Source of the DNA: Candidatus Gastranaerophilales bacterium
GTDB lineage: Bacteria; Cyanobacteriota; Vampirovibrionia; Gastranaerophilales; Gastranaerophilaceae
Length of the DNA: 64,000 nt
Reading direction: 5' to 3'
NCBI GenBank assembly: GCA_028693235.1
Contig: JAQUVW010000003.1
Location: 246,069-310,068, forward strand
Below, in pieces: positions 1 to 64,000 of this stretch (positions are counted from its first letter, which is position 1; every line of letters starts with the position of its first letter). The notes under the pieces are model-generated. The model did not search any database, was not told the DNA's origin, and was given only the letters and a program-made list of their open reading frames with translations. Position numbers and translations under genes: made by a program.

Positions 1-1
1 T

Positions 2-799
2 GGCGGCTCTACAAGCCAAAAGCTTGCATCTGAAGCTGTTAAGCGTGGTGCCGTCTATATTGACAACTCCAGTGCTTTCAGAATGGAGAAAGATGTGCCT
101 TTGGTTATCGCAGGCGTAAATGATGAAGATTTGAGAAAACATAAAGGCATCGTCGCTAACCCTAATTGCTCAACTTCACAACTGATGTTAGCTTTGAAGC
201 CCCTAGATGAATATGCAAAAATTAAAAGACTTGTCGTTTGCACTTATCAAGCAGTAAGCGGTGCTGGACTAAAAGCTATTACAGAGCTTAAAGAAGGGAC
301 TGTTGCTGCTGAAAATAAAAAGGACTACGAATATACAGCATTCAAAAAGCCTATCGCTTTTAACGTTATCCCGCAAATTGACGTATTTTGCGACAACGGC
401 TACACAAAAGAAGAAATGAAAGTTGTAAACGAAACAAAAAAAATATTACACCTTGCAGAAAACACTCCTATTACCTGCACTGCAGTCAGAGTGCCGGTAT
501 ATAGAAGCCACTCTGAAGCTGTAACTGTTGAATTTGAAAAAGAAATTACCCCTCAAAAAGCAAGAGAGCTTCTTGAAAACGCTTGGGGAGTAGAAGTTAT
601 GGACGATATTGATAATTTCGTTTACCCGACTCCTCTTGATTCTGCCTATAAAAACCCTGTTTATGTCGGTAGAATTAGAAAAGATTTGGCTTTTGACAAT
701 GCAATCTCTTTCTGGTGCGTGGCTGATAATTTAAGAATCGGTGCCGCTTTAAATACTGTCAGAATTGCTGAAAAAGTTATTGAAATGCAATTATTTTAA
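2..799 (+). CDS. asd: aspartate-semialdehyde dehydrogenase, 5' end cut off
   Basis: Reduces aspartyl phosphate to aspartate semialdehyde, the branch point to lysine/diaminopimelate, threonine and methionine. The reading frame is open from base 2 to the stop, and the part before the first ATG (83) reads GGSTS and then VYIDNSSAFRM, both typical of the family, so the gene begins outside the window and 83 is not the start. The catalytic Cys lies in NPNCST (codon 167-169). The C-terminal part carries the substrate-binding RVPVYRSHSEAV stretch. The stop is 11 bases before dapA, which has its own Shine-Dalgarno (SD), so the two form a lysine-pathway operon. Confidence 0.96.
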   Translation, partial: GGSTSQKLASEAVKRGAVYIDNSSAFRMEKDVPLVIAGVNDEDLRKHKGIVANPNCSTSQLMLALKPLDEYAKIKRLVVCTYQAVSGAGLKAITELKEGTVAAENKKDYEYTAFKKPIAFNVIPQIDVFCDNGYTKEEMKVVNETKKILHLAENTPITCTAVRVPVYRSHSEAVTVEFEKEITPQKARELLENAWGVEVMDDIDNFVYPTPLDSAYKNPVYVGRIRKDLAFDNAISFWCVADNLRIGAALNTVRIAEKVIEMQLF

Positions 800-810
800 G
801 GAGAAAATAT

Positions 811-1710
811 ATGGCAATGAGATATGATGCAGGCGAAATTATAACCGCTATGGTTACGCCATTTGATGACAATATGAATATAGATTATTCGGCTTTAGAA
901 AGACTTTTAGAACATTTAATCGAAAACGGCACAGATGCGGTTCTTGTAGCGGCAACAACAGGCGAATCACCAACTTTGACACACGAAGAAGAACTTGAAA
1001 TGCTTGCTTTTGTCAAAGAAAAAGTAGACGGCAGAATTAAAATAATAATGAGCACAGGCTCAAACTCAACTGCTACAGCTGTTACAATGTCTAAAAAAGT
1101 TGAAGCTGTTGGAGCTGACGCTCTATTATCAGTTGTACCTTACTACAACAAACCATCTCAAGCCGGAATTTACGAACACTTTAAAGCTGTTGCAGAGGCA
1201 ACAAATCTTCCTATCATTATGTATAACATTCCTGGAAGAACCGGCATAAACATGCAACCTGAAACCGTTGCAAAATTAGCAAACGACTTTACTAATATTG
1301 TGGCTTTAAAACAAAGTAATTCAAATCTTGATTTAATCAGTGAAATGAAAAGACTTTGCCCAAGTGATTTTGTAATCTATTCAGGCGACGATAGCTTGAC
1401 TTTACCAATGATGTCAATCGGGGTTCACGGAGTTGTAAGTGTAACTTCTCACATTGTAGGAAAACAGGTAAAATCAATGATTAAATCATTCAAAGAAGGG
1501 GACATTAAGGTTGCGACTGAAAAACATTTGAAGCTTTATCCGTTGTTTACAAAATTGTTCATGGCTCCAAATCCGGTTCCGGTAAAAGAAGCTTTATCAA
1601 AAATGGGAATTATTAAAAACAAGGTCAGACTTCCGTTGGTCACCTTAAATGAAGCAGAAAGAGCAGACTTCTACAGCGTTTTAGATAATTATTTACCTTG
1701 TTGTAAATAA
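811..1710 (+). CDS. dapA: 4-hydroxy-tetrahydrodipicolinate synthase
   Basis: Condenses aspartate semialdehyde with pyruvate, the first committed step of lysine/diaminopimelate synthesis. 299 residues, normal length for the family. The TTGES motif (about residues 49-53), the active-site Tyr138 in MYNIPGRTG and the Schiff-base Lys167 in VALKQS are all present. The start ATG follows AAGGAG at a normal distance. It lies directly behind asd in the same direction and is followed by a strong hairpin terminator, so asd-dapA ends here. Confidence 0.96.
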   Translation: MAMRYDAGEIITAMVTPFDDNMNIDYSALERLLEHLIENGTDAVLVAATTGESPTLTHEEELEMLAFVKEKVDGRIKIIMSTGSNSTATAVTMSKKVEAVGADALLSVVPYYNKPSQAGIYEHFKAVAEATNLPIIMYNIPGRTGINMQPETVAKLANDFTNIVALKQSNSNLDLISEMKRLCPSDFVIYSGDDSLTLPMMSIGVHGVVSVTSHIVGKQVKSMIKSFKEGDIKVATEKHLKLYPLFTKLFMAPNPVPVKEALSKMGIIKNKVRLPLVTLNEAERADFYSVLDNYLPCCK

Positions 1711-1730
1711 AAAACCATACTAAACTTATA

Positions 1731-1757
1731 AAAGGAGCTCATAAAGCTCCTTTTTTT
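1731..1757. terminator. bidirectional terminator between dapA and kdsA
   Basis: A 9-bp perfect stem AAAGGAGCT / AGCTCCTTT with a 5-base loop is flanked by A-rich sequence on the left and a T-run on the right. It can therefore end asd-dapA on the plus strand and kdsA, which stops at 1756, on the minus strand. Confidence 0.9.
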
Positions 1758-2577
1758 ATTTTACTAAATTAAATATATCACGACAAACTTTGAATACGTC
1801 TTTTGCAGTTTTAAAATCGAGCATATTTGAGCCGTCACAAAGAGCACTATCAGGCTCAGGATGGACCTCAAAGAAAAGCCCGTTTGCACCTGCTGCTGTA
1901 GCAGCTTTTGCGAGAGTTTCGACAAATTGGCGTTCCCCTGAAGATGAATCGCCTGCACCACCGGGTATTTGAACGCTATGAGTCGCATCAAATATAACAG
2001 GAAATCCCATTTCTTGAATAATAGGGATAGCTCTCATATCAGAAACCAAATTGTTATAGCCGAAACTAGCACCTCTATCTGTGATAGAAACCTTTGCATT
2101 TCCTGAGTCAATGACTTTTTTGGCAATAGATTTCATTTGTTGAGGAGCTAAAAATTGCCCCTTTTTTATATTAATAATTTTATTCGTTTTCGCAGCAGCA
2201 ACGAGCAAATCAGTTTGTCTGCATAAAAACGCAGGAATTTGGATTATATCAGCCACTTCTGCAGCAACAGCCGCTTGATTAGGTTCGTGAATATCAGTCA
2301 CAATCGGAAGATCAAATTCTTTTTTGACTTCTGCCAACAGAGTCAATCCTTTTTCCATTCCAAGACCTCTATAAGAAGTCAAAGAGCTTCTGTTAGCCTT
2401 ATCAAAGGAAGATTTAAAAACATAATTTATATCAAGTTCTTCCGTTATCTTTTTCAAGTTTTCAGCTGTTTTAAACAAAATATCACGACTCTCAATGGCA
2501 CATGGACCTGCCAAAATCGTAAGTTTTTCTCCGCCGATTTCAAAATCATTCAATTTAATTTTATTTACTTTAATCAT
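1756..2577 (-). CDS. kdsA: 3-deoxy-8-phosphooctulonate synthase
   Basis: Condenses phosphoenolpyruvate with arabinose 5-phosphate to make Kdo 8-phosphate, precursor of the Kdo that joins lipid A to the LPS core. 273 residues, full length. AGPCAIES near residue 25, KSSFDKANR near 55, and the DVTHSV-type segment seen here as DATHSVQ are diagnostic. The ATG follows GTAGGA by about 7 bases. It is a single-gene unit with its own promoter (2604-2632). Its presence implies an outer membrane with LPS. Confidence 0.96.
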   Translation of the reverse strand: MIKVNKIKLNDFEIGGEKLTILAGPCAIESRDILFKTAENLKKITEELDINYVFKSSFDKANRSSLTSYRGLGMEKGLTLLAEVKKEFDLPIVTDIHEPNQAAVAAEVADIIQIPAFLCRQTDLLVAAAKTNKIINIKKGQFLAPQQMKSIAKKVIDSGNAKVSITDRGASFGYNNLVSDMRAIPIIQEMGFPVIFDATHSVQIPGGAGDSSSGERQFVETLAKAATAAGANGLFFEVHPEPDSALCDGSNMLDFKTAKDVFKVCRDIFNLVK

Positions 2578-2603
2578 ATATAATCCTACAAAACTCTTTT
2601 TTC

Positions 2604-2632
2604 ATTATATTTCAAAACAGACATATTTTCCA
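2604..2632 (-). promoter_or_regulatory. candidate sigma-70 promoter of kdsA
   Basis: On the minus strand TGGAAA (2632-2627) and a perfect TATAAT (2609-2604) are separated by 17 bases and lie 27 bases upstream of the kdsA ATG. The -10 is consensus and the -35 matches four of six positions. Confidence 0.6.
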
Positions 2633-2704
2633 GTATGATTAACTTTTCTTCACGACAGTTTGTAAATTGTAGTCGCAGTGAGGTTTCCATGTTATAAATT
2701 TAGT

Positions 2705-3541
2705 ATGTTGAGTAGAAATTTTTACAAAAAAACAATATCATTTTGGTTGCTTATTACCTTTTTATCGTCTTTTGCAAATGCAGAGAGCGTAAAATTAAAC
2801 GTAGATTCAAAACAACAATTAAATCTACACCCTGTAGCAAAAGTTACCAAAGATAGCATTATCATTAACGACAAAGACACTCTTTCAGACCTGATTGACT
2901 ACCAACACGATGAAGAATTGAAAGATTTAGAAATATTGTGGCAAGCTACTATCGAAAAAAACAATCTGATTAAATTTACACTAAAAAAGCTCAATACTCC
3001 CGAAAGCCAAAGACGTCTACATTCATCATTGATGGCAAAAAGCGTTTCTGCAATAGTTTATGGAGCAACTTTCTTGCCGAGCTTTATGGGTGCAAACCCG
3101 CTTGTCCAATCTGCCTCTTTTACATCTGGGCGTCTTGCTAACAACTTTATAAACAAAACTAATATTTCACAAGTTCAGCCTCTATCTGATACTGAACTTA
3201 TTGAGCTTGCAGGTACTATTGAAGAACTTCAAGATAATATTATCTCGACCTATTACAACTACAAAGGAGCCCTCAACAAGCTAAAAGACACCAGAGAAAA
3301 AATGATTTTATACAATAAAAATTATTCCAACGCCTTGAAAAAAGGAGAGGATATCGAAATCATAATTTCTTCCTCACTTTATGATGACCTCAAAATCCAA
3401 GAATATCAACAAGAGCAAAATGCACGTAAATACTATTTTGAACTTGAAAGATTAGCAGGTAAAGAAGCTGTGGACAAATTAAATTTGGCTCAATTTGCAC
3501 TAAAAAACCAACTTGTTAATCCGGAGGCTGTAAAACAATGA
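2705..3541 (+). CDS. exported protein of unknown function, tandem paralogue 1
   Basis: Not recognised as a named family. The frame is open from a GTG at 2678, but the ATG at 2705 gives a clean signal peptide (basic start, hydrophobic core, cleavage after FANA), so I prefer it; neither start has a good SD (GAGG lies 21 bases before the ATG). The mature part is mostly helical and charged, with a long probable coiled coil in the C-terminal third. The segment DLEILWQA...IKFTLKKLNTP aligns with DVQILWTG...IKFALYKLANP of the next gene, so the two are paralogues. They overlap by ATGA and are translationally coupled. A TolC-like or periplasmic coiled-coil role is possible but unproven. Confidence 0.75.
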   Translation: MLSRNFYKKTISFWLLITFLSSFANAESVKLNVDSKQQLNLHPVAKVTKDSIIINDKDTLSDLIDYQHDEELKDLEILWQATIEKNNLIKFTLKKLNTPESQRRLHSSLMAKSVSAIVYGATFLPSFMGANPLVQSASFTSGRLANNFINKTNISQVQPLSDTELIELAGTIEELQDNIISTYYNYKGALNKLKDTREKMILYNKNYSNALKKGEDIEIIISSSLYDDLKIQEYQQEQNARKYYFELERLAGKEAVDKLNLAQFALKNQLVNPEAVKQ

Positions 3542-4440
3542 TTTTAAAACACAACTTAAAACAAAAATTATCACTTTCACTCATTGTTACAATATTGAGC
3601 CTTCCTTGTGCTTTTGCAAATCAACTTGATGAACTTTCACTCCCTAAGAAACCAGCTTACAGATTGGGGACAAGCAACGAGATTGAAACCGAATACAAAG
3701 TTTTTGACATCCAAAAAGAAGCCCAAGCTAAATATACATATAATCGTGAAAAAATAAAAAACCTTACCTACGCCGATTCGACTTTAAAAGACATATCTCT
3801 TGAAATTTCTAAAGGACTTTCGATTGACAAAGAAAATATGCTAGAAGACGTTCAAATACTATGGACGGGAGCCGCAACTAAAAGCGAAACTATCAAATTT
3901 GCACTCTACAAACTTGCAAACCCTGACGCTGACAAGCCTGATGAAAATATGGTAAAAAAAGTAATAAGACCCCTTGCTAATTTTTCATCAATTGCTGGAG
4001 CAGGTTTTATGAATCCACTGGCGGCAACAACAGCACTAATGGGAGGCTCTTTGGCAAACGCATTGACTCTCAATGATAAAGATTTGAACTATAAATACAC
4101 AAAACTCAATGATGCCGACATGATTATTTTAATAAGAAAAGTCGATGACCTCCAAAAAAGAATGATGTCTGATTATTTTGACTATATGAGTGCGTCAGAA
4201 TCACTAAAAATGTCAAACCAAAATCTTTCTAAAAGAAAAAGAAACTATGAATTAGCTAAAAATTCGTCAAACGAAGCACTACTTATGGCAGACGCATACT
4301 ACAGAGTCGCTTTAGACAACAAATCTCAAATGGAATTGGACTTTTTAGCAAAAAGAGCAGCTCTTGAACAACTTGTAGGCTCCCAAGCCCTAAGAGAGTT
4401 TGAGCTAAAATTGCTAGACCGAGAAAAAAGTAGCAACTAA
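3538..4440 (+). CDS. exported protein of unknown function, tandem paralogue 2
   Basis: 300 residues with an N-terminal signal peptide (hydrophobic core then CAFAN). It shares with its upstream neighbour the central ILW...IKFxLxKL block, a small hydrophobic Gly/Ala-rich stretch (about residues 148-178) and a C-terminal helical region rich in Lys, Glu and Asn. It starts inside the stop of paralogue 1 (ATGA). The 3' end overlaps the convergent relA/spoT gene by 4 bases. The pair probably works together in the envelope; the function is unknown. Confidence 0.75.
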   Translation: MILKHNLKQKLSLSLIVTILSLPCAFANQLDELSLPKKPAYRLGTSNEIETEYKVFDIQKEAQAKYTYNREKIKNLTYADSTLKDISLEISKGLSIDKENMLEDVQILWTGAATKSETIKFALYKLANPDADKPDENMVKKVIRPLANFSSIAGAGFMNPLAATTALMGGSLANALTLNDKDLNYKYTKLNDADMIILIRKVDDLQKRMMSDYFDYMSASESLKMSNQNLSKRKRNYELAKNSSNEALLMADAYYRVALDNKSQMELDFLAKRAALEQLVGSQALREFELKLLDREKSSN

Positions 4441-6641
4441 TTCTTTGCCGTTTTCGTTTTCTTCTTCTTTGGCTGAGCTTGAGTATATTTTTTAGTATTA
4501 GAGTTCATGGGAATTCTTTTTACTGAATGAACATCAGGCAATGACTGCAATGCAGACACAACGGTTCGTAACCTGTCTATTCCATCAACTTCTATTCCAA
4601 GTTCAATAATACCAAGCTTATTGGGATTATTTGCTTTAACATTTGCATAAGTAATATTTGTATTACAATCAGCAAGTTTAATTAAAACTTCTTTAAGCAT
4701 TCCCATCTTATCTTCAACATCAATCCGTATTGAGGTTACATAAGTTTTATTTCCGATACCCTCAGCCCAGTTAATTTGCATTAAACGCTCTTCGGGAACC
4801 GTATCTAAGCAATTGCAATCAATTCTATGAACTGAAACGCCTTTGCCTTTCGTAACAACACCAACAATAGGCTCACCCGGTAGTGGTGTACAACATTTCG
4901 CAATATTATAAAGCATTCCCTCCAGCCCGATAATATCATTTTTATGAGATTTGGGTTGCTTGGTCGTAACGATATTTGTTTCTTCAACAGCAGCCGGCTT
5001 TTTAAGCTTATTGGCAATTTTATTGACAGTAGTTTCATTGTTACCCAAAGCAGCGAGCATATCTTCTATCGTTTGATAATTCAAGCTTTGTGCTATTTTT
5101 TGAAGTTCACCTGATTTAGCAGCCTCTTCGAGTATAGCTTTGGGAAGTTCAGCATCAAGCATATTCTTCCCGAGTGCAATATATTCATCTTTGTTATGTT
5201 TTTTGAACCATTGACGAATTCTTGATTGAGCTTGTTTTGTAACAACAAAATTTAGCCAATGCATTTTTGGAGAACCGGTTTTTGACGTCAATATTTCAAC
5301 AATATCACCGTTTTTCAGTTTTGAGTCTAATTGAGCAATTCTACCATTAATCAAAGCACCTGTTGTTTTATTTCCGACGTCAGAGTGAATTCTGTATGCG
5401 AAGTCAACAGCAGTAGCATTTTGGGGCAAATCTATTACATCTCCCATTGGAGTAAAAGCAAAAACCTGATTTGAGAACAAGTCCAACTTAACATTTTCAA
5501 CGAACTCGTTTGCATTTTTAGCATCCTTATCCATCTCGACCATTTTTCGCATCCACGAAAATTTGATATCCGTTTCAGAATCTGCTTTTTGAGAGCCAGA
5601 TTCTTTGTATCGCCAGTGAGCAGCAACACCATATTCAGCTACATGATGCATTTCTTGAGTTCTTATTTGAACCTCCAACGGTTTTTGTCTAGGACCTAAA
5701 ACCGAAGTATGAAGCGACTTATAGCCATTACTTTTTGGCATTGCAATATAATCTTTAAAACGCCCCGGTATTGGTTTAAACTGTGAGTGAATAATCCCGA
5801 GAACCTCGTAACATTCGCCCTCATCTTTTACCATTACACGAACGGCAGTAATATCATACAAATCATGAAACGCAATATTCAATCTCTTCATTTTTTTGTA
5901 GATGCTGTAATAATGTTTTGCACGACCTGTAATTTCGGCATCTATATTATGTTGTTTTAAAACTGTTGAGATTTTGTCAATCAACAACTGTACGGTTAAA
6001 TCTCTTTCTGTTTTCTTTTGAGCAACCAACTGAGCTATTTCAAAATATTTTTCAGGATTAATATACCTTAAAGATAAATCTTCCAACTCAGCTTTAATTC
6101 TACCAATACCTAGACGGTTAGCCAAAGGAGCAAAAATATCCAAAGTTTCTTGAGCTATACGCAGTTGCTTATTTTGAGCCATATAGTTTAAGGTACGCAT
6201 ATTATGTAGCCTGTCAGCAAGCTTTAAAAATATAACCCGAACATCATTTGCCATAGCAATAAACATTCGTCTAAAGCTTTCTGCTTGTCGTTCTTCTTTA
6301 GATTTAAAATGATATTTACTTAATTTTGTAACGCCGGTAACCAAGTTAAGGACATCTTCACCGAATTGTTCTTTAATCTCCTCTGGTTGAGTATCTGTAT
6401 CTTCCAAAATATCATGCAAAAAAGCAGCGATAATAGTATCTTTATCAACCCTCAAATCAGCTAATATTTTAGCAACCTCAAACGGGTGAATAATGTATGG
6501 TTCTTCACTTATACGGTATTGCCCATTATGCAATCTTTCGGCAAATTTATACGCCCTAAAAATATCATCCATATCTTCTTTCGGTCGATGTTGGGCGTTA
6601 AGTATATCTTCTAGCTCTTTATATATAACAATATCAGTCAT
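4437..6641 (-). CDS. relA: bifunctional (p)ppGpp synthetase/hydrolase, RelA/SpoT family
   Basis: Makes and degrades the stringent-response alarmone. 734 residues, the usual length for the long Rel family. Order: HD hydrolase domain with HDILEDT (H76-D77), synthetase domain with RFKDYIAMPKSNGYKSLHTS (near residue 300), TGS domain (about 395-455), a Cys/His-rich zinc-finger-type segment (AKCCTPLPGEP and HRIDCNC) and a C-terminal ACT domain. Intact HD residues indicate that hydrolysis is retained, so this is probably a Rel/SpoT-type bifunctional enzyme and may be the only long one. The ATG follows AGGGAA. Single gene, convergent with the gene to its left. Confidence 0.95.
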   Translation of the reverse strand: MTDIVIYKELEDILNAQHRPKEDMDDIFRAYKFAERLHNGQYRISEEPYIIHPFEVAKILADLRVDKDTIIAAFLHDILEDTDTQPEEIKEQFGEDVLNLVTGVTKLSKYHFKSKEERQAESFRRMFIAMANDVRVIFLKLADRLHNMRTLNYMAQNKQLRIAQETLDIFAPLANRLGIGRIKAELEDLSLRYINPEKYFEIAQLVAQKKTERDLTVQLLIDKISTVLKQHNIDAEITGRAKHYYSIYKKMKRLNIAFHDLYDITAVRVMVKDEGECYEVLGIIHSQFKPIPGRFKDYIAMPKSNGYKSLHTSVLGPRQKPLEVQIRTQEMHHVAEYGVAAHWRYKESGSQKADSETDIKFSWMRKMVEMDKDAKNANEFVENVKLDLFSNQVFAFTPMGDVIDLPQNATAVDFAYRIHSDVGNKTTGALINGRIAQLDSKLKNGDIVEILTSKTGSPKMHWLNFVVTKQAQSRIRQWFKKHNKDEYIALGKNMLDAELPKAILEEAAKSGELQKIAQSLNYQTIEDMLAALGNNETTVNKIANKLKKPAAVEETNIVTTKQPKSHKNDIIGLEGMLYNIAKCCTPLPGEPIVGVVTKGKGVSVHRIDCNCLDTVPEERLMQINWAEGIGNKTYVTSIRIDVEDKMGMLKEVLIKLADCNTNITYANVKANNPNKLGIIELGIEVDGIDRLRTVVSALQSLPDVHSVKRIPMNSNTKKYTQAQPKKKKTKTAKN

Positions 6642-6720
6642 TTAATTTTCCCTTAGTGTTAATATTTTACAACTTATTTCCGCATTTGACTAGACATATT
6701 TTGTTTAGGATAATATCTAT

Positions 6721-7035
6721 ATGGATAATTTTAATTTTTTAAAAACAGACAATAATGGAGTAACCATATCAATCAAAATAGTCCCAAACGCTTCAAGAGA
6801 AAGCATATTGGGCTACACAGATGAGTATATTAAAATCAAAATTTGTGCACCTCCAATTGAAAACAAAGCGAATAAACAATTAATCTTGTTTTTATCAAAA
6901 TTCTTTTCTATACCCAAAACCTCAATAGAATTTATTTCCGGCGAAAAATCCAAGATTAAGCGATTGTTACTCAATGGAGCCGATATCAAAGAAATAGTTA
7001 AAAAAATTTCAGTTTATGATAGAATAAGTGCATAA
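6721..7035 (+). CDS. DUF167/YggU family protein
   Basis: 104 residues matching the small YggU (UPF0235) family: VPNASRESI, the KIKICAPPIENKANKQLILFL core and SGEKSKIKRL are typical. The biochemical role of the family is unknown. The ATG follows TAGGA at 11 bases. It overlaps no other gene; secG begins 22 bases after its stop and is probably cotranscribed. Confidence 0.85.
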   Translation: MDNFNFLKTDNNGVTISIKIVPNASRESILGYTDEYIKIKICAPPIENKANKQLILFLSKFFSIPKTSIEFISGEKSKIKRLLLNGADIKEIVKKISVYDRISA

Positions 7036-7057
7036 AATATATTTTAAGGAGAATTTA

Positions 7058-7282
7058 ATGATTACATTTATATGGATAATTCAAATAATTTCAGCTCTAT
7101 TATTAATCGTGTTGGTTCTTTTGCACTCACCAAAAGGCGACGGACTGGCTGCAATCGGTGGAGCTGCTAATTTATTTTCATCTCAAAAAAGTGCTGAAAC
7201 AGGTTTAAACAAACTAACAATGTATGTTGCCATTACTTTTTTAGTTACAACATTCATCACCGGTTTTCACTTTTTTATGTAA
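7058..7282 (+). CDS. secG: preprotein translocase subunit SecG
   Basis: Small membrane partner of the SecYEG channel. 74 residues with two membrane helices (about residues 3-22 and 50-70) separated by the conserved cytoplasmic loop LHSPKGDGLAAIGG...LFSS. The frame is open from an earlier ATG at 7028, but AAGGAG stands just before the ATG at 7058 and the shorter product fits the family. It is followed by a strong terminator. Confidence 0.9.
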   Translation: MITFIWIIQIISALLLIVLVLLHSPKGDGLAAIGGAANLFSSQKSAETGLNKLTMYVAITFLVTTFITGFHFFM

Positions 7283-7301
7283 ATAAAAATAAAATAAATA
7301 T

Positions 7302-7335
7302 AAAAAGAGATGCTTTTATGGCATCTCTTTTTGCT
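7302..7335. terminator. bidirectional terminator between secG and dut
   Basis: A 12-bp perfect stem AAAAAGAGATGC / GCATCTCTTTTT with a 7-base loop lies between the convergent genes secG (ends 7282) and dut (ends 7335). A-run and T-run flanks let it work in both directions. Confidence 0.9.
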
Positions 7336-7772
7336 TATAAACCTGTTGAGCCAAAACCGCCTGTATCTCTTTTGCTACAAGCTAATTCTTCAACTATATC
7401 TATTTTAACTTTTTCCACCTTTAAAATTACCATCTGGGCAATACGCATATCAGGTTCAATCACAAAGTCTTCGTTTGATAAGTTCACAACAGGAACGCAT
7501 ACTTCCCCTCTATAATCCTCATCAATTGTACCAACTGCATTAATCAATGTTATCCCATGTTTTATGGCTAAACCGGAGCGGGCTCTGACTTGTGCTTCAA
7601 ACCCTTTTGGTAATTCTATTTTCACCCCCGTCGGAATCAACTTTCGCTCTAATGACTTAAGGACAATTGGCTCTGAAATTGCTGCTGCCAAATCCATTCC
7701 TGAGGCACCCTCAGTTTTATACTCGGGTAGAATCTTATTATGCTCTAATCTGATTATCTTTAAAATTTCCAT
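7335..7772 (-). CDS. dut: dUTP diphosphatase
   Basis: Hydrolyses dUTP to dUMP, keeping uracil out of DNA and supplying dTMP synthesis. 145 residues from the ATG at 7772, the normal length. The five trimeric dUTPase motifs are present in order: SGMDLAA, ARSGLA, GTIDEDYRGE, RIAQMV and the C-terminal RDTGGFGSTG. The frame extends upstream to 7808, but the first 12 codons are not family-like. No SD precedes any candidate start. A perfect TATAAT lies 6 bases upstream of the ATG at 7772, so the mRNA may be leaderless. Confidence 0.93.
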   Translation of the reverse strand: MEILKIIRLEHNKILPEYKTEGASGMDLAAAISEPIVLKSLERKLIPTGVKIELPKGFEAQVRARSGLAIKHGITLINAVGTIDEDYRGEVCVPVVNLSNEDFVIEPDMRIAQMVILKVEKVKIDIVEELACSKRDTGGFGSTGL

Positions 7773-7778
7773 AATAGA

Positions 7779-7784
7779 ATTATA
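7779..7784 (-). promoter_or_regulatory. -10 element placed for leaderless transcription of dut
   Basis: On the minus strand TATAAT ends 6 bases before the dut ATG, so transcription would start at or next to the start codon. The -35 region 17 bases further up is poor (TGGTTA). Confidence 0.5.
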
Positions 7785-7899
7785 CATTAAAAATTTTTTC
7801 TTAACCATTCGTTACATTAAGGTTATTTTTATCAATCCGAATTCGCAAATTGTTTTTTTATTAATAGGTAAGGTAAAATAATTTTAGTTAGGTAGTATT

Positions 7900-8730
7900 A
7901 TGGGTACAGTAATTAACGCATTGCGTATGACTTTGGGGCAAGAAGATTCTTTCGGTAGAGTCCTATCCGGAGCCACCGGCAAAAACGCAAAAGAACTTTG
8001 GAAAGCCGCTAAAACAACAGATGGCAGCACTATTAAAAACTTTATAAATACAACAAGCAAAGAAGTTGACTCTTTTGAAAAAATATTAAGCCACACAGAC
8101 GAAGTTTTTAAAGGAGTAGACAAAAGCGTAATAAAAACCATCAAAAAAGGTGGAAAAACCAATAACGCATACTTCCAAAAAATATCTGAATTTTTCAACA
8201 AAACCATAGGTAAATCAGGCGATGATGTTGCAAAAATAGCAAAAGAAACTTTCGGAATTTCTGATGACGTAGCAAAGATTGTAGCAAAGAACTCTGATGA
8301 TGTTGCGAAAATGGCAGCTGAAGCAACAGGAAAATCAGCCAAAGGACTTTTTAAATCATTAAAAGGTAAAGGTGGAACATTAGGTATTGCTCTTACAGCA
8401 GCATTTGAGCTCCCTGATATCGTAAAAGCATTCAAAAACGGTGACGGCGTAAAACAAATAGGACGTTCAGCTTTGAGTGTTGGTGGATTTGCAGCCGGTG
8501 CCGCAGCCGGTGCCGCAATCGGCTCTGTAATCCCAATAGCAGGAACAGCTGTCGGAGGAATAATCGGTGGACTTTGCGGATTAGTCGGTGGCATGCTCGG
8601 CGGTTCTGCAAGCGAAAAAATAGGTAACAAAATCTTCGGCAAATCCATTCAAGACCAAAAAGAAGAAGCTCAAGCCGCTCAACAAGAAGCTTTGGCTCAA
8701 CAGCAAATACCATTTACAACACAAGGTTAA
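7900..8730 (+). CDS. glycine-zipper protein of unknown function
   Basis: 276 residues, no signal peptide. The first 110 residues are charged and helical. Residues about 108-150 contain repeated DDVAKIA/DDVAKMA units. Residues about 190-240 form a long Gly/Ala-rich hydrophobic stretch (AAGAAAGAAIGS and GGIIGGLCGLVGG) with the GxxxG spacing of glycine-zipper membrane segments. The C-terminal tail is rich in Gln and Ala. Glycine zippers occur in membrane-inserting proteins, including some toxins and effectors, but nothing here proves such a role. The start follows a weak TTAGG. Its end overlaps the convergent neighbour by 4 bases. Confidence 0.7.
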   Translation: MGTVINALRMTLGQEDSFGRVLSGATGKNAKELWKAAKTTDGSTIKNFINTTSKEVDSFEKILSHTDEVFKGVDKSVIKTIKKGGKTNNAYFQKISEFFNKTIGKSGDDVAKIAKETFGISDDVAKIVAKNSDDVAKMAAEATGKSAKGLFKSLKGKGGTLGIALTAAFELPDIVKAFKNGDGVKQIGRSALSVGGFAAGAAAGAAIGSVIPIAGTAVGGIIGGLCGLVGGMLGGSASEKIGNKIFGKSIQDQKEEAQAAQQEALAQQQIPFTTQG

Positions 8731-9689
8731 TTTTCTCTTAACGAATATATTTCTTGATTATTGGTAACATGAAGGTTTTTAGATAAATTATAAACACCTT
8801 TTGTTACCAATTTATAATGTTTTTTTTCTTGATTAAAATAAATATTTTTAAAAGCAGAAGTCGCAATAAATTCGTTTTGCAAATTCAAACAAATAATAGT
8901 GTCCAGCACGCTAATTTCTTTCGTTAAATCATCAGATGGAGCCAAACTACCCAATGCTACCAAAAAATCAATTCTCAATGTTGGTTTTAAAAACTCTTTA
9001 GATAATGAATTCAAGGTTTCCCGTGTATAAAATATAAAATTGTCCACATTACTGAAATCCTTGTAAATCAGATATAACTTTTTCTTATACAAGCCTTTTT
9101 GTTTTATCTGATTTTGATTTATATTATTCAACAATGCCTGATGAAATTTGTTTTTCATTTTTTCAATTTCCTCAGGTGTCATTTTTTCTTCTTGGATAAA
9201 ATTAGAAAGATTTGTTATTTTCACATCAAGCAAAAATAAGAAATTTGAAGGCTCTTTTAGTAGTGTTTTTTTTGTGTTTGCTCTTATTTGAGAAGATGTA
9301 TTTTTTTTGCTTAAAATTTTATCTGTTGTCGAAGGTTTTTTTCTTGACCAAGTTTCAATCTTTGTTTCGATATCCGCCAAAAATTCATACAAAAATTTTA
9401 CAGAATTTGCTAATATTATAAAAATAATAGCACTGATAACACCTGTAAAATCAACAAGTTCGTCACTAATAGTCGGCTTATAGGTATAAAACAAACCCAC
9501 AAAATCCCAACTCGGCTTAAAAAGCCAAAAGAAATTTTCTACTCCTTCAACTTTAGAAGTATATAAAAGCCAATATACAATAGAAAAGAACGCATAGAAC
9601 ATACAAAATACTTGAACGAACTTAATCAAATTTTTGATTAAGTTTAAAAATGAAGATGCACCGTTTTTTTCGTACATTGTATTAACCAT
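8727..9689 (-). CDS. membrane protein of unknown function, last gene of the pan operon
   Basis: 320 residues. Two or three hydrophobic segments lie in the N-terminal 110 residues (near 27-45 and 82-102), followed by a charged, probably cytoplasmic region with LxxLI/LxxFI helices. It starts 11 bases after the panC stop with only a weak AGGA, so it is probably coupled to panC. A second in-frame ATG at codon 5 is an alternative start. No family recognised. The link to pantothenate is positional only. Confidence 0.65.
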   Translation of the reverse strand: MVNTMYEKNGASSFLNLIKNLIKFVQVFCMFYAFFSIVYWLLYTSKVEGVENFFWLFKPSWDFVGLFYTYKPTISDELVDFTGVISAIIFIILANSVKFLYEFLADIETKIETWSRKKPSTTDKILSKKNTSSQIRANTKKTLLKEPSNFLFLLDVKITNLSNFIQEEKMTPEEIEKMKNKFHQALLNNINQNQIKQKGLYKKKLYLIYKDFSNVDNFIFYTRETLNSLSKEFLKPTLRIDFLVALGSLAPSDDLTKEISVLDTIICLNLQNEFIATSAFKNIYFNQEKKHYKLVTKGVYNLSKNLHVTNNQEIYSLREN

Positions 9690-9700
9690 CGTCAGGTTGT

Positions 9701-10576
9701 TTATCCTAGTAAAATATTATCAATTAGCCTTACGTTATCGATTTTTGCTGCTATAGCAACGAGTGTTTCTTTTTGTATAATATCTTGAGGTTCAAGATAT
9801 TTAGTATCTACAAACTCTAAATATTCAAGTTCTATAGTTTTATCAAGGACACTGATTGCTGAATCAAAAAGAATTTTTGTATCCGTAGTGCCTTTTTCAA
9901 ATAAACTTTTTATATAGGTTAAGCTCTTGCTGATTGAAACCGCTTTTTTACGAGCTTCAGGAGAAAGATATTTATTGCGAGAGCTCAATGCCATTCCATC
10001 ATCTTCTCGAACAATTGGACAAGGAACAATCTCAATTGGAATATTCAAATCTTTAACCATTCTTTTTAATATTATAAGCTGTTGAGCATCTTTTTGTCCA
10101 AAAAACGCACAATCAGCTTGAGAAATATTAAACAATTTAAGAACCACAGTAGCAACACCGTCAAAATGCACGGGTCTGCTTCTACCACAAAGCTTATCCA
10201 CCAAATCATAAGGAGGGCAAACAAAGGTTTGAACATTTGTAGACATTGTTTTTGACTCTGTCAAATCTATCCCATACATTTCAGCGGGTGTAGGAGCAAA
10301 GACAACTGCCGCTCCATTTTTTTCACACAAAGCTAAATCTGAATCTATAGTTCTTGGATATTTATCATAATCTTCTTTTGGTCCAAATTGAATAGGATTT
10401 ACAAAAACGCTCACTATGACTTTATCACACATTTCAACAGCTTTTTTTATCAAAGATTGATGCCCTGCGTGTAACGCTCCCATTGTAGGAACAAGACCTA
10501 TTTTAAGACCTTGTTTTTTCCATTCTAATATATAATTTTTCAATTCTTGTATGTTATTTGTTAAAATAGTTATCAA
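9701..10576 (-). CDS. panC: pantothenate synthetase (pantoate-beta-alanine ligase)
   Basis: ATP-dependent ligation of pantoate to beta-alanine, giving pantothenate for coenzyme A. 291 residues, full length. VPTMGALHAGH (ATP-binding HxGH-type motif, about residues 29-39), VNPIQFGPKEDY and the later GQKDAQQ and SSRNKYL motifs are all present. The start is a TTG (10576) served by GAGGAG 10 bases upstream; no in-frame ATG precedes the conserved core. It overlaps the end of panB by 23 bases. Confidence 0.95.
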   Translation of the reverse strand: MITILTNNIQELKNYILEWKKQGLKIGLVPTMGALHAGHQSLIKKAVEMCDKVIVSVFVNPIQFGPKEDYDKYPRTIDSDLALCEKNGAAVVFAPTPAEMYGIDLTESKTMSTNVQTFVCPPYDLVDKLCGRSRPVHFDGVATVVLKLFNISQADCAFFGQKDAQQLIILKRMVKDLNIPIEIVPCPIVREDDGMALSSRNKYLSPEARKKAVSISKSLTYIKSLFEKGTTDTKILFDSAISVLDKTIELEYLEFVDTKYLEPQDIIQKETLVAIAAKIDNVRLIDNILLG

Positions 10577-11417
10577 CTTTTGATTTCTCCTCGGGTTTTA
10601 AGTTGAAAACGTGTTCTTGATTAGGGAATTTGTTTTCGTTTATGTCTTTTACATATGATTTTGCTGAATCGATTATGATACTTTTTATATCGGCATATTT
10701 TTTTACAAACTTTGGTGTAAAGTCAGAATATTTACCGATTAAATCATCTATAACGAGTACTTGTCCGTCAGTAAATCGACCTGCACCTATACCTATTGTC
10801 GGAATTTGTAATTCTTTTGTAATATAAGTAGCGGTTTCTTCGGGAACCATTTCTAAAACAACAGCAAAAACACCTGCCTTTTGAAGTTTAATAGCTTCTT
10901 CTGCGAGTCTGACTGAATTTTCATAAGATTTACCTTGAACGATATATCCTCCGAGAGAGTTGATATATTGCGGTGTAAAACCGATATGCCCTACAACTGC
11001 TATTCCACAATCAGTCATATGTTTAACAATATCAAGTATATAATCAGAAGCACCTTCAAGCTTTACAGCTTGTGCACCTGCCCTAATCAATTCACCTGCA
11101 TTTTTTACAGCTTCTTCTTTAGAAACGTGATAGCTCATAAAAGGCATATCAGCAATAACCAAAGCTGTTTTAGCACCTCTCGAAACAGCACCTGTAAAGA
11201 TTTTCATATCATCCATTGTGACATTTAGGGTTGTTTCGTAACCGAGAGTAGTCATTCCAACAGAATCTCCGACTAATATAGTGTCAACGCCTGCTTCATC
11301 AACATATTTCGCAGTTGAGTAATCATAAGAGGTCAACATTGTAATTTTTTGACCGTTTTTTTTCTTTTTCAATAAAGTTTTAACAGTAATCGGTTTAATT
11401 TTTTCTGCAACTGACAT
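10554..11417 (-). CDS. panB: 3-methyl-2-oxobutanoate hydroxymethyltransferase
   Basis: Makes ketopantoate from alpha-ketoisovalerate and methylene-tetrahydrofolate, the first step of pantothenate synthesis. 287 residues. MLTSYDYSTAK, VGDSVGMTTLGY, VIADMPFMSYH and KLEGA are characteristic, including the metal-binding Asp of VGDS. It starts 1 base after the yvcK stop and overlaps panC at its end, so yvcK-panB-panC is one transcript. Confidence 0.95.
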   Translation of the reverse strand: MSVAEKIKPITVKTLLKKKKNGQKITMLTSYDYSTAKYVDEAGVDTILVGDSVGMTTLGYETTLNVTMDDMKIFTGAVSRGAKTALVIADMPFMSYHVSKEEAVKNAGELIRAGAQAVKLEGASDYILDIVKHMTDCGIAVVGHIGFTPQYINSLGGYIVQGKSYENSVRLAEEAIKLQKAGVFAVVLEMVPEETATYITKELQIPTIGIGAGRFTDGQVLVIDDLIGKYSDFTPKFVKKYADIKSIIIDSAKSYVKDINENKFPNQEHVFNLKPEEKSKVDNYFNK

Positions 11418-11418
11418 T

Positions 11419-12732
11419 TTATTCTTCCACTTTTTCTTGTTTTCTGTACCAATAATAAATCGCTCTTGCTAAACGGCTTGGGCTGTGTCTTACGACATTT
11501 TTTTTGTTCTCAGCAATTAATCTTTTGCGAACAATTCCGATACCCATTTTTTTTATTGTTACTCTATCAACTTTGACAGGGTGAGAATTATACTTTTTGT
11601 ACTCTTCCACTATTTCATCGGGTAAATAATCATTGACCAAAACGGTGTCAATGATTTTTCTGTTGTTTGCATGAGCCAAAATAGTTTTTATATGGTCGCT
11701 TACTGTAAAGTCATCGGTTTCACCGGGTTGAGTCATAATATTACAAACATATATTTTTTTAGCCTTAGCTTTCTCTACCGCCTCAGATATTTCCCTAATT
11801 AAAAGATTAGGAATAATACTTGTATATAAGCTTCCGGGTCCTAAAATTATCAAATCAGCATCTTGAATTGCCACAATAACATCTTCCAGCGGCTTACAGA
11901 ATTGAGGGTCCGTGTACATTTTTTTTATTTTTTTGCCTGATTCAGGAATAGTAGATTCACCTTTGATAATCGTGCCATCTTCCATCAAGGCAACAAGTTT
12001 CATATCATCTAAAGTTGAAGGAAGAACCCGCCCTCTGATTGATAGAACCTTTGATGATTCGATAATAGCTCTAAACATATCTCCTATAATCGCACACATA
12101 GCAGTAAGGAAAAGATTACCGAAGCTGTGACCTTCAAGCCCCTCGCCTGTTTTAAAACGATATTGAAATAACTTGGTAGTCAAATCATCATCATCTGCAA
12201 GAGCTGCGATACAGTTTCTTATGTCGCCGGGGGGCAAAATCCCCATTTGTTGACGCAATCTGCCTGAACTTCCGCCGTCATCACCCACCGTGACAATTGC
12301 GGTGATATTATTTGTAATTTTTTTAATGCCTTTAAGCATTGTAGAAAGCCCTGTACCGCCACCAATAGCAACTACTTTAGGACCTCTGTTTAATTTTCTT
12401 CTTCTATACAAATCTTCCAAAAGAGCATGTCTATTTCTTTCGTTATTAACATCTAAAATAGAATAATTTGTTTTTTGCCAGCCTTTAAGAAAAATCAATG
12501 CACCAATCAATATAAAAACTGCCCCGATTATTTCTGAAGGAATAGTTTGAGCAATTTTTAATACCAAATTAATTAGAAAATAAATAGGTCGCATGTTTAA
12601 AATGATACAAAGCCCGATGGCAGAAAGAACAGTACCGATAATAATAATCAAGAACCAACGTTTAATTTCCAGTCCCGGAAGCAGCCAACCTACATCTTTT
12701 GGCATTTTTATAATATTTTTTAATAATTTCAA
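11419..12732 (-). CDS. yvcK: YvcK/CofD-like protein with an N-terminal membrane region
   Basis: Member of the UDP-sugar-binding YvcK (gluconeogenesis factor) family that affects carbon flow and cell shape in Firmicutes. 437 residues, longer than the roughly 320 of Bacillus YvcK: the first 90 residues add two hydrophobic helices (about 25-47 and 60-83). The conserved core starts at VVAIGGGTGLSTML and includes VGDDGGSSGRLR, PPGDIRNCI and SFGNLF. The start is a TTG with AGGAG 10 bases upstream; the next ATG (12705) has no SD. It lies between pxpA and panB in one operon. Confidence 0.9.
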   Translation of the reverse strand: MKLLKNIIKMPKDVGWLLPGLEIKRWFLIIIIGTVLSAIGLCIILNMRPIYFLINLVLKIAQTIPSEIIGAVFILIGALIFLKGWQKTNYSILDVNNERNRHALLEDLYRRRKLNRGPKVVAIGGGTGLSTMLKGIKKITNNITAIVTVGDDGGSSGRLRQQMGILPPGDIRNCIAALADDDDLTTKLFQYRFKTGEGLEGHSFGNLFLTAMCAIIGDMFRAIIESSKVLSIRGRVLPSTLDDMKLVALMEDGTIIKGESTIPESGKKIKKMYTDPQFCKPLEDVIVAIQDADLIILGPGSLYTSIIPNLLIREISEAVEKAKAKKIYVCNIMTQPGETDDFTVSDHIKTILAHANNRKIIDTVLVNDYLPDEIVEEYKKYNSHPVKVDRVTIKKMGIGIVRKRLIAENKKNVVRHSPSRLARAIYYWYRKQEKVEE

Positions 12733-12757
12733 ATCTCAATCTCCTGTTTTTAAATGT

Positions 12758-13531
12758 CTATAGCCAACCTGAAGAAACTACTTTGTTGTAATTACAAGGG
12801 GTCGGCGTAATGATTTCATTAGCCTTTTTAATCGTTTCAATAATGGTAGGATTTTTGTATCCGAAGTGAATTGTATCACAATTCATAGGAACAAAGGCAC
12901 CTCCTGTGACTTTCATTTGTCCGGAATGATTAAGAGTTCTTATCCTGTTCATAGTAATTTCAGGCGTAGTAAAATCTTTTTGTTCCCAGTTTATTTCTCC
13001 GTCTTGGTTATAATATTTATCCGCAAACACTTCTCTTGCAACGATTATATCAGTTTCAGCAGCAACTTTATCAAGATTTTCATTTGCAAACCCGTAGTAT
13101 GTCAACCATTTGTCGAATTTTTTTATCGCATTAGCTATTGCCAAAGAAAACTCAAAGTTTTCAGCCGCCATTTTATACATAGCACCATGAGGTCTAACGT
13201 GTTCAATTTCAAGACTGTAAGACTTTGCAAAAGACGCCAAAGCCCCTAATTGATAAATAACAAGTGCCTCAATTTCATCAGAGTTCAAGTCCATAGGTCT
13301 ATAACCGAAGCCTTGGATATCACAAAAACCGATATGTGCCCCTAAAGCCAAATGTTTATCTTTACACTTCAAAAGAGTATTTTTAATAGTTACAGGATCG
13401 CCTGCGTGAAAACCGCAAGAAACGTTTACGCTGCTCACATAGTCCAAAAGTTCAAACTCTGAACCATCTTGATACACGCCAAATCCTTGAGCTACGTCGC
13501 AATTAAAATCTATATTTTTATTATTTCCCAT
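12758..13531 (-). CDS. pxpA: LamB/YcsF family, 5-oxoprolinase subunit A-like
   Basis: In bacteria with PxpABC this subunit takes part in ATP-dependent opening of 5-oxoproline to glutamate. 257 residues, full length. DFNCDVAQGFG, SCGFHAGDP, LGAHIGFCDIQGFG, YQLGAL and VRPHGAMY follow the family pattern. pxpB and pxpC are not next to it; it heads an operon with yvcK and panBC instead. The annotation as a complete 5-oxoprolinase is therefore uncertain. The ATG follows AGGGAA. Confidence 0.88.
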   Translation of the reverse strand: MGNNKNIDFNCDVAQGFGVYQDGSEFELLDYVSSVNVSCGFHAGDPVTIKNTLLKCKDKHLALGAHIGFCDIQGFGYRPMDLNSDEIEALVIYQLGALASFAKSYSLEIEHVRPHGAMYKMAAENFEFSLAIANAIKKFDKWLTYYGFANENLDKVAAETDIIVAREVFADKYYNQDGEINWEQKDFTTPEITMNRIRTLNHSGQMKVTGGAFVPMNCDTIHFGYKNPTIIETIKKANEIITPTPCNYNKVVSSGWL

Positions 13532-13747
13532 TATATTCCCTATTCATCCTCGTTACATGACACAACTATGTCAACTACAATTATACTCCAATATAAACTT
13601 GCGTCCAGTTGTTAAGCAATCTTGATGTATATTTTGACTTTTTCGAAAAAAACATTAAAACAATGCTAAACATCATTCAAACGGATGTGTTTAGACCCTG
13701 TTATTTCTCTCATAATAATTATGTATTCGTATGAGTAATTTTTGAGT
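13532..13747. promoter_or_regulatory. divergent intergenic region between the pxpA and flagellar operons
   Basis: About 215 bases. For the minus strand there is TATAAT at 13583-13588 with a possible TGGACG 16 bases upstream. For the plus strand TTGACT occurs near 13640 with no convincing -10, and I see no clear sigma-28 or sigma-54 element. An inverted repeat TGACA-N6-TGTCA (13558-13573) lies near the pxpA start. Confidence 0.35.
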
Positions 13748-14239
13748 ATGCCTTTTCGTTACAGATTACAAAAAGTCTTGGACTTTCGTATAAAGAAAAA
13801 AGAAGCACAACTCCAAGCTGTAATCAAAGCACAGCAAGAGGTGTATAGAGTGGAAGCTCTAATCGAAAAAAACAACCGAGAAATAGCTGCCTCTAAAGAT
13901 AACATGCGAAAAGCTGACCCGATGATGTATGAAGCATATGACAATTTCATAAAACACTTATATGAAGTCGGCGAAGATTTGGAACTTGAAAAACAAAAGG
14001 CACTTGACGCTCTACAAGTTGAAAAAGACAAGCTCGTAGAATGTGAAAAAGAAGTCAAAGTACTTGAAAAACACAAAGAAAATATGCACGAAGCTTATAA
14101 AGCAGAAGAAAAAGCAGCAGAATTAAAAAGGCTATCTGAAGTAGCTGTTCAAAAATATTTTGCGAGAACAAAAGAACAAAAAGAAGACGAAGAACTCGAC
14201 GAATTGATAAAAAAAGGAGACTCCTCTGATGAAAATTAG
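13748..14239 (+). CDS. fliJ: flagellar protein FliJ-like
   Basis: FliJ is the soluble chaperone/central-stalk-like component of the flagellar type III export ATPase complex. 163 residues, almost entirely coiled coil. The start MPFRYRLQKVLDFR is the classic FliJ N-terminus. I choose the ATG at 13748 over an in-frame TTG two codons earlier. There is no clear SD. The next gene overlaps by 11 bases and is FliK-like, then comes a hook/rod gene, which supports the call. Confidence 0.85.
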   Translation: MPFRYRLQKVLDFRIKKKEAQLQAVIKAQQEVYRVEALIEKNNREIAASKDNMRKADPMMYEAYDNFIKHLYEVGEDLELEKQKALDALQVEKDKLVECEKEVKVLEKHKENMHEAYKAEEKAAELKRLSEVAVQKYFARTKEQKEDEELDELIKKGDSSDEN

Positions 14240-14882
14240 TTCAGCACAAAAAGATACTCTGGAGCTAACTAAAAAAGAAAATACAAAAGTAGATGAAGAA
14301 TGTATTTCACCCTGCGATTTGAGCTTTAAAGATATCGTAAATCGTTCTCAATCAATCGCAAATGATGACATTTTAGCATCTGCTTCTTTAAAAGATGATT
14401 TAATGAGTGTTCTATCTGATATAAAAACCGATTTTAATTATGACACGGTTAATATGGACAAAGATGACGCAAAATTCTTCATTGACATGGTTCATGACGG
14501 TCAATTTGCACTGAATGTTCAAGGTGACGTTAATGCGACTCTGGTAAACATGACCGACACCGCAGCAAGTTCAATAGTAAAGACCTCCACTGTATCAAAA
14601 GCCCTAATGAGTATGTTGGAAGACTCCTATAACACACAAAAACCTGTAAGAATTGACTTTGACAATAATGTTTCTGTCATTATGAAAATAGATAAAGAAG
14701 GCAAATTATCTGCTAATTTTATCCCTGGCGACAAAGCTGTAGAACAATATTTGCGGGACAATATCGGATTTTTAAAACAACGCTTTGATGAACAAAATCT
14801 TGCCTACGGCAATCTATCTTACAGTCAACACAAAAACTCACGCCAAAACAAAAAAGACAATGAAAATAAACAAGGAGAATAA
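14229..14882 (+). CDS. FliK-like hook-length/flagellar protein
   Basis: 217 residues. The first 130 residues are divergent. The C-terminal part (VRIDFDNNVSVIMKIDKEGK, then LRDNIGFLKQRFDEQNL) resembles the FliK C-terminal domain, in which a strand-rich region is followed by a helix and a short strand. FliK sets hook length and switches export specificity. The protein is short compared with typical FliK. Position between fliJ and a hook gene supports the call. SD AAAGGAG precedes the ATG. Confidence 0.6.
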   Translation: MKISSAQKDTLELTKKENTKVDEECISPCDLSFKDIVNRSQSIANDDILASASLKDDLMSVLSDIKTDFNYDTVNMDKDDAKFFIDMVHDGQFALNVQGDVNATLVNMTDTAASSIVKTSTVSKALMSMLEDSYNTQKPVRIDFDNNVSVIMKIDKEGKLSANFIPGDKAVEQYLRDNIGFLKQRFDEQNLAYGNLSYSQHKNSRQNKKDNENKQGE

Positions 14883-14884
14883 TT

Positions 14885-15724
14885 GTGATAAATGATTCTT
14901 TTATTACAGCATTAAATGCCCAAAAAGCAACAGGGCACTGGATTGATGCGTTAAATGAAAACTTGTTTAACATATATACCCCCGGCTACAGAGAAAGCCA
15001 ACATTCATTTAAAACATTTCTAACAGGCTCCATCAGCAATGGTTATTTAAGAAACGTAAGTCAAGGTAAATCAACCCCCGGTACATCTAACGAAAACATC
15101 TACCTTGAAGGAACCGGATTCTTTAATATCAGAAATGATAAGGGGAAAATATCATATACTCGCTTAGGTGAATTCAAATTCGATGGAGAGGGAGTGTATA
15201 GAACAACAGACGGACAAGCAGTTCAAGGCTATATTCTTAACGACAAGGGCGAAATAATGCAGGGCACAAAACCCGTAGATGCAAATATGTACGAAGAAAC
15301 AGCTTTGAACGGAGGCTCTGTTTCAATACCAACAACCAACATCAAACTTTGGATTGACCCTAACAACGGAAAATATCTCGGGAAATATGATGAATTTGAA
15401 TTTAAAGGCGATGGTATTTTGTACGGAAAAGCTGACAGTGGTAAAATAATGACCCCTTTATACAAAGTTGCCGTTACAAATTTTCATAATCCGCAAGGGC
15501 TTTTCGAAGTAAAATCAGGACAATTCATTGAAACCGAAGAATCAGGGAAACCTGTCGTAGGTAGAGGCGAAGTTAGAGGTGGACTTGTTGAAATGTCAAA
15601 TGTCGACTTCAAAACAAATCTTTCGTACTATCAACAAGCAAAAATGCAAATGGACGTAGCTAATAAATTAATACAAACAAATAAACAGCTCTTACAACAA
15701 GCTATTGAACTTATGAGCAGTTAG
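14885..15724 (+). CDS. flagellar hook/basal-body rod protein (FlgE/F/G family)
   Basis: 279 residues. N-terminal helix FITALNAQKATGHWIDALNE, NIYTPGYRE where the family has NxxTPGF, the GTGFFNIR strand, YTRLGEFKFDGEG, and a C-terminal helix pair VEMSNVDFKTNLSYYQQAKMQ resembling VDxxxEMxxMIxxQRxYxAN. The size is closer to FlgF/FlgG than to full FlgE. The start is a GTG with AAGGAG upstream; only 2 bases separate it from the FliK-like gene. Last gene of the flagellar operon. Confidence 0.85.
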   Translation: MINDSFITALNAQKATGHWIDALNENLFNIYTPGYRESQHSFKTFLTGSISNGYLRNVSQGKSTPGTSNENIYLEGTGFFNIRNDKGKISYTRLGEFKFDGEGVYRTTDGQAVQGYILNDKGEIMQGTKPVDANMYEETALNGGSVSIPTTNIKLWIDPNNGKYLGKYDEFEFKGDGILYGKADSGKIMTPLYKVAVTNFHNPQGLFEVKSGQFIETEESGKPVVGRGEVRGGLVEMSNVDFKTNLSYYQQAKMQMDVANKLIQTNKQLLQQAIELMSS

Positions 15725-15779
15725 TCTATTATGCCTTTATCGCTTGTTTTTATTGGCTGATTAATTCAATATATACATA

Positions 15780-15817
15780 AATGCTAATTTATTGTAAAGA
15801 TAAATTAGCATTTTGTT
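15780..15817 (+). terminator. terminator of the flagellar operon
   Basis: A 13-bp perfect stem AATGCTAATTTAT / ATAAATTAGCATT with a 7-base loop followed by TTGTTCTATT lies 55 bases after the hook/rod gene. Confidence 0.75.
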
Positions 15818-15875
15818 CTATTATTTGATGATTTTTTCTATAATAGGAGAGAGGTAGGTAGAGAGGGATATAATC

Positions 15876-16394
15876 TTGGAAGCTGATAATATTAATTTTA
15901 GTGATTCTGTTAGTCCAAAAACTGTTAGAGATGCCTTGGGTATAGACAATTCCGCTATTCAAGAACTGTGCAAAAAAGCTTCGGTTAAACCTAAACGTGA
16001 CTCAAGAGGGCTTACCTACTTTACGAAGGACGATTTCAACATGATGAAAGATGCTATTGAAAAAACTAAAAATTTGCAATCAAAATTAGCTATGATGAGA
16101 GCTGAAAGAAAAACTCAGGTCGTTGCAACAAACAAAATTGATGACGCATCTATGACAAAACTAATATCCTCATTAAAAAATATAGAAACTGCAATCACTG
16201 AAAAAGTTTCATCTATTATGGACGAAAAACTTGACGGAATGGATGATGTGGTTTTAGAGCTCATTCGTTGCAAAACCGAAAACGAAACTTTAAGATATAA
16301 AATGAATGAACTCAATAAAGAAAATTACAATTTGAAAAACGAACTTTCATCTTATAAAAATGTTGCTCTTAATGTTTATATTAAAAAGGCATAA
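15876..16394 (+). CDS. MerR-like HTH protein with coiled coil
   Basis: 172 residues. The first 60 residues (SPKTVRDALGIDNSAIQELCKKA, then RGLTYFTKDDF) look like a MerR-type winged helix with the usual YFTxxDF turn. The rest is a long coiled coil (about 70-165), without an obvious effector domain. It could be a DNA-binding or chromosome-organisation protein rather than a classic MerR sensor. The start is a TTG with GAGGG 8 bases upstream; a consensus TATAAT lies at 15839-15844. The 3' end overlaps nagA by 14 bases, convergent. Confidence 0.65.
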   Translation: MEADNINFSDSVSPKTVRDALGIDNSAIQELCKKASVKPKRDSRGLTYFTKDDFNMMKDAIEKTKNLQSKLAMMRAERKTQVVATNKIDDASMTKLISSLKNIETAITEKVSSIMDEKLDGMDDVVLELIRCKTENETLRYKMNELNKENYNLKNELSSYKNVALNVYIKKA

Positions 16395-17310
16395 TTTCTA
16401 AAACATTACCGATTTCATCAAATCTAACTTCAAATTTAGGTGGAATATTGTGATATAAGAATTGATTTGACGATACAGTTTGAATAGCGTCATTCGGACT
16501 TAAAAGTTTTTTAGATATAACATTTTTCACAATATCGACAAGCAACATGGCACTACCTGCCAAAGTGCCGTCCTTGCCTGTCGCTTTACCATTTTTATAA
16601 TAAACAGGCTGGTTACAAAACATCATTTCTGATTTGTCACTATGAGCAATTGGCAACGCATCACTTATCAACAAAATCTTGTTCAAAGGTTTTGTTTTAA
16701 ATACCAATTTCAAAACATCATCATTAACATGAACGCTGTCGGCAATTATTTCTGCATAGATATCATCATTGATTAGAGCACTTGTTGTCGTTGATTTTTC
16801 CTTATGAGTAATCGTTCCCATTGCATTGAATAAATGAGTAACCTGATTAACACAAGACAAATCGCTACCTAGGCAGTGACCGGCAGAAACTTTTATATTT
16901 AAATTTTTAAGATACTTAATAAGTTCGAAATTCTCATCAAACTCAGGAGCTAACGTAATTATTTTTATAATTTCATCTTCAAAAGCTTTAAAAGTCGCAA
17001 CTGTAGGCGGAATAATCAATGATTTGTCATGGATACCTTTTTTTTCGGGATTTAAAAAAGGACCCTCTAAATGCACACCGATAATTTGAGCCATCTTATC
17101 ATCTTGCTTGTTTTTTGCTTTTTTGATAACTGAAATCTGTTTTTTTAAATTCTCAACAGAATCTGTAACCAAGGTAGGGAAATATGCCACAACGCCAATT
17201 TCAAGCAACCTTTCAGATAAAAACAAAAGCTCATCAACCTCAGCTCTGCTGAAATCAACACCAAAAGCACCATGGAGATGCTGCTCAACTATTCCTTGTG
17301 ATTTAATCAT
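16381..17310 (-). CDS. nagA: N-acetylglucosamine-6-phosphate deacetylase, short form
   Basis: Removes acetate from GlcNAc-6-P in amino-sugar and peptidoglycan recycling. 309 residues against about 380 in typical NagA: it starts at QHLHGAFGVDF, which in the family is preceded by a 50-60-residue beta-subdomain. VHLEGPFLNPEKKG, SAGHCLG, THLFNAM, SDALP and the C-terminal GTLAGSAM are present, so the TIM-barrel active site looks complete. The start is well fixed: TTGAGGTAA, which includes the rpe stop, lies just before the ATG. Last gene of the pyrH operon. Confidence 0.88.
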   Translation of the reverse strand: MIKSQGIVEQHLHGAFGVDFSRAEVDELLFLSERLLEIGVVAYFPTLVTDSVENLKKQISVIKKAKNKQDDKMAQIIGVHLEGPFLNPEKKGIHDKSLIIPPTVATFKAFEDEIIKIITLAPEFDENFELIKYLKNLNIKVSAGHCLGSDLSCVNQVTHLFNAMGTITHKEKSTTTSALINDDIYAEIIADSVHVNDDVLKLVFKTKPLNKILLISDALPIAHSDKSEMMFCNQPVYYKNGKATGKDGTLAGSAMLLVDIVKNVISKKLLSPNDAIQTVSSNQFLYHNIPPKFEVRFDEIGNVLEIMPF

Positions 17311-17312
17311 AG

Positions 17313-17951
17313 TTACCTCAATGAATTTATTGCCGCAGTTTTATCACTCGCTTTATATATATAACTACCTGCTACGAGTGCATTTGCACCGAAATCACGA
17401 CAAATTTTCCCAGTTTCGGCATTAATACCGCCATCAACTTCTATTATCAATTTGTTATTAGAATTATCTCTAATCTGCTTAATTTTTTTTGCACAATCAA
17501 ACATAAACGATTGACCGCCAAACCCAGGTTCAACAGTCATAACCAAAACCAAATCGGCTACATTTAAAAAGTCTTTTATTTCACTAACCGGTGTTTTAGG
17601 CTTAATAGAAAGTCCTGCTTTTACACCTTTTTCTTTGATTTTCTTCAACAAATCAAGGGTATTTTCACCAACGGCCTCGTAGTGAATAGTAATGTAATCA
17701 GAGCCTGCACCGACAAAATCATCTATGTATTTTTCAGGATTATCAATCATCAAATGAACATCAAGCACCATATCGGTTACTTTTCTCAACGCTTTGACAA
17801 CGGGGGCACCAATTGTCAAGTTAGGAACAAAATGTCCATCCATGACATCTACATGAACCCAATCAGCACCGGATTTTTCGAGCATTTTGATATCATTTTC
17901 CAAATTTGCAAAATCGCCTGATAAGATTGAAGGAGCTATTATTACTGACAT
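17313..17951 (-). CDS. rpe: ribulose-phosphate 3-epimerase
   Basis: Interconverts ribulose 5-phosphate and xylulose 5-phosphate in the pentose phosphate pathway. 212 residues, full length. APSILSGDFANL, WVHVDVMDGHFVPNLTIG, VLDVHLMI, MTVEPGFGGQ and VDGGIN with their metal-binding His/Asp residues are all present. It overlaps rnc by 10 bases and is followed 2 bases later by nagA. Confidence 0.96.
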   Translation of the reverse strand: MSVIIAPSILSGDFANLENDIKMLEKSGADWVHVDVMDGHFVPNLTIGAPVVKALRKVTDMVLDVHLMIDNPEKYIDDFVGAGSDYITIHYEAVGENTLDLLKKIKEKGVKAGLSIKPKTPVSEIKDFLNVADLVLVMTVEPGFGGQSFMFDCAKKIKQIRDNSNNKLIIEVDGGINAETGKICRDFGANALVAGSYIYKASDKTAAINSLR

Positions 17952-18670
17952 TTTCCCTCCTTGATAAGTCCGAGATTTTCACTTGCATCTAATGCAGCTT
18001 GTTTTTCTGCCTCTTTTTTGGATTTTCCTTTACCTCTACCAATTTCTTTATTTTGATAATAAACTGCAACCTCATAGGTTTTATTATGGTCTTTACCTAC
18101 TTCATTTTCAATTTTATATTCCGGTAAATCCTTGTTTTTGCCTTGGGTATATTCTTGTAAAAGTGCTTTTGCATTATAAATGCACATATTATCGTCAATT
18201 TCTTGAATATGAGGTTCGTACAAAGAGTATAAAAACGCATAAATATTATCTAATTGTCCATCTTGATACAAAGCTCCCAAAAGTGCCTCAAAAGCACATG
18301 CCAAGATAGAAGAGCGAGTTCTTCCTCCTGATTTTTCTTCATGAATACCTAAATTTAAGTATTTATTCAAATTAATCTTATTCGCAAGCTTTGAGAGATA
18401 GTCATCACTGATAATTATCCCTCTGATTTTAGTCATTTGCCCTTCTTTATAATCAGGATATTTTTCAAAAAGAATTTTACTAACAATTAGTTTAAGAACA
18501 GCATCACCCAAAAACTCAAGTCTTTCATAGTCTTGCCCGTTTTCGATATTATTTTCGAAATGAAACGAGCTATGAGTCAATGCAACATCAACAAGTTCAT
18601 AATTAGTAGTTTTAAAATTTATATTAAAAAGAAATTGTTTTAACTCATTTTCTCTAGAAACCGTTAGCAT
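17942..18670 (-). CDS. rnc: ribonuclease III
   Basis: Double-strand-specific endoribonuclease for rRNA and mRNA processing. 242 residues. The signature ERLEFLGDAVL lies near residue 48, the second acidic cluster AFEALLGALYQDG near 125, and a double-stranded RNA-binding domain occupies the last 70 residues (GRGKGKSKKEAEKQAA). It overlaps cdsA by 17 bases and rpe by 10. Confidence 0.95.
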   Translation of the reverse strand: MLTVSRENELKQFLFNINFKTTNYELVDVALTHSSFHFENNIENGQDYERLEFLGDAVLKLIVSKILFEKYPDYKEGQMTKIRGIIISDDYLSKLANKINLNKYLNLGIHEEKSGGRTRSSILACAFEALLGALYQDGQLDNIYAFLYSLYEPHIQEIDDNMCIYNAKALLQEYTQGKNKDLPEYKIENEVGKDHNKTYEVAVYYQNKEIGRGKGKSKKEAEKQAALDASENLGLIKEGKCQ

Positions 18671-19559
18671 TCAATACCTTCTTTATTAAGTCAAAAATAT
18701 CCATTAGAGAATATTGGTTTACAACAAAATAATTAAAATAGTAATAAGCAACAGGAGCACTAAAAATATAGCTATCTGCTCTATCTAAGAACCCGCCATG
18801 CCCGGGGATAGAATCACCTGAATCTTTAACACCTGCGTCACGCTTTATCAAAGACTCTGATAAATCACCCAGCTGAGCAAATATTGTTATTAACAAACCT
18901 GCAACGAAAGACTGAATCCAAGTTAACCCAATGAAATGCCCCATTATAAGAGCAACAATTATTGCACAAATCGAACCAGCTACAGAGCCTTCGACTGTTT
19001 TTTTTGGGCTGATAACCTCTGCTAATTTTGTTTTACCAAATCTTGTCCCGAAAAAATACGCTCCGATATCAGTCATCAAAATCACAAAAAACATGAATAT
19101 AAGATAATACATGCCTGAATTAAAATTCCAAGTAAAGAAATCATGACCGTCAGAATTGAATTGTCTTATGAGAATAATATAGCTGGGAAGCCACGCAAAA
19201 GCGAATCCCAACATAGTAGTTGCGACATTTGCGATATAAGGCTGTCTGCCTCTAAACAAAACTGCAAGAAATGAAGCAATAACGCCACCTGCTAAAACCA
19301 ACGGTACAAGCTTGTAGTAGCCTATACTCGTTAAAAAAGTAAGCAAAACGCCCGTTGTAACAATGACTTTAAAAAAGGGCAAGAAGCCCTTTTTTTTCAA
19401 AATATCAACATACTCTTTAGAGCCAAGACAGACAAAAACCAAAGTCAAAAGCAAGAGAGCAATTCCGCCTCTTACAACGCAAAAAAGCATCAAACCGCCG
19501 ACAATTGTACCTGTTAACACCCTTAATTTTGCACCTTGGAATGACTTTAGAATATTCAC
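18654..19559 (-). CDS. cdsA: phosphatidate cytidylyltransferase
   Basis: Makes CDP-diacylglycerol, precursor of phosphatidylglycerol and phosphatidylethanolamine. 301 residues with about eight hydrophobic segments. DIGAYFFGTRFGKTKL, SPKKTVEGSVAG and the C-terminal signature SLIKRDAGVKDSGDSIPGHGGFLDRADS are intact. In many bacteria uppS lies between frr and cdsA; here it is absent. Confidence 0.95.
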   Translation of the reverse strand: MNILKSFQGAKLRVLTGTIVGGLMLFCVVRGGIALLLLTLVFVCLGSKEYVDILKKKGFLPFFKVIVTTGVLLTFLTSIGYYKLVPLVLAGGVIASFLAVLFRGRQPYIANVATTMLGFAFAWLPSYIILIRQFNSDGHDFFTWNFNSGMYYLIFMFFVILMTDIGAYFFGTRFGKTKLAEVISPKKTVEGSVAGSICAIIVALIMGHFIGLTWIQSFVAGLLITIFAQLGDLSESLIKRDAGVKDSGDSIPGHGGFLDRADSYIFSAPVAYYYFNYFVVNQYSLMDIFDLIKKVLNANGF

Positions 19560-20119
19560 TATACTGTCAAGACCTCTTTTTCTTTTTCTAACACTAAATC
19601 TTCAATATTTTTAATGAATTTATCAGTTAATTTTTGGATTTTTTCTTGGTTATCTTTAACAGCATCTTCGGGAAGATTTTCTTCTTTTTCAGCTTTTTTA
19701 AGATCATCCGTCATATCACGTCTAACATTACGAACAGCGACTTTAGACTCTTCACCGATTTTTTTAACATCTTTTGAAAGTTCTTTTCTTCTATCTGCCG
19801 TCAAAGGAGGGAATACGAGTCTTAAAACAGAGCCGTCACTATTTGGAGTGATGCCCAATTCAGCTTTAATAAGAGCCTTTTCAATATCTTTCATAATTGA
19901 CTTATCAAAAGGAGATATAACCAAAGTTGTACCCTCTTGAACAGACACTTGCGACATTTGTCTTAGTTGAGTCGGAACACCATAGTAATCAACGACAACT
20001 TTGTCCAAAATCATAGGGTTTGCTCTACCGGTTCTAATACCTGCTAACTCTTTTTTTAATTGGTTAATGGATTTTTCCATTTTTTCCTGACCAAATAAAA
20101 ATAATTCTTCTACTGACAT
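19559..20119 (-). CDS. frr: ribosome recycling factor
   Basis: With EF-G, splits post-termination ribosomes. 186 residues, full length, two-domain RRF. ELAGIRTGRANP, DYYGVPTQLRQMSQVSV, FPPLTADRRKEL and RNVRRDMTDDLKKAEK are conserved. It lies 1 base after pyrH, the usual neighbour. Confidence 0.97.
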   Translation of the reverse strand: MSVEELFLFGQEKMEKSINQLKKELAGIRTGRANPMILDKVVVDYYGVPTQLRQMSQVSVQEGTTLVISPFDKSIMKDIEKALIKAELGITPNSDGSVLRLVFPPLTADRRKELSKDVKKIGEESKVAVRNVRRDMTDDLKKAEKEENLPEDAVKDNQEKIQKLTDKFIKNIEDLVLEKEKEVLTV

Positions 20120-20120
20120 T

Positions 20121-20846
20121 TTATCCTCCTACAAATGTTCCTATTTTTTCACCATGAAGTATTTGCATAATACTGCCCTTAGCAGCAAAATCAAAGACAT
20201 TAATTGGAATAGCATTTTGTTTACACAAAGCACAAGATGCCGTATCCATAACTTTCAGACCTTTGATTATTATATCATCATAACTTATATAATCATATTT
20301 TTTAGCTTTTGGATTGATTCTCGGGTCATCAGAATAGACGCCATCAACACCGTTTTTCGCCATTAACATAATTTCCGCATCAATTTCTGATGCTCTTAAA
20401 GCAGCTGCCGTATCCGTTGTAAAGAATGGGTTTCCGGTTCCTGCTGCAAAAATAACGACTCTACCTTTTTCAAGATGTCGTATAGCTTTAAACCTAATGT
20501 AAGGCTCAGCGATTTTAGTAATATCAATTGCAGATTGAACCCTACAAGACACCTCAAGTTTTCGCAAAGCACTTTGTAAAGCAATAGCGTTCATAACAGT
20601 AGCAAGCATACCGACATAATCCCCTGAAGCTTGGTCCATGCCTAGTTTTGCACTGTTTTTCATTCCTCTGAATATATTTCCGCCACCCACTACAACAGCG
20701 ATTTGAGCACCGGTATCGTGAGCTGTCTTAATCTCTTTTGCAATCATTTCAACAGGCTTTTGGTCTATACCAAATTCTTGCTCACCCAAAAGAGCTTCTC
20801 CGCTGATTTTTAACAAAATCCTTTTGTATTTTAATTTCTCGTCCAT
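20121..20846 (-). CDS. pyrH: UMP kinase
   Basis: Phosphorylates UMP to UDP. 241 residues of the hexameric bacterial amino-acid-kinase-fold type. KISGEALLG, VVVGGGNIFRG, DYVGMLATVMNA, FAAGTGNPFFTTDTAAALRA and the SDDPRINP segment are diagnostic. The ATG follows AAGGAT. It starts the operon pyrH-frr-cdsA-rnc-rpe-nagA; a TATAAT (20880-20875 on the minus strand) lies about 30 bases upstream. Confidence 0.97.
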   Translation of the reverse strand: MDEKLKYKRILLKISGEALLGEQEFGIDQKPVEMIAKEIKTAHDTGAQIAVVVGGGNIFRGMKNSAKLGMDQASGDYVGMLATVMNAIALQSALRKLEVSCRVQSAIDITKIAEPYIRFKAIRHLEKGRVVIFAAGTGNPFFTTDTAAALRASEIDAEIMLMAKNGVDGVYSDDPRINPKAKKYDYISYDDIIIKGLKVMDTASCALCKQNAIPINVFDFAAKGSIMQILHGEKIGTFVGG

Positions 20847-20906
20847 TTTTTTATCCTTAAAAACTCTTGGCTTTATTATACTAAAAACTACGTATAATTA
20901 CACTCC

Positions 20907-21473
20907 CTAAAGTTTTTTTATAAGTTTTGATACATTAGAACTAAATATTTTAATGGTATTAATTCCCTCTTCATCTTTTACGACAGAGCCTTGAGGTCCG
21001 GCAAACAAAATATTCCAATAATTAGCCCCCGGAACCACCATCTCATTAATAAAATAGAACATGAGCATTTCTTGGTAAGTAGCAGTGTGTCCGCCACGTC
21101 TTCCTATAACAATAGGTCCACCGACTTTCCAAGAGAGAAAATTGTCCGTATGCCTAGATACATAACCTATTCTTTGTAGAGCTGACATCATATCCCCCCT
21201 TGCTGTTCCAAAATAGACGGGAGCAGCAATAATAAGCCCTTTAGCCTCTCGAAGCTCTGCAATTATATCATTAATTCCGTCATCATTATAAACACATCTT
21301 TTTAGCTCACTACACATTCCGCAAGCAACGCAAGAACGAATATTCTTTCCTTTTAATGTTAAAATTTTTGCCTCTAGCCCTTCGCTCTCTATAACTTTTT
21401 TACACTCATTAAGTGCAATTTCGCAGTTTGAACCTTGTCTTGGGCTACCTGACAACAATATAACCTTATCCAT
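20907..21473 (-). CDS. NADPH-dependent FMN reductase-like flavoprotein
   Basis: 188 residues of the flavodoxin-like iron-sulfur flavoprotein/FMN reductase group. The phosphate-binding loop SGSPRQGSNC (about residues 8-17) is typical, followed by CVACGMCSELKRC, a Cys cluster in the position of the compact iron-sulfur motif of iron-sulfur flavoproteins, and PVYFGTARGDM. The Cys pattern CxxCxxC...C could hold a [4Fe-4S] cluster or be redox-active. It may share transcription with pyrH, 60 bases downstream, but that gene has its own promoter. The ATG follows AAGGAG. Confidence 0.85.
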   Translation of the reverse strand: MDKVILLSGSPRQGSNCEIALNECKKVIESEGLEAKILTLKGKNIRSCVACGMCSELKRCVYNDDGINDIIAELREAKGLIIAAPVYFGTARGDMMSALQRIGYVSRHTDNFLSWKVGGPIVIGRRGGHTATYQEMLMFYFINEMVVPGANYWNILFAGPQGSVVKDEEGINTIKIFSSNVSKLIKKL

Positions 21474-21632
21474 ATTTTTCTCCTTTTATATTATTTAAAC
21501 ATTATTATTTGGTTTTAACAATTTTGTTATATTCGCAACATTTTTTTACATTAGCATTCTAAAAAGTCAATTTTTCTTGCTTGATATACTTTATATATAC
21601 ATAGAGAGAAATTAAAACACGGAGAGATTTAA

Positions 21633-22391
21633 ATGGACATTAGTTCTTTAACTGGACAAAAGGCAAGTATAGCAAAAGCTTGTGACAAAAATGGCGACAG
21701 CAAACTTGAAGGTGCTGAATTAACCTCCTACAATGGTGCAGTGAAGACCATTTCAGGTAGTACTTGTTCAATTGACGGCAAAACATATAATCTTGATGAT
21801 TCTGTATTTGAAGCATCAAAATCTTCAAGCTCCTCTAGCTCTAGTGGAGGAAGCATGGTTTCCTCTTGGGGCAAAATGTTTGATTCATTTTGGGACGATA
21901 TAAATTTATCAGCAGGCGGAACTTCAGGAACTAATACGAGTGGAAACTCTACATCAGGAACCGGAGCATCAGGCGGTAACTACTCCAGCGTTGGAAACGC
22001 AAACGGCTTTTCTAATCAATATGATTCTTTAATTTTAAAATACGCTAATGAATACGGAGTTGACCCGAACTTGGTTAAAGCAGTTATGAGAACAGAATCC
22101 AGCTTTAATTCAAAAGCAACTTCCAGTGCAAATTGTTGCGGATTGATGCAATTAAACGCAAAATACTTTAAGGGCGATTTATATGACCCTGAAAACAATA
22201 TTAAACAAGGGTGCCAATACCTCAAATCTTGCCTTGACGCTTTTGGCGGAAACGAATCAAAAGCATTAATGGGATACAACATGGGGATTTATGGGGCAAA
22301 AGCCTCCAGTAAAACAAGCACCGGCTATTCTCAAAAAGTTTTGAGCTACTACAACCAGCTAAAAGGTAGCGGTTTGAGCCTTTCAGCATAA
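21633..22391 (+). CDS. EF-hand plus lytic transglycosylase (SLT) protein
   Basis: 252 residues in three parts. Residues 18-29 form a perfect EF-hand loop (DKNGDSKLEGAE). Residues 62-125 are a Ser/Gly/Thr-rich linker. Residues 130-250 are an SLT-type lytic transglycosylase domain with catalytic Glu155 in RTESSFN, then GLMQLN and the YNMG motif near the end. No signal peptide or lipobox is visible, so the route to the periplasm is unclear; export by the flagellar type III apparatus is one possibility. The ATG follows GGAGAG. Single gene with a terminator. Confidence 0.85.
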   Translation: MDISSLTGQKASIAKACDKNGDSKLEGAELTSYNGAVKTISGSTCSIDGKTYNLDDSVFEASKSSSSSSSSGGSMVSSWGKMFDSFWDDINLSAGGTSGTNTSGNSTSGTGASGGNYSSVGNANGFSNQYDSLILKYANEYGVDPNLVKAVMRTESSFNSKATSSANCCGLMQLNAKYFKGDLYDPENNIKQGCQYLKSCLDAFGGNESKALMGYNMGIYGAKASSKTSTGYSQKVLSYYNQLKGSGLSLSA

Positions 22392-22428
22392 CAAAAATCT
22401 CTCTTTCTCTATTCTTGTAAACTCATAA

Positions 22429-22458
22429 AAAATCCTCAACTTTTGTTGAGGATTTTTT
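22429..22458. terminator. bidirectional terminator between the SLT gene and rpoD
   Basis: A 12-bp perfect stem AAAATCCTCAAC / GTTGAGGATTTT with a TTTT loop, A-rich left and T-rich right, ends the SLT gene on plus and the dgt-dnaG-rpoD operon on minus. Confidence 0.92.
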
Positions 22459-22464
22459 AGTTTG

Positions 22465-23568
22465 TTATACTTCAATATATTCTTTAAGTCTTTTACTTCT
22501 GTTTGGATGTCTCAATTTTCTTAAAGCTTTTGCTTCGATTTGTCTGATACGTTCTCTGGTTACACCAAACAATTGTCCGACTTCTTCAAGAGTTCTTTGT
22601 CTACCGTCATCCATACCAAATCTTAAACGGAGAACATCTCTTTCACGAGGAGATAAACCGCTTAATACTTCAGCTAAATCTTCTCTTAAAAGTTCTTGAG
22701 CAACTGTTTTAACAGGAGCGTCAGCATCTTTATCTTCAATAAAATCACCAAGTCTTGAATCTTCTTCCTTACCGATTGGAGTTTCTAATGACAAAGGTTC
22801 TTGAGCAACTTTGATAATTTCTCTTAATTTACTGATTGAAATATTCATTTCGGTAGCAAGTTCTTCTTCAGTCGGTTTTCTTGAAAGTTCCTGAGCTAAT
22901 TTTCTTGTAACTTTTTTCAATTTATTAATAGTTTCAACCATGTGAACAGGTATTCTGATTGTTCTTGCTTGGTCAGCGATAGCTCTTGTAATAGCTTGTC
23001 TAATCCACCAAGTAGCATAAGTTGAGAATTTGTAACCTCTTTCGTGGTCAAATTTTTCAGCAGCTCTAATCAAGCCCAAATTACCTTCTTGAATAAGGTC
23101 TAAGAACAACATGCCTCTGCCTACATATTTTTTAGCGATACTAACAACCAAACGTAAATTAGCTTGAACTAATTTTCTTTTAGCAATAGCACCTGTATTA
23201 CCGCCAGCAACAATTTTACGAGCTAAATCAATTTCTTGATCAGCGGTTAATAATTTAATTCTACCGATTTCTCTTAAATACATTCTAACGGGGTCATCTA
23301 TAGAAACCCCTCTTGGGACTAACATATCATTTTGGACAGTTGTATCAACTTCTTCTGCTATCGGATCAGCTGTAAACATATCTTCGTGTTCCATTGATTC
23401 AATAATTTTTGAGCGTTGACTGCTAATCATAGCATCTATATTATCTGTATTAATGGGTTCTGTTGTATTCATTAATACCACATCTTGGCTTCCAGAATTA
23501 TTTTCATTCAATTCATCTTCATCCATTACTCCGACTACTGAAATTTCTGAAATTCGTTTTCTGCTCAT
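22465..23568 (-). CDS. rpoD: RNA polymerase primary sigma factor
   Basis: Housekeeping sigma-70 (SigA). 367 residues; the N-terminal 85 residues are acidic and a full-length region 1.1 like that of Escherichia coli is not visible. Region 1.2 starts at [12 protein letters not shown]; region 2 contains [15 protein letters not shown] and [15 protein letters not shown], which contact the -10 element; region 3 follows; region 4 ends with [20 protein letters not shown], the -35-binding helix-turn-helix. It starts 4 bases after dnaG, last gene of the macromolecular-synthesis operon. Confidence 0.97.
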
Positions 23569-23572
23569 TAAG

Positions 23573-25453
23573 TTATTCTCCAGTCTTTAGTTTGTTTTTG
23601 ATTTTTTCTCGCAATTCAAGCTGATATTGCATTGATTCCAATTCATCGTCATTTGCTTGTTTGTACTTTTGTCTGAGTTTTTTCTTCTCCTGATTAGAAT
23701 GGAATTGCTCAATCTTTTGAATGTTTTCGTAAATAACTGCCTTAAAGTCCTTCTCGGATAAATCTTTAAAGCTGTCTGACAAATATACTAAATCCGTTAT
23801 AATTTCTTTTAATTTATCATCCTCGGCAAATTCAATATACAGGGCGTCGATTAATTCCCCTACATTATTTACCTGACATATTAATTTGTCAATTGTATTG
23901 CGAAGATTATTTAAATTTTCATTATCAAATTCTACGTTTTTGGTTATACTTGAAAGAGTCTTAAAGTCTAAATGACTTTCCTCTATTAAATAGAGGCTCA
24001 ATAAATTTTTTTGCCCTTTTTCCGAAATATTTGAACTTTTTGTTACAATTTGTTTTTTTGCTTGAAACGGCAACGATTTCAAGCCGGTAACTTTTCTAAT
24101 CTCCTTAGTTAAAGCGTCATCCCCAATCTCAAGCTTTGACGCAACAAACTTTATATATTCATTTTGAACGATATTGTTGTTGATTTCCTCAAGTAACGGG
24201 ATGATTTTTTTAACAATTTTAACTTTTTCCATAGGAGTTGTATCAGGAGTTTTTTCTTTTAGTATTTGATTCAACTGAAAATCAAGAAGCAAAGGAGCTT
24301 CTTTTATGTGGGACAAGTATGCTTCAATTCCGCAATCTCTTATATACTCATCCGGGTCTTTTCCTTGCGGGGGCGAAACAACCCTTATTTCGCAAGCATA
24401 TTTGTCATTGTTAATAGAGGTATAATTTTCATCAAATTGTTTAATGTTTCCTAACCCCGAAAGAGCCTCTTTTATTATTTCAGCACCTCTGCCTGTTGCT
24501 TTTTGACCAGCTAAATCGGTATCAAAAGCTAAATAGATTTTTCTTGAATTTGTATATTTTGAAATAAGTTTTATATGTTCTTGAGTTAAGGATGTTCCGC
24601 ACGCTGCCAGACAGTTTTTGAGCCCTGCCGCCTGAGCTGAAATGACATCAAAATAACCTTCCATAATCAGTACGAAATCTTCTTGTTTTATCATTTCTTT
24701 TGCTTGATAAATGCCATACATAATACGGCTTTTGTTGTACAAAAGGGTATCTGGAGAGTTTAAATATTTTGGATTTTGCCCGTCTTCTGTCGCTCTAGCC
24801 CCAAAAGCTACGACTTCGCCGGTTTCATTAATAATTGGAATCATTATCCTGTTTCTAAAACGGTCGACATAGCCTTTGTTTTGTTCTCTTTTGATTATCA
24901 AACCTGCTGATTCAAGGACACTTTTTTCAACATTTGAGCCGAAGTGAGTTTGCAAAGAGTCAAAGCCTTTAAAAGAATAGCCTATTTTGTATTCCTTAAT
25001 AATATCTTCGGTAATGCCTCTTTTTGCAAGGTACTCCAGTGCGTGTTTAGCTTCTGCGGTTTCTAACAAATTTTTAACATAATAATCGGCAGTTTTTGCC
25101 ATAACATCTTTAATCGTAGTTTTTGTTTCAGAAGATTGTTTGTCACCTGAGTAAGATTTTGGCAACTCTATCCCGAATTTATCAGCTAAATCCTTTATAA
25201 CGTCATTAAAAGATTGATTATTAATCTTCATCAAAAAGCTGATAGCATCTCCACCTTCACCACACCCAAAGCACTTATATATACCTTTTTGAGGATTTAC
25301 GGAAAAAGAAGGTGTTTTTTCTTTGTGAAACGGGCAGCATCCCCAATAATTAGCACCCGATTTTTTCAAAATGACATAGGATTGCACCACCTCAAGAATA
25401 TCAAGGCGACTTTTAATTTCTTCAACTGCTTCCATATAAGTTATTTCGGGCAT
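23573..25453 (-). CDS. dnaG: DNA primase
   Basis: Synthesises RNA primers at the replication fork. 626 residues. The N-terminal CHC2 zinc ribbon has C40, H43, C61 and C64. The catalytic core contains [16 protein letters not shown] and the TOPRIM motif MEGYFDV (about residue 264) with [10 protein letters not shown]. The C-terminal 170 residues are divergent, as expected for the helicase-binding domain. It lies 1 base after dgt and 4 bases before rpoD. Confidence 0.97.
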
Positions 25454-25454
25454 T

Positions 25455-26513
25455 TTAATTTAATCCGTTAATTTGTGCTAATGTCAACAAAAAATTGTCT
25501 TGAGGAACAACAATCATAGGCTCGGGCATAAATATGTGTTTGAACTTCATAACAGCATAGCCATCTGTCATGCCTGAAATGTAGTCGGTTGCTGTTTGCT
25601 CAATTGCGTCATTATTTGAGGAACCAAACTTGTCTTCAAGAGCATTGGTATAATAAATAAACAATTCTTTTACCAAATTTTTAGCTTTGCCTTCTTCAGC
25701 TTTAGCGATAGAATTTGTGTAAACATTTTCAAACATCCAAGTTCTTAAACGTTTGTAATAGAAATCACATTCATCTGACATTTTTAAGATATTTTGCCCC
25801 TGACTGTTTTCAACAATATCCATAACCATTTTAGCAACGACACTTGAATGTTTTTTTTGATTATTATTAAAATATTTAATGCAATCAGAAGGCAAATCTG
25901 CTTCTCTTATAATCCCGGCCCTCATTGAGTCTTGAATATCATGGTGAATATAAGCAATTTTGTCAGAGAATTTAACAGCTTGCCCCTCTAAGGTGTAAGG
26001 AGTTTCACAACCTGCATAAGAGTGGTTCAATATTCCATTCAAGGTTTCGGCAGTAAGGTTCAGGTTTTCGATATAAGTCGCAACCCTGACACTTTGCTCG
26101 TTGTGTTTGAAACCATTTTTCATAGTTTGGTTTAAAATGGCTTCTCCGCTATGACCAAAAGGCGTATGCCCAAGGTCATGCCCTAAAGCAATAGCTTCTG
26201 TCAAATCTTCATTTAACGCCAAAGCTTTGGCAATCGTTCTGGCTATTTGAGAAACTTCAAGAGTATGCGTCAATCTCGTTCTGTAATGGTCGTCATTAGG
26301 AGAGAAAAAGACTTGGGTTTTGTGCTTCAAGCGTCTGAAAGCCTTGCTATGAATAATTCTATCCCTATCTCTTTGAAAATCAGTCCTCAAAGGACATTTT
26401 TCAATAGGAGATACTCGCCCCTTCGTAAATCTGCTTTTTGCCGCAAATTCACTCAGTATCACAAATTCTTTGTCCTCAAGTTGTTCTCTTATAGTTTTAT
26501 TTTTTACGTCCAT
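25455..26513 (-). CDS. dgt: dGTPase-like HD-domain triphosphohydrolase
   Basis: Family members hydrolyse dGTP or other dNTPs to the nucleoside and triphosphate. 352 residues from the ATG at 26513; an in-frame GTG three codons earlier is an alternative. RAFRRLKHKTQVF, RTRLTHTLEVSQIAR and GHDLGHTPFGHSGE give the H...HD...D metal set. First gene of dgt-dnaG-rpoD, with a possible TTGAAT-N17-TAATAT promoter just upstream. Confidence 0.92.
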   Translation of the reverse strand: MDVKNKTIREQLEDKEFVILSEFAAKSRFTKGRVSPIEKCPLRTDFQRDRDRIIHSKAFRRLKHKTQVFFSPNDDHYRTRLTHTLEVSQIARTIAKALALNEDLTEAIALGHDLGHTPFGHSGEAILNQTMKNGFKHNEQSVRVATYIENLNLTAETLNGILNHSYAGCETPYTLEGQAVKFSDKIAYIHHDIQDSMRAGIIREADLPSDCIKYFNNNQKKHSSVVAKMVMDIVENSQGQNILKMSDECDFYYKRLRTWMFENVYTNSIAKAEEGKAKNLVKELFIYYTNALEDKFGSSNNDAIEQTATDYISGMTDGYAVMKFKHIFMPEPMIVVPQDNFLLTLAQINGLN

Positions 26514-26683
26514 ATTACCCACCCAACTTATAATATATTAAAATCATATTAGTTACTATTCAAGTAGCCGGATTGTTTTTAAATTGTAACGATACATAGT
26601 TTTATATTTTTTCGGACTTGATTAAATGTTATCTTTGACTTATCATCACATTACTGAATAAAAACATGCGAAAGGAAATAAAA

Positions 26684-26875
26684 ATGTCAATTCAATGCGA
26701 TGTATGCGGTAAAAAATCTTTAAAAGCAGCTAAGATATCATTTTCTCATAAACAAAATGTTCATAGACAATTCCCTAACATTCAATCTGTTAAGGTTAAT
26801 TTGGACGGTACTGTTAAGAGAATTAAAGTTTGTACTTCTTGTCTAAAAGCAGGTAAAGTTCAAAGAGCCGTATAA
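26684..26875 (+). CDS. rpmB: ribosomal protein bL28
   Basis: 63 residues. CDVCGKK at residues 5-11 and CTSCLKAGK near the end give two CxxC pairs, so this is the zinc-binding (C+) form of L28. The VRRQFPN-like segment VHRQFPNIQ is present. An upstream in-frame ATG at 26666 is rejected because AAAGGA (26671-26676) stands at the right distance from the ATG at 26684. Confidence 0.95.
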   Translation: MSIQCDVCGKKSLKAAKISFSHKQNVHRQFPNIQSVKVNLDGTVKRIKVCTSCLKAGKVQRAV

Positions 26876-26904
26876 ACTTATTGCTATAAGTTAAAAATTT
26901 ATTC

Positions 26905-26938
26905 AAAAATGGAGTTTCTTTTGATTCTCCATTTTTTG
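26905..26938 (+). terminator. terminator of rpmB
   Basis: A 10-bp stem AAAAATGGAG / CTCCATTTTT with a 12-base loop and a T-run lies 30 bases after the rpmB stop. Confidence 0.8.
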
Positions 26939-27142
26939 TTGCTATATCTGAAATAAACCCAGTAGTATTTTTAAAGTCAAGCATTTTTTTCACATATTTT
27001 TACGTAAATTCATTAAATCTTCTTCATTAAATAATGTAAATACAAATTTGGTTAGTCAGGTTGGGGGGCATGGTCATTTGTAAAAAATATTTAATATTAA
27101 TATTCTTGTAAAGCATGGTTCCTCATAATAGTATAATCCTAC
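26939..27142. other. gene-free stretch between rpmB and the RNA candidate
   Basis: No open frame or hairpin that I can support. It contains a short G-rich patch (TTGGGGGGC near 27060) that stands out in this AT-rich DNA, and ends with TATAAT (27132-27137), the -10 of the RNA candidate. A -35 at the right spacing is not convincing; TTGTAA lies 20 bases upstream of the -10. Confidence 0.5.
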
Positions 27143-27375
27143 GAGTCGAGATTAAAGGGATTTAGTTAGTGAGGTGATGGCTTAAACTTTCGACAGAGAG
27201 TGGTTACTAGACAAATAGACTGTTAATTTATATGAAAGAGAAAATTTTAGAAATCTAAATTTAATTCTCAGAGTTAGAGCTCTGGAATATGTATATTTGA
27301 GGAGTTTTGGAAAATAAATTTATGTTGGGAGAAAATCAACAAAAATGTCTCGTTTAAATACGGGACTTTTTTTTT
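27143..27375 (+). ncRNA. candidate structured noncoding RNA, about 230 nt, class unknown
   Basis: The unit begins about 6 bases after a consensus TATAAT and ends in an intrinsic terminator: GTCTCGT (27347-27353), loop TTAAAT, ACGGGAC (27360-27366) with one G-U pair, then nine T. Inside it GTCGA near 27146 can pair with TCGAC near 27190 and extend by TTAA/TTAA, and GAGA...TTTTAG (27238-27250) can pair with CTAAA...TTCTC (27255-27269). No long reading frame starts in it except the deoB extension, which would have to read through the terminator. It could be a 6S-like RNA, a leader RNA or a new class; I could not match it to a known consensus. Confidence 0.5.
27347..27375 (+). terminator. terminator of the RNA upstream of deoB
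   Basis: Seven-pair stem, 6-base loop and nine consecutive T. A separate TATAAT (27390-27395) follows it, about 50 bases before the deoB ATG, so deoB need not depend on read-through. Confidence 0.8.
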
Positions 27376-27443
27376 GCTTTCACTGGGGGTATAATAAATT
27401 TCCAAGTGAATGCATCGTGTTTATTAAACTAGAATGGAGAACT

Positions 27444-28616
27444 ATGAAAAGAGCAATTGTAGTTGTTGTAGACTCAATGGGAGCAGGAGCTTTGCCTGAT
27501 GCCGCAGAGTATAATGATTTATCAACCTGTAATACCTTACGCAATGTGGCTGCAGGTGTAGGAGGATTAAATGCTCCTACTTTCGAAAAATTGGGTCTTG
27601 GAAACATAACCGAAGTCAAAGGCGTAAAAAATAACCCAAATCATATTGCACAATTCGGCATTATGAAAGAAACATCAAAAGGCAAAGATACAACTACAGG
27701 TCACTGGGAAATGATGGGGCTTATTTTAGACGAACCGTTCCAGGTTTATCCTCACGGGTTTGACCATGGTCTTATTGATAAATTCATTAAAGCAACCGGC
27801 TGCAAAGGCATTTTGGGTAACTGTGCTGCCTCTGGAACAAAGATAATTGAAGACTTGCATGAAGAACATGCTAAAACACTTTATCCTATCGTTTACACAA
27901 GTGCTGACAGCGTTTTCCAAATAGCAGTCGACATAGATTTAATCCCTATCGAAAAACTCTATGAATATTGCGAAATCGCTAGAAAAATCTTAGATGACGG
28001 ATACAATGTTTCAAGAGTAATCGCAAGACCATACAAAATGATTGACGGAAAACCATCAAGAATTTCCGCATTAAGACATGACTACTCTGTTGTTCCTTTT
28101 AAAGATACATTGTGCAACGAAGTAATGAACAACAACGGCAGAGTCTTTGGTATTGGAAAAATTGAAGATATATTTGTAGGTTCCGGAATTACTCACGCCA
28201 TACATACAGGCTCAAACACCGAAGGATTAAACTTAACATTAAAAGCAATAAAAAATGAAATGAACCTTGATGAATTAAAAGTTGCAGATTGTACAGCTTC
28301 TCCTGACAAATATTTTATTTTCACAAACCTTGTAGATACTGACATGCTATATGGGCACAGAAATAATGTTGAAGGCTATGCTAAAGCTATTGAAGAAATT
28401 GATACATATATCCCCAAATTTATTGAAAACATGTCTGATGAGGATTTGTTAATAATCACAGCTGACCATGGGTGTGACCCTACAGTACCTGGCACTGACC
28501 ACACAAGAGAACAAGTGCCTTTACTTGTTTATCATAAAAATATTAAGCCTGAAAATCTAGGCGTAAAAGACTCTTTCACTTACGTCGCCGATACTATCAG
28601 AAATTGGCTTTTTTAA
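27444..28616 (+). CDS. deoB: phosphopentomutase
   Basis: Interconverts (deoxy)ribose 1- and 5-phosphate in nucleoside salvage. 390 residues from the ATG at 27444, the normal length, with TGGAGA upstream. VVVDSMGAGALPDA (metal-binding Asp), the DTTTGHWEMMG segment with its activated Thr, and GNCAASGT, ADHGCDPT and GTDHTREQVP are all present. The frame extends to 27345, but that part crosses the hairpin terminator and is not family-like. Confidence 0.96.
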   Translation: MKRAIVVVVDSMGAGALPDAAEYNDLSTCNTLRNVAAGVGGLNAPTFEKLGLGNITEVKGVKNNPNHIAQFGIMKETSKGKDTTTGHWEMMGLILDEPFQVYPHGFDHGLIDKFIKATGCKGILGNCAASGTKIIEDLHEEHAKTLYPIVYTSADSVFQIAVDIDLIPIEKLYEYCEIARKILDDGYNVSRVIARPYKMIDGKPSRISALRHDYSVVPFKDTLCNEVMNNNGRVFGIGKIEDIFVGSGITHAIHTGSNTEGLNLTLKAIKNEMNLDELKVADCTASPDKYFIFTNLVDTDMLYGHRNNVEGYAKAIEEIDTYIPKFIENMSDEDLLIITADHGCDPTVPGTDHTREQVPLLVYHKNIKPENLGVKDSFTYVADTIRNWLF

Positions 28617-28645
28617 CGGGTATAGTAAAAAAACATTTTTTTTGT

Positions 28646-28651
28646 TATAAT
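28646..28651 (+). promoter_or_regulatory. -10 element of the ferredoxin gene
   Basis: TATAAT lies 50 bases upstream of the ferredoxin ATG and 29 bases after deoB. No good -35 is visible. Confidence 0.45.
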
Positions 28652-28701
28652 ACTCTCGAATTTAATTCACAAAGAGACAATTAATTTAAAAGGAGAAAAT
28701 T

Positions 28702-28878
28702 ATGAAAGTAACTGTTGGAGACGGATGCATAGCATGTGGTGCTTGCGAATCTATTTGTGACGCTGTATTTTCAGTAGAAGATATCGCTGTTGTTGATGAA
28801 TCAGCTGTTGCCGGTAACGAAGATTGCGTTAAAGAAGCTGCTGACGCTTGTCCGGTTAGTGCTATTGAAGTTGAATAG
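28702..28878 (+). CDS. small ferredoxin, single [4Fe-4S] type
   Basis: 58 residues, too short for many gene lists. The order is CIACGACESIC (CxxCxxCxxxC) near residue 9 and a later ACPVSAI. Three Cys of the first motif plus the Cys before Pro form the classic one-cluster pattern; the remaining Cys of the first motif and one near residue 42 are extra. It would carry electrons at low potential in anaerobic metabolism. AAGGAG lies 6 bases before the ATG. It has its own promoter and terminator. Confidence 0.93.
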   Translation: MKVTVGDGCIACGACESICDAVFSVEDIAVVDESAVAGNEDCVKEAADACPVSAIEVE

Positions 28879-28891
28879 TCAATATATTTAA

Positions 28892-28931
28892 AATAAAGGC
28901 TGCCTTTTCTAAAAGGGCAGCCTTTATTTTT
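28892..28931 (+). terminator. terminator of the ferredoxin gene
   Basis: A 13-bp perfect stem AATAAAGGCTGCC / GGCAGCCTTTATT with an 11-base loop, followed by T, starts 13 bases after the stop. Confidence 0.93.
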
Positions 28932-28955
28932 GAAAACAATGAATTGGGATATAAA

Positions 28956-29594
28956 ATGAAAGATATCGATAAAATTTCTAAATTGTTGAAAAAAGAAAAT
29001 TTACCAAAAACTGACTTTGTGCAATTTATGGAAAATATTAAAGACCCATATATTGTTCTTATTGCATGCATTTTATCCCTAAGAACCAATGATAAAACCA
29101 CCTATCCTGCAACTATGCGAATGCTCGCCCTTGGCAAAACACCAAAAGATTTCGCAAATCTTGACACCGAAATATTGGCTAAAGCCATATATCCCGTCGG
29201 CTTTTACAAAACAAAAGCAAAACAAATCGTTGATTTGTCAAAAATATTATATGAAGAAATGAACTCTCAGGTGCCTGAGTCTATTGAAGAACTCATCAAA
29301 TTTAAGGGCGTGGGCAGAAAAACAGCAAATCTCGTATTAGCTAAAGGTTTTAATAAGCCGGCAATTTGCGTTGACGTTCACGTTCACAGGATTTCTAACA
29401 GAGTAGGGCTCGTAAAGACCAAAAACCCTGAAGAAACCGAATTTGACCTAAAAAAAAATCTACCCCATAAATACTGGATAGATTTAAATACCCTATTAGT
29501 TACTTTTGGACAAAATATCTGTAAACCGATATCGCCAAAGTGCCCTTCCTGTTGTTTAAAGACTATGTGCGATTTCTACCGCTCTAGCCTTTAA
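28956..29594 (+). CDS. nth: endonuclease III (DNA glycosylase/AP lyase)
   Basis: Base-excision repair of oxidised pyrimidines. 212 residues from the ATG at 28956 with TTGGGA upstream; the in-frame TTG at 28944 is rejected. The helix-hairpin-helix FKGVGRKTANLVL contains the catalytic Lys and is followed by VDVHVHRISNRVGL with the catalytic Asp. The C-terminal Cys set C-x6-C-x2-C-x5-C binds the [4Fe-4S] cluster. The 3' end overlaps a small convergent gene by 11 bases. Confidence 0.95.
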   Translation: MKDIDKISKLLKKENLPKTDFVQFMENIKDPYIVLIACILSLRTNDKTTYPATMRMLALGKTPKDFANLDTEILAKAIYPVGFYKTKAKQIVDLSKILYEEMNSQVPESIEELIKFKGVGRKTANLVLAKGFNKPAICVDVHVHRISNRVGLVKTKNPEETEFDLKKNLPHKYWIDLNTLLVTFGQNICKPISPKCPSCCLKTMCDFYRSSL

Positions 29595-29781
29595 TTACTT
29601 TTGAAACTATGTTCATAAATTCGAAAACTGATTCTTTAACAAATGATTGAGCTAATTTTGAAATTGGTTGGCTATCAACGTATTCATAAGCTACATAAAT
29701 CGGATCAGCTGAATTTCTAAATCTCATTCTTGTATCATTTGTATTGAAAATATTATTATCATAAGTAACGTTCATTGTCAT
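29584..29781 (-). CDS. small protein of unknown function (65 residues)
   Basis: Likely real: ATG with AGAGGA about 10 bases upstream, and a TATA-rich region further up that may be its promoter. Composition is balanced (MTMNVTYDNNIFN start, central YVAYEYVDSQPISKLAQSFVKE). No signal peptide, membrane segment or known motif. A second ATG at codon 3 is possible. Function unknown. Confidence 0.55.
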   Translation of the reverse strand: MTMNVTYDNNIFNTNDTRMRFRNSADPIYVAYEYVDSQPISKLAQSFVKESVFEFMNIVSKVIKG

Positions 29782-29954
29782 ATCTCTCTGTCCTCTGAAT
29801 CTCTCGTTTTAAATCTCTCTTATATATATATAAAGTATATGCCGTGCGAAATATTGCTTTTTTTATCTTATTTTATGAACTTTTGTAAATATTTTACTGC
29901 TTTGTGAAATTATTCAAAAAGAGTTGCCATTACTAACTTTAGCGGATAATTTTC

Positions 29955-29990
29955 GAGCAAAAAAAAAAACGACTCAGTTGAGTCGTTTTA
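29955..29990 (-). terminator. terminator of the ribbon-helix-helix gene
   Basis: On the minus strand a 9-bp or longer stem AACGACTCA / TGAGTCGTT with a two-base centre is followed by a run of about ten T. It lies 20 bases after the stop of the RHH gene. Confidence 0.85.
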
Positions 29991-30010
29991 TAAAATTGAT
30001 ATCTGTTAAT

Positions 30011-30199
30011 CTAATCGAGTAATGATTCTAAAATTGAAGCATTTTTCATTGCCAATGTATTTTCTCTTACTTTATTTCTATGAATATATGTTCTTAATGC
30101 TTCTCTTATCAATTCGCTTCTAGAACGATTTTCACCATCTGCTACTTGATCGATTTCTCCTAAAAATTTTTCCGGCATTGAAATTAAAACTCTAGCCAT
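30011..30199 (-). CDS. ribbon-helix-helix (CopG-like) DNA-binding protein
   Basis: 62 residues. RVLISMPEKFLGEIDQVA gives the N-terminal strand and first helix, and NRSRSELIREALRTYI is the typical second helix of the RHH fold. Such proteins act as dimeric repressors, often as antitoxins, but no toxin gene is adjacent. The ATG follows AAAGGAG. It is transcribed alone, away from the sugar cluster. Confidence 0.85.
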   Translation of the reverse strand: MARVLISMPEKFLGEIDQVADGENRSRSELIREALRTYIHRNKVRENTLAMKNASILESLLD

Positions 30200-30346
30200 A
30201 ATTTCTCCTTTTCTATAAATATTTTTTGTAATCTCTAAAGTCCTCTGTACTTATATAAAGTTATTTTTGAAATAAAAATTGACTATTTTGTATATATTTT
30301 TTAAATTTTGTTTAACATAACTTTACATATCGCCACCGAAACATAA

Positions 30347-30375
30347 TTGCCAACTAAATGGAGAGTATATATAAT
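30347..30375 (+). promoter_or_regulatory. sigma-70 promoter of the surface-sugar cluster
   Basis: TTGCCA (30347-30352) and TATAAT (30370-30375) are 17 bases apart, five and six matches to consensus, 33 bases before the ATG of the first glycosyltransferase. Confidence 0.8.
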
Positions 30376-30408
30376 CAATTTGATAGAAATTAAGGGAGTC
30401 CCATATTA

Positions 30409-31704
30409 ATGACATCTCAGCTAAATAATGATTTAGATATTTTCGTTATAACTTACAATCGAGCTGAAAAACTAAAAAATACGCTTGAACAAATTTTTTC
30501 TGAAGGCTCTCCTATTAAAAATTTGCAAATTACAATTTTAAATAATGCATCAACTGACGAAACCTCGAATATCATCGAAAAATATAAAACAAAATATAAA
30601 AATTTAAAACATATTATTAATAAAAGGAATATCGGCGGAAATGCAAACATAATAAGAGCTTACGAATCTGCTGAAAAAAAATATATATGGGTTTTGTGCG
30701 ATGATGACGATTTTGATTGGACAGGATTTGGTGAAATTGAAAACGCAATCGCAAATGATTATGACGTCATTCTCACTCGAAAATGCACTAAAAATATAGC
30801 TGATTTGTTTTATAAAGCGTCTTTTGTTCCGGCAGCTATTTACAAAACATCTCTTTTAACAACGACAGTAATAACTAATGCTTATGATAATATTTCGAAC
30901 CTGTTTCCGCATTTAGCAATAATGGCAAAGTGTATAAATACTAATGTGAAAATTTATTATCCGAAGCATCAAGTCGTAAATATGGGAATTGCAAACTTCC
31001 ATCCCTTGAGCTACATAAGAGGTAACGAAAAAGAACAAATACCTATCGATAGGCAAAACATGTTTTGGACAGTCGGGTATTTATCATCAATACAACTGAT
31101 AAGAGATAGAAAAAAACAAATTGAAATCATCAACGGATTAAGACATGGACACAAATCGCTCTATGATTTGTTTAAAACAAAAATACTTTTAAATAAAAAA
31201 TACTATCAAAACAGCCCCGTTAATATTTATAAGATATTGCGTAATTTATCGTTGAGTCAAAAAATCAGGTTTTATTTGGCTCTTTTATCTGTCAATTTTA
31301 AATGTTTATTTTCAAATACAGATTTTATAACAGAATTTGGTGAAGATAAATGGAAAAAATATTTTGAGTACATAAACGAACAGAAATACATCAATTCGCT
31401 TGCAAAAAAATATAATGGAAAAAAAGTTCTTATTTATGGTGCCGGAACTATTGCCAATGTATTATTCGACAAATACAACCTGTCAAAATTTAATATTGTA
31501 GCAATCAGCGACCTCAAATACACAGAAGATACTGAATATAAAGGCTACACGGCAATTTCTCCTAATAAAATAAATGAATTAAAACCAGAAGTAATTTTAT
31601 TTACCTTGTACGAACCTGCAAATGCTTTAAACTTCATCAAAAAAAATTATTCGAATTTTGAATATAAATCCTTAATAAAAAAGAAAAGAAACATTATTAT
31701 ATAA
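30409..31704 (+). CDS. family 2 glycosyltransferase with C-terminal Rossmann-like domain
   Basis: 431 residues. The N-terminal GT2 (GT-A) domain begins DIFVITYNRAEKLKNTL, has LNNASTDET and the metal-binding DDDD near residue 98. The C-terminal 100 residues (KVLIYGAGTIANVLFDKY) form a nucleotide-binding-like Rossmann module. The same architecture occurs in the gene at 42413, so they are paralogues. It presumably transfers a sugar to a growing surface glycan in the cytoplasm. Strong AAGGGAG before the ATG. It is separated from rfbF by a second promoter. Confidence 0.85.
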   Translation: MTSQLNNDLDIFVITYNRAEKLKNTLEQIFSEGSPIKNLQITILNNASTDETSNIIEKYKTKYKNLKHIINKRNIGGNANIIRAYESAEKKYIWVLCDDDDFDWTGFGEIENAIANDYDVILTRKCTKNIADLFYKASFVPAAIYKTSLLTTTVITNAYDNISNLFPHLAIMAKCINTNVKIYYPKHQVVNMGIANFHPLSYIRGNEKEQIPIDRQNMFWTVGYLSSIQLIRDRKKQIEIINGLRHGHKSLYDLFKTKILLNKKYYQNSPVNIYKILRNLSLSQKIRFYLALLSVNFKCLFSNTDFITEFGEDKWKKYFEYINEQKYINSLAKKYNGKKVLIYGAGTIANVLFDKYNLSKFNIVAISDLKYTEDTEYKGYTAISPNKINELKPEVILFTLYEPANALNFIKKNYSNFEYKSLIKKKRNIII

Positions 31705-31728
31705 ATGTAATCAAATTTGTTATTATTC

Positions 31729-31758
31729 TTGACTCAATGCCTTGAAAAAACGTATAAT
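31729..31758 (+). promoter_or_regulatory. sigma-70 promoter in front of rfbF
   Basis: TTGACT (31729-31734) and TATAAT (31753-31758) are 18 bases apart, 25 bases before the rfbF ATG. Close to consensus, so the long run rfbF to 43846 can be expressed independently of the first glycosyltransferase. Confidence 0.85.
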
Positions 31759-31783
31759 AATGACAGATATTTTGAGGAATTTT

Positions 31784-32578
31784 ATGAAGGTAGTTATATT
31801 CGCAGGTGGTTTAGGAACGAGATTATCTGAAGAAACAGACTTAAAACCTAAGCCAATGGTTGAAATCGGTGGCAGACCAATTCTTTGGCATATTATGAAA
31901 ATATATTCATACTATGGCTTCAATGATTTTGTAATACTTTCCGGATATAAATCTCATGTTATAAAAGAGTATTTCGTAAATTATTACAATCGATATTCTG
32001 ACATCACTGTCGATATGGGAAATAACACGGTGGAAATCCATAAAACAAGACACGAACCTTGGAAAGTCACGATTTTATACACCGGACAAACAGCACAAAC
32101 TGGTGCCCGTCTAAAAAAAGCACAAAATTACATCAGCAGCGAACGTTTTATGCTCACTTATGGTGACGGGGTTGCTGATATAAATATTAAAAACCTACTC
32201 AAAGCTCACGAAAAATCAGGGAAAAAAGTCACAATGACTGCAATTAAACCTGCAGGGAGATTTGGTGCTGTATCAATAAATGAAAAAAATGAAATAACAA
32301 CTTTTGCCGAAAAACACACAGGCGATGATTCTTGGGTCAATGTCGGATTTTTTGTTTGCGAACCTGAAATATTTAACTACCTACCACAAGATGATGAAAA
32401 CTTAAGATTTGAAAAACAGCCATTAGAAACTTTGGCTAAGGAAAATAATCTTAACGCATATAAGCACGAAGGTTTTTGGAAACCGATGGATACATTAAAA
32501 GAAAAAACAGAGTTAACAGATTTATGGCTCAAGGGAAATGCCCCTTGGGCGATATGGCAAAACAGACAGGAGCTATAA
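31784..32578 (+). CDS. rfbF: glucose-1-phosphate cytidylyltransferase
   Basis: Makes CDP-glucose, entry point to CDP-3,6-dideoxyhexoses. 264 residues from the ATG at 31784, which follows TTGAGGA; upstream in-frame codons are rejected. VVIFAGGLGTRLSEET is the nucleotidyltransferase loop, followed by KPKPMVEIGGRPILWH, TYGDGVADI and a C-terminal WVNVGFFVCEPEIF. The GTRLSEET form and length match RfbF rather than glucose-1-phosphate thymidylyltransferase. Confidence 0.93.
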   Translation: MKVVIFAGGLGTRLSEETDLKPKPMVEIGGRPILWHIMKIYSYYGFNDFVILSGYKSHVIKEYFVNYYNRYSDITVDMGNNTVEIHKTRHEPWKVTILYTGQTAQTGARLKKAQNYISSERFMLTYGDGVADINIKNLLKAHEKSGKKVTMTAIKPAGRFGAVSINEKNEITTFAEKHTGDDSWVNVGFFVCEPEIFNYLPQDDENLRFEKQPLETLAKENNLNAYKHEGFWKPMDTLKEKTELTDLWLKGNAPWAIWQNRQEL

Positions 32579-33661
32579 GTGATTTCTAACAAAATTGTCA
32601 ATGAAGATTTAGATAAAATTTTTGAAAGTATAAAAGATAAAAGTAATAAATTTGATAATTCTAATATTTTTATTACCGGTTGTTGTGGTTTTTTGGGCTA
32701 TTATTTTTTAAATTTCTTTAATAAATTTAAAAAACAATTAAACATCAAATCTATAGTTGCTGTCGATAATTTTCAAGTTGGACGCCCTGATTGGCTTGAT
32801 GACATTTTAAAAGACGGAAATATTGATATTCAAGAATTTGATATTATCAAAGGCGATATCTCAAAATTAAAACTACAAAAAGAAAATTCTTTTGTCATAC
32901 ACATGGCATCAATTGCCTCTCCCGTATTTTATAGAAAATACCCTATAGAAACTATTGAAGCTAATATTTGGGGACTAAAAATGCTCCTTGATGAGTATAA
33001 AAACTCATCACTTAAAGGTTTTTTATTCTTTTCAAGCAGTGAGGTATATGGCGACCCGACTCCTGAAAACATACCAACTCCTGAAACATATAGAGGTAAT
33101 GTTTCTTCTGTTGGCCCGCGTTCTTGTTACGATGAGTCCAAACGATTTGGGGAAACAATTTGTTTGGAATATTCTAAACAATTTAATTTGCCTATTTCAA
33201 TTGCACGTCCGTTCAATAATTACGGCCCGGGGATGAAAATTGATGACAAAAGAGTCCCTGCTGATTTTGCAAAAGCTGTTTTAAATAACCAAAATATAGA
33301 AATTTTGTCAAACGGTAGCCCGACTAGAACTTTCTGCTATATTTCAGATGCAATTACAGGTTATTTAAAAATCCTTTTACATGGTAAATTCGATTATTTT
33401 AATATTGGAATTGAAAAACCTGAAATTTCAATTAAAGAACTTGCCTGCATTTATGTTGAGGCAGCAAAGGAATTATTCGATTATCAAGGTGAGGTTATTT
33501 ATAAAACGTCTGATGACCAAAATTACTTAACGGATAACCCAAACAGAAGATGTCCTAACATAAATAAAGCTATTAAGATTTTAGACTATTCTCCTAAAGT
33601 CGGGGTCCACGAAGGAATTAAAAGATATTTAGAATACTTAAAAACAATGGAGATTAAATAA
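32579..33661 (+). CDS. NAD-dependent epimerase/dehydratase, UDP-glucuronate decarboxylase-like
   Basis: 360 residues. ITGCCGFLGYY is the dinucleotide-binding loop; HMASIASPVFY, SSSEVYGDP and GPRSCYDESKRFGE (catalytic YxxxK) resemble UDP-xylose synthase more than CDP-glucose 4,6-dehydratase, which I do not see in the cluster. With the next gene it could turn UDP-glucuronate into UDP-xylose; alternatively it may supply the missing dehydratase step. The start is a GTG directly after the rfbF stop; its last base is shared with the next ATG. Confidence 0.8.
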   Translation: MISNKIVNEDLDKIFESIKDKSNKFDNSNIFITGCCGFLGYYFLNFFNKFKKQLNIKSIVAVDNFQVGRPDWLDDILKDGNIDIQEFDIIKGDISKLKLQKENSFVIHMASIASPVFYRKYPIETIEANIWGLKMLLDEYKNSSLKGFLFFSSSEVYGDPTPENIPTPETYRGNVSSVGPRSCYDESKRFGETICLEYSKQFNLPISIARPFNNYGPGMKIDDKRVPADFAKAVLNNQNIEILSNGSPTRTFCYISDAITGYLKILLHGKFDYFNIGIEKPEISIKELACIYVEAAKELFDYQGEVIYKTSDDQNYLTDNPNRRCPNINKAIKILDYSPKVGVHEGIKRYLEYLKTMEIK

Positions 33662-34938
33662 TGATAGCAGTTTTTGGGTTAGGTTTTGTCGGATTGACAA
33701 CAGCTCTTGGCTTTAGCGAAAAAGGTTTTCAAGTCTATGGCTACGATATTGATAAAAATAAGGTAAATTCGCTTTCTTCGCATAAAATACCTTTTTATGA
33801 ACAACAAATGCAAGAAATATTAGATAAAAATTTAAATAAAAATTTTCAACTCTCTAATGACATAAAAACTGCGGTTGATAATTCAAAAATTATTTTTTTA
33901 TGTGTCGGTACGCCCTCTGATAAAGACGGAAAAGCTGATTTAAAATATATAAAATCAGCAATTAGTGACATATTGTCTAACCTGCAAAAGGGTGAAAAGA
34001 AACTATTGGTTTTCAAATCAACGATTCCCCCCTCGACAACAAAAAATGAAATTATCCCCTATATTGAATCTAAAGGTTTTGTTGTTGGCAAAGATATTTT
34101 TGTTGCGAATAATCCGGAATTTTTACGAGAAGGCTACGCTTGGAGCGATTTTATTAATCCAGATAGAATTATTCTCGGGGTGGAAGATGACTATTCAAAA
34201 TCTTTATTAACTCAAATATATTCTAAATTTAATGTTGATATCCATTATGTTTCATTAAACACAAGTGAATTTATTAAATATTTATCAAATACATTATTAT
34301 CAACTTTAATCAGTTATTCAAACGAAATGTCAATGATAGCAAGTTCTATCGGAAATATTGATATAAAAACTGCTTTTAATATCTTGCACGAGGACAAACG
34401 CTGGTCAGGCTCACCCTGCACTATGCAAACTTATACTTATCCGGGGTGTGGTTTTGGCGGATATTGTTTGCCAAAAGATACACAAGCAATGGTATATAAA
34501 GCCAAAGAATATGGATATGATGCAAAAATATTAAAAAATGTTTTGGACGTAAATTCAGAAATAAAACCGTTTTGGATTGATAAAATTGAAAAAGAAATTC
34601 CAAAATCATCATCCCTAGGGATTTTAGGCTTATCATTTAAGCCGAATTCCGATGACATCAGACAAACACCTGCAAAAATGATAATTGAAATGTTGTTGGA
34701 AAAAGGGTACAAAAATATTAACGTATATGACCCGCTTGCTAATGAATTGTTCGATAAAACATATTCTTTGCCACTTAATTATTTAAATTCTGTTGAAGAT
34801 ATTGTTTCTCGCTGTGATACGTTAATAATAACTACAGCTTGGAATGAATTTATGGAAAAACAAGAATTATTTTCAAATAAAAAAGTTTACGATTTAAGAT
34901 ACATACTAAAAGGAGAAAATAAATGTTCCATAGTTTAA
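33661..34938 (+). CDS. UDP-glucose/GDP-mannose 6-dehydrogenase family protein
   Basis: Four-electron oxidation of a nucleotide sugar to the uronate, probably UDP-glucose to UDP-glucuronate. 425 residues. VFGLGFVGLTTALGF is the NAD-binding loop, VGTPSD follows, and the catalytic Cys is in GFGGYCLPKD (near residue 269). The C-terminal domain starts at LGILGLSFKPNSDDIR. The exact substrate cannot be read from sequence. It overlaps rfbH by 16 bases. Confidence 0.9.
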   Translation: MIAVFGLGFVGLTTALGFSEKGFQVYGYDIDKNKVNSLSSHKIPFYEQQMQEILDKNLNKNFQLSNDIKTAVDNSKIIFLCVGTPSDKDGKADLKYIKSAISDILSNLQKGEKKLLVFKSTIPPSTTKNEIIPYIESKGFVVGKDIFVANNPEFLREGYAWSDFINPDRIILGVEDDYSKSLLTQIYSKFNVDIHYVSLNTSEFIKYLSNTLLSTLISYSNEMSMIASSIGNIDIKTAFNILHEDKRWSGSPCTMQTYTYPGCGFGGYCLPKDTQAMVYKAKEYGYDAKILKNVLDVNSEIKPFWIDKIEKEIPKSSSLGILGLSFKPNSDDIRQTPAKMIIEMLLEKGYKNINVYDPLANELFDKTYSLPLNYLNSVEDIVSRCDTLIITTAWNEFMEKQELFSNKKVYDLRYILKGENKCSIV

Positions 34939-36293
34939 TGGAAAATATTTTGAGGGCAGCCATAAAAAAACTTGGAAAAGTTTATTATAATACGGTTTAT
35001 AAAAAAAGAAATAAATCAAACTATATTCCAGCGTCAGGAAAAGTTTTAGGAGCAGAAGAACTTTGCAATATGTTTGATGCATCTATGGATATGTGGCTCA
35101 CAACCGGTAGATTTAATAAAGCATTTGAAGAAAAATTTGCTAAATATTTAGGAGTAAAGCATTGTTTAACCGTAAACTCAGGTTCAAGTGCAAATTTATT
35201 AGCTTTATCTTCATTAATGTCATATAAATTAACTGACAGACAAGTCAAAAAAGGCGATGAGGTCATCTCTGTTGCTGCAGGCTTTCCAACAACAATAAAT
35301 CCAATTTTACAAAACGGATTAATACCTGTTTTTATTGATTGCGACATTAATACATGCAATATAAAAATCGACGATATTGAAAAAGCTATCACTCCAAAAA
35401 CAAAGGTGATTATGCTTGCTCATACAATGGGGAATGTCTATAATTTGGAAAAAATAAAGCAATTGTGTGATAAGTATAAATTATGGTTAATCGAAGATAA
35501 TTGTGATGCACTCGGAGCTACCTACAAAGGTAAATACACAGGTACATACGGAGATATTGCAACCTTTAGTTTTTATCCGGCTCATTTCATAACAATGGGT
35601 GAGGGCGGTGCTGTTATTACAAATGATACCCAATTAAACAAAATTATAAAATCATATCGAGATTGGGGACGTGATTGTTGGTGCGAACCGGGGCATGACA
35701 ATACTTGCAACTGCCGATTTGAACAACAATGGGGAAAATTACCTTTTGGTTATGACCATAAATATACATATTCGCATGTAGGATATAATATGAAAATCAC
35801 TGATTGGCAAGCTGCTATCGGACTTGCACAATTAGATAAAGTGGATTCTTTTATACAAAAAAGACGCGATAATTTTAAATACTTATACAATAAATTATCA
35901 GATTTAAATGAATATTTAATTCTTCCACAAATTGACACTGAAGCTAATCCCTCTTGGTTTGGCTTCTTGATATCAATAAAGCCTAATGAAAAATTCAACA
36001 AATTTCAAATGGTTGAATATCTCGAAGAAAATGGTGTTGGAACAAGACAATTATTCGCGGGTAACATTCTTCGTCAACCAATGTTTGTTGAAAATGATAT
36101 TCCTTTAAGGATAAATGATTCTCAATTATTAAACTCTAAAAATTTAACAGAAGAACATTATAAAATGCTCCCCAATACCGATTTTATAATGAATAACACA
36201 TTCTGGGTCGGAGTATTTCCAGCATTAGGAGAAAAAGAACTTAATCACACCTCAGACATTATTCACAAATTTATTGAGGACCATTGTGAATGA
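34923..36293 (+). CDS. rfbH: CDP-4-keto-6-deoxyglucose 3-dehydrase (RfbH/E1 type)
   Basis: PMP-dependent iron-sulfur enzyme that removes the C-3 hydroxyl of CDP-4-keto-6-deoxyglucose. 456 residues of the DegT fold. Two marks separate it from aminotransferases: His221 in FYPAHFITMGEGG replaces the Schiff-base Lys, and Cys194, Cys252, Cys254 and Cys262 have the C-x57-C-x-C-x7-C spacing described for the [2Fe-2S] cluster of E1. The reductase partner (E3) is not in the window. AAGGAG precedes the ATG. It overlaps the next gene by 4 bases. Confidence 0.93.
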   Translation: MFHSLMENILRAAIKKLGKVYYNTVYKKRNKSNYIPASGKVLGAEELCNMFDASMDMWLTTGRFNKAFEEKFAKYLGVKHCLTVNSGSSANLLALSSLMSYKLTDRQVKKGDEVISVAAGFPTTINPILQNGLIPVFIDCDINTCNIKIDDIEKAITPKTKVIMLAHTMGNVYNLEKIKQLCDKYKLWLIEDNCDALGATYKGKYTGTYGDIATFSFYPAHFITMGEGGAVITNDTQLNKIIKSYRDWGRDCWCEPGHDNTCNCRFEQQWGKLPFGYDHKYTYSHVGYNMKITDWQAAIGLAQLDKVDSFIQKRRDNFKYLYNKLSDLNEYLILPQIDTEANPSWFGFLISIKPNEKFNKFQMVEYLEENGVGTRQLFAGNILRQPMFVENDIPLRINDSQLLNSKNLTEEHYKMLPNTDFIMNNTFWVGVFPALGEKELNHTSDIIHKFIEDHCE

Positions 36294-37177
36294 AAAAGAA
36301 AATTCTTCTCACCGGTGGCAACGGTTTTATTGGAAAGAACATAAAAGAAAGTTATTTAAGCCAAAATTACGAAATAATTGCACCTTCAAGTAAAGAGTTG
36401 AACTTACTTGATACCGATTGTTCAGATGATTTTTTTAAAGACAAAAACTTTGATGTTATCTTGCACGCTGCCTGCAAACCAGGGCATCGAAATGCAAAAG
36501 ACCGTTCGAATCTCTATTATTCAAATGTAAAAATGTTCTTAAATCTTGAACGAAATAAAAATCATTATAAAAAACTTATAAACTTCGGCTCAGGAGCAAT
36601 CTACGATGGAAGTGATGATATTTCAAACGCAGTTGAAGATAGCATTTATAAAAAAATGCCTGATGATGAACATGGTTTTTGCAAATACACAGTAAGGAAA
36701 ATGATTGACAACCTAGATGGCTTTGTCGACCTTAATATTTTTGGGATTTTCGGCAAATACGAAGATTATGCTATTCGATTTATTTCAAATGCTATTGCGA
36801 AAACTGTTTTTAATTATCCCATTACATTAAGACAAGATAGGCTTTTCAGCTATTTATACATAGATGATTTAATGCCGATTTTAGAATTTTTTATAGAAAA
36901 CGAAACTAAATATAAATCCTATAATATTGTCCCTGATGAAAAGACATCACTATTAAACATCGCAAATAAAATATCTAAACTTAGAAATAACAATCTAGGG
37001 ATAAAAGTTGCCAAAGCGGGCACCGGAATAGAATATACCGGAAGCAACAACCGTCTTAAACAAGAATTTAAGCAAATAAAATTTACAAAAATAGATGAAG
37101 CTATAAAACAATTATATACATATTATCAAGAAGAAAAAAACAATTTAAATGAAAACTTATTAAAATCCGATAAATAG
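36290..37177 (+). CDS. NAD-dependent epimerase/dehydratase-like protein
   Basis: 295 residues, extended SDR fold. LLTGGNGFIGKN binds NAD(P). The usual YxxxK reads HGFCK, placing His where the catalytic Tyr is expected, 27 residues after the Ser of GSGAIY; a YTVRK follows a few residues later and could be an alternative. It resembles the GDP-fucose-synthase/keto-reductase branch. A role in reducing or epimerising the dideoxy-keto sugar is likely but not shown. It starts inside the rfbH stop (ATGA). Confidence 0.75.
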   Translation: MKKKILLTGGNGFIGKNIKESYLSQNYEIIAPSSKELNLLDTDCSDDFFKDKNFDVILHAACKPGHRNAKDRSNLYYSNVKMFLNLERNKNHYKKLINFGSGAIYDGSDDISNAVEDSIYKKMPDDEHGFCKYTVRKMIDNLDGFVDLNIFGIFGKYEDYAIRFISNAIAKTVFNYPITLRQDRLFSYLYIDDLMPILEFFIENETKYKSYNIVPDEKTSLLNIANKISKLRNNNLGIKVAKAGTGIEYTGSNNRLKQEFKQIKFTKIDEAIKQLYTYYQEEKNNLNENLLKSDK

Positions 37178-37185
37178 GAGCACTT

Positions 37186-38004
37186 ATGAACATATTAGAA
37201 AAGAAGATGGTTGAAACCCTAACAGACCTGAAAGAAAATCATCACGTAATCGCTGTCAAAGCTGAATTTGAAGCCGAAGGAACTCGTCTTGAAGAAGCAA
37301 TGCGGTTAAAAGAAGTCGTAACAAGAGCGGGGCTGGATTTGGCGATAAAAATCGGTGGCTGTGAAGCTCTTAAAGATATGTATGACGCAAAAACTATCGG
37401 AGTAAATACAATCGTAGCCCCAATGATTGAAAGTGCTTATGCAATGAAAAAATATTTAGCTTCTGCTAAACTTGCATTTTCTAATGAAGAATTGGATGAC
37501 ATCAAATTATTCATTAATTTAGAAACCCAAACAGGACTGAAAAATGTTGAAGAAATGATGCAACTTGAAAACGCTGATGACCTTGAAGGTATAGTTCTCG
37601 GAAGAGTCGATATGTGTGGCTCGCTCGGACTAACCAGAGAAGATATAAATTCTGATAAAATATTAGAAATAGCTAAAAAAATTGCCACAGTTTGCAAAAA
37701 CAACAACAAAAAACTCGTAATTGGTGGAGGCGTTTCAGCCTATTCTCTTCCTTTTTTCAAGTCAATACCTGATGGTATTTTGACGAAATTTGAAACAAGA
37801 AAAATAATATTTGACGCACAAAAAGCACTTAATGATAAAAATGCAGACAAAGGCATATTAAAAGCTGTCGGTTTTGAACTTATGTGGCTGAAAAATAAAC
37901 GAGATTTTTATAAAATGATTTTGAATGAAGATGCACAACGCCTTGTAATGCTTGAAACAAGATACAAAAAACTAATTGAAGCTGCAGGAGGCGTATATGC
38001 TTAG
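37186..38004 (+). CDS. HpcH/HpaI aldolase/citrate lyase family protein
   Basis: 272 residues, TIM-barrel aldolase of the pyruvate/phosphoenolpyruvate family. NLETQTGLKNVEEM provides the metal-binding Glu and VLGRVDMCGSLGL the Asp. Enzymes of this family make or break carbon-carbon bonds next to an enolate. Lying between sugar-nucleotide genes, it may make or split a keto-acid or keto-sugar building block; the substrate is unknown. It starts 8 bases after the previous stop with TAGGAG and overlaps the SDR by 8 bases. Confidence 0.8.
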   Translation: MNILEKKMVETLTDLKENHHVIAVKAEFEAEGTRLEEAMRLKEVVTRAGLDLAIKIGGCEALKDMYDAKTIGVNTIVAPMIESAYAMKKYLASAKLAFSNEELDDIKLFINLETQTGLKNVEEMMQLENADDLEGIVLGRVDMCGSLGLTREDINSDKILEIAKKIATVCKNNNKKLVIGGGVSAYSLPFFKSIPDGILTKFETRKIIFDAQKALNDKNADKGILKAVGFELMWLKNKRDFYKMILNEDAQRLVMLETRYKKLIEAAGGVYA

Positions 38005-38659
38005 AGCATTCGTTACAGGAGGTTCAAGAGGAATAGGTAAAGTCATTTGTGTAACATTGAAAAATAACGACATTGAAGTTGTAGCACCAACTCACAAAGA
38101 AATGGATTTGAGTTCAACTGAATCTATTCGAGCATATTTCAAAAGCCAAAAACCAGAATTTGATATCCTAGTAAACAATGCCGGAATCAACAATCTTGCT
38201 ACTCTTGATGAAATCAATGATGATGCCGTGCAAAAAATGATGCAAGTCAATCTGCTTTCGCAACTTGAACTAATAAAAATCATTGCACCTTATATGAAAA
38301 GGAATAAATACGGAAAAATAGTCAACATAGCATCAATTTGGTCAGATTTTTCTAAGGAAAAACGTTTATTATACACAATTGCGAAATCAGGAGTAAAAGG
38401 TCTTACAAGAGCAACAGCTGTTGAACTTTCACAATACGGTATTTTAGTTAATGCTGTAGCTCCGGGATTTATAAATACCGAAATGACAGCCAAAAACAAT
38501 ACACCTGAGCAAGTAGCTGAAATTGCAAGAATGCTCCCTTGCAAAAGGCTCGGTTCCCCAAAAGAAATTGCAGAATTTGTTTACTTTTTGGCTTCTGAAA
38601 AAAATTCTTTTATGACAGGTCAAACAATATTTGTCGATGGAGGCTTTTCATGTGTTTAG
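37997..38659 (+). CDS. short-chain dehydrogenase/reductase
   Basis: 220 residues, classical SDR. VTGGSRGIGK, NNAGIN, the catalytic Ser in NIASIW and YTIAK are all present, followed by APGFINTEM and a C-terminal GQTIFVDGGF. Closest in style to FabG-like reductases, but its place in the sugar cluster argues for a sugar or keto-acid substrate. The frame is open from 37976; AGGAGG (37986-37991) fixes the ATG at 37997. Confidence 0.88.
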   Translation: MLRAFVTGGSRGIGKVICVTLKNNDIEVVAPTHKEMDLSSTESIRAYFKSQKPEFDILVNNAGINNLATLDEINDDAVQKMMQVNLLSQLELIKIIAPYMKRNKYGKIVNIASIWSDFSKEKRLLYTIAKSGVKGLTRATAVELSQYGILVNAVAPGFINTEMTAKNNTPEQVAEIARMLPCKRLGSPKEIAEFVYFLASEKNSFMTGQTIFVDGGFSCV

Positions 38660-39738
38660 ATGAATTGATTATAAAATCAAATATAAAAGATTACTGTGTG
38701 AGTTTTGAAAGCAACGGTGATTTTATAAAAGAGCTTACAAATATTGAAAACACCGTTTTTGTAATAGATAAAAAGGTTTGGAACTTACACAAAAATTCTC
38801 TTTTAGCCCCTATTAAAGATTCAAATTACATTTTGCAAGAAGCAAAAGAAGATAAAAAAAATATAAAATCCGTTTGCAAATTATATGAAAAAATAATGCA
38901 ATCTGCACCTCGAAAAAACATGACTCTTATCTCAATAGGTGGGGGTATAATTCAAGATATAACAGGCTTTGTAGCATCTTCTTTATACCGAGGAATAAAC
39001 TGGATTTTTATCCCTACGACCTTGCTTGCCCAAGTAGATAGTTGCATCGGAGCGAAAACATCTTTAAATTTTAAACATTATAAAAATCTTGTAGGGACGT
39101 TCTATCCTCCATCAAAAATTTATATCTATCCTAATATTTTGCACACCTTAAAAAAAGCTGACTATTACTCAGGAATAGGAGAAATGGCTAAGCTTAATTT
39201 AATGGAGGGGGAAATTTCTTCACAAAATTTTGTTAAAAATCTTTCCCAAATAGATAAGCAACAACCCGACATTTTACTCAAAGAAATAAAACATTGCTTA
39301 AAAATAAAAAAATCCTATATAGAAAATGATGAATTTGACACGGGAAAACGGAATTTATTAAACTTCGGGCATTGTTTTGGACATGCAATAGAAAGTTCAA
39401 CTGATTTTGCAATCTCACACGGTCAAGCTGTTGTGTTGGGTATGATTTTAGCAAATAAGTATTCTTTAAAACAAAACAAATTAACTGAAGAAAAAGAAAA
39501 ATGGATTTTAAATAACATATTGAGTCCTATATTAACTACAAATATAAAAAAATTAAAAATTAACTCTAAAAAGACTATTCAAGCAATGAAGCAAGATAAA
39601 AAAAATATCGGGAAAGGTCTTGCATTGGTATTATTAGAAAACGATTTTAATCTATTAAAAATCACTAATTTAAAACAAGAAGAAGCTCAAAACTTGATTG
39701 AAGATTATATAAAAGAGATACAAAATGGCAAAAATTAA
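38650..39738 (+). CDS. 3-dehydroquinate synthase-like sugar-phosphate cyclase
   Basis: 362 residues of the sugar phosphate cyclase family. ISIGGGIIQDITGF, FIPTTLLAQVDSCIGAKTSLN, GIGEMAKLN (catalytic Glu and Lys), NFGHCFGHAIE (zinc-binding His) and SHGQAVVLG are conserved. The GGKT of most AroB proteins reads GAKT, and the context is sugar-nucleotide genes rather than aro genes, so I do not call it aroB. It may cyclise or eliminate phosphate from a keto sugar. GGAGG stands before the ATG. It overlaps both neighbours. Confidence 0.85.
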   Translation: MCLDELIIKSNIKDYCVSFESNGDFIKELTNIENTVFVIDKKVWNLHKNSLLAPIKDSNYILQEAKEDKKNIKSVCKLYEKIMQSAPRKNMTLISIGGGIIQDITGFVASSLYRGINWIFIPTTLLAQVDSCIGAKTSLNFKHYKNLVGTFYPPSKIYIYPNILHTLKKADYYSGIGEMAKLNLMEGEISSQNFVKNLSQIDKQQPDILLKEIKHCLKIKKSYIENDEFDTGKRNLLNFGHCFGHAIESSTDFAISHGQAVVLGMILANKYSLKQNKLTEEKEKWILNNILSPILTTNIKKLKINSKKTIQAMKQDKKNIGKGLALVLLENDFNLLKITNLKQEEAQNLIEDYIKEIQNGKN

Positions 39739-41503
39739 AGTTTCAGATTATATAGCTAAACGCCTGAAAGAAACTCACAAAATCGAAAACTTTTTTATGG
39801 TTTCAGGTGGCGGGGCAATGCACCTCAATAACAGCTTGGGTAGGTATCTCGATTATATAGCCAATCACCATGAACAAGCCTCAGCAATTGCGGCAGAAGG
39901 ATATTTCAGAGCATCTGGAAAAGTAGCAGTTGTAAACGTAACGACCGGCCCCGGAGGATTAAATTGTTTAAACGGAATAATGGGGCAATGGACTGATAGC
40001 GTACCGGTTTTGTATATATCAGGTCAAGTTAAATTTTCAACAACAATATCATCGTGCCCCAATATTCCATTAAGGCAACTGGGCGACCAAGAAGTTGACA
40101 TTATTAACATTGTTAAGCCGTTAACAAAATATGCTGTTATGATTACAGACCCGCTTTCTGTTAAATATCATTTAGATAAGGCTATCTACGAGGCATCAAC
40201 GGGGAGATTTGGTCCTGTTTGGCTTGATATTCCGATGAATATCCAAAGTGCTATGATTGAAGAAAATGAACTTATTGATTTTATTCCGGAAAAACGCAAT
40301 AACAAAAATGACAACAAAATCACTGAAGTGATATCGCTTCTAAAACAATCAAAACGCCCATTAATTGTTGCAGGACATGGGATTAGACTATCAAATACTG
40401 TAGATTTATTAAAACAAATTACAAAAAATACAGATATCCCTATCGCCACAACATTTAATGCCATTGATATCATTGAAGAAAATAATAAAAATTTTATCGG
40501 AAGAATTGGTTCTTTAGGTCAAAGGGGAGCTAATTTTACTCTACAAAACTGCGACCTTTTAATATGCTTGGGAACAAGAAATAATATAAGGCAAGTAAGT
40601 TATAACTGCGAAAATTACGCTAAAAATGCAAAAAAAATTGCAGTTGATATAGACGCAGCGGAACTAGAGAAGCCAACAATTACTCTTGATTTAAAAATCA
40701 ATTCCGATTTAAAAGACTTTTTACCTGATTTTGCAAAACACATTGATAAATTTGAATGCAGCGAATGGCTTGATTTTTGTAAAAAGCTAAAAAACAAATA
40801 TTCATTTGATAGTTATGACGAATATAAAAACAAAAATGAGAAAATAAATGTTTATACCTTTACAAAGACACTTACGGATATTTTACCTGAAAAAGCAATA
40901 TTAATAGCAGCAAATGGAACAGCCTGCGTTTCGTTATTTCAAGTGGGAAATGTAAACTCATCTCAACGCATTTTTTGGAACTCGGGAGATGCCTCAATGG
41001 GTTATGAACTTCCTGCGTCAATTGGAGCTTCAGTAGCAAATCCTCAAAATGATATTATTGTCCTTGCTGGAGATGGTTCTATAATGATGAATTTGCAAGA
41101 GCTTCAAACAATAAAGCATAACAATTTGCCTATTAAAATTTTTGTCATTAATAACGGAGCTTACGCATCAATTCAACAAACTCAAAAACGTTTTTTTGAT
41201 GGACACATGACTGGTTCCGGAATAGAAAGCGGCGTGAGCGTACCTGATTTTGAAGCGGTGGGAAAAGCTTTCGGACTTAAAACTGTTCGAATCAAAACTT
41301 CTCACGATTTGAAAGAACAAATCGACAAGGTTTTAAATACCCAAGGTGCAATCTTATGCGAAGTTTTTGTGGATAAAGATTATTCTTTTGTTCCGAAATT
41401 AACAGCAAAAAAATTGCCCGACGGCTCTATGGTTTCTGCAAGTTTTGAAAATATGGCACCGTTTTTATCAGATATTGAGCTACAGGAAAATATGATAAAA
41501 TGA
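39725..41503 (+). CDS. ThDP-dependent enzyme of the acetolactate-synthase fold
   Basis: 592 residues with the three domains of the family. NHHEQASAIAAEGYFRASG contains the Glu that activates thiamine diphosphate; GDGSIMMNLQELQTIKHNN is the metal/ThDP-binding GDG...NN motif. It is not next to ilvN, ilvC or other branched-chain genes. In Yersinia the related YerE transfers a two-carbon unit to CDP-3,6-dideoxy-4-keto-glucose, and RfbF/RfbH-type enzymes are present here too, so a chain-extending role on a CDP sugar is a good hypothesis. It overlaps the cyclase by 14 bases and the epimerase by 4. Confidence 0.85.
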   Translation: MAKIKVSDYIAKRLKETHKIENFFMVSGGGAMHLNNSLGRYLDYIANHHEQASAIAAEGYFRASGKVAVVNVTTGPGGLNCLNGIMGQWTDSVPVLYISGQVKFSTTISSCPNIPLRQLGDQEVDIINIVKPLTKYAVMITDPLSVKYHLDKAIYEASTGRFGPVWLDIPMNIQSAMIEENELIDFIPEKRNNKNDNKITEVISLLKQSKRPLIVAGHGIRLSNTVDLLKQITKNTDIPIATTFNAIDIIEENNKNFIGRIGSLGQRGANFTLQNCDLLICLGTRNNIRQVSYNCENYAKNAKKIAVDIDAAELEKPTITLDLKINSDLKDFLPDFAKHIDKFECSEWLDFCKKLKNKYSFDSYDEYKNKNEKINVYTFTKTLTDILPEKAILIAANGTACVSLFQVGNVNSSQRIFWNSGDASMGYELPASIGASVANPQNDIIVLAGDGSIMMNLQELQTIKHNNLPIKIFVINNGAYASIQQTQKRFFDGHMTGSGIESGVSVPDFEAVGKAFGLKTVRIKTSHDLKEQIDKVLNTQGAILCEVFVDKDYSFVPKLTAKKLPDGSMVSASFENMAPFLSDIELQENMIK

Positions 41504-42429
41504 AGCATCTTAACAAATCAAAAATTTTATTAACAGGAGCTACAGGTTTTATAGGGAGCCATTTACTTCATTCCCTTATTAAAAACGGTTATTATGTTAT
41601 TGTTTTAAAACGTGCTAAATCTAATTTGTGGCGGATTAACAAAATTTCTCAAAATACAAATGTAGAAATAATCGATATTGATACTATCAATTTAGAAACC
41701 ATTTTCGTAAAAAATGATATTAATACAATTATTCATTGTGCAACCGATTATGGGCGAGGTAAAACCGAAGTCGTCGATATTCTACAATCTAATTTAATAT
41801 TTCCATTACGTTTATTAGAATATGCGAAAAGACATAATGTTAAAGTTTTTATAAATACTGATTCTTATTTTAATAAACAAAAAAATATCTATTCTTTTCT
41901 ATCATCATATTGCTTATCAAAGAGAAATTTTGTACAATGGCTAAAGCAATATTCAGGAGAAATAAAAATAATAAATGTCATACTAGAACATGTTTTTGGC
42001 GAAAATGATAATGACTACAAATTTGTAGAAACTGCTATAAAAGATATTGCAATAGACCAAATAAACAATTACGATGCAACTTTAGGACAACAAATCAGAG
42101 ATTTTATATATATTAACGACGTTACAAATGCTTACTTAAAAATTCTCGAATATTCTCAAGAGAACGATTTTTCCTATGAAACATTTAATGTTGGTACAGG
42201 AATAGGCACTAATATCAAGGATTTTTTATTAGCAATAAAAGAAGCATCGCATAGCTCCACGAATATTAAATTTGGAGCAATTCCATATCGAGATAACGAA
42301 ATTATGTACTCGACAGCTGATATTTCAAATCTAAACAAACTAAATTGGCATCCTCAAACAGATTTGGACTCTACTTTAAAAAAAATTATTAATCTTTATA
42401 AAGAAAGAGAAAATGACAGTAAAAAATAA
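41500..42429 (+). CDS. NAD-dependent epimerase/dehydratase
   Basis: 309 residues, extended SDR. LLTGATGFIGSHLL binds NAD(P); the catalytic Tyr and Lys are in YCLSK. In yersiniose synthesis a reductase of this fold (YerF) acts directly after YerE, and this gene sits directly behind the ThDP enzyme, so the same order of reactions is plausible. It starts inside the upstream stop (ATGA) and overlaps the glycosyltransferase by 17 bases. Confidence 0.82.
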   Translation: MKHLNKSKILLTGATGFIGSHLLHSLIKNGYYVIVLKRAKSNLWRINKISQNTNVEIIDIDTINLETIFVKNDINTIIHCATDYGRGKTEVVDILQSNLIFPLRLLEYAKRHNVKVFINTDSYFNKQKNIYSFLSSYCLSKRNFVQWLKQYSGEIKIINVILEHVFGENDNDYKFVETAIKDIAIDQINNYDATLGQQIRDFIYINDVTNAYLKILEYSQENDFSYETFNVGTGIGTNIKDFLLAIKEASHSSTNIKFGAIPYRDNEIMYSTADISNLNKLNWHPQTDLDSTLKKIINLYKERENDSKK

Positions 42430-43846
42430 ATTAGATATAATATTAATCACCTACAATAGAGCATCTAATCTAAGAAAGACGTTCTTACAAATATTAGATG
42501 AAAAATCACCTATAAAAGATTTTGACATTCTAGTTATTGACAACAACTCTACAGACTCTACGTATGATGTTGTAATGGAATTTAAAAAAACAGCTCCTAA
42601 TATCAAATATCAGAAAAACAAATATAATGTTGGTTTATCAGCCAATATCGTTTTTGCAATGTATAAAGCATCAAAAGATTATGTGTGGATAATTTCTGAT
42701 GACGACAATTATGATTTTTCAAATTGGAATGAAGTCGAAAATGCAATTAATCAAAATGAAGATATCATTTGTTGTGCCAGATATGCAATACCTGACGAAC
42801 ACAAGAATGATATAGCTTACCAACTTATTCAAGTAACTTTCTTAACAGGCTTAATAACAAAAACCGGTATATATAACGACACAACAATAAAAAGTGCTTT
42901 TGATAATATTTATACAATTTTTCCTCACATGGGTCCGATTGTATCTTCAATAAATCAAGGAAAACACATATACGTTGTTGATAAGCCTATTTCAGACAAT
43001 GGAATGATTGCAGGCGAGACTGATTGTTCATATATTAGGGGATATAATGTTGACGATTTATATATGAGAACTCAAGCCAATTCTTGGATTGTCGGATATG
43101 CCAATATATTATCAGCGTTAAAAGATAAAAAATTAATTTCTCATTCACTTGAAATTGCAATTATCCATCCACATATACATGGAAATTTCAAGAATTTTTA
43201 TCACGATATTTCAATGTTTTATGCAAAACCTAAATATATTTCACAATTTTATGATGTTTGGCAATTTCTACCACCCAAACATCAATTTATAATTTCTTTT
43301 TATTTTGTCTATTTTTTATTCAAAAATTATTTTGAAAATTTATCAACACAATTACTTTCTTATATAAAAAAGTATTATATAAAACAAAAAGCTCTATTAT
43401 TTAAATTGAAATTATTATTTATGGGTATAAATATTTTCACTAAAACTCAAGACCAAGCAAGATTAAATTATTTAAATAGTGTAAAAATACAGGAAACTAT
43501 CAATGAAATCGCAAATTCAAATAAAAACAAAAAAATATTATTATACGGTATTGGCTCATATGGAAAAATTTTAATAGAAAAGTTTAATTTTTCTAAAATG
43601 AATACCATTGGCATTTGTGATAAAAATTTTTTGACCCAAGAAAAATATAAAAATTGGACAAAATATTCACCTCAAGATATTACTCGACTAAAGCCTGATA
43701 TCATAATCTATTTATTGGCAAATACCGAATATGTTAGAAAATCACTTGCTCTTGAAGGTTACAACATTAAACAAATCGATTTATTAAAACAAACTAAGTT
43801 ATTTGCACAAATTGATTGCGAAATAAATAATATTACAACTAAATAA
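42413..43846 (+). CDS. family 2 glycosyltransferase with C-terminal Rossmann-like domain, paralogue
   Basis: 477 residues. Same layout as the gene at 30409: LDIILITYNRASNLRKT, IDNNSTDSTYD and DDDNYDF in the GT-A domain, and KILLYGIGSYGKILIEKF in the C-terminal module (about residues 364-440), joined by a longer helical, Phe/Tyr-rich middle. Very AT-rich. Probably adds a cluster-specific sugar. It starts inside the upstream gene. Confidence 0.85.
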   Translation: MTVKNKLDIILITYNRASNLRKTFLQILDEKSPIKDFDILVIDNNSTDSTYDVVMEFKKTAPNIKYQKNKYNVGLSANIVFAMYKASKDYVWIISDDDNYDFSNWNEVENAINQNEDIICCARYAIPDEHKNDIAYQLIQVTFLTGLITKTGIYNDTTIKSAFDNIYTIFPHMGPIVSSINQGKHIYVVDKPISDNGMIAGETDCSYIRGYNVDDLYMRTQANSWIVGYANILSALKDKKLISHSLEIAIIHPHIHGNFKNFYHDISMFYAKPKYISQFYDVWQFLPPKHQFIISFYFVYFLFKNYFENLSTQLLSYIKKYYIKQKALLFKLKLLFMGINIFTKTQDQARLNYLNSVKIQETINEIANSNKNKKILLYGIGSYGKILIEKFNFSKMNTIGICDKNFLTQEKYKNWTKYSPQDITRLKPDIIIYLLANTEYVRKSLALEGYNIKQIDLLKQTKLFAQIDCEINNITTK

Positions 43847-43896
43847 TTTTCAGTTCATTCATCATCAAATTTAACAATAAAAGCGGAAATATAACA

Positions 43897-45294
43897 ATGA
43901 ATTCTATACAAAAAGCAATAGAAGCTTATCAAAATAACGATTTTGAACTCGCTGAGTCAATTTGCCTCGCCCCGATAAACATAGAACACAGTTTTGATGA
44001 TGTAGCAGACATTTTGGCAGCCATATATATTAATAAAAAAGATTTAAAAATTTTAAAGGACAAAAGTACATTTTACCTGCCGTTAATACGAAAAATCGCA
44101 GTGAACTGTTATAAACTTAACTTGAACGAAACGTCAAAAATATTTTTTGAAAAAGCACTACAATTAGATGTAAAAGACTATGTTGCTTGCAATTATCTTG
44201 GCTTGATAGCAGAACTTCTCTCAAACTACAAGGAGGCTGAAAAATTTTACCAAAAAGCAATAGAAATCACCCCCGACTATAACCCCATTTATAACATTGG
44301 AGTTTTATACAGAAAAACAGGTGATATAGACTCATCAATAAAATACTTAGAAAGAGCTTGCGAATTGCAACCGGTGAGCAAAACCGCCCATTACAGCTTA
44401 GGTATGTCTTATTTAATGAAGAAAGATTTTTATAAAGGCTATGAACATTTTATAAAACGAGAATTTAGAGAAAAAAGCAAATTAAAAAATGTAATTTTTA
44501 AGCTTGAACAAAAAAGCCACAAAGATAAAACAATTTTAATATACTGTGACGCAGGGCTTGGCGATGCTATAATGTTTTCGAGGTATTTCCCTTATTTAAA
44601 ACAACATTTTGAAGAAATAATCGTTTACGCAAGACGCGAATTAATTAACCTATTTCAATACTCTTTTAAAGACCTTATTTTTGTGGATGATATTAAGGAT
44701 ATAAATTATGACTGTTCGGTTTTAGCAATGAATTTACCATACTTATTAAACATGGATTTTGCACAAACCCCAACCGATTTTTACTTAAAGTCAGATGAAA
44801 ATAAAGAAAATATATATAAAAACAAATTTTTCAATTCTGATAAACTAAAAGTTGGAATAGTAGCTTACGCAGGTGGGCAAAGTCAAAGAACACAGAAGTT
44901 TCGGACTATTGGATTTGAAAAATTTTCTTTTTTAAAAGATTTTTCAAACATGGAAAAATATTCTTTTCAAAAATTTGATTTTGCACCGACTCCAATACTT
45001 CCTACTTATTTAACAGATATTGGAAATACCTTTTTTAATTTTTCAGATACCGCAGCAGCTTTAAAGAACATTGATTTGCTGATTTCTACAGATACAGCAA
45101 CCGCTCATTTAGCAGGAGCCTTGGGAATAAAAACATTTCTATTGCTACCTAATTGTTATGACTGGAGATGGTTCGACGGAAGCAAAGCTACACTATGGTA
45201 TAAAAACACGCAGCTTTTTGTCCAAACAGAAACCGAAAATTGGTCTGACGTAATTGAACAAATAAAAACAGAATTAAACAAAATGGCAAACTAA
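43897..45294 (+). CDS. TPR protein with glycosyltransferase (GT9/GT41-like) domain
   Basis: 465 residues. Residues about 60-190 hold tetratricopeptide repeats (YVACNYLGLIAELLSNYKEAEKFYQKA and following). The C-terminal half has the TPR-GT pattern: GLGDAIMFSRYFPYL, STDTATAHLAGALG and PNCYDWRWF. Such proteins may glycosylate proteins or belong to surface glycan assembly. The preceding 50-base gap contains no terminator. The end overlaps the convergent DtxR-like gene by 4 bases. Confidence 0.82.
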   Translation: MNSIQKAIEAYQNNDFELAESICLAPINIEHSFDDVADILAAIYINKKDLKILKDKSTFYLPLIRKIAVNCYKLNLNETSKIFFEKALQLDVKDYVACNYLGLIAELLSNYKEAEKFYQKAIEITPDYNPIYNIGVLYRKTGDIDSSIKYLERACELQPVSKTAHYSLGMSYLMKKDFYKGYEHFIKREFREKSKLKNVIFKLEQKSHKDKTILIYCDAGLGDAIMFSRYFPYLKQHFEEIIVYARRELINLFQYSFKDLIFVDDIKDINYDCSVLAMNLPYLLNMDFAQTPTDFYLKSDENKENIYKNKFFNSDKLKVGIVAYAGGQSQRTQKFRTIGFEKFSFLKDFSNMEKYSFQKFDFAPTPILPTYLTDIGNTFFNFSDTAAALKNIDLLISTDTATAHLAGALGIKTFLLLPNCYDWRWFDGSKATLWYKNTQLFVQTETENWSDVIEQIKTELNKMAN

Positions 45295-45797
45295 TTTGAG
45301 CAACCGCAACAGTTTTTACCTGTTCCTTTGTCATTAATACATTTTGCACATTTTTCCTGCATAATACCCTCGTTCAAATAATATTTGAAACTATTTTTCC
45401 ATTTAGGGGTTTTACACGAGCAATTCTGCATAAAGGTTAAATATTGAACAAATCTTTTTAAAACATCTTCAGGCATAGAGAACTCGATTTGAGAAGATGC
45501 GTCTTCTATTTTTTCATAAGGAAGCATCAGGCAAGTTTCCAAAAAATCAGAAATTATCTCATGCCTGCACCTTTTTTCTTTAATTGCAATTTTACCTTTA
45601 TTTGTAAGAGTAATAACACCGTAAGGTTTGTAGTTAAGGAACCCTTTTTTTTGAAGAGATTTGATAGCTTCCGAGGTAGAAGCTACCCCAATATTTAAGC
45701 TTTTGGCGACATCTTTTACTCTTGTAGCTGTTTCGACTTCAACAATGTCATAAACGGCTTTTAAGTATTTTTCTAGGCTTTCGGTTAATTTTTTCAT
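45291..45797 (-). CDS. DtxR/MntR-like regulator with Cys-rich tail
   Basis: 168 residues. The N-terminal winged helix (EKYLKAVYDIV, then RVKDVAKSLNIGVASTSEAIKSLQKKG) and RHEIISDFLE dimerisation/metal region match the DtxR family. In the metal site the usual EH pair reads EF, so classical Mn/Fe binding is altered. The last 55 residues carry seven Cys (CSC, CAKC, CCGC), nine in the whole protein, suggesting a bound metal or iron-sulfur cluster. It lies 21 bases after the 539-residue gene, in the same direction, so both are probably under the Cys attenuator. Confidence 0.82.
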   Translation of the reverse strand: MKKLTESLEKYLKAVYDIVEVETATRVKDVAKSLNIGVASTSEAIKSLQKKGFLNYKPYGVITLTNKGKIAIKEKRCRHEIISDFLETCLMLPYEKIEDASSQIEFSMPEDVLKRFVQYLTFMQNCSCKTPKWKNSFKYYLNEGIMQEKCAKCINDKGTGKNCCGCSN

Positions 45798-45818
45798 AAA
45801 GACCTCAATTTTATAACG

Positions 45819-47438
45819 TTATTTTATCATGAGTTGTTTTTCTATGTTAATAAAGCATGAAGGAGTAGTATTTTGCCATTTATTATTTTTAACATTATTT
45901 TGAGATTTTTTGGTCATAGCAATGTTTAATTTAGGTAGCACGACACCCAACATCAAAGCAGAATAAGCAATTCCGGATAGATGTGCAATATTTAATTTTT
46001 TTATATTTTTCGCAACATCACGACCACCTTGAGCTGCAATTTCGGCATGAGTTTTTAATGAAACATCTTGCAACCAGTGTTTAATGCCGTTGCCCGATTT
46101 TTGAATATTAAAGAGTGCGTTTTGTTTTTTATCAAATAATTGAGCAACTCCTTTTGCAACAAACCCGCCAAATACTAACCAATTCAAAAAGCCCAAATAA
46201 TCTCTAACTACAGTTTCACGCAACTCTGTATTGTCTTTAGAAGCCAAAAAACGCCCTAAAATCAAAGCACCATAAACAGTTTTTATCGCATTTCCACTAG
46301 TCGTAGGACCTGTAAATTCTAACTTTTGAGCAAATCCTTTTAAGCTTTTTACATTCATTACTTTCGAAAGCATAAACACAAACCCTAATGAAGCAAGTGC
46401 TTTATTGATAGGTAAGTTTTTTTGAGCGGAAGATTTTTTATCTTTTTTATTAATATCTTCAACATAACCGTTATTGCCGACAAATTCAGAGCTACCTGTC
46501 CTTTTGTTTGTAATATAACGATTTAATACCTGATTAGAAAGTGCAATTATAGTTGATAGAGCGAGTGCTCCGCCGATTTTTATCCCGTTAATTTTTTTCA
46601 ATTTGCCTATAGCCGGTGCAATTTCCTCACTATTTGACGAAAAAACATTTTTCCCCATATCAACAACATCTCGCAAAATATTTTGAATAGGAGCACTCAC
46701 CGATTTTTGTCCGGAATTTACTACAATATTTCTTTCAGCCCCCAAGCCATTTGTTATACGCATAGAAATAATATTTAAAATATTTTTCGCATCATTTTTT
46801 GAGATTGAGTTGTCTGTAATCAATCTGGTAACGAGTTTTTCAATATTTTCTTTCGGATTACCTGTCTTTATAATATTTTCCTCAAGTCCTTTGAATTTTT
46901 CATTTTGCCATTTAAAATTTCTCCATTTATTTTTGTCAAACCAAGAGATAGTTGAAAAATCAGACATTTTCCAGCTTGTTTTATTTTCGCCATTGATACC
47001 ATACATATTGTCAAAAACTTTATGGACAAAGTTTTCAGGCGTCTTTGACGACTTTTGCCAAACGTCATTAAAGACATCAATAGTATTATTTGTAACCCAT
47101 GAATTATTATTTACTTTCACATTTGGTTTAACACGTTTAGAAGCCAATTTTTGTATTAAAATCGCAAAAAGCCCTGCTGAAAATTCAGCAATAAAAGTAC
47201 CGGTATATTCCCGAAAAGCCATCTCGGCACCTGCATATTTATTGCGTTCTTTGAACTCGACAATTGTCCTAGGCGTATCCATTGCAAATATATCAACAGC
47301 AGAAGCATTCAACATCGGGTTAGTATCAAGGAGGGTGAGTCCTTTTGTTAATATTCCATCTATAGGTCCTTTAAAGTTAGGCGAATAAGCATTTTTGTCA
47401 GTTCTGTTTATAGTTTTAGTTTTAGTTATGTTTAACAT
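45819..47438 (-). CDS. membrane-associated protein of unknown function (539 residues), attenuator-controlled
   Basis: No family recognised. Lys/Asn-rich, with about six hydrophobic segments (near residues 79-98, 290-312, 350-365, 395-410, 420-440 and 490-512) separated by charged stretches, and an N-terminal SPNFKG near residue 19 but no signal peptide. Only one Cys (near the C-terminus), so cysteine attenuation is not explained by its own composition. AAAGGA precedes the ATG. It is preceded by the leader peptide and hairpins at 47471-47591 and followed 21 bases later by the Cys-rich regulator. Confidence 0.7.
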   Translation of the reverse strand: MLNITKTKTINRTDKNAYSPNFKGPIDGILTKGLTLLDTNPMLNASAVDIFAMDTPRTIVEFKERNKYAGAEMAFREYTGTFIAEFSAGLFAILIQKLASKRVKPNVKVNNNSWVTNNTIDVFNDVWQKSSKTPENFVHKVFDNMYGINGENKTSWKMSDFSTISWFDKNKWRNFKWQNEKFKGLEENIIKTGNPKENIEKLVTRLITDNSISKNDAKNILNIISMRITNGLGAERNIVVNSGQKSVSAPIQNILRDVVDMGKNVFSSNSEEIAPAIGKLKKINGIKIGGALALSTIIALSNQVLNRYITNKRTGSSEFVGNNGYVEDINKKDKKSSAQKNLPINKALASLGFVFMLSKVMNVKSLKGFAQKLEFTGPTTSGNAIKTVYGALILGRFLASKDNTELRETVVRDYLGFLNWLVFGGFVAKGVAQLFDKKQNALFNIQKSGNGIKHWLQDVSLKTHAEIAAQGGRDVAKNIKKLNIAHLSGIAYSALMLGVVLPKLNIAMTKKSQNNVKNNKWQNTTPSCFINIEKQLMIK

Positions 47439-47470
47439 TAGATTTTCCTTTCAATAAAAATTTCCGCAAT

Positions 47471-47498
47471 AAAAAAGCCCTTATGAAAATAAGGACTT
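47471..47498 (-). terminator. intrinsic terminator of the Cys attenuator
   Basis: Ten-pair stem with one G-U, four-base loop and six T on the minus strand, 32 bases before the start of the 539-residue gene. Confidence 0.88.
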
Positions 47499-47535
47499 CA
47501 ATACAAATATAATTTGTATGCCAATCTAAGTCCTT
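47471..47535 (-). promoter_or_regulatory. transcription attenuator: alternative antiterminator and terminator hairpins
   Basis: Read on the minus strand. Segment 1 AAGGACTT (47535-47528) can pair with segment 2 AAGTCCTT (47498-47491), enclosing a nested hairpin ATACAAAT/ATTTGTAT. Segment 2 is also the left arm of a 10-pair stem AAGTCCTTAT / ATAAGGGCTT with a TTTC loop followed by six T (47476-47471), an intrinsic terminator. The two structures exclude each other. Segment 1 overlaps the last codons and stop of the leader peptide, so ribosome position decides the fold. Confidence 0.85.
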
Positions 47536-47591
47536 ATATTTAAGAACTTACAACAGCAATTATTTTGTTTTTCAAGAGATATTTTTATCAT
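47526..47591 (-). CDS. leader peptide with three consecutive Cys codons
   Basis: 21 residues: MIKISLEKQNN, then CCC (codons 12-14, TGC TGT TGT), then KFLNIRT and TAG. The ATG lies 6 bases after a -10 element and has no SD, so translation would be leaderless. A ribosome stalled at the Cys codons (47558-47550) leaves segment 1 of the attenuator free; a ribosome reaching the stop covers it. This is the arrangement of trp/his-type leader peptides. Confidence 0.8.
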   Translation of the reverse strand: MIKISLEKQNNCCCKFLNIRT

Positions 47592-47597
47592 ATTTAG

Positions 47598-47626
47598 AGT
47601 ATTAATCAAATGACATTTTTTGTCAA
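47598..47626 (-). promoter_or_regulatory. promoter of the Cys-attenuated operon
   Basis: On the minus strand a perfect TTGACA (47626-47621) and AATACT (47603-47598) are 17 bases apart. The expected transcription start coincides with the leader-peptide ATG. The -35 overlaps an inverted repeat TGACA-N5-TGTCA (47611-47625), a possible operator. Confidence 0.7.
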
Positions 47627-47717
47627 CATCAGACTTCGCCAAAATTAATATTTGCAATGTGTTATGGTAATCCATAATTTTTATGGTATATATTAATTAA
47701 AATAGGAAAGGTGAAAA

Positions 47718-48821
47718 ATGAGAATATTAATCGGTATGTCAGGAGGAGTAGACTCCTCAACAGCAGCCCTTATTCTAAAAGAACAAGGACACGAAGTTAT
47801 CGGTGCAACAATGTCAATTTGGGGCAAAAAAGGAATTTATAAAAAGCTTTCAGAGCAATCAAGCAACCTGCTGCCAAAAGCTAAACACGGTGCCTGCTTG
47901 GGACCTGACGAAAAAGAAGATATAGAAGCCGCAAAAAAAATATGCGAAGAAATTGGCATACCGTTCTACGTCTTTGACTGTGCGGAACAATATGAAAAGA
48001 TAGTGCTATCGAACTTTAAAAAAGAATACATGGCTGGCAGAACTCCAAACCCTTGTATCTGGTGTAATGCGTTGATTAAATTTGAAGCTTTACCCCAACT
48101 TGCGAAAGCTAATGGAATAAGGTTTGACAAATTTGCAACAGGTCATTATGCAAAAGTAGAATTCGATGAAAAAGCTAACCGATACTTGCTAAAAAAAGGG
48201 AAAAGCCCGAATAAAGACCAATCCTACTTTTTAAATAGACTTACTCAAAAGCAACTGGCAAATATATTGCTTCCCTTGGGCGATTATTCAAAAGAAGAAA
48301 TTAGGGATATAGCCTCAAAAAACGGCTTGAGCGTCGCAAGTAAAGCCGATAGTCAGGATTTTTACGAGGGCGATTACAACGAACTTTTGAATGTTAAACC
48401 TAAAAAAGGCAATATTGTTGATACTAAAGGAAATATTTTAGGCACGCACGATGGAATTTGGAACTACACTATAGGACAACGAAAGGGGCTTAAAATAAGC
48501 TCTGAAGCACCTCTTTATGTCCTCGAACTGGATAATGAAAAAAATGAAGTTGTTGTCGGATTTAAAAACAAAACATTTAAAAATGAACTAATTGCATCAG
48601 ATTTAAACTGGATAGCAATAACAAAACCTAAAGAAAATTTTCATTGTAAAGCGAAAATCCGTTCCACACAAACACCTGTAGCTGTAGAGATAAGACCAAA
48701 TGAGGACTTTTTAACTGTTGAATTTGAAGATTTACAAAAATCAATTGCTCCGGGACAAGCTATTGTCTTTTACAAAGAAGATATTGTATTAGGTGGTGGA
48801 GTAATTCGTAGCTGTAATTAA
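47718..48821 (+). CDS. mnmA: tRNA-specific 2-thiouridylase, variant form
   Basis: Thiolates U34 of tRNA for Lys, Glu and Gln using cysteine-derived sulfur. 367 residues. The ATP loop is GMSGGVDSS (residues 6-14), the first catalytic Cys is in NPCIWCN (Cys113, with Cys116), and TGHYAK, KDQSYFL and IGQRKGL follow. The usual second catalytic Cys (DICF motif) is missing: the segment reads SQDFYEGDY (residues 212-220). An extra segment with HGACLGPDE (residues 57-65) is also unusual. AGGAAAGG precedes the ATG. Divergent from the Cys-attenuated operon. Confidence 0.93.
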   Translation: MRILIGMSGGVDSSTAALILKEQGHEVIGATMSIWGKKGIYKKLSEQSSNLLPKAKHGACLGPDEKEDIEAAKKICEEIGIPFYVFDCAEQYEKIVLSNFKKEYMAGRTPNPCIWCNALIKFEALPQLAKANGIRFDKFATGHYAKVEFDEKANRYLLKKGKSPNKDQSYFLNRLTQKQLANILLPLGDYSKEEIRDIASKNGLSVASKADSQDFYEGDYNELLNVKPKKGNIVDTKGNILGTHDGIWNYTIGQRKGLKISSEAPLYVLELDNEKNEVVVGFKNKTFKNELIASDLNWIAITKPKENFHCKAKIRSTQTPVAVEIRPNEDFLTVEFEDLQKSIAPGQAIVFYKEDIVLGGGVIRSCN

Positions 48822-48866
48822 ATTTTATGATAAAATAAAATGAATTAAAGAATAGATGCAAGCTAG

Positions 48867-50552
48867 ATGAATAGAATAAAAGATTTTTGTATTTTTACAG
48901 GAATATTTGTTATTTATGGAATTTTTTTGATACATTTATTGCCTGAAATAACATTTGATTGGCAAAATTATCGATTATATAATGTTTGGGCACTTTTTCA
49001 TGACCGATTAATTTTTGACTATATGCCAACCACCTTACGATGCAGTTTTGTTCCGTTTTTAGAAATTCCAAATTACGTCGGAATAAAATTTCTAAATAAT
49101 TACCCGAATTTATTTTTATTTCTTTCGACGATAGATTCAACTGTCGCAATATTTTTAACCTACAAAATCTCAGCTTTAATTTTTCGAAAAGAAACTGCTT
49201 GCAAAAATTTCTGCATCATTATGAGCACTGTTTTAGTTATGTTCACCCCCCTAATGATATATGAATTATCCTTTGAACAAAACGACATGCCTTTAGCTTG
49301 TTTTATTATGGGGGCATTATACCTGATATTAAAATATCTTTTTATAGATGAAAAGCAAAGAAGCTACAAGTTGCTTTTTGCAGGAATTTTAATAGGGACT
49401 GCACTTGGTTTGAAGCTTGTTGCGTGCGTGTATGTACTAACATTTGCAGTCATGTTAATTTTATATAAAAGTAATTTAAAATCTGTAAAAAAAGACTTGT
49501 TAAGCTTTTTTTCAGGAGTATTTTTTTCATTTTTGGCACTAGATAGTTGGTGGTTTTTAAAAATATATAATAGATTTGGGAATCCATTTTTCCCATATTT
49601 CAACAATATATTTCACTCCGATAAGGCTCCGTTCAAAGCTATAGTCGACATTGATTTCGGACACTTGAAGCCAAGAAACATTATAGAGATATTATTTTAT
49701 CCATTTTTTAAATCAAACAATCAATATTTTTACGGAATAGAAAATTTTTCATTCGATTATCGATATCCGCTTTGGTATATCAGTTCTTTTGTATTACTAG
49801 CAATCCAATATTTAAATAATATAAAAGGGATAATAAACAAATATATAGACGAAATCAGCGATAAACGAATGTTTATATTCATCTTGTTATTTACACTTAT
49901 TTCTTATTTTATAAATTTAGGAATTTTTTCCGCATATCGTTACATAATCCCAACAACTCTTTTATTTGGAATAACCATAGTAATCTTTATTTCTGTATTA
50001 ATAAATTTCATCAAGACATCAAAAGCTAATAAAAACAGATGCTTAATAATTATTTGCCTAATTATCTTGTGTACATGCAGTATTTTTTCAAAATATTATA
50101 AATTTAAATTTTATTCATTATTTTTTAAAAAACAAACTCCAAGCTCTATTATCCAAACAGAAGACCTTAAATTTGAAGATAATTCGACTGTTATTTTAGT
50201 AGCAAGTGGAACATCATTCATGATTCCGTTCCAAAACCCGAACTGCCATTATATGGGGTTTGCAATCCCTGAAACAATACTCAAAAATATACAGCTAATG
50301 CCTGATACACCAATGTTATATGGCATTTATTGGACAGCTGTTCAAACACAAGATGTTCTTAAAAAAACTATAAATTCAAATAAAAAAATATATATATTAA
50401 GTAAAAGTAGTATTTTTACACATCCATATATAAAAGCCACATTGAATAGTTATTCAAAGCAGAAAAAACGGAAACTATCGAATTGTAAAGAAGCACATTT
50501 TTCGTATTTCGACATTGAAAACGATATTTTTATATATTGTGAATATAACTAA
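48867..50552 (+). CDS. polytopic membrane protein, GT-C glycosyltransferase-like
   Basis: 561 residues with about ten membrane helices and a C-terminal soluble part (from about residue 430). The first loop contains FDWQNYRLYNVW and later FEQNDMPLACF, resembling the acidic loops of lipid-linked-sugar transferases of the GT39/GT83/GT87 type, which act on the outer face of the membrane. No catalytic motif can be assigned with certainty. No clear SD. It overlaps the convergent next gene by 23 bases. Confidence 0.7.
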   Translation: MNRIKDFCIFTGIFVIYGIFLIHLLPEITFDWQNYRLYNVWALFHDRLIFDYMPTTLRCSFVPFLEIPNYVGIKFLNNYPNLFLFLSTIDSTVAIFLTYKISALIFRKETACKNFCIIMSTVLVMFTPLMIYELSFEQNDMPLACFIMGALYLILKYLFIDEKQRSYKLLFAGILIGTALGLKLVACVYVLTFAVMLILYKSNLKSVKKDLLSFFSGVFFSFLALDSWWFLKIYNRFGNPFFPYFNNIFHSDKAPFKAIVDIDFGHLKPRNIIEILFYPFFKSNNQYFYGIENFSFDYRYPLWYISSFVLLAIQYLNNIKGIINKYIDEISDKRMFIFILLFTLISYFINLGIFSAYRYIIPTTLLFGITIVIFISVLINFIKTSKANKNRCLIIICLIILCTCSIFSKYYKFKFYSLFFKKQTPSSIIQTEDLKFEDNSTVILVASGTSFMIPFQNPNCHYMGFAIPETILKNIQLMPDTPMLYGIYWTAVQTQDVLKKTINSNKKIYILSKSSIFTHPYIKATLNSYSKQKKRKLSNCKEAHFSYFDIENDIFIYCEYN

Positions 50553-51495
50553 ATACAGTCATGGCAACCTTTTTCATTTCAATGTCACCATATCTTTGAT
50601 CAATAGGCAATGAAACTAAATTTGAGGATAAAAATGCTTCAAAAGAATTTTTTCTTTGTTTTTTATTATCCCAATAGTGAGTAGCATATATTTGATTTTC
50701 AAACAAATATTCAAGTAAGCTGACATCAGCACATAAAAAAGGATATTCAAAAGGAATACAATCCGTATCGATATCAATATTTAATTGATTTTTATCCCGT
50801 AATAATGTATGTAAAAATAAAAAATTTTTTCGTCTTTTTATTTTAATTTTTTCATAATCTAATCCATCTAAAATCTTGTGGCTGAGTTTTGACATATATT
50901 TTATAGGTTCATCAATCAAAAAATCATCATTCATCTCAAAAGAATGATAGCCGTCTTCGGCAGACAAATCGACTCGTTGTATAAGATGATTAAATCTCAA
51001 ATAAGATTTATCTGTTTCTAAACCATAAACATTTTTTTTATCACAAAAGCAATAGGCTCCATCGGGAACCCCGAAGAACTTCCTTGCAGAATTAAAGCTT
51101 GCAAGTCCCTGTTTTGGACTAAAAAAGCTGTGAGTATTGTCAATGATTACCTTTGGATATTTTTCAGTTAAAACTTTGACGTTATTTTGACAAATCCCAA
51201 AATAATTAGGATACAAAATATATTCATTTTGTTCAAAATCCATAGTGGGCATAAAATTTTCATCTATATCAAACTCAATGAAATCGCATTTTTCAGACTT
51301 TATAGCCTCAGTTACAACAGGACAGATGTATGCAGGAACATACATTTTTTTGATGTTATATGCACGGATAATATATCTCAAACAATTACGTCCGGTATTC
51401 AACCTAAGGCAATCGTCAAAATATTCTTGACCTAAATTCGTTTCAAGTTCAAAATATCCACCTATAGCATTGTTTTTCGTCACAGTATTTTTCAT
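50530..51495 (-). CDS. DegT-like PLP-fold protein
   Basis: 321 residues. GGYFELE, RLNTGRNCLRYI, YVPAYICPVV, YPNYFG, IIDNTHSFF and RKFFGVPDGAY match a branch of the DegT/DnrJ/EryC1 fold common in surface-sugar clusters. The Lys of RKFFG occupies the position expected for the PLP-binding Lys, but I cannot confirm activity. TATAAT lies 11 bases before the ATG and there is no SD, so the 5' leader would be very short. Confidence 0.75.
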   Translation of the reverse strand: MKNTVTKNNAIGGYFELETNLGQEYFDDCLRLNTGRNCLRYIIRAYNIKKMYVPAYICPVVTEAIKSEKCDFIEFDIDENFMPTMDFEQNEYILYPNYFGICQNNVKVLTEKYPKVIIDNTHSFFSPKQGLASFNSARKFFGVPDGAYCFCDKKNVYGLETDKSYLRFNHLIQRVDLSAEDGYHSFEMNDDFLIDEPIKYMSKLSHKILDGLDYEKIKIKRRKNFLFLHTLLRDKNQLNIDIDTDCIPFEYPFLCADVSLLEYLFENQIYATHYWDNKKQRKNSFEAFLSSNLVSLPIDQRYGDIEMKKVAMTVFSYIHNI

Positions 51496-51540
51496 ATTTA
51501 TGGACTATTATACGCTAAATTTTTGTTATAGGATTATTAT

Positions 51541-52263
51541 ATGAGCAATTTTATATTTTTAAAAAAAAATAATGAAAATTTATACAACGTTATAGCAGAA
51601 GCCGAAAAACTCTTTAGAGATGAATATTTCGACCAAACTATAATTCAAACAAGAAAATTTGCAGAAAATATATGCCGAGATTTACTAAGGGGCAAAGTCG
51701 CAGAAGAAGACACATTTGATGACTTAATCAATAAACTCAAAGACAATTCGTACGGAAATGTCAGGATTAACGAATTTACAGATGACTTATATTACCTAAA
51801 GAAAAGAGGGAATGCATCAGCCCATGCAACATCTTCTAAAAATGACGGAAAAATAGCCTTAGAATGTATTGAACGGGCTTATGAAATATCAGTTTTTTAT
51901 TCAAATATGAAATACGGCTACAGCAAAAAGCTTGATAACTCTGTATTTAGTGAAGAAATGCTTATGACAGGGCAATCTACAGCAGAAAAAACGAAACCCA
52001 TATCACTAAAAAAACGTTATAAAGAAGAACTTGAAGCAACAAGATTATACGAGAGCAAAGAAAACATATCCAAGCCTAAAAAGAAAAATCAAGCACAAAA
52101 AGCCACATCTTCTCGGGAAAACTCTCCTATAAATAGAGGCAACAAAGATGAAATAAAAAGCCTCTTATTTAGAATAATAGCAATAGGTTTACTGTTATAT
52201 ATCAGCGGTGCATACCTGTACTCAATAATTCAAAAAGTATTGTCTTTTTTCAACAAATTTTAA
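51541..52263 (+). CDS. DUF4145-like (HEPN) protein with C-terminal membrane anchor
   Basis: 240 residues. The N-terminal 120 residues (AEKLFRDEYFDQTIIQTRKFAENICRDLL, then LKKRGNASAHA) match the DUF4145/HEPN-like helical domain found in restriction and defence proteins. A Lys/Glu-rich linker follows, then one membrane helix at residues 208-230. It could be a membrane-attached RNA-binding or nuclease-related protein; the RxxxxH of active HEPN RNases is seen only loosely as RGNASAH. Weak AGGAT before the ATG. Confidence 0.7.
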   Translation: MSNFIFLKKNNENLYNVIAEAEKLFRDEYFDQTIIQTRKFAENICRDLLRGKVAEEDTFDDLINKLKDNSYGNVRINEFTDDLYYLKKRGNASAHATSSKNDGKIALECIERAYEISVFYSNMKYGYSKKLDNSVFSEEMLMTGQSTAEKTKPISLKKRYKEELEATRLYESKENISKPKKKNQAQKATSSRENSPINRGNKDEIKSLLFRIIAIGLLLYISGAYLYSIIQKVLSFFNKF

Positions 52264-52505
52264 GAAAGCTCTTTTGTAAACTTTTATTACCTTGCTAGCA
52301 AATAAAATGATTTGTAGTTTTTAAACGAGCGAGGATAAAATTAATTTCTGCAAATATGGAGCATTCACTGATGATGCATTTTATCACTGTAGTTTGTTTA
52401 TTACAATCTACAGCACGCTAAATTACGCCAATAAGCACAAACCTATGGACTAAATTATGCAATAAGTATAATTTTTCGTGTTACAAATAAGAAGAGAGGG
52501 TTTCT
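52264..52505. promoter_or_regulatory. intergenic region upstream of pckA
   Basis: 242 bases with no open frame. TGTAG (near 52392) can pair with CTACA across 15 bases. TATAAT at 52467-52472 is a candidate -10 for pckA, without a good -35. GAGAGGG just before the ATG is the ribosome-binding site. Confidence 0.4.
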
Positions 52506-54461
52506 ATGCGAATTACTAATGACTCAACCGTAAAATTTTACGGCATCCAAAACCAAGTTCCACAAAAGAGAGAAGAAACAAGTTCAAAGCCATCAGGATT
52601 AGCCCCACAACCGCCGACGATTCCCAGCGGTCAGGCATCGAAAGCTTATGCAATGATTTCCTTTGGTGACTCAAATGTTTTTAAAGACAACAAAACACAA
52701 TCAAAAGAAATAGCAAACGAAGTTATTTCGAACGCAGCAAGTGCAAAGTATCTGACAAAGTCGCAACTAATTCAGGAATCATTGGAAAAAGAAGGCACAA
52801 TGCTTACTAAAGACGGTTCTTTGGTGATTGACACAGAAAAGTACACAGGCAGAACTCCGGGGGCTAAATTTTTTGTAGCAACCGATTCTGTAAAAAACAA
52901 AATAAATTGGGATGGAAGCAACAATATCCCTATTTCAAGAGAAACGGCAGATGAAATTGTCGAAAAAATCAAAGAACACTTGAAAGACAAAGATTTATAC
53001 TTGTATGACGGACAAGTCGGCTCAGATGATGATGTATCACTAGGTGCAAAATTTATCAATACATCAGCTGCCCAATCGTTATTCGTAAAAAATATGTTCA
53101 GAGAACCTTCGGAAAATTTTAAGAAAAATTCCGACTCAAAATTGACGGTTATTTCCGCTCCTGAATTCAAATTATCTGAAGAAGACAGAAAAAAATACGG
53201 ACTAAACAGCGAGGTTTTAATTATAGTTGACGTAGACAAAGGACTCATTACATCAACAGGTAGTAAATATTCCGGTGAAAACAAAAAATCTGTATTTTCT
53301 TTGATGAATTATTTATCACCCCAAAAAGGAATATTGCCAATGCACTGCTCAGCTAACGTCGGAAACGAAGACGATGTAGCATTATTTTTCGGTTTGTCAG
53401 GAACAGGAAAGACAACACTTAGTGCCGACCCTTTGAGAAGCATAATAGGCGATGACGAACATTTATGGAGTGACAAAGGCGTTTCAAATATTGAAGGTGG
53501 ATGCTATGCAAAAATGATAAATTTAAGCGAAGAAAACGAACCCGATATTTACCAAGCTTCTAACAGACGTGGAGCACTTCTGGAAAATGTACCCGTTAAT
53601 GCTGCAGGAACTCCTTTTTTCAGTTATGACATGAAAAATCCAGAATTTGTAAACTCATTAAGAGAACCTGAATTTGCAAAAATGCTAAGACTTCCTGAAG
53701 AATATATACAGAAATTATCAAATGAAAAAACTTTTGAAGCAACAATTAAAGATGAAGAATTTTTAAATCAACTTAACGCAAATCAAGTTGAAAACACAAG
53801 GAGCAGTTACCCTGTAGAACATATCGGAAATGCGTTGATGGAAGGTAAAGTCAACAAGCAACCTAAAAATGTTATATTTTTAACCTACGATGCTTCAGGA
53901 ATTATGCCACCGGTTGCAAAATTATCCCCTGAGCAAGCTAAATACTTCTTTATGAGTGGATATACAAGCAAAGTAGCAGGGACGGAAAGAGGTATAAAAG
54001 AGCCTCAATCTACATTCTCAGCTTGTTTTGGAGCACCTTTTATGCCACTGCATCCTGTTGAATATGCAAATTTACTCGAAAACAAAATTAATAAAGTAAA
54101 AGAATCAGGACAAGACTGCAATGTCTGGTTGATTAACACTGGATTAATCGGAGGAGCCTACGGAAAAGGCGGCGAACGAATAAGTATCAAAAACACAAGG
54201 AACCTATTAAATTCGATATTAGACGGAGATTTAAAAAATGCAGAATTTGATAAAGATAAAACATTCGGTTTTGAAATACCTAAATCTTGCACAGGTGTAG
54301 ACTCTCAAATCTTAAACCCTAAAAACGCTTGGGCAGATAAAGAGGCATATGAAGAAACAGCAAAAAAATTAGCCGGTGATTTTATCAAAAATTTCAAAAA
54401 ATACGAAAACAATCCTGATGCAATAAAACTTGCTGAAGAATATGGACCTAAAATAGATTAA
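52506..54461 (+). CDS. pckA: phosphoenolpyruvate carboxykinase (ATP), enlarged
   Basis: Interconverts oxaloacetate and phosphoenolpyruvate with ATP/ADP. 651 residues against about 530-540 in the family. TGRTPGAKF (substrate loop), MHCSANVG, the P-loop GLSGTGKTT (residues 296-304), GDDEHLWSDKGVSNIEGGCYAK and ENTRSSYPVEHI are intact. Two additions: about 50 residues at the N-terminus, rich in Pro, Gln and Ser, and about 50 residues between ALLENV and ENTR (about 365-425) rich in Glu, Leu and Phe. In gut anaerobes the enzyme often fixes CO2 on phosphoenolpyruvate during fermentation. Confidence 0.93.
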   Translation: MRITNDSTVKFYGIQNQVPQKREETSSKPSGLAPQPPTIPSGQASKAYAMISFGDSNVFKDNKTQSKEIANEVISNAASAKYLTKSQLIQESLEKEGTMLTKDGSLVIDTEKYTGRTPGAKFFVATDSVKNKINWDGSNNIPISRETADEIVEKIKEHLKDKDLYLYDGQVGSDDDVSLGAKFINTSAAQSLFVKNMFREPSENFKKNSDSKLTVISAPEFKLSEEDRKKYGLNSEVLIIVDVDKGLITSTGSKYSGENKKSVFSLMNYLSPQKGILPMHCSANVGNEDDVALFFGLSGTGKTTLSADPLRSIIGDDEHLWSDKGVSNIEGGCYAKMINLSEENEPDIYQASNRRGALLENVPVNAAGTPFFSYDMKNPEFVNSLREPEFAKMLRLPEEYIQKLSNEKTFEATIKDEEFLNQLNANQVENTRSSYPVEHIGNALMEGKVNKQPKNVIFLTYDASGIMPPVAKLSPEQAKYFFMSGYTSKVAGTERGIKEPQSTFSACFGAPFMPLHPVEYANLLENKINKVKESGQDCNVWLINTGLIGGAYGKGGERISIKNTRNLLNSILDGDLKNAEFDKDKTFGFEIPKSCTGVDSQILNPKNAWADKEAYEETAKKLAGDFIKNFKKYENNPDAIKLAEEYGPKID

Positions 54462-54472
54462 AAAACAAATCC

Positions 54473-54501
54473 AAAGAGGGGCGTTGCTCGCCCCTTTTTA
54501 T
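54473..54501 (+). terminator. terminator of pckA
   Basis: GGGGCG / CGCCCC stem extended by A-T pairs, 5-base loop and a T-run start 12 bases after the stop. Confidence 0.92.
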
Positions 54502-54740
54502 TTTGAATGAAAATTTTTATGCAGTTTAATACAAAGATTTTTTCCAAACCTAATTTATATTCCGAACCGATATTTTTCATTCCGGAACCGGATAGATTTC
54601 CACTTGAAGTTGCAACTACCGTTGTTGCTTGAATACAAAGTAATTTTACATATTGCAATATTATTTCGAGCATCAAAAGAAATTTTGCCGATATTTTGCA
54701 TACCAGAAAGAGTTACTGCATAGTTTAATAAACAATAAAA
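54500..54740 (-). pseudogene. possible decayed gene remnant
   Basis: No intact gene between the pckA terminator and the terminator of the next gene. On the minus strand protein-like sequence switches frame: one frame reads YAVTLSGMQNIGKISF and a downstream frame SSGNLSGSGMKNIGSEYK. The two LSG...NIG units look like repeats of one sequence type, joined by a frameshift. No start or SD is visible. Weak evidence; it may be chance. Confidence 0.25.
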
Positions 54741-54765
54741 AAAAACTGCAACCTCAATTGCAGTT
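54735..54765 (-). terminator. terminator of the exported HExxH gene
   Basis: On the minus strand AACTGCAA / TTGCAGTT with a 6-base loop followed by a run of T lies 22 bases after the stop of the gene at 54788. Confidence 0.88.
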
Positions 54766-54787
54766 ATATCGTTCTTGTAAATTAAAT

Positions 54788-55369
54788 TTATTTCAAATTT
54801 TGGTAAGCAGAATTTGTTGCTATCAAGTTTTCAATTGATGTAGTTTGTTGCCCGTCTCTGTTATATAGCTTGCTTAAATAGTTTTCTCTTTTAACCAATC
54901 TTGAAGAATCGTAAGAAGCAGTAGGGTTTTGAGAAGATAAAGAAATCCAAGTTCTTGTTTCCATAGTCCAAGCTCTCAATTCTTCAGAGAAAGTGCCGTC
55001 ACAACCGTTTGCAACATGAACGCTTTCGTGAGCGATAAGGCAAGCAATTGCTTCCGCAGGAGCTGTTTCGTGGATTTTGTTGATAAAAATGACATAACCA
55101 CCGTTGTTAGTTTTACCTGTTACAGCTTCACATTTGCCATAACCATATACTTCAAGGTTTCTAAACATAACTTTAATCGGTTTGTTACTGGGATTATTGC
55201 CACCTAAAACAGTTAAAACATCTTGTTTATTAGCAGATTCTAAAACATTCAAAGCAGAAGTTAGAGTTGCATTTGATGTATTTTGAGAAAAATCAGCTGC
55301 AAAAGCGGTATTTAAAGACAAAATAAAAGCAGCACAAATAAGCACAAATATATTGCATAATTTTTTCAT
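54788..55369 (-). CDS. exported zincin-like protein with HExxH motif
   Basis: 193 residues. Signal peptide of about 24 residues ending in AFA. The zinc-peptidase motif HESVH lies near residue 113, followed by a Glu-rich helix (FSEELRAW) that could supply the third ligand. Two Cys in the mature part (KCEAV and ACLIAHE) plus CDG may form a disulfide. The protein is small for a protease; it may be a periplasmic peptidase or an inactive binder. No SD: the start lies in AT-rich DNA. Confidence 0.75.
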   Translation of the reverse strand: MKKLCNIFVLICAAFILSLNTAFAADFSQNTSNATLTSALNVLESANKQDVLTVLGGNNPSNKPIKVMFRNLEVYGYGKCEAVTGKTNNGGYVIFINKIHETAPAEAIACLIAHESVHVANGCDGTFSEELRAWTMETRTWISLSSQNPTASYDSSRLVKRENYLSKLYNRDGQQTTSIENLIATNSAYQNLK

Positions 55370-55519
55370 TTAATTTACTCCGAGAACGACTATTTTTAGA
55401 TACACATTTAACTTACATATTTAATGTCGACCGTTTGGAGTATTTACTTTAATTTTTTAGCAACTTTGCATTACAAAACTTAACACATAACGCAGAAATT
55501 TAATAATAATAAGACCAAT

Positions 55520-55547
55520 TTGCCTTTAACCTCAAAATTGATATAAT
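55520..55547 (+). promoter_or_regulatory. promoter of the membrane-protein gene at 55567
   Basis: TTGCCT (55520-55525) and TATAAT (55542-55547) are 16 bases apart, 19 bases before the ATG. Confidence 0.6.
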
Positions 55548-55566
55548 AAAGCCAAAGGAGAATATT

Positions 55567-56361
55567 ATGAAATTTATAGAAATAAAAGATACAATAACCA
55601 CCCAAGACAGATTTAAACCGAGATTTTTAGCCTTGGTCGCTATATTGATAGCACTTGCTGTTTTACAAAGAATAGCAGATATCCCAACCATATCAAATCT
55701 AGCAAAAGTAATAACGGTAATTTCATATACAATCATTGGCATTTATATAAACGGATATGTTTTTGAATTTATGCACAACTTTATGAATGGTAAAGGAAAA
55801 GAAAGCCTTTATTCCATGACTAAAAATTTAAAAGAAAGTTTACTGTTAGGCACAAAATACACTATAGGCGTGCTTTGCTACGCACTTATTTTAGGGGTGT
55901 TATTTATGGGATATTTTCTAATTACGCACCACTCATTAAGTGCAAAAATATTCTTAATAATTCTCGGTACAATATTATTATTTTTTATGCCCGCAATTAA
56001 TATCAATTTTGTAGCTAGCAAAAAATTGTATTCAATGTTTCAAATACCAAAAATATTCAAACTAGTTAAAAGCAATATCAAAGCCTATTTGAACACAATT
56101 TGGCAAATTGCCTTATACACGTTTTCTGTAATATTCATAAACATTTTGGGCATAATGATTTGGTTATTTGCAACAGCTATAACCCAAAAAATCAACGTGA
56201 TGTTCGGACTGATAACAACAGTAGCACTAATGTTGCTCCTAGTTATTTTGATTGAAGCAACAGGAATAGCTTTGACATTAGCAGGCTCGATTATATTAGG
56301 CAATTATTATATTTTGACAGAAAATAAAGCTGAAATCACACCAAGCGAAGAAAACAATTAA
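55567..56361 (+). CDS. multi-pass membrane protein (DUF4013/DUF975-like)
   Basis: 264 residues with about six hydrophobic segments (near 20-37, 45-65, 95-118, 122-150, 178-205 and 212-245), probably all in the membrane. The layout resembles small families of glycerophosphoryl-transferase-like or DUF4013 membrane proteins, but no diagnostic motif is present. AAAGGAG precedes the ATG. It overlaps the convergent ABC permease by 4 bases. Confidence 0.65.
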   Translation: MKFIEIKDTITTQDRFKPRFLALVAILIALAVLQRIADIPTISNLAKVITVISYTIIGIYINGYVFEFMHNFMNGKGKESLYSMTKNLKESLLLGTKYTIGVLCYALILGVLFMGYFLITHHSLSAKIFLIILGTILLFFMPAININFVASKKLYSMFQIPKIFKLVKSNIKAYLNTIWQIALYTFSVIFINILGIMIWLFATAITQKINVMFGLITTVALMLLLVILIEATGIALTLAGSIILGNYYILTENKAEITPSEENN

Positions 56362-57203
56362 CCTTTTACAGCACCTTCGTTTTGACCAGATACAAAGTAT
56401 TTTTGCATAGCTACAAAAAATATAATAATAGGAATTATTGAAATTATAGAACCAGCTGCGATATATCGCCAGTTGGAACTGAACATACCTTGCAAATCAT
56501 TAATTCCGACAGGCAATGTGTATAAAGTTTTTTTTGTCAAAACAATACTCGGCCATAGGAATTCGCCCCAAGAACCGATAAATGTAAATATAGCAAGTAC
56601 AGCAAGAGTTGGTGTTACCATAGGGATAAGAACTTTCCACCATATTTGAAAAACATTGCAACCGTCAACAAAAGCAGCCTCCTCCATTTCTTTCGGAATA
56701 GCCATAAACGCCTGACGCATTAAAAATATACCAAAGGCATTAACAGCAAACGGAAGTATCAAGCCCAAATACCCCATAAAATTATTAACGGTATCAACCA
56801 TGTTCAACTTTAAGACAATCAAATAAATCGGGAGCATAATCGCTTGAAAAGGGACCATAATAGTTGCCAAAATCAAATAAAATAAAACTTTTTTCCCTTT
56901 AAATTCCATTCTTGCCAAAGGGTAAGCAGCCAGAGCGGAAAAGATAAGATTTAAAACAACCGTAAACCCTGCAACAATAACACTGTTCCAAAAATAAGCA
57001 AGAAAAGGAATTTGTTTCCATACTCCTGTAAAATTTTCAAAAGTTATATGCTCAGGTATAAAGACAGGCGGATATTGAAAAATATTCTCATCAGGACCTT
57101 TTAAGGCAGTTGAAATCAACCACAAAAACGGAAAAAGCGATAGTATCGACATAAAAATCAACACTGAGTGTATGCTTAAAGATTTTAGCCAATTTCTTAT
57201 CAT
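56358..57203 (-). CDS. sugar ABC transporter permease, MalG/UgpE type
   Basis: 281 residues, six membrane helices. The EAA loop reads EMEEAAFVDGCNVFQIWWKVLIP (residues about 180-202), the coupling helix to the ATPase. Inner-membrane half of a binding-protein-dependent carbohydrate importer. It overlaps the partner permease by 4 bases (ATGA). Binding protein and ATPase are not in the window; the ATPase may be a shared MsmK-type subunit. Confidence 0.92.
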   Translation of the reverse strand: MIRNWLKSLSIHSVLIFMSILSLFPFLWLISTALKGPDENIFQYPPVFIPEHITFENFTGVWKQIPFLAYFWNSVIVAGFTVVLNLIFSALAAYPLARMEFKGKKVLFYLILATIMVPFQAIMLPIYLIVLKLNMVDTVNNFMGYLGLILPFAVNAFGIFLMRQAFMAIPKEMEEAAFVDGCNVFQIWWKVLIPMVTPTLAVLAIFTFIGSWGEFLWPSIVLTKKTLYTLPVGINDLQGMFSSNWRYIAAGSIISIIPIIIFFVAMQKYFVSGQNEGAVKG

Positions 57204-58072
57204 AATTGATATTTTTTCCCTTCAAAGAAAATAAGATTAACAGCGGAAAAAGCCATAACGATAATCAAAAGCACAACAGCAGCCGCTGAAGCTAATGACA
57301 AATCCAAGTTTTCAAACGCCCGTTCATAAATATAATAAACAATGGTTTTTGTTGAATTCAACGGGCCGCCTCTTGTCATAACGTATATTTCAGCGAATAC
57401 CTTAAGAGCAGAAATAGACGAAATCGTAACAACTAAAGCAATCGTCGGCATCAAGTGAGGAATAGAAACAGCTAAATGTTTCTGAAAAGCGTTAGCACCA
57501 TCAACTTCTGCAGCCTCATACAAATCAGCAGGAGCCCCCATCAGAGCAGACAAATAAATCATCATATAATATCCGATTCCCTTAAAAATCGTAACTAAAA
57601 TAACAGACCAAATAGCAACCCTTGGGTCAGTAAGCCAACCAATAGCACCCAGCCCCATCAAATCAGCAAAATAATTCAATATACCTTGCTGAGCATAAAG
57701 CCATTTAAACGCAATAGCAACAACAACTATAGATACGACAACAGGTAAATAAATCAATACTTTATACAAGGTGATACCTTTTATTTTTTGATTAATCAAA
57801 ACTGCCAAAACCAAAGGAATCAAAGCCAAGACAGGAACTGCACCTATTACATACAAAAAAGTATTGCCGATTACTTGATAAAATTCTCTTGTTTTAAAAA
57901 GTTCAATATAATTAGCCAACCCAACCCAACTCGGATTATAAATATCAGTCGAAAAATCCTTGAAACTCAAAACGATAGTCTCTATAAACGGTATAAAAAA
58001 GAACAAAATCAAGATTATAAACGCCGGTAATATAAACAAATAAGGAACATATTTTTTATAATAACTATACAT
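57200..58072 (-). CDS. sugar ABC transporter permease, MalF/UgpA type
   Basis: 290 residues from the ATG at 58072, six membrane helices. EAA loop DLYEAAEVDGANAFQKHLAVSIPHL near residue 195. The frame is open from a TTG at 58114, but the ATG gives the usual short cytoplasmic start. No SD; TATAAT (58085-58080) lies 7 bases before the ATG, so the mRNA may be leaderless. First gene of the pair; substrate unknown. Confidence 0.9.
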   Translation of the reverse strand: MYSYYKKYVPYLFILPAFIILILFFFIPFIETIVLSFKDFSTDIYNPSWVGLANYIELFKTREFYQVIGNTFLYVIGAVPVLALIPLVLAVLINQKIKGITLYKVLIYLPVVVSIVVVAIAFKWLYAQQGILNYFADLMGLGAIGWLTDPRVAIWSVILVTIFKGIGYYMMIYLSALMGAPADLYEAAEVDGANAFQKHLAVSIPHLMPTIALVVTISSISALKVFAEIYVMTRGGPLNSTKTIVYYIYERAFENLDLSLASAAAVVLLIIVMAFSAVNLIFFEGKKYQL

Positions 58073-58158
58073 ATTTATAATTATATAAAATATAATATAA
58101 TTTTGACCCCTCAAGTGATTGAATTAGTAAAAAAATGTTTCGTTTGATAATTTATGGG

Positions 58159-58186
58159 TTACAATTTTAAATTATTATGCTATGAT
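58159..58186 (+). promoter_or_regulatory. promoter of rimP-nusA
   Basis: TTACAA (58159-58164), a 16-base spacer and TATGAT (58181-58186) with an upstream TG at the extended -10 position. Transcription would start near 58193, just before the leader terminator. Confidence 0.6.
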
Positions 58187-58200
58187 TAAAATGCTTAGAA

Positions 58201-58229
58201 AAGGAAACGGCAAAACCGTTTCTTTTTTT
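58201..58229 (+). terminator. leader terminator upstream of rimP-nusA
   Basis: GAAACGG / CCGTTTC, extended outward by three weaker pairs, with loop CAAAA and seven T. There is no plus-strand gene upstream for 1.8 kb that it could serve, and it lies between the rimP promoter and the rimP ATG (58281). It therefore looks like an attenuator of the operon. Confidence 0.8.
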
Positions 58230-58280
58230 ATTAAATAATGAGTACAAATATTCAATGGTAGCAGACATTTTGGAGATTCT

Positions 58281-58811
58281 ATGAAGCAAGGAAAAAACAA
58301 TTCAGAACAGCCAAAAGACAAGCATGACATCTTCAACAAAAAAGATATAATCGACAAATTGGTACCACTTGTTGAAAATACAGCTATGAGATTTAATTTG
58401 ACAGCCCTTGAGATAGATTTTTCAAAAGAAAATCATCGTTGGTTTTTGAGGATATATTTGTATTCACCAGTTCGCCCCGTAACCTTGGACGACTGCGAAA
58501 GCGTATCCAGAAGCTTGGGAGATTTTTTAGATGAGCTTATTCCGGTAAAATATCATCTTGAAATCAGCTCACCGGGGATAGAACGAAAATTAAAAGCAGA
58601 TAAAGAATTCAAAATATTTATAGATAAAGACATTTCATTAAAACTTAAAAACGCAATAGATGACTCTTTAGAAAAACAATTTGTAGCCAAAATCGTAGGT
58701 TTTGATGAAGAAGAAAAAATACTTACAATCTTCCGCTACAAGGACAAAAAAGAATACAAAATAAAACGAGAAAATATAATATACGCAAAGTTATACTCAA
58801 GTGAGATATAG
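58281..58811 (+). CDS. rimP: ribosome maturation factor RimP
   Basis: Helps assemble the 30S subunit. 176 residues; the first 20 are an unconserved Lys/Gln-rich extension. The N-terminal domain contains FFLRIYL-type WFLRIYL, then TLDDCESVSRSLGDFLDE and YHLEISSPGIERKL, the family signature. The C-terminal SH3-like domain follows. TGGAG precedes the ATG. It lies 10 bases before nusA. Confidence 0.93.
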   Translation: MKQGKNNSEQPKDKHDIFNKKDIIDKLVPLVENTAMRFNLTALEIDFSKENHRWFLRIYLYSPVRPVTLDDCESVSRSLGDFLDELIPVKYHLEISSPGIERKLKADKEFKIFIDKDISLKLKNAIDDSLEKQFVAKIVGFDEEEKILTIFRYKDKKEYKIKRENIIYAKLYSSEI

Positions 58812-58821
58812 GAGATAAGAA

Positions 58822-60054
58822 ATGATAAAAATCGGAACCGCACTTTTTGAAGCATGCGAAGAACTCGAAAGAGAAAAAGGAATCAGCAAAGACGTAATCA
58901 TCGCATCATTATGTGACGCTATGGTTACAGCTTATAAAAAACATATCAAAGCAAAAGAAGCTCCTAACGTTGAAGCTTTACTTGATGAACAATCTGGTGA
59001 AATCGGCGTATTCAGAACGAAATTAGTAGTTGAAGAAGTCGAAGACGAAAACATGGAAATTTCCCTTGCTGACGCAAAAGAAATTGATGACGAAGTTGAA
59101 CTTGAAGACGAAGTAAAAATCGAAGTTACACCTGAAAACTTCGGCAGAATTGCAGCCCAATCAGCTAAGCAAGTAATCACTCAAAGAATCAGAGAAGCTG
59201 AAAGAAAACTTGTACTTGATGAATTTATGGAGAAAAAAGGCACCTTAACAACAGGTATAATCCAAAGAGTTGAAAATAGAAACGTAATAGTAAATATCGG
59301 TAAAACCGACGCTATTATGCCATCAAGAGAACAAATTCCGGGCGAATATTACAAGTCAGGAAACAGAATCAGAGTTTTCGTTCTTAACGTAAAAGAAACA
59401 TCAAGACTTCCACAAGTAATCGTATCTCACGCTCACTCTGAAATCGTTAGAGAATTATTTGAACTTGAAGTTCCTGAAATTGAAGACGGAATAGTTGAAA
59501 TAAAATCAATAGCAAGAGAAGCAGGTTTCAGAACAAAAATTGCTGTTGCAAGTAACGACCCTGATGTAGATTCAGTCGGTGCCTGCATAGGACCAAGAGG
59601 CAGCAGAATTCAAACAATCATTTCCGAATTAAGAAATGAAAAAATTGATATAGTAAGATATTCAGAAGACCCTGTAGAATATATCGTAAACGCTTTATCG
59701 CCGGCAAGAATTGTATCTGTAGACATTTTGGCTGACGATGAAACATCAAAAGAAGCATTAGTAATTGTTCCTGATGACCAATTAAGCTTGGCAATCGGCA
59801 GAGAAGGTCAAAATGTAAGACTTGCTCACAAATTAACAGGCTGGAAAATAGACATTAAGAGCGAATCTCAAGCAGAAAAAATGGAAAGACCGGCTCCTGT
59901 TGAATACACTGAACCTCAAGATGAAGAAACAGATGAGCCTGCTATTGATAATGATGAGCTTCAAGAAGAAATTGAAGAAGAAATGAATCAACAAGCAGTC
60001 GATGAAGAAGATGCCGAATTACAAGAAGAAGCAACAGATTCAACTGAAGAATAA
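58822..60054 (+). CDS. nusA: transcription termination/antitermination factor NusA
   Basis: RNA polymerase-binding factor that modulates pausing and termination. 410 residues: N-terminal polymerase-binding domain (about 1-130), S1 domain (LTTGIIQRVENRNVIVNIG), KH1 and KH2 (VGACIGPRGSRIQTI and LAIGREGQNVRLA), then an acidic tail of about 60 residues rich in Glu and Gln instead of the AR repeats of Proteobacteria. AGGAGA precedes the ATG. infB does not follow; a terminator does. Confidence 0.96.
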   Translation: MIKIGTALFEACEELEREKGISKDVIIASLCDAMVTAYKKHIKAKEAPNVEALLDEQSGEIGVFRTKLVVEEVEDENMEISLADAKEIDDEVELEDEVKIEVTPENFGRIAAQSAKQVITQRIREAERKLVLDEFMEKKGTLTTGIIQRVENRNVIVNIGKTDAIMPSREQIPGEYYKSGNRIRVFVLNVKETSRLPQVIVSHAHSEIVRELFELEVPEIEDGIVEIKSIAREAGFRTKIAVASNDPDVDSVGACIGPRGSRIQTIISELRNEKIDIVRYSEDPVEYIVNALSPARIVSVDILADDETSKEALVIVPDDQLSLAIGREGQNVRLAHKLTGWKIDIKSESQAEKMERPAPVEYTEPQDEETDEPAIDNDELQEEIEEEMNQQAVDEEDAELQEEATDSTEE

Positions 60055-60068
60055 TCATTAAATCAACA

Positions 60069-60101
60069 GAAAAAGGTGTTCCGTTGAGGAGCACCTTTTT
60101 C
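60069..60101 (+). terminator. terminator of rimP-nusA
   Basis: A 13-pair stem AAAAAGGTGTTCC / GGAGCACCTTTTT with one G-U pair, a 5-base loop and T-run starts 15 bases after the nusA stop. Confidence 0.93.
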
Positions 60102-60223
60102 TAATCCAAAACACTAAAAAGAATTAACTTATTAAGCTATATGCAGAATTTCTTTATTGAGTTAGAATAAAAAAGAATAAATAAGTAATAAAGATAAACG
60201 AAAAGAAGATAGAGTATCAGGAT

Positions 60224-62347
60224 ATGAAGAAATTATTATTAGGGATTTTTGTTTTTTTATTAATGTTTTCGTCACCAGCAAACGCATACCAAGTCTATGA
60301 CGACGATGACACAACAAGCTCTCATTATGACGCAGGAATGCAATATTTGCAGTCTTATCAATATACGAGTGCTATTCAAGAATTCAAAAAAGCTATGAGG
60401 GAAAAGCCTGATGACCTTTCTTCAAAAATAGGATTAACAAATGCGTATATATCACGAGCAGCTTACTATAATAACCAAGCTCATGACTATCAAAGAGCGG
60501 CAAATGATTTACGTTCAGCACTGTTTTATATGAAATATTACGACGACTCAGCTGTCGATTACAGCATGACGCAAGCAACAAACGCCGCAGAGCAAAATCT
60601 TGCTACGGTCTTAACGGTTATGAAAGTCGATAGAAGCTTAAAAGGTAGATATACAAGTGCCAAACAACTTAGAATGCAAGGTGAATTTGCAGCAAGCGGA
60701 TATGAATTCTACCAACTTATCGACACCCAATACCAAAAAGAAGCCTATGTTTGTATAGGTGATGTGATGAAAATTTTAGGCTCTAAACTGAGAGCCGCAG
60801 CTTTTTACGAAAAGGCAGTACAACAAGACCCTAATAACGCAGACCTTCACTTAAAATTAGCAAGAGCTTACGAAGATATCGGCAATTCAGAAGGAGCTGC
60901 AAACGAATACAACAAGGCACTTGAAAATTCTAATGAAAAAGAAGATATATTATTATCATTAGAAAAAATTTGGGCTGATAAAGTTGCGAAATATCCAAAC
61001 GATGCGGACGCACATTCAAATTTAGCTGTCGTATATCAAAAAGAAAACAAATTTAATGAGGCAATGACCGAATATCAAAAAGCTCAAACTTTAAACCCGA
61101 CTAACACAAATACAAAACTAAATTTGGGAACCTTATACCAATCTCAAAACAACTACCCTGCTGCGATAGCTGTATATGACTCAATAATCCAGCTTTACCC
61201 CAATCACGTAGAATCGCATCTTTATAAAGGACAATGTTTAAAGGCTTTAGGACAAAACGAAGCTGCAGTAAAAGAATATAATATGGCAATTACATACGCT
61301 CCTAATAACAAAGAAGCAAAAGAAGAACTTTTCGACTTATTAAAACAAACAATGCCGGCAGACCAAGTATTGTCATACATGAGCCAAAGCACAGGTAAGC
61401 CGATGGATGCACAAACTTGCTACAACTTTGCCTATGACCTACACAAAGCCAATAAACTTGACGACGCTATTGTCTATTATAAAGAATCAATGAAACTAAA
61501 TCCTGAAAATATTGATACTTATATAAATCTATCACAAGTCTATAGACAAAAAAAAGACATCAATTCAGCAATTGCAATAATAAATCAAGGAAAGGCAAAA
61601 TTTCCACAAAATGTTGATTTACAAAAGCAATATCGCTCAATAATGGCTGAAGTTTCATCAGGATTATACGCTGACGCAACAAAACTTTTTGAACAAGGAC
61701 AATTTAATGCAGCAATACAAGCTTATCAAAAAATCCAACCTCCGACAGCTGAATCACAGCTAGGCATTGCGGCATCATATCAAGCGTTAGAAAATTACAA
61801 CATGGCTCTTGACTATTATAAAAAAGCACTTGCTCTTGACCCGACGAATTCAGATATTCCATATTATATGGGCTCCGTGTATTTAAATCTTGACCAATTC
61901 ACAAACGCAAGAATTTATCTCAACAAGTCACTTGCTTTAGATAAAACTAATGAAAAGACAAAGAGTTTATTAAAATTCGCAACCGAACAAGAAAACAATG
62001 AACTGCTTGATAAAGCCCTTGATTTATATGACCAAAAGAAATATTTTGATGCTTTAAAAATAGTCAATGGAGTAATCTCAAAATCACCAAACTCAGGGGC
62101 TGCATATTATTATAGAGGTTTAATCTACGACGCTCAAAAACATTATCAATTAGCGGTTACAGATTACCAAAAAGCAGTAACCTATAGCAAAGATTTTTCA
62201 TTGGCATATTATTCTTTGGGCGTTGACTTAGACACATTAGGCAGACACCAAGAGGCAATATCAGCTTATCGAAAATATTTGGCAGCAAAGCCTGAAGAAA
62301 ATGAATTTACGCAATACGCAAGGAAACGAGTTGCCCAAGGTAAATAA
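60224..62347 (+). CDS. exported tetratricopeptide-repeat protein
   Basis: 707 residues. Signal peptide of about 21 residues ending in ANA. The rest is almost all TPR units of 34 residues (for example NPTNTNTKLNLGTLYQSQNN and DPTNSDIPYYMGSVYLNLDQ), roughly 14-16 of them, with an acidic DDDDT stretch after the signal peptide. It probably acts as a periplasmic or outer-membrane-associated scaffold, for example in envelope or glycan assembly. A weak AGGAT precedes the ATG. The last base of its stop is the first base of the dus ATG. Confidence 0.9.
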   Translation: MKKLLLGIFVFLLMFSSPANAYQVYDDDDTTSSHYDAGMQYLQSYQYTSAIQEFKKAMREKPDDLSSKIGLTNAYISRAAYYNNQAHDYQRAANDLRSALFYMKYYDDSAVDYSMTQATNAAEQNLATVLTVMKVDRSLKGRYTSAKQLRMQGEFAASGYEFYQLIDTQYQKEAYVCIGDVMKILGSKLRAAAFYEKAVQQDPNNADLHLKLARAYEDIGNSEGAANEYNKALENSNEKEDILLSLEKIWADKVAKYPNDADAHSNLAVVYQKENKFNEAMTEYQKAQTLNPTNTNTKLNLGTLYQSQNNYPAAIAVYDSIIQLYPNHVESHLYKGQCLKALGQNEAAVKEYNMAITYAPNNKEAKEELFDLLKQTMPADQVLSYMSQSTGKPMDAQTCYNFAYDLHKANKLDDAIVYYKESMKLNPENIDTYINLSQVYRQKKDINSAIAIINQGKAKFPQNVDLQKQYRSIMAEVSSGLYADATKLFEQGQFNAAIQAYQKIQPPTAESQLGIAASYQALENYNMALDYYKKALALDPTNSDIPYYMGSVYLNLDQFTNARIYLNKSLALDKTNEKTKSLLKFATEQENNELLDKALDLYDQKKYFDALKIVNGVISKSPNSGAAYYYRGLIYDAQKHYQLAVTDYQKAVTYSKDFSLAYYSLGVDLDTLGRHQEAISAYRKYLAAKPEENEFTQYARKRVAQGK

Positions 62348-63327
62348 TGAACACAACAGAAACAAAACAAATTAAGATAGGGAAGATTGAAATAAAAAGC
62401 AACGTAATGCTTGCCCCAATGGCAGGAATTACAGACTCAGTTGTACGACAACTGATAAGAAAATTTTCAAAAAATTGCCTTTTGACAACAGAAATGATAA
62501 GCTCGGAAGCCCTTGTTCAAAGACCTTACGGTGCGATTATTCATTGCGAAGAAATTGAGCACCCGCTTGCTTTCCAGCTATCAGGACACAAACCACAATT
62601 AATGGCAAAAGCTGCAAAAATAATTGAAGACAAAGCCTCAATTATCGATATAAACATGGGCTGTCCCGTAAATAAAGTCGTAAAAGGCACAGATGGTTGT
62701 GCCTTAATGAAAAATCCGGACTTAGCTATTGATATATTAAAAGCAATAAAAGATGTAGTTTCAACGCCTGTAACGTGTAAATTCAGACTGGGCTGGAGCC
62801 AAGACCAACTAAATTTTGTAGATTTTGCAAAACGACTCGAAGAAGCGGGTGCAGATGCAATAACGGTTCACGGAAGAACAAGAGTTCAATTTTACGCAGG
62901 CTCTGCCGATTGGAAAAAGATATCAGACCTAAAAGGTGAAATAAATATTCCTCTATATGCAAACGGCGATATAACAGACCTTGACTCAGCCATAAACTGC
63001 CTTACAGACTCTCAAGCTGACGGTATAGCACTAGGACGGGGGGCAATCGGCGACCCTACATTACTTTATAGAATAGAACATTATTTTCAAACAGGTGAAA
63101 AGCTACCCGCACCAAACATCAAAGAACGAATTGAACTACTAAAAGAACATATTCTAAAAGAAATAGAGCTTCGAAACGAAGATGTGGCAATAAAATTCGT
63201 AAGAAAATTTTACCCTTATTACATAAAGGGAATACGGGGTGGCTCAGAATATCGATTTAACTTGGTTAGAGAAGACTCTCTTGAAAAGATTTTCACAATT
63301 TTAGATGACATAGTGGCTAATGGATAA
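62347..63327 (+). CDS. dusB: tRNA-dihydrouridine synthase
   Basis: FMN enzyme that reduces uridines in the tRNA D-loop. 326 residues. LAPMAGITDSVVRQL, INMGCPVNKVV (catalytic Cys), VTVHGRTR-like ITVHGRTRVQFY and GDITD...ADGIALGRGAIGDP are conserved. DusB is the closest label, but members of the Dus family cannot be separated with certainty here. Coupled to the TPR gene (TAATG) and to the GIY-YIG gene (8-base overlap). Confidence 0.92.
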   Translation: MNTTETKQIKIGKIEIKSNVMLAPMAGITDSVVRQLIRKFSKNCLLTTEMISSEALVQRPYGAIIHCEEIEHPLAFQLSGHKPQLMAKAAKIIEDKASIIDINMGCPVNKVVKGTDGCALMKNPDLAIDILKAIKDVVSTPVTCKFRLGWSQDQLNFVDFAKRLEEAGADAITVHGRTRVQFYAGSADWKKISDLKGEINIPLYANGDITDLDSAINCLTDSQADGIALGRGAIGDPTLLYRIEHYFQTGEKLPAPNIKERIELLKEHILKEIELRNEDVAIKFVRKFYPYYIKGIRGGSEYRFNLVREDSLEKIFTILDDIVANG

Positions 63328-63589
63328 AAAATATTACGTATATATAATTGAAACAGAAAAAAATACACTTTATTGTGGCTACACAGATGATGTAAAAAAG
63401 CGATATCAAAAGCACGTTGACGGAACAGGTGCAAAATACACAAAAGCCTTCAAGCCCAAAGAATTGGTTTATGTCGCAGAATTTGCCACAAAACAAGACG
63501 CAACAAAAGAAGAATATAGAATAAAGCATCTTTTAAGAAAAGAAAAAGATGCTCTAATTCAAGAATATTCGAAGAAATTACAATCCTAA
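63320..63589 (+). CDS. GIY-YIG domain protein (YhbQ-like)
   Basis: 89 residues. YYVYIIETEKNTLYCGYTDDVKKRYQKH is the GIY-YIG motif with its Tyr, Arg and His, and a later Glu is present. Small stand-alone members of the family have weak nuclease activity and uncertain roles in DNA repair. Translation is probably coupled to dus; no SD. The 3' end overlaps the convergent ferritin-like gene by 12 bases. Confidence 0.9.
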   Translation: MDKKYYVYIIETEKNTLYCGYTDDVKKRYQKHVDGTGAKYTKAFKPKELVYVAEFATKQDATKEEYRIKHLLRKEKDALIQEYSKKLQS

Positions 63590-63874
63590 GAGCTTATCGA
63601 CCTCCTCGTGACCTTCGTTGTAAGATTTTTGCTCATCAGGATTCACCAAATTTAAAATTCTTTGAAAACAACCGGCATGAACCATCTCGTCCCCGCGAAT
63701 TTCGCATAGAACTTTTTTGGCTTCAGCATTGTCTATAGATTCAGCTAATTCTTCGTATATTTGCATAGCTTCATATTCAGCTGCAATACAAAATCTTAAA
63801 GCTCTAACAAGCTCTTCGTGAGTAAGCATACCGTTATTTTTTTTCACAGAAAACGGCGTACAGAAATCAGGCAT
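63578..63874 (-). CDS. ferritin-like protein of the encapsulin-cargo type
   Basis: 98 residues, two long helices. The iron ligands E33 and E63xxH66 have the spacing seen in encapsulated ferritins and in the ferritin-like domain fused to archaeal encapsulins, which form a ferroxidase site only in a dimer. LNPDEQ and GHEEVDKLLG near the end also resemble those domains. No shell-protein gene is next to it; the plus-strand GIY-YIG gene follows. The strong GGAGG before the ATG suggests high expression. A plain rubrerythrin-like protein is the alternative. Confidence 0.8.
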   Translation of the reverse strand: MPDFCTPFSVKKNNGMLTHEELVRALRFCIAAEYEAMQIYEELAESIDNAEAKKVLCEIRGDEMVHAGCFQRILNLVNPDEQKSYNEGHEEVDKLLGL

Positions 63875-63937
63875 ATTAACCTCCTTTTTTACAAGATAGA
63901 ATAAAAAAGGAATAAATAAACTCCCCTCGTAGGCATA

Positions 63938-63990
63938 ATAGAATACAAATAAAATATAAAATAATTGACGGATTTCATTGATGGAGTAAA
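63938..63990 (+). promoter_or_regulatory. candidate promoter at the right edge
   Basis: TTGACG (about 63965) and TAAAAT are 16 bases apart, pointing out of the window; AGGAAAG at the very end may be the ribosome-binding site of the next gene. Nothing else is seen in 63875-64000. Confidence 0.4.
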
Positions 63991-64000
63991 ATTAGGAAAG

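Follow-up and report, generated by a model that had tools for sequence, protein, structure and literature searches.

A putative cysteine-sensing attenuator, with a serine version in one clade, upstream of an uncharacterised gene family of Gastranaerophilales

The closest described systems are the trp and his attenuators of enteric bacteria. They share with the element analyzed here a run of regulatory codons in a leader ORF, an antiterminator and a terminator with one segment in common, and a stop codon adjoining segment 2, the 5' arm of the antiterminator. Unlike the enteric systems, this element, found in Gastranaerophilales, putatively senses cysteine (serine in one clade) and precedes an uncharacterised target that is not known to be biosynthetic; further, the hairpin formed by segments 1 and 2 (1:2) is not general, and many leaders are apparently leaderless. 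Short upstream ORFs with a series of Cys codons are also found in mycobacteria and in other actinobacteria (PMC1262725; Canestrari et al. 2020), and these polycysteine ORFs, too, may be translated leaderless, but they lie upstream of cys genes and lack a conserved intrinsic terminator, whereas here the terminator and antiterminator co-vary and the target is different. The features by which the mycobacterial polycysteine ORFs are recognized, absence of a terminator and a cys operon as the target, are not met, as a terminator is present in 119 of 129 loci and the target is not a cys gene. A sequence-only reading of the locus had placed known Cys-rich leaders in actinobacteria; this was too narrow, since a two-Cys attenuator is described at cysS of Rhodobacterales (PMC8632094). 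In that motif, uORFC-8-2, Cys codons in an upstream ORF are likewise followed by an intrinsic terminator and transcription attenuation is proposed, but there are only two Cys codons, the target is cysS, the hosts are alphaproteobacteria, and no Ser version was reported (PMC8632094). Serine starvation is sensed by TCN codons in sinR of B. subtilis, where the codons slow the synthesis of the protein itself (PMC3862929), whereas here they stand in an attenuator leader. Switching of the sensor type is known at hisS (PMC2965389).

The locus lies in a 64,000-nt window, that is, the whole stretch of DNA analyzed, to which all coordinates refer. It comes from a 2.1 Mb genome of a Gastranaerophilales bacterium (Melainabacteria), whose nearest relatives are mostly Candidatus Gastranaerophilales or MAGs, many of them from rumen or gut, the order being placed in Candidatus Melainabacteria. 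The attenuator is on the minus strand, between the divergently transcribed mnmA gene (tRNA 2-thiouridylase; 47718-48821, plus strand), mentioned for context only, and a gene encoding a protein of 539 amino acids (45819-47438, minus strand). On the minus strand, the -35 element TTGACA (47621-47626) and the -10 element AATACT (47598-47603), separated by a 17-nt spacer, together match the consensus at 10 of 12 positions, and a TTGACA-like -35 element (at least five of six bases) is found in 123 of 129 leader loci. The leader ORF MIKISLEKQNNCCCKFLNIRT (47526-47591, minus strand) has 21 codons and a TAG stop, and contains three consecutive Cys codons, TGC TGT TGT (47550-47558, minus strand), the proposed sensor. 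The sequence-only reading had listed this promoter, with all its elements in place, and the 21-codon leader with its three Cys codons, and on both points it held.

Judged by spacing only, the transcription start is predicted to coincide with the leader ATG or to adjoin it. As the -10 hexamer in the window ends 6 nt before this ATG, leaderless translation of the leader is possible, an inference from consensus only. A gap of 6-7 nt separates the best -10 hexamer from the chosen ATG downstream in 34 of the 64 Cys leaders; only 12 of the 64 are preceded by a Shine-Dalgarno-like sequence, versus 36 of 65 Ser leaders. Many Cys leaders, including that of the window, could be leaderless, as in mycobacteria, with nothing beyond consensus matching to support this.

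A full set of alternative, overlapping hairpins, 1:2, 2:3, and 3:4, is present in the window leader, with all segments on the minus strand. Segment 1, AAGTTCTTA (47541-47549), directly follows the Cys codons and pairs with segment 2, TAAGGACTT (47528-47536), in a protector hairpin. Segment 2, which also forms the 5' arm of the antiterminator, lies within the last leader codons: it starts 13 nt past the last Cys codon, covers codons 19-21, and abuts the stop. Segment 3, GAAGTCCTTAT (47489-47499), is common to the antiterminator (2:3) and the terminator (3:4), and folding places an additional 8-bp hairpin (47501-47519) within the antiterminator loop. Segment 4 and the T-run, ATAAGGGCTTT (47471-47484), comprise the 3' arm of an intrinsic terminator (47484-47474) and T6 (47476-47471); this terminator is 32 bases upstream of the start of the 539-aa gene and ends upstream of its ribosome-binding site. 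Compared with 200 dinucleotide shuffles, the energies are -7.2 kcal/mol for 1:2 (z -5.3), -13.9 kcal/mol for 2:3 (z -4.4), and -11.5 kcal/mol for 3:4 (z -4.5), and in each case none of the 200 shuffles was as good. An Rfam search of the whole window, covering T-box, riboswitch, and other families, gave zero matches at the gathering score. The two mutually exclusive hairpins proposed in the sequence-only reading, the second being a terminator with a T-run, were confirmed; the third, 1:2, had been missed, and the distance from the Cys codons to the antiterminator arm, given there as 14 bases, is 13.

Of 383 genomes sampled in the order, 126 encode an ortholog of the 539-aa protein (E <= 1e-60). 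A sample covering the phylum gave a match to the target in 62 genomes, every one from the family to which the window belongs; the genomes listed from other classes lacked it. Among 131 upstream regions of target orthologs gathered for comparison, the tract consists of Cys codons in 64 and of Ser codons in 65, and two have neither. An unbiased count of tracts of all amino acids in these regions gave serine 66 and cysteine 62, asparagine being next with 15, and an unbiased scan found a short ORF beginning with ATG and containing a tract of Cys or Ser codons in 126 of them, so that depending on the count the tract occupies the same place in 126-129 of 131 loci. Such tracts were absent from all 42 upstream regions of paralogs (25-35% identity) and occurred in 38 of 1360 shuffled upstreams; given 126 of 131 in orthologs, chance is ruled out. 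An intrinsic terminator accompanies the leader in 119 of 129 Cys or Ser loci, leaving about ten leaders without a recognizable one. Some leaders upstream of target genes are decayed: in L142 (genome G278) a premature stop precedes the Cys tract, in L147 (G154) the tract is down to two Cys codons, and in L084 (G253) the leader is lost. A DNA search of the window's own genome for further leader copies retrieved only the leader itself and a 24-nt chance match in an apparent coding sequence, and a whole-genome count of TGYTGYTGY was uninformative as a leader finder, since this pattern occurs too often in other reading frames. We also rejected the possibility that every paralog has a leader for some other amino acid: Cys and Ser tracts were missing from all 42, and no tract of another kind recurred consistently.

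The pairing of the segments was compared within and between loci, as a control for composition, in 34 representatives (sequence similarity ratio <0.75). Segment 2 pairs with its own segment 3 at -11.8 versus -8.3 kcal/mol between loci, and segment 3 with its own segment 4 at -16.3 versus -7.1 kcal/mol, neither difference being reached in 2000 permutations; the control pairing of segment 2 with segment 4 showed no own-locus effect in these representatives. In a subset of 18 Ser loci, the share of paired cells is 97.9% for 2:3 and 99.3% for 3:4, two-sided compensatory changes occur at four of eight pairs of 2:3 and five of eight pairs of 3:4, and sliding the pairing partner abolishes the signal. 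The three segments change jointly at the same positions, as in CGGGACTT/AAGTCCCG/CGGGACTT, CGGAACTT/AAGTTCCG/CGGAACTT, and CAGAGCTT/GAGCTCTG/CAGAGCTT for segments 2/3/4. The mutually exclusive antiterminator and terminator are conserved by pairing. For the protector hairpin, which is clear in the window, the mean z across the 34 representatives is -0.3, which is not significant. The start of segment 2 is at a median of 10 nt (IQR 8-11) past the tract and its end is near the stop, a geometry in which a ribosome stalled at the tract would leave segment 2 free, and one at the stop would cover it; the distances are observed in the sequences, the stalling is inferred.

Serine codons in the Ser leaders are TCC (210), TCA (139), TCG (44), TCT (19), AGT (15), and AGC (13), that is, 94% TCN and 48% TCC; taking the target genes together, no serine codon is rarer than TCC (7%), and AGY accounts for 31%. 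The share of TCC is 3.5% in target genes of Ser leaders versus 8.5% in those of Cys leaders, and the share of AGY is 39% versus 26%. In serine-starved B. subtilis, ribosomes slow at UCN codons only among serine codons (PMC3862929). The proteins behind Cys leaders contain 0.18% Cys, those behind Ser leaders 0.49%, and neighboring ORFs 1.57%; the respective Ser contents are 7.06%, 4.19%, and 6.34%. Depletion of the sensed amino acid is expected if the targets are made during its shortage. Since the Cys-to-Ser shift is a single event, the p-values for composition are not independent and the contrasts are at the level of clades; low Cys content alone is weak evidence, because some paralogs without a Cys leader are also Cys-poor.

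In a tree of 36 full-length orthologs, all 17 proteins with Ser leaders form one clade (support 100/98), and in a tree rooted with paralogs this clade is nested within the Cys-leader group, albeit with long outgroup branches. Thus cysteine is the older state, and the Ser leaders go back to a single retargeting from Cys to Ser. Seven of nine two-copy genomes (G132, G175, G204, G228, G282, G336, and G369) have one Cys and one Ser leader; of the remaining two, G078 has two Cys leaders and G356 two Ser leaders. Serine is the precursor of cysteine, and serine starvation in B. subtilis slows Cys codons too (PMC3862929). This connection might have eased the change, although we can only infer it.

In all likelihood the element works by ribosome-mediated transcription attenuation of the trp/his type, sensing charged tRNA-Cys. 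What comparison shows is the leader with its tract, the pairing and co-variation of the segments, the geometry, and one change from Cys to Ser; translation of the leader itself is not shown, and stalling, read-through, and the response to starvation are inferred, without bench, expression, ribosome-profiling, or starvation data from organisms that are mostly uncultured. A ribosome would translate the leader as RNA polymerase transcribes it. With ample Cys-tRNA, this ribosome would pass the Cys codons and reach the stop adjoining segment 2, masking this segment, so that segments 3 and 4 would form the terminator and the downstream gene would be off. When Cys-tRNA is scarce, the ribosome would stall on the Cys codons, masking segment 1 but not segment 2, about 10-13 nt further; the free segment 2 would pair with segment 3, no terminator would form, and the target gene, here together with a DtxR-family gene, would be transcribed. 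In the Ser clade, TCN serine codons replace the Cys codons and the same device would read serine. The sequence-only reading had proposed trp/his-like geometry for cysteine, and comparison supports it, cysteine dependence itself being unmeasured. It would have been refuted by homologous loci without the Cys codons or the paired segments: Cys codons are found in 64 of 131 loci, with serine codons at the same place in 65, and pairing is kept while the sequence changes. The Ser loci do not refute attenuation, as they form one clade with the same architecture, a TCN codon choice, and Ser-poor targets.

Several other explanations could be considered. The nascent Cys-rich peptide could itself be the sensor, binding a metal or reacting with an oxidant and thereby stalling or releasing the ribosome, as might be suggested by the Cys tract and by the DtxR-family gene that immediately follows the target in several Cys loci. 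However, Ser replaces Cys in half of the orthologs with the architecture unchanged, the codon-level selection for TCN and TCC in Ser leaders is not needed by a peptide sensor, nor does such a sensor predict depletion of the amino acid in the targets, and most loci have no DtxR gene behind, among them 21 Cys loci in which a GDSL-hydrolase gene takes its place; we regard this explanation as highly improbable. The tract could also act as RNA rather than as codons, with TCC repeats serving, for instance, as a pyrimidine tract or an anti-Shine-Dalgarno sequence, since TCCTCC, present in many Ser leaders, could pair with an AGGAGG-like ribosome-binding site. This can hardly be the case: the Cys tracts (TGY) contain no such sequence, all four TCN codons are used in the Ser tracts and vary at the third position in frame, and the target genes are poor in the corresponding amino acid and codon.

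Finally, the leader could control downstream translation and not transcription termination. Mycobacterial Cys leaders, which have no terminators, are described as translational attenuators (PMC1262725; PMC13236596), and about half of the Cys leaders here look leaderless too. Against this stand the T-run intrinsic terminators in 119 of 129 loci, with their co-varying stem, and the position of the window's terminator, which ends before the ribosome-binding site, making translational control a very remote alternative. Transcription attenuation by a ribosome reading Cys or Ser codons remains the preferred explanation.

The regulated 539-aa protein is helical, with five moderate hydrophobic peaks and a single Cys residue. 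Pfam and NCBIfam searches with it gave nothing above the cut-off. The predicted structure is confident and all-helical (pLDDT 84.9, pTM 0.82), and a Foldseek search with this model found no match at E <= 0.001 and no PDB fold match. The top Foldseek rows were homologs of glutamate transporters, including a cysteine-bound EAAT3, but with TM-scores of about 0.1-0.2 and rmsd >20 they are no evidence for a transporter. A metal-dependent regulator of the DtxR family with a Cys-rich tail is encoded 21 nt downstream (45291-45797, minus strand), probably in the same transcript. Its C-terminal tail (CSC...CxxC...CCGC) is common to orthologs by the same gene in other genera. A DtxR-family gene directly follows the target in at least nine of 91 loci and is absent behind most, and a GDSL-hydrolase gene directly follows it in 21 Cys loci; neither was found directly behind genuine Ser loci, the sole Ser/DtxR entry, L292, being in fact a mis-called Cys locus. 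The divergent neighbors of some Cys loci are the genes for MnmA, BioB, ThiF, and CysK. Cysteine synthase was rejected as a further regulon member: no leader was found at the cysK loci examined in these bacteria, and thus the device is not a general control of cysteine biosynthesis.

The mechanism of the trp/his type and Cys leaders as such are already known. What is new is that the element occurs in this lineage, that its target family is uncharacterised, and that Cys was swapped for Ser, with both types of copy present in seven of nine two-copy genomes; no Ser-tract attenuator and no leader peptide in Gastranaerophilales was reported in the literature searched, which is weak evidence of absence. 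These observations extend leader-peptide attenuation to non-photosynthetic gut relatives of cyanobacteria and tie an anonymous protein family to the supply of cysteine or serine. They also provide a natural experiment: codon substitution changes the amino acid read by a ribosome-based sensor and leaves the RNA switch unchanged, and codon choice in sensor and target gene alike appears to have tracked the change, so that the theory of regulatory codon choice (PMC1183508) becomes directly testable. A bolder reading is that Gastranaerophilales have an unrecognised response to cysteine or serine starvation, in which a family without a PDB fold match is switched by an attenuator whose sensor was retargeted once from Cys to Ser, some genomes then keeping one Cys-listening and one Ser-listening copy, and in which the protein has a dedicated function in scavenging, uptake, or the envelope and is not a biosynthetic enzyme. 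Taken as one joint claim, this is speculative, and we lean slightly against it.

The target is a member of a larger paralogous family without the Cys or Ser leader, confined to Gastranaerophilales in our sample. Its members include 110387-111646 and 139515-140945 on contig C5 of genome G000, and they often stand as two genes in tandem, such pairs being present in most genomes of the order. A recurrent N-terminal motif, a stretch of 15-30 residues rich in N, S, and K and ending in F-K-G, F-G-G, or similar, was observed in many proteins, its role being unknown. It is carried by the products of 45819-47438 and 52506-54461 in the window, by those of 5394-6026 in L035, 1514-2647 in L036, and 12380-12667 in L038, and by others, one of the carriers being a phosphoenolpyruvate carboxykinase-like protein.
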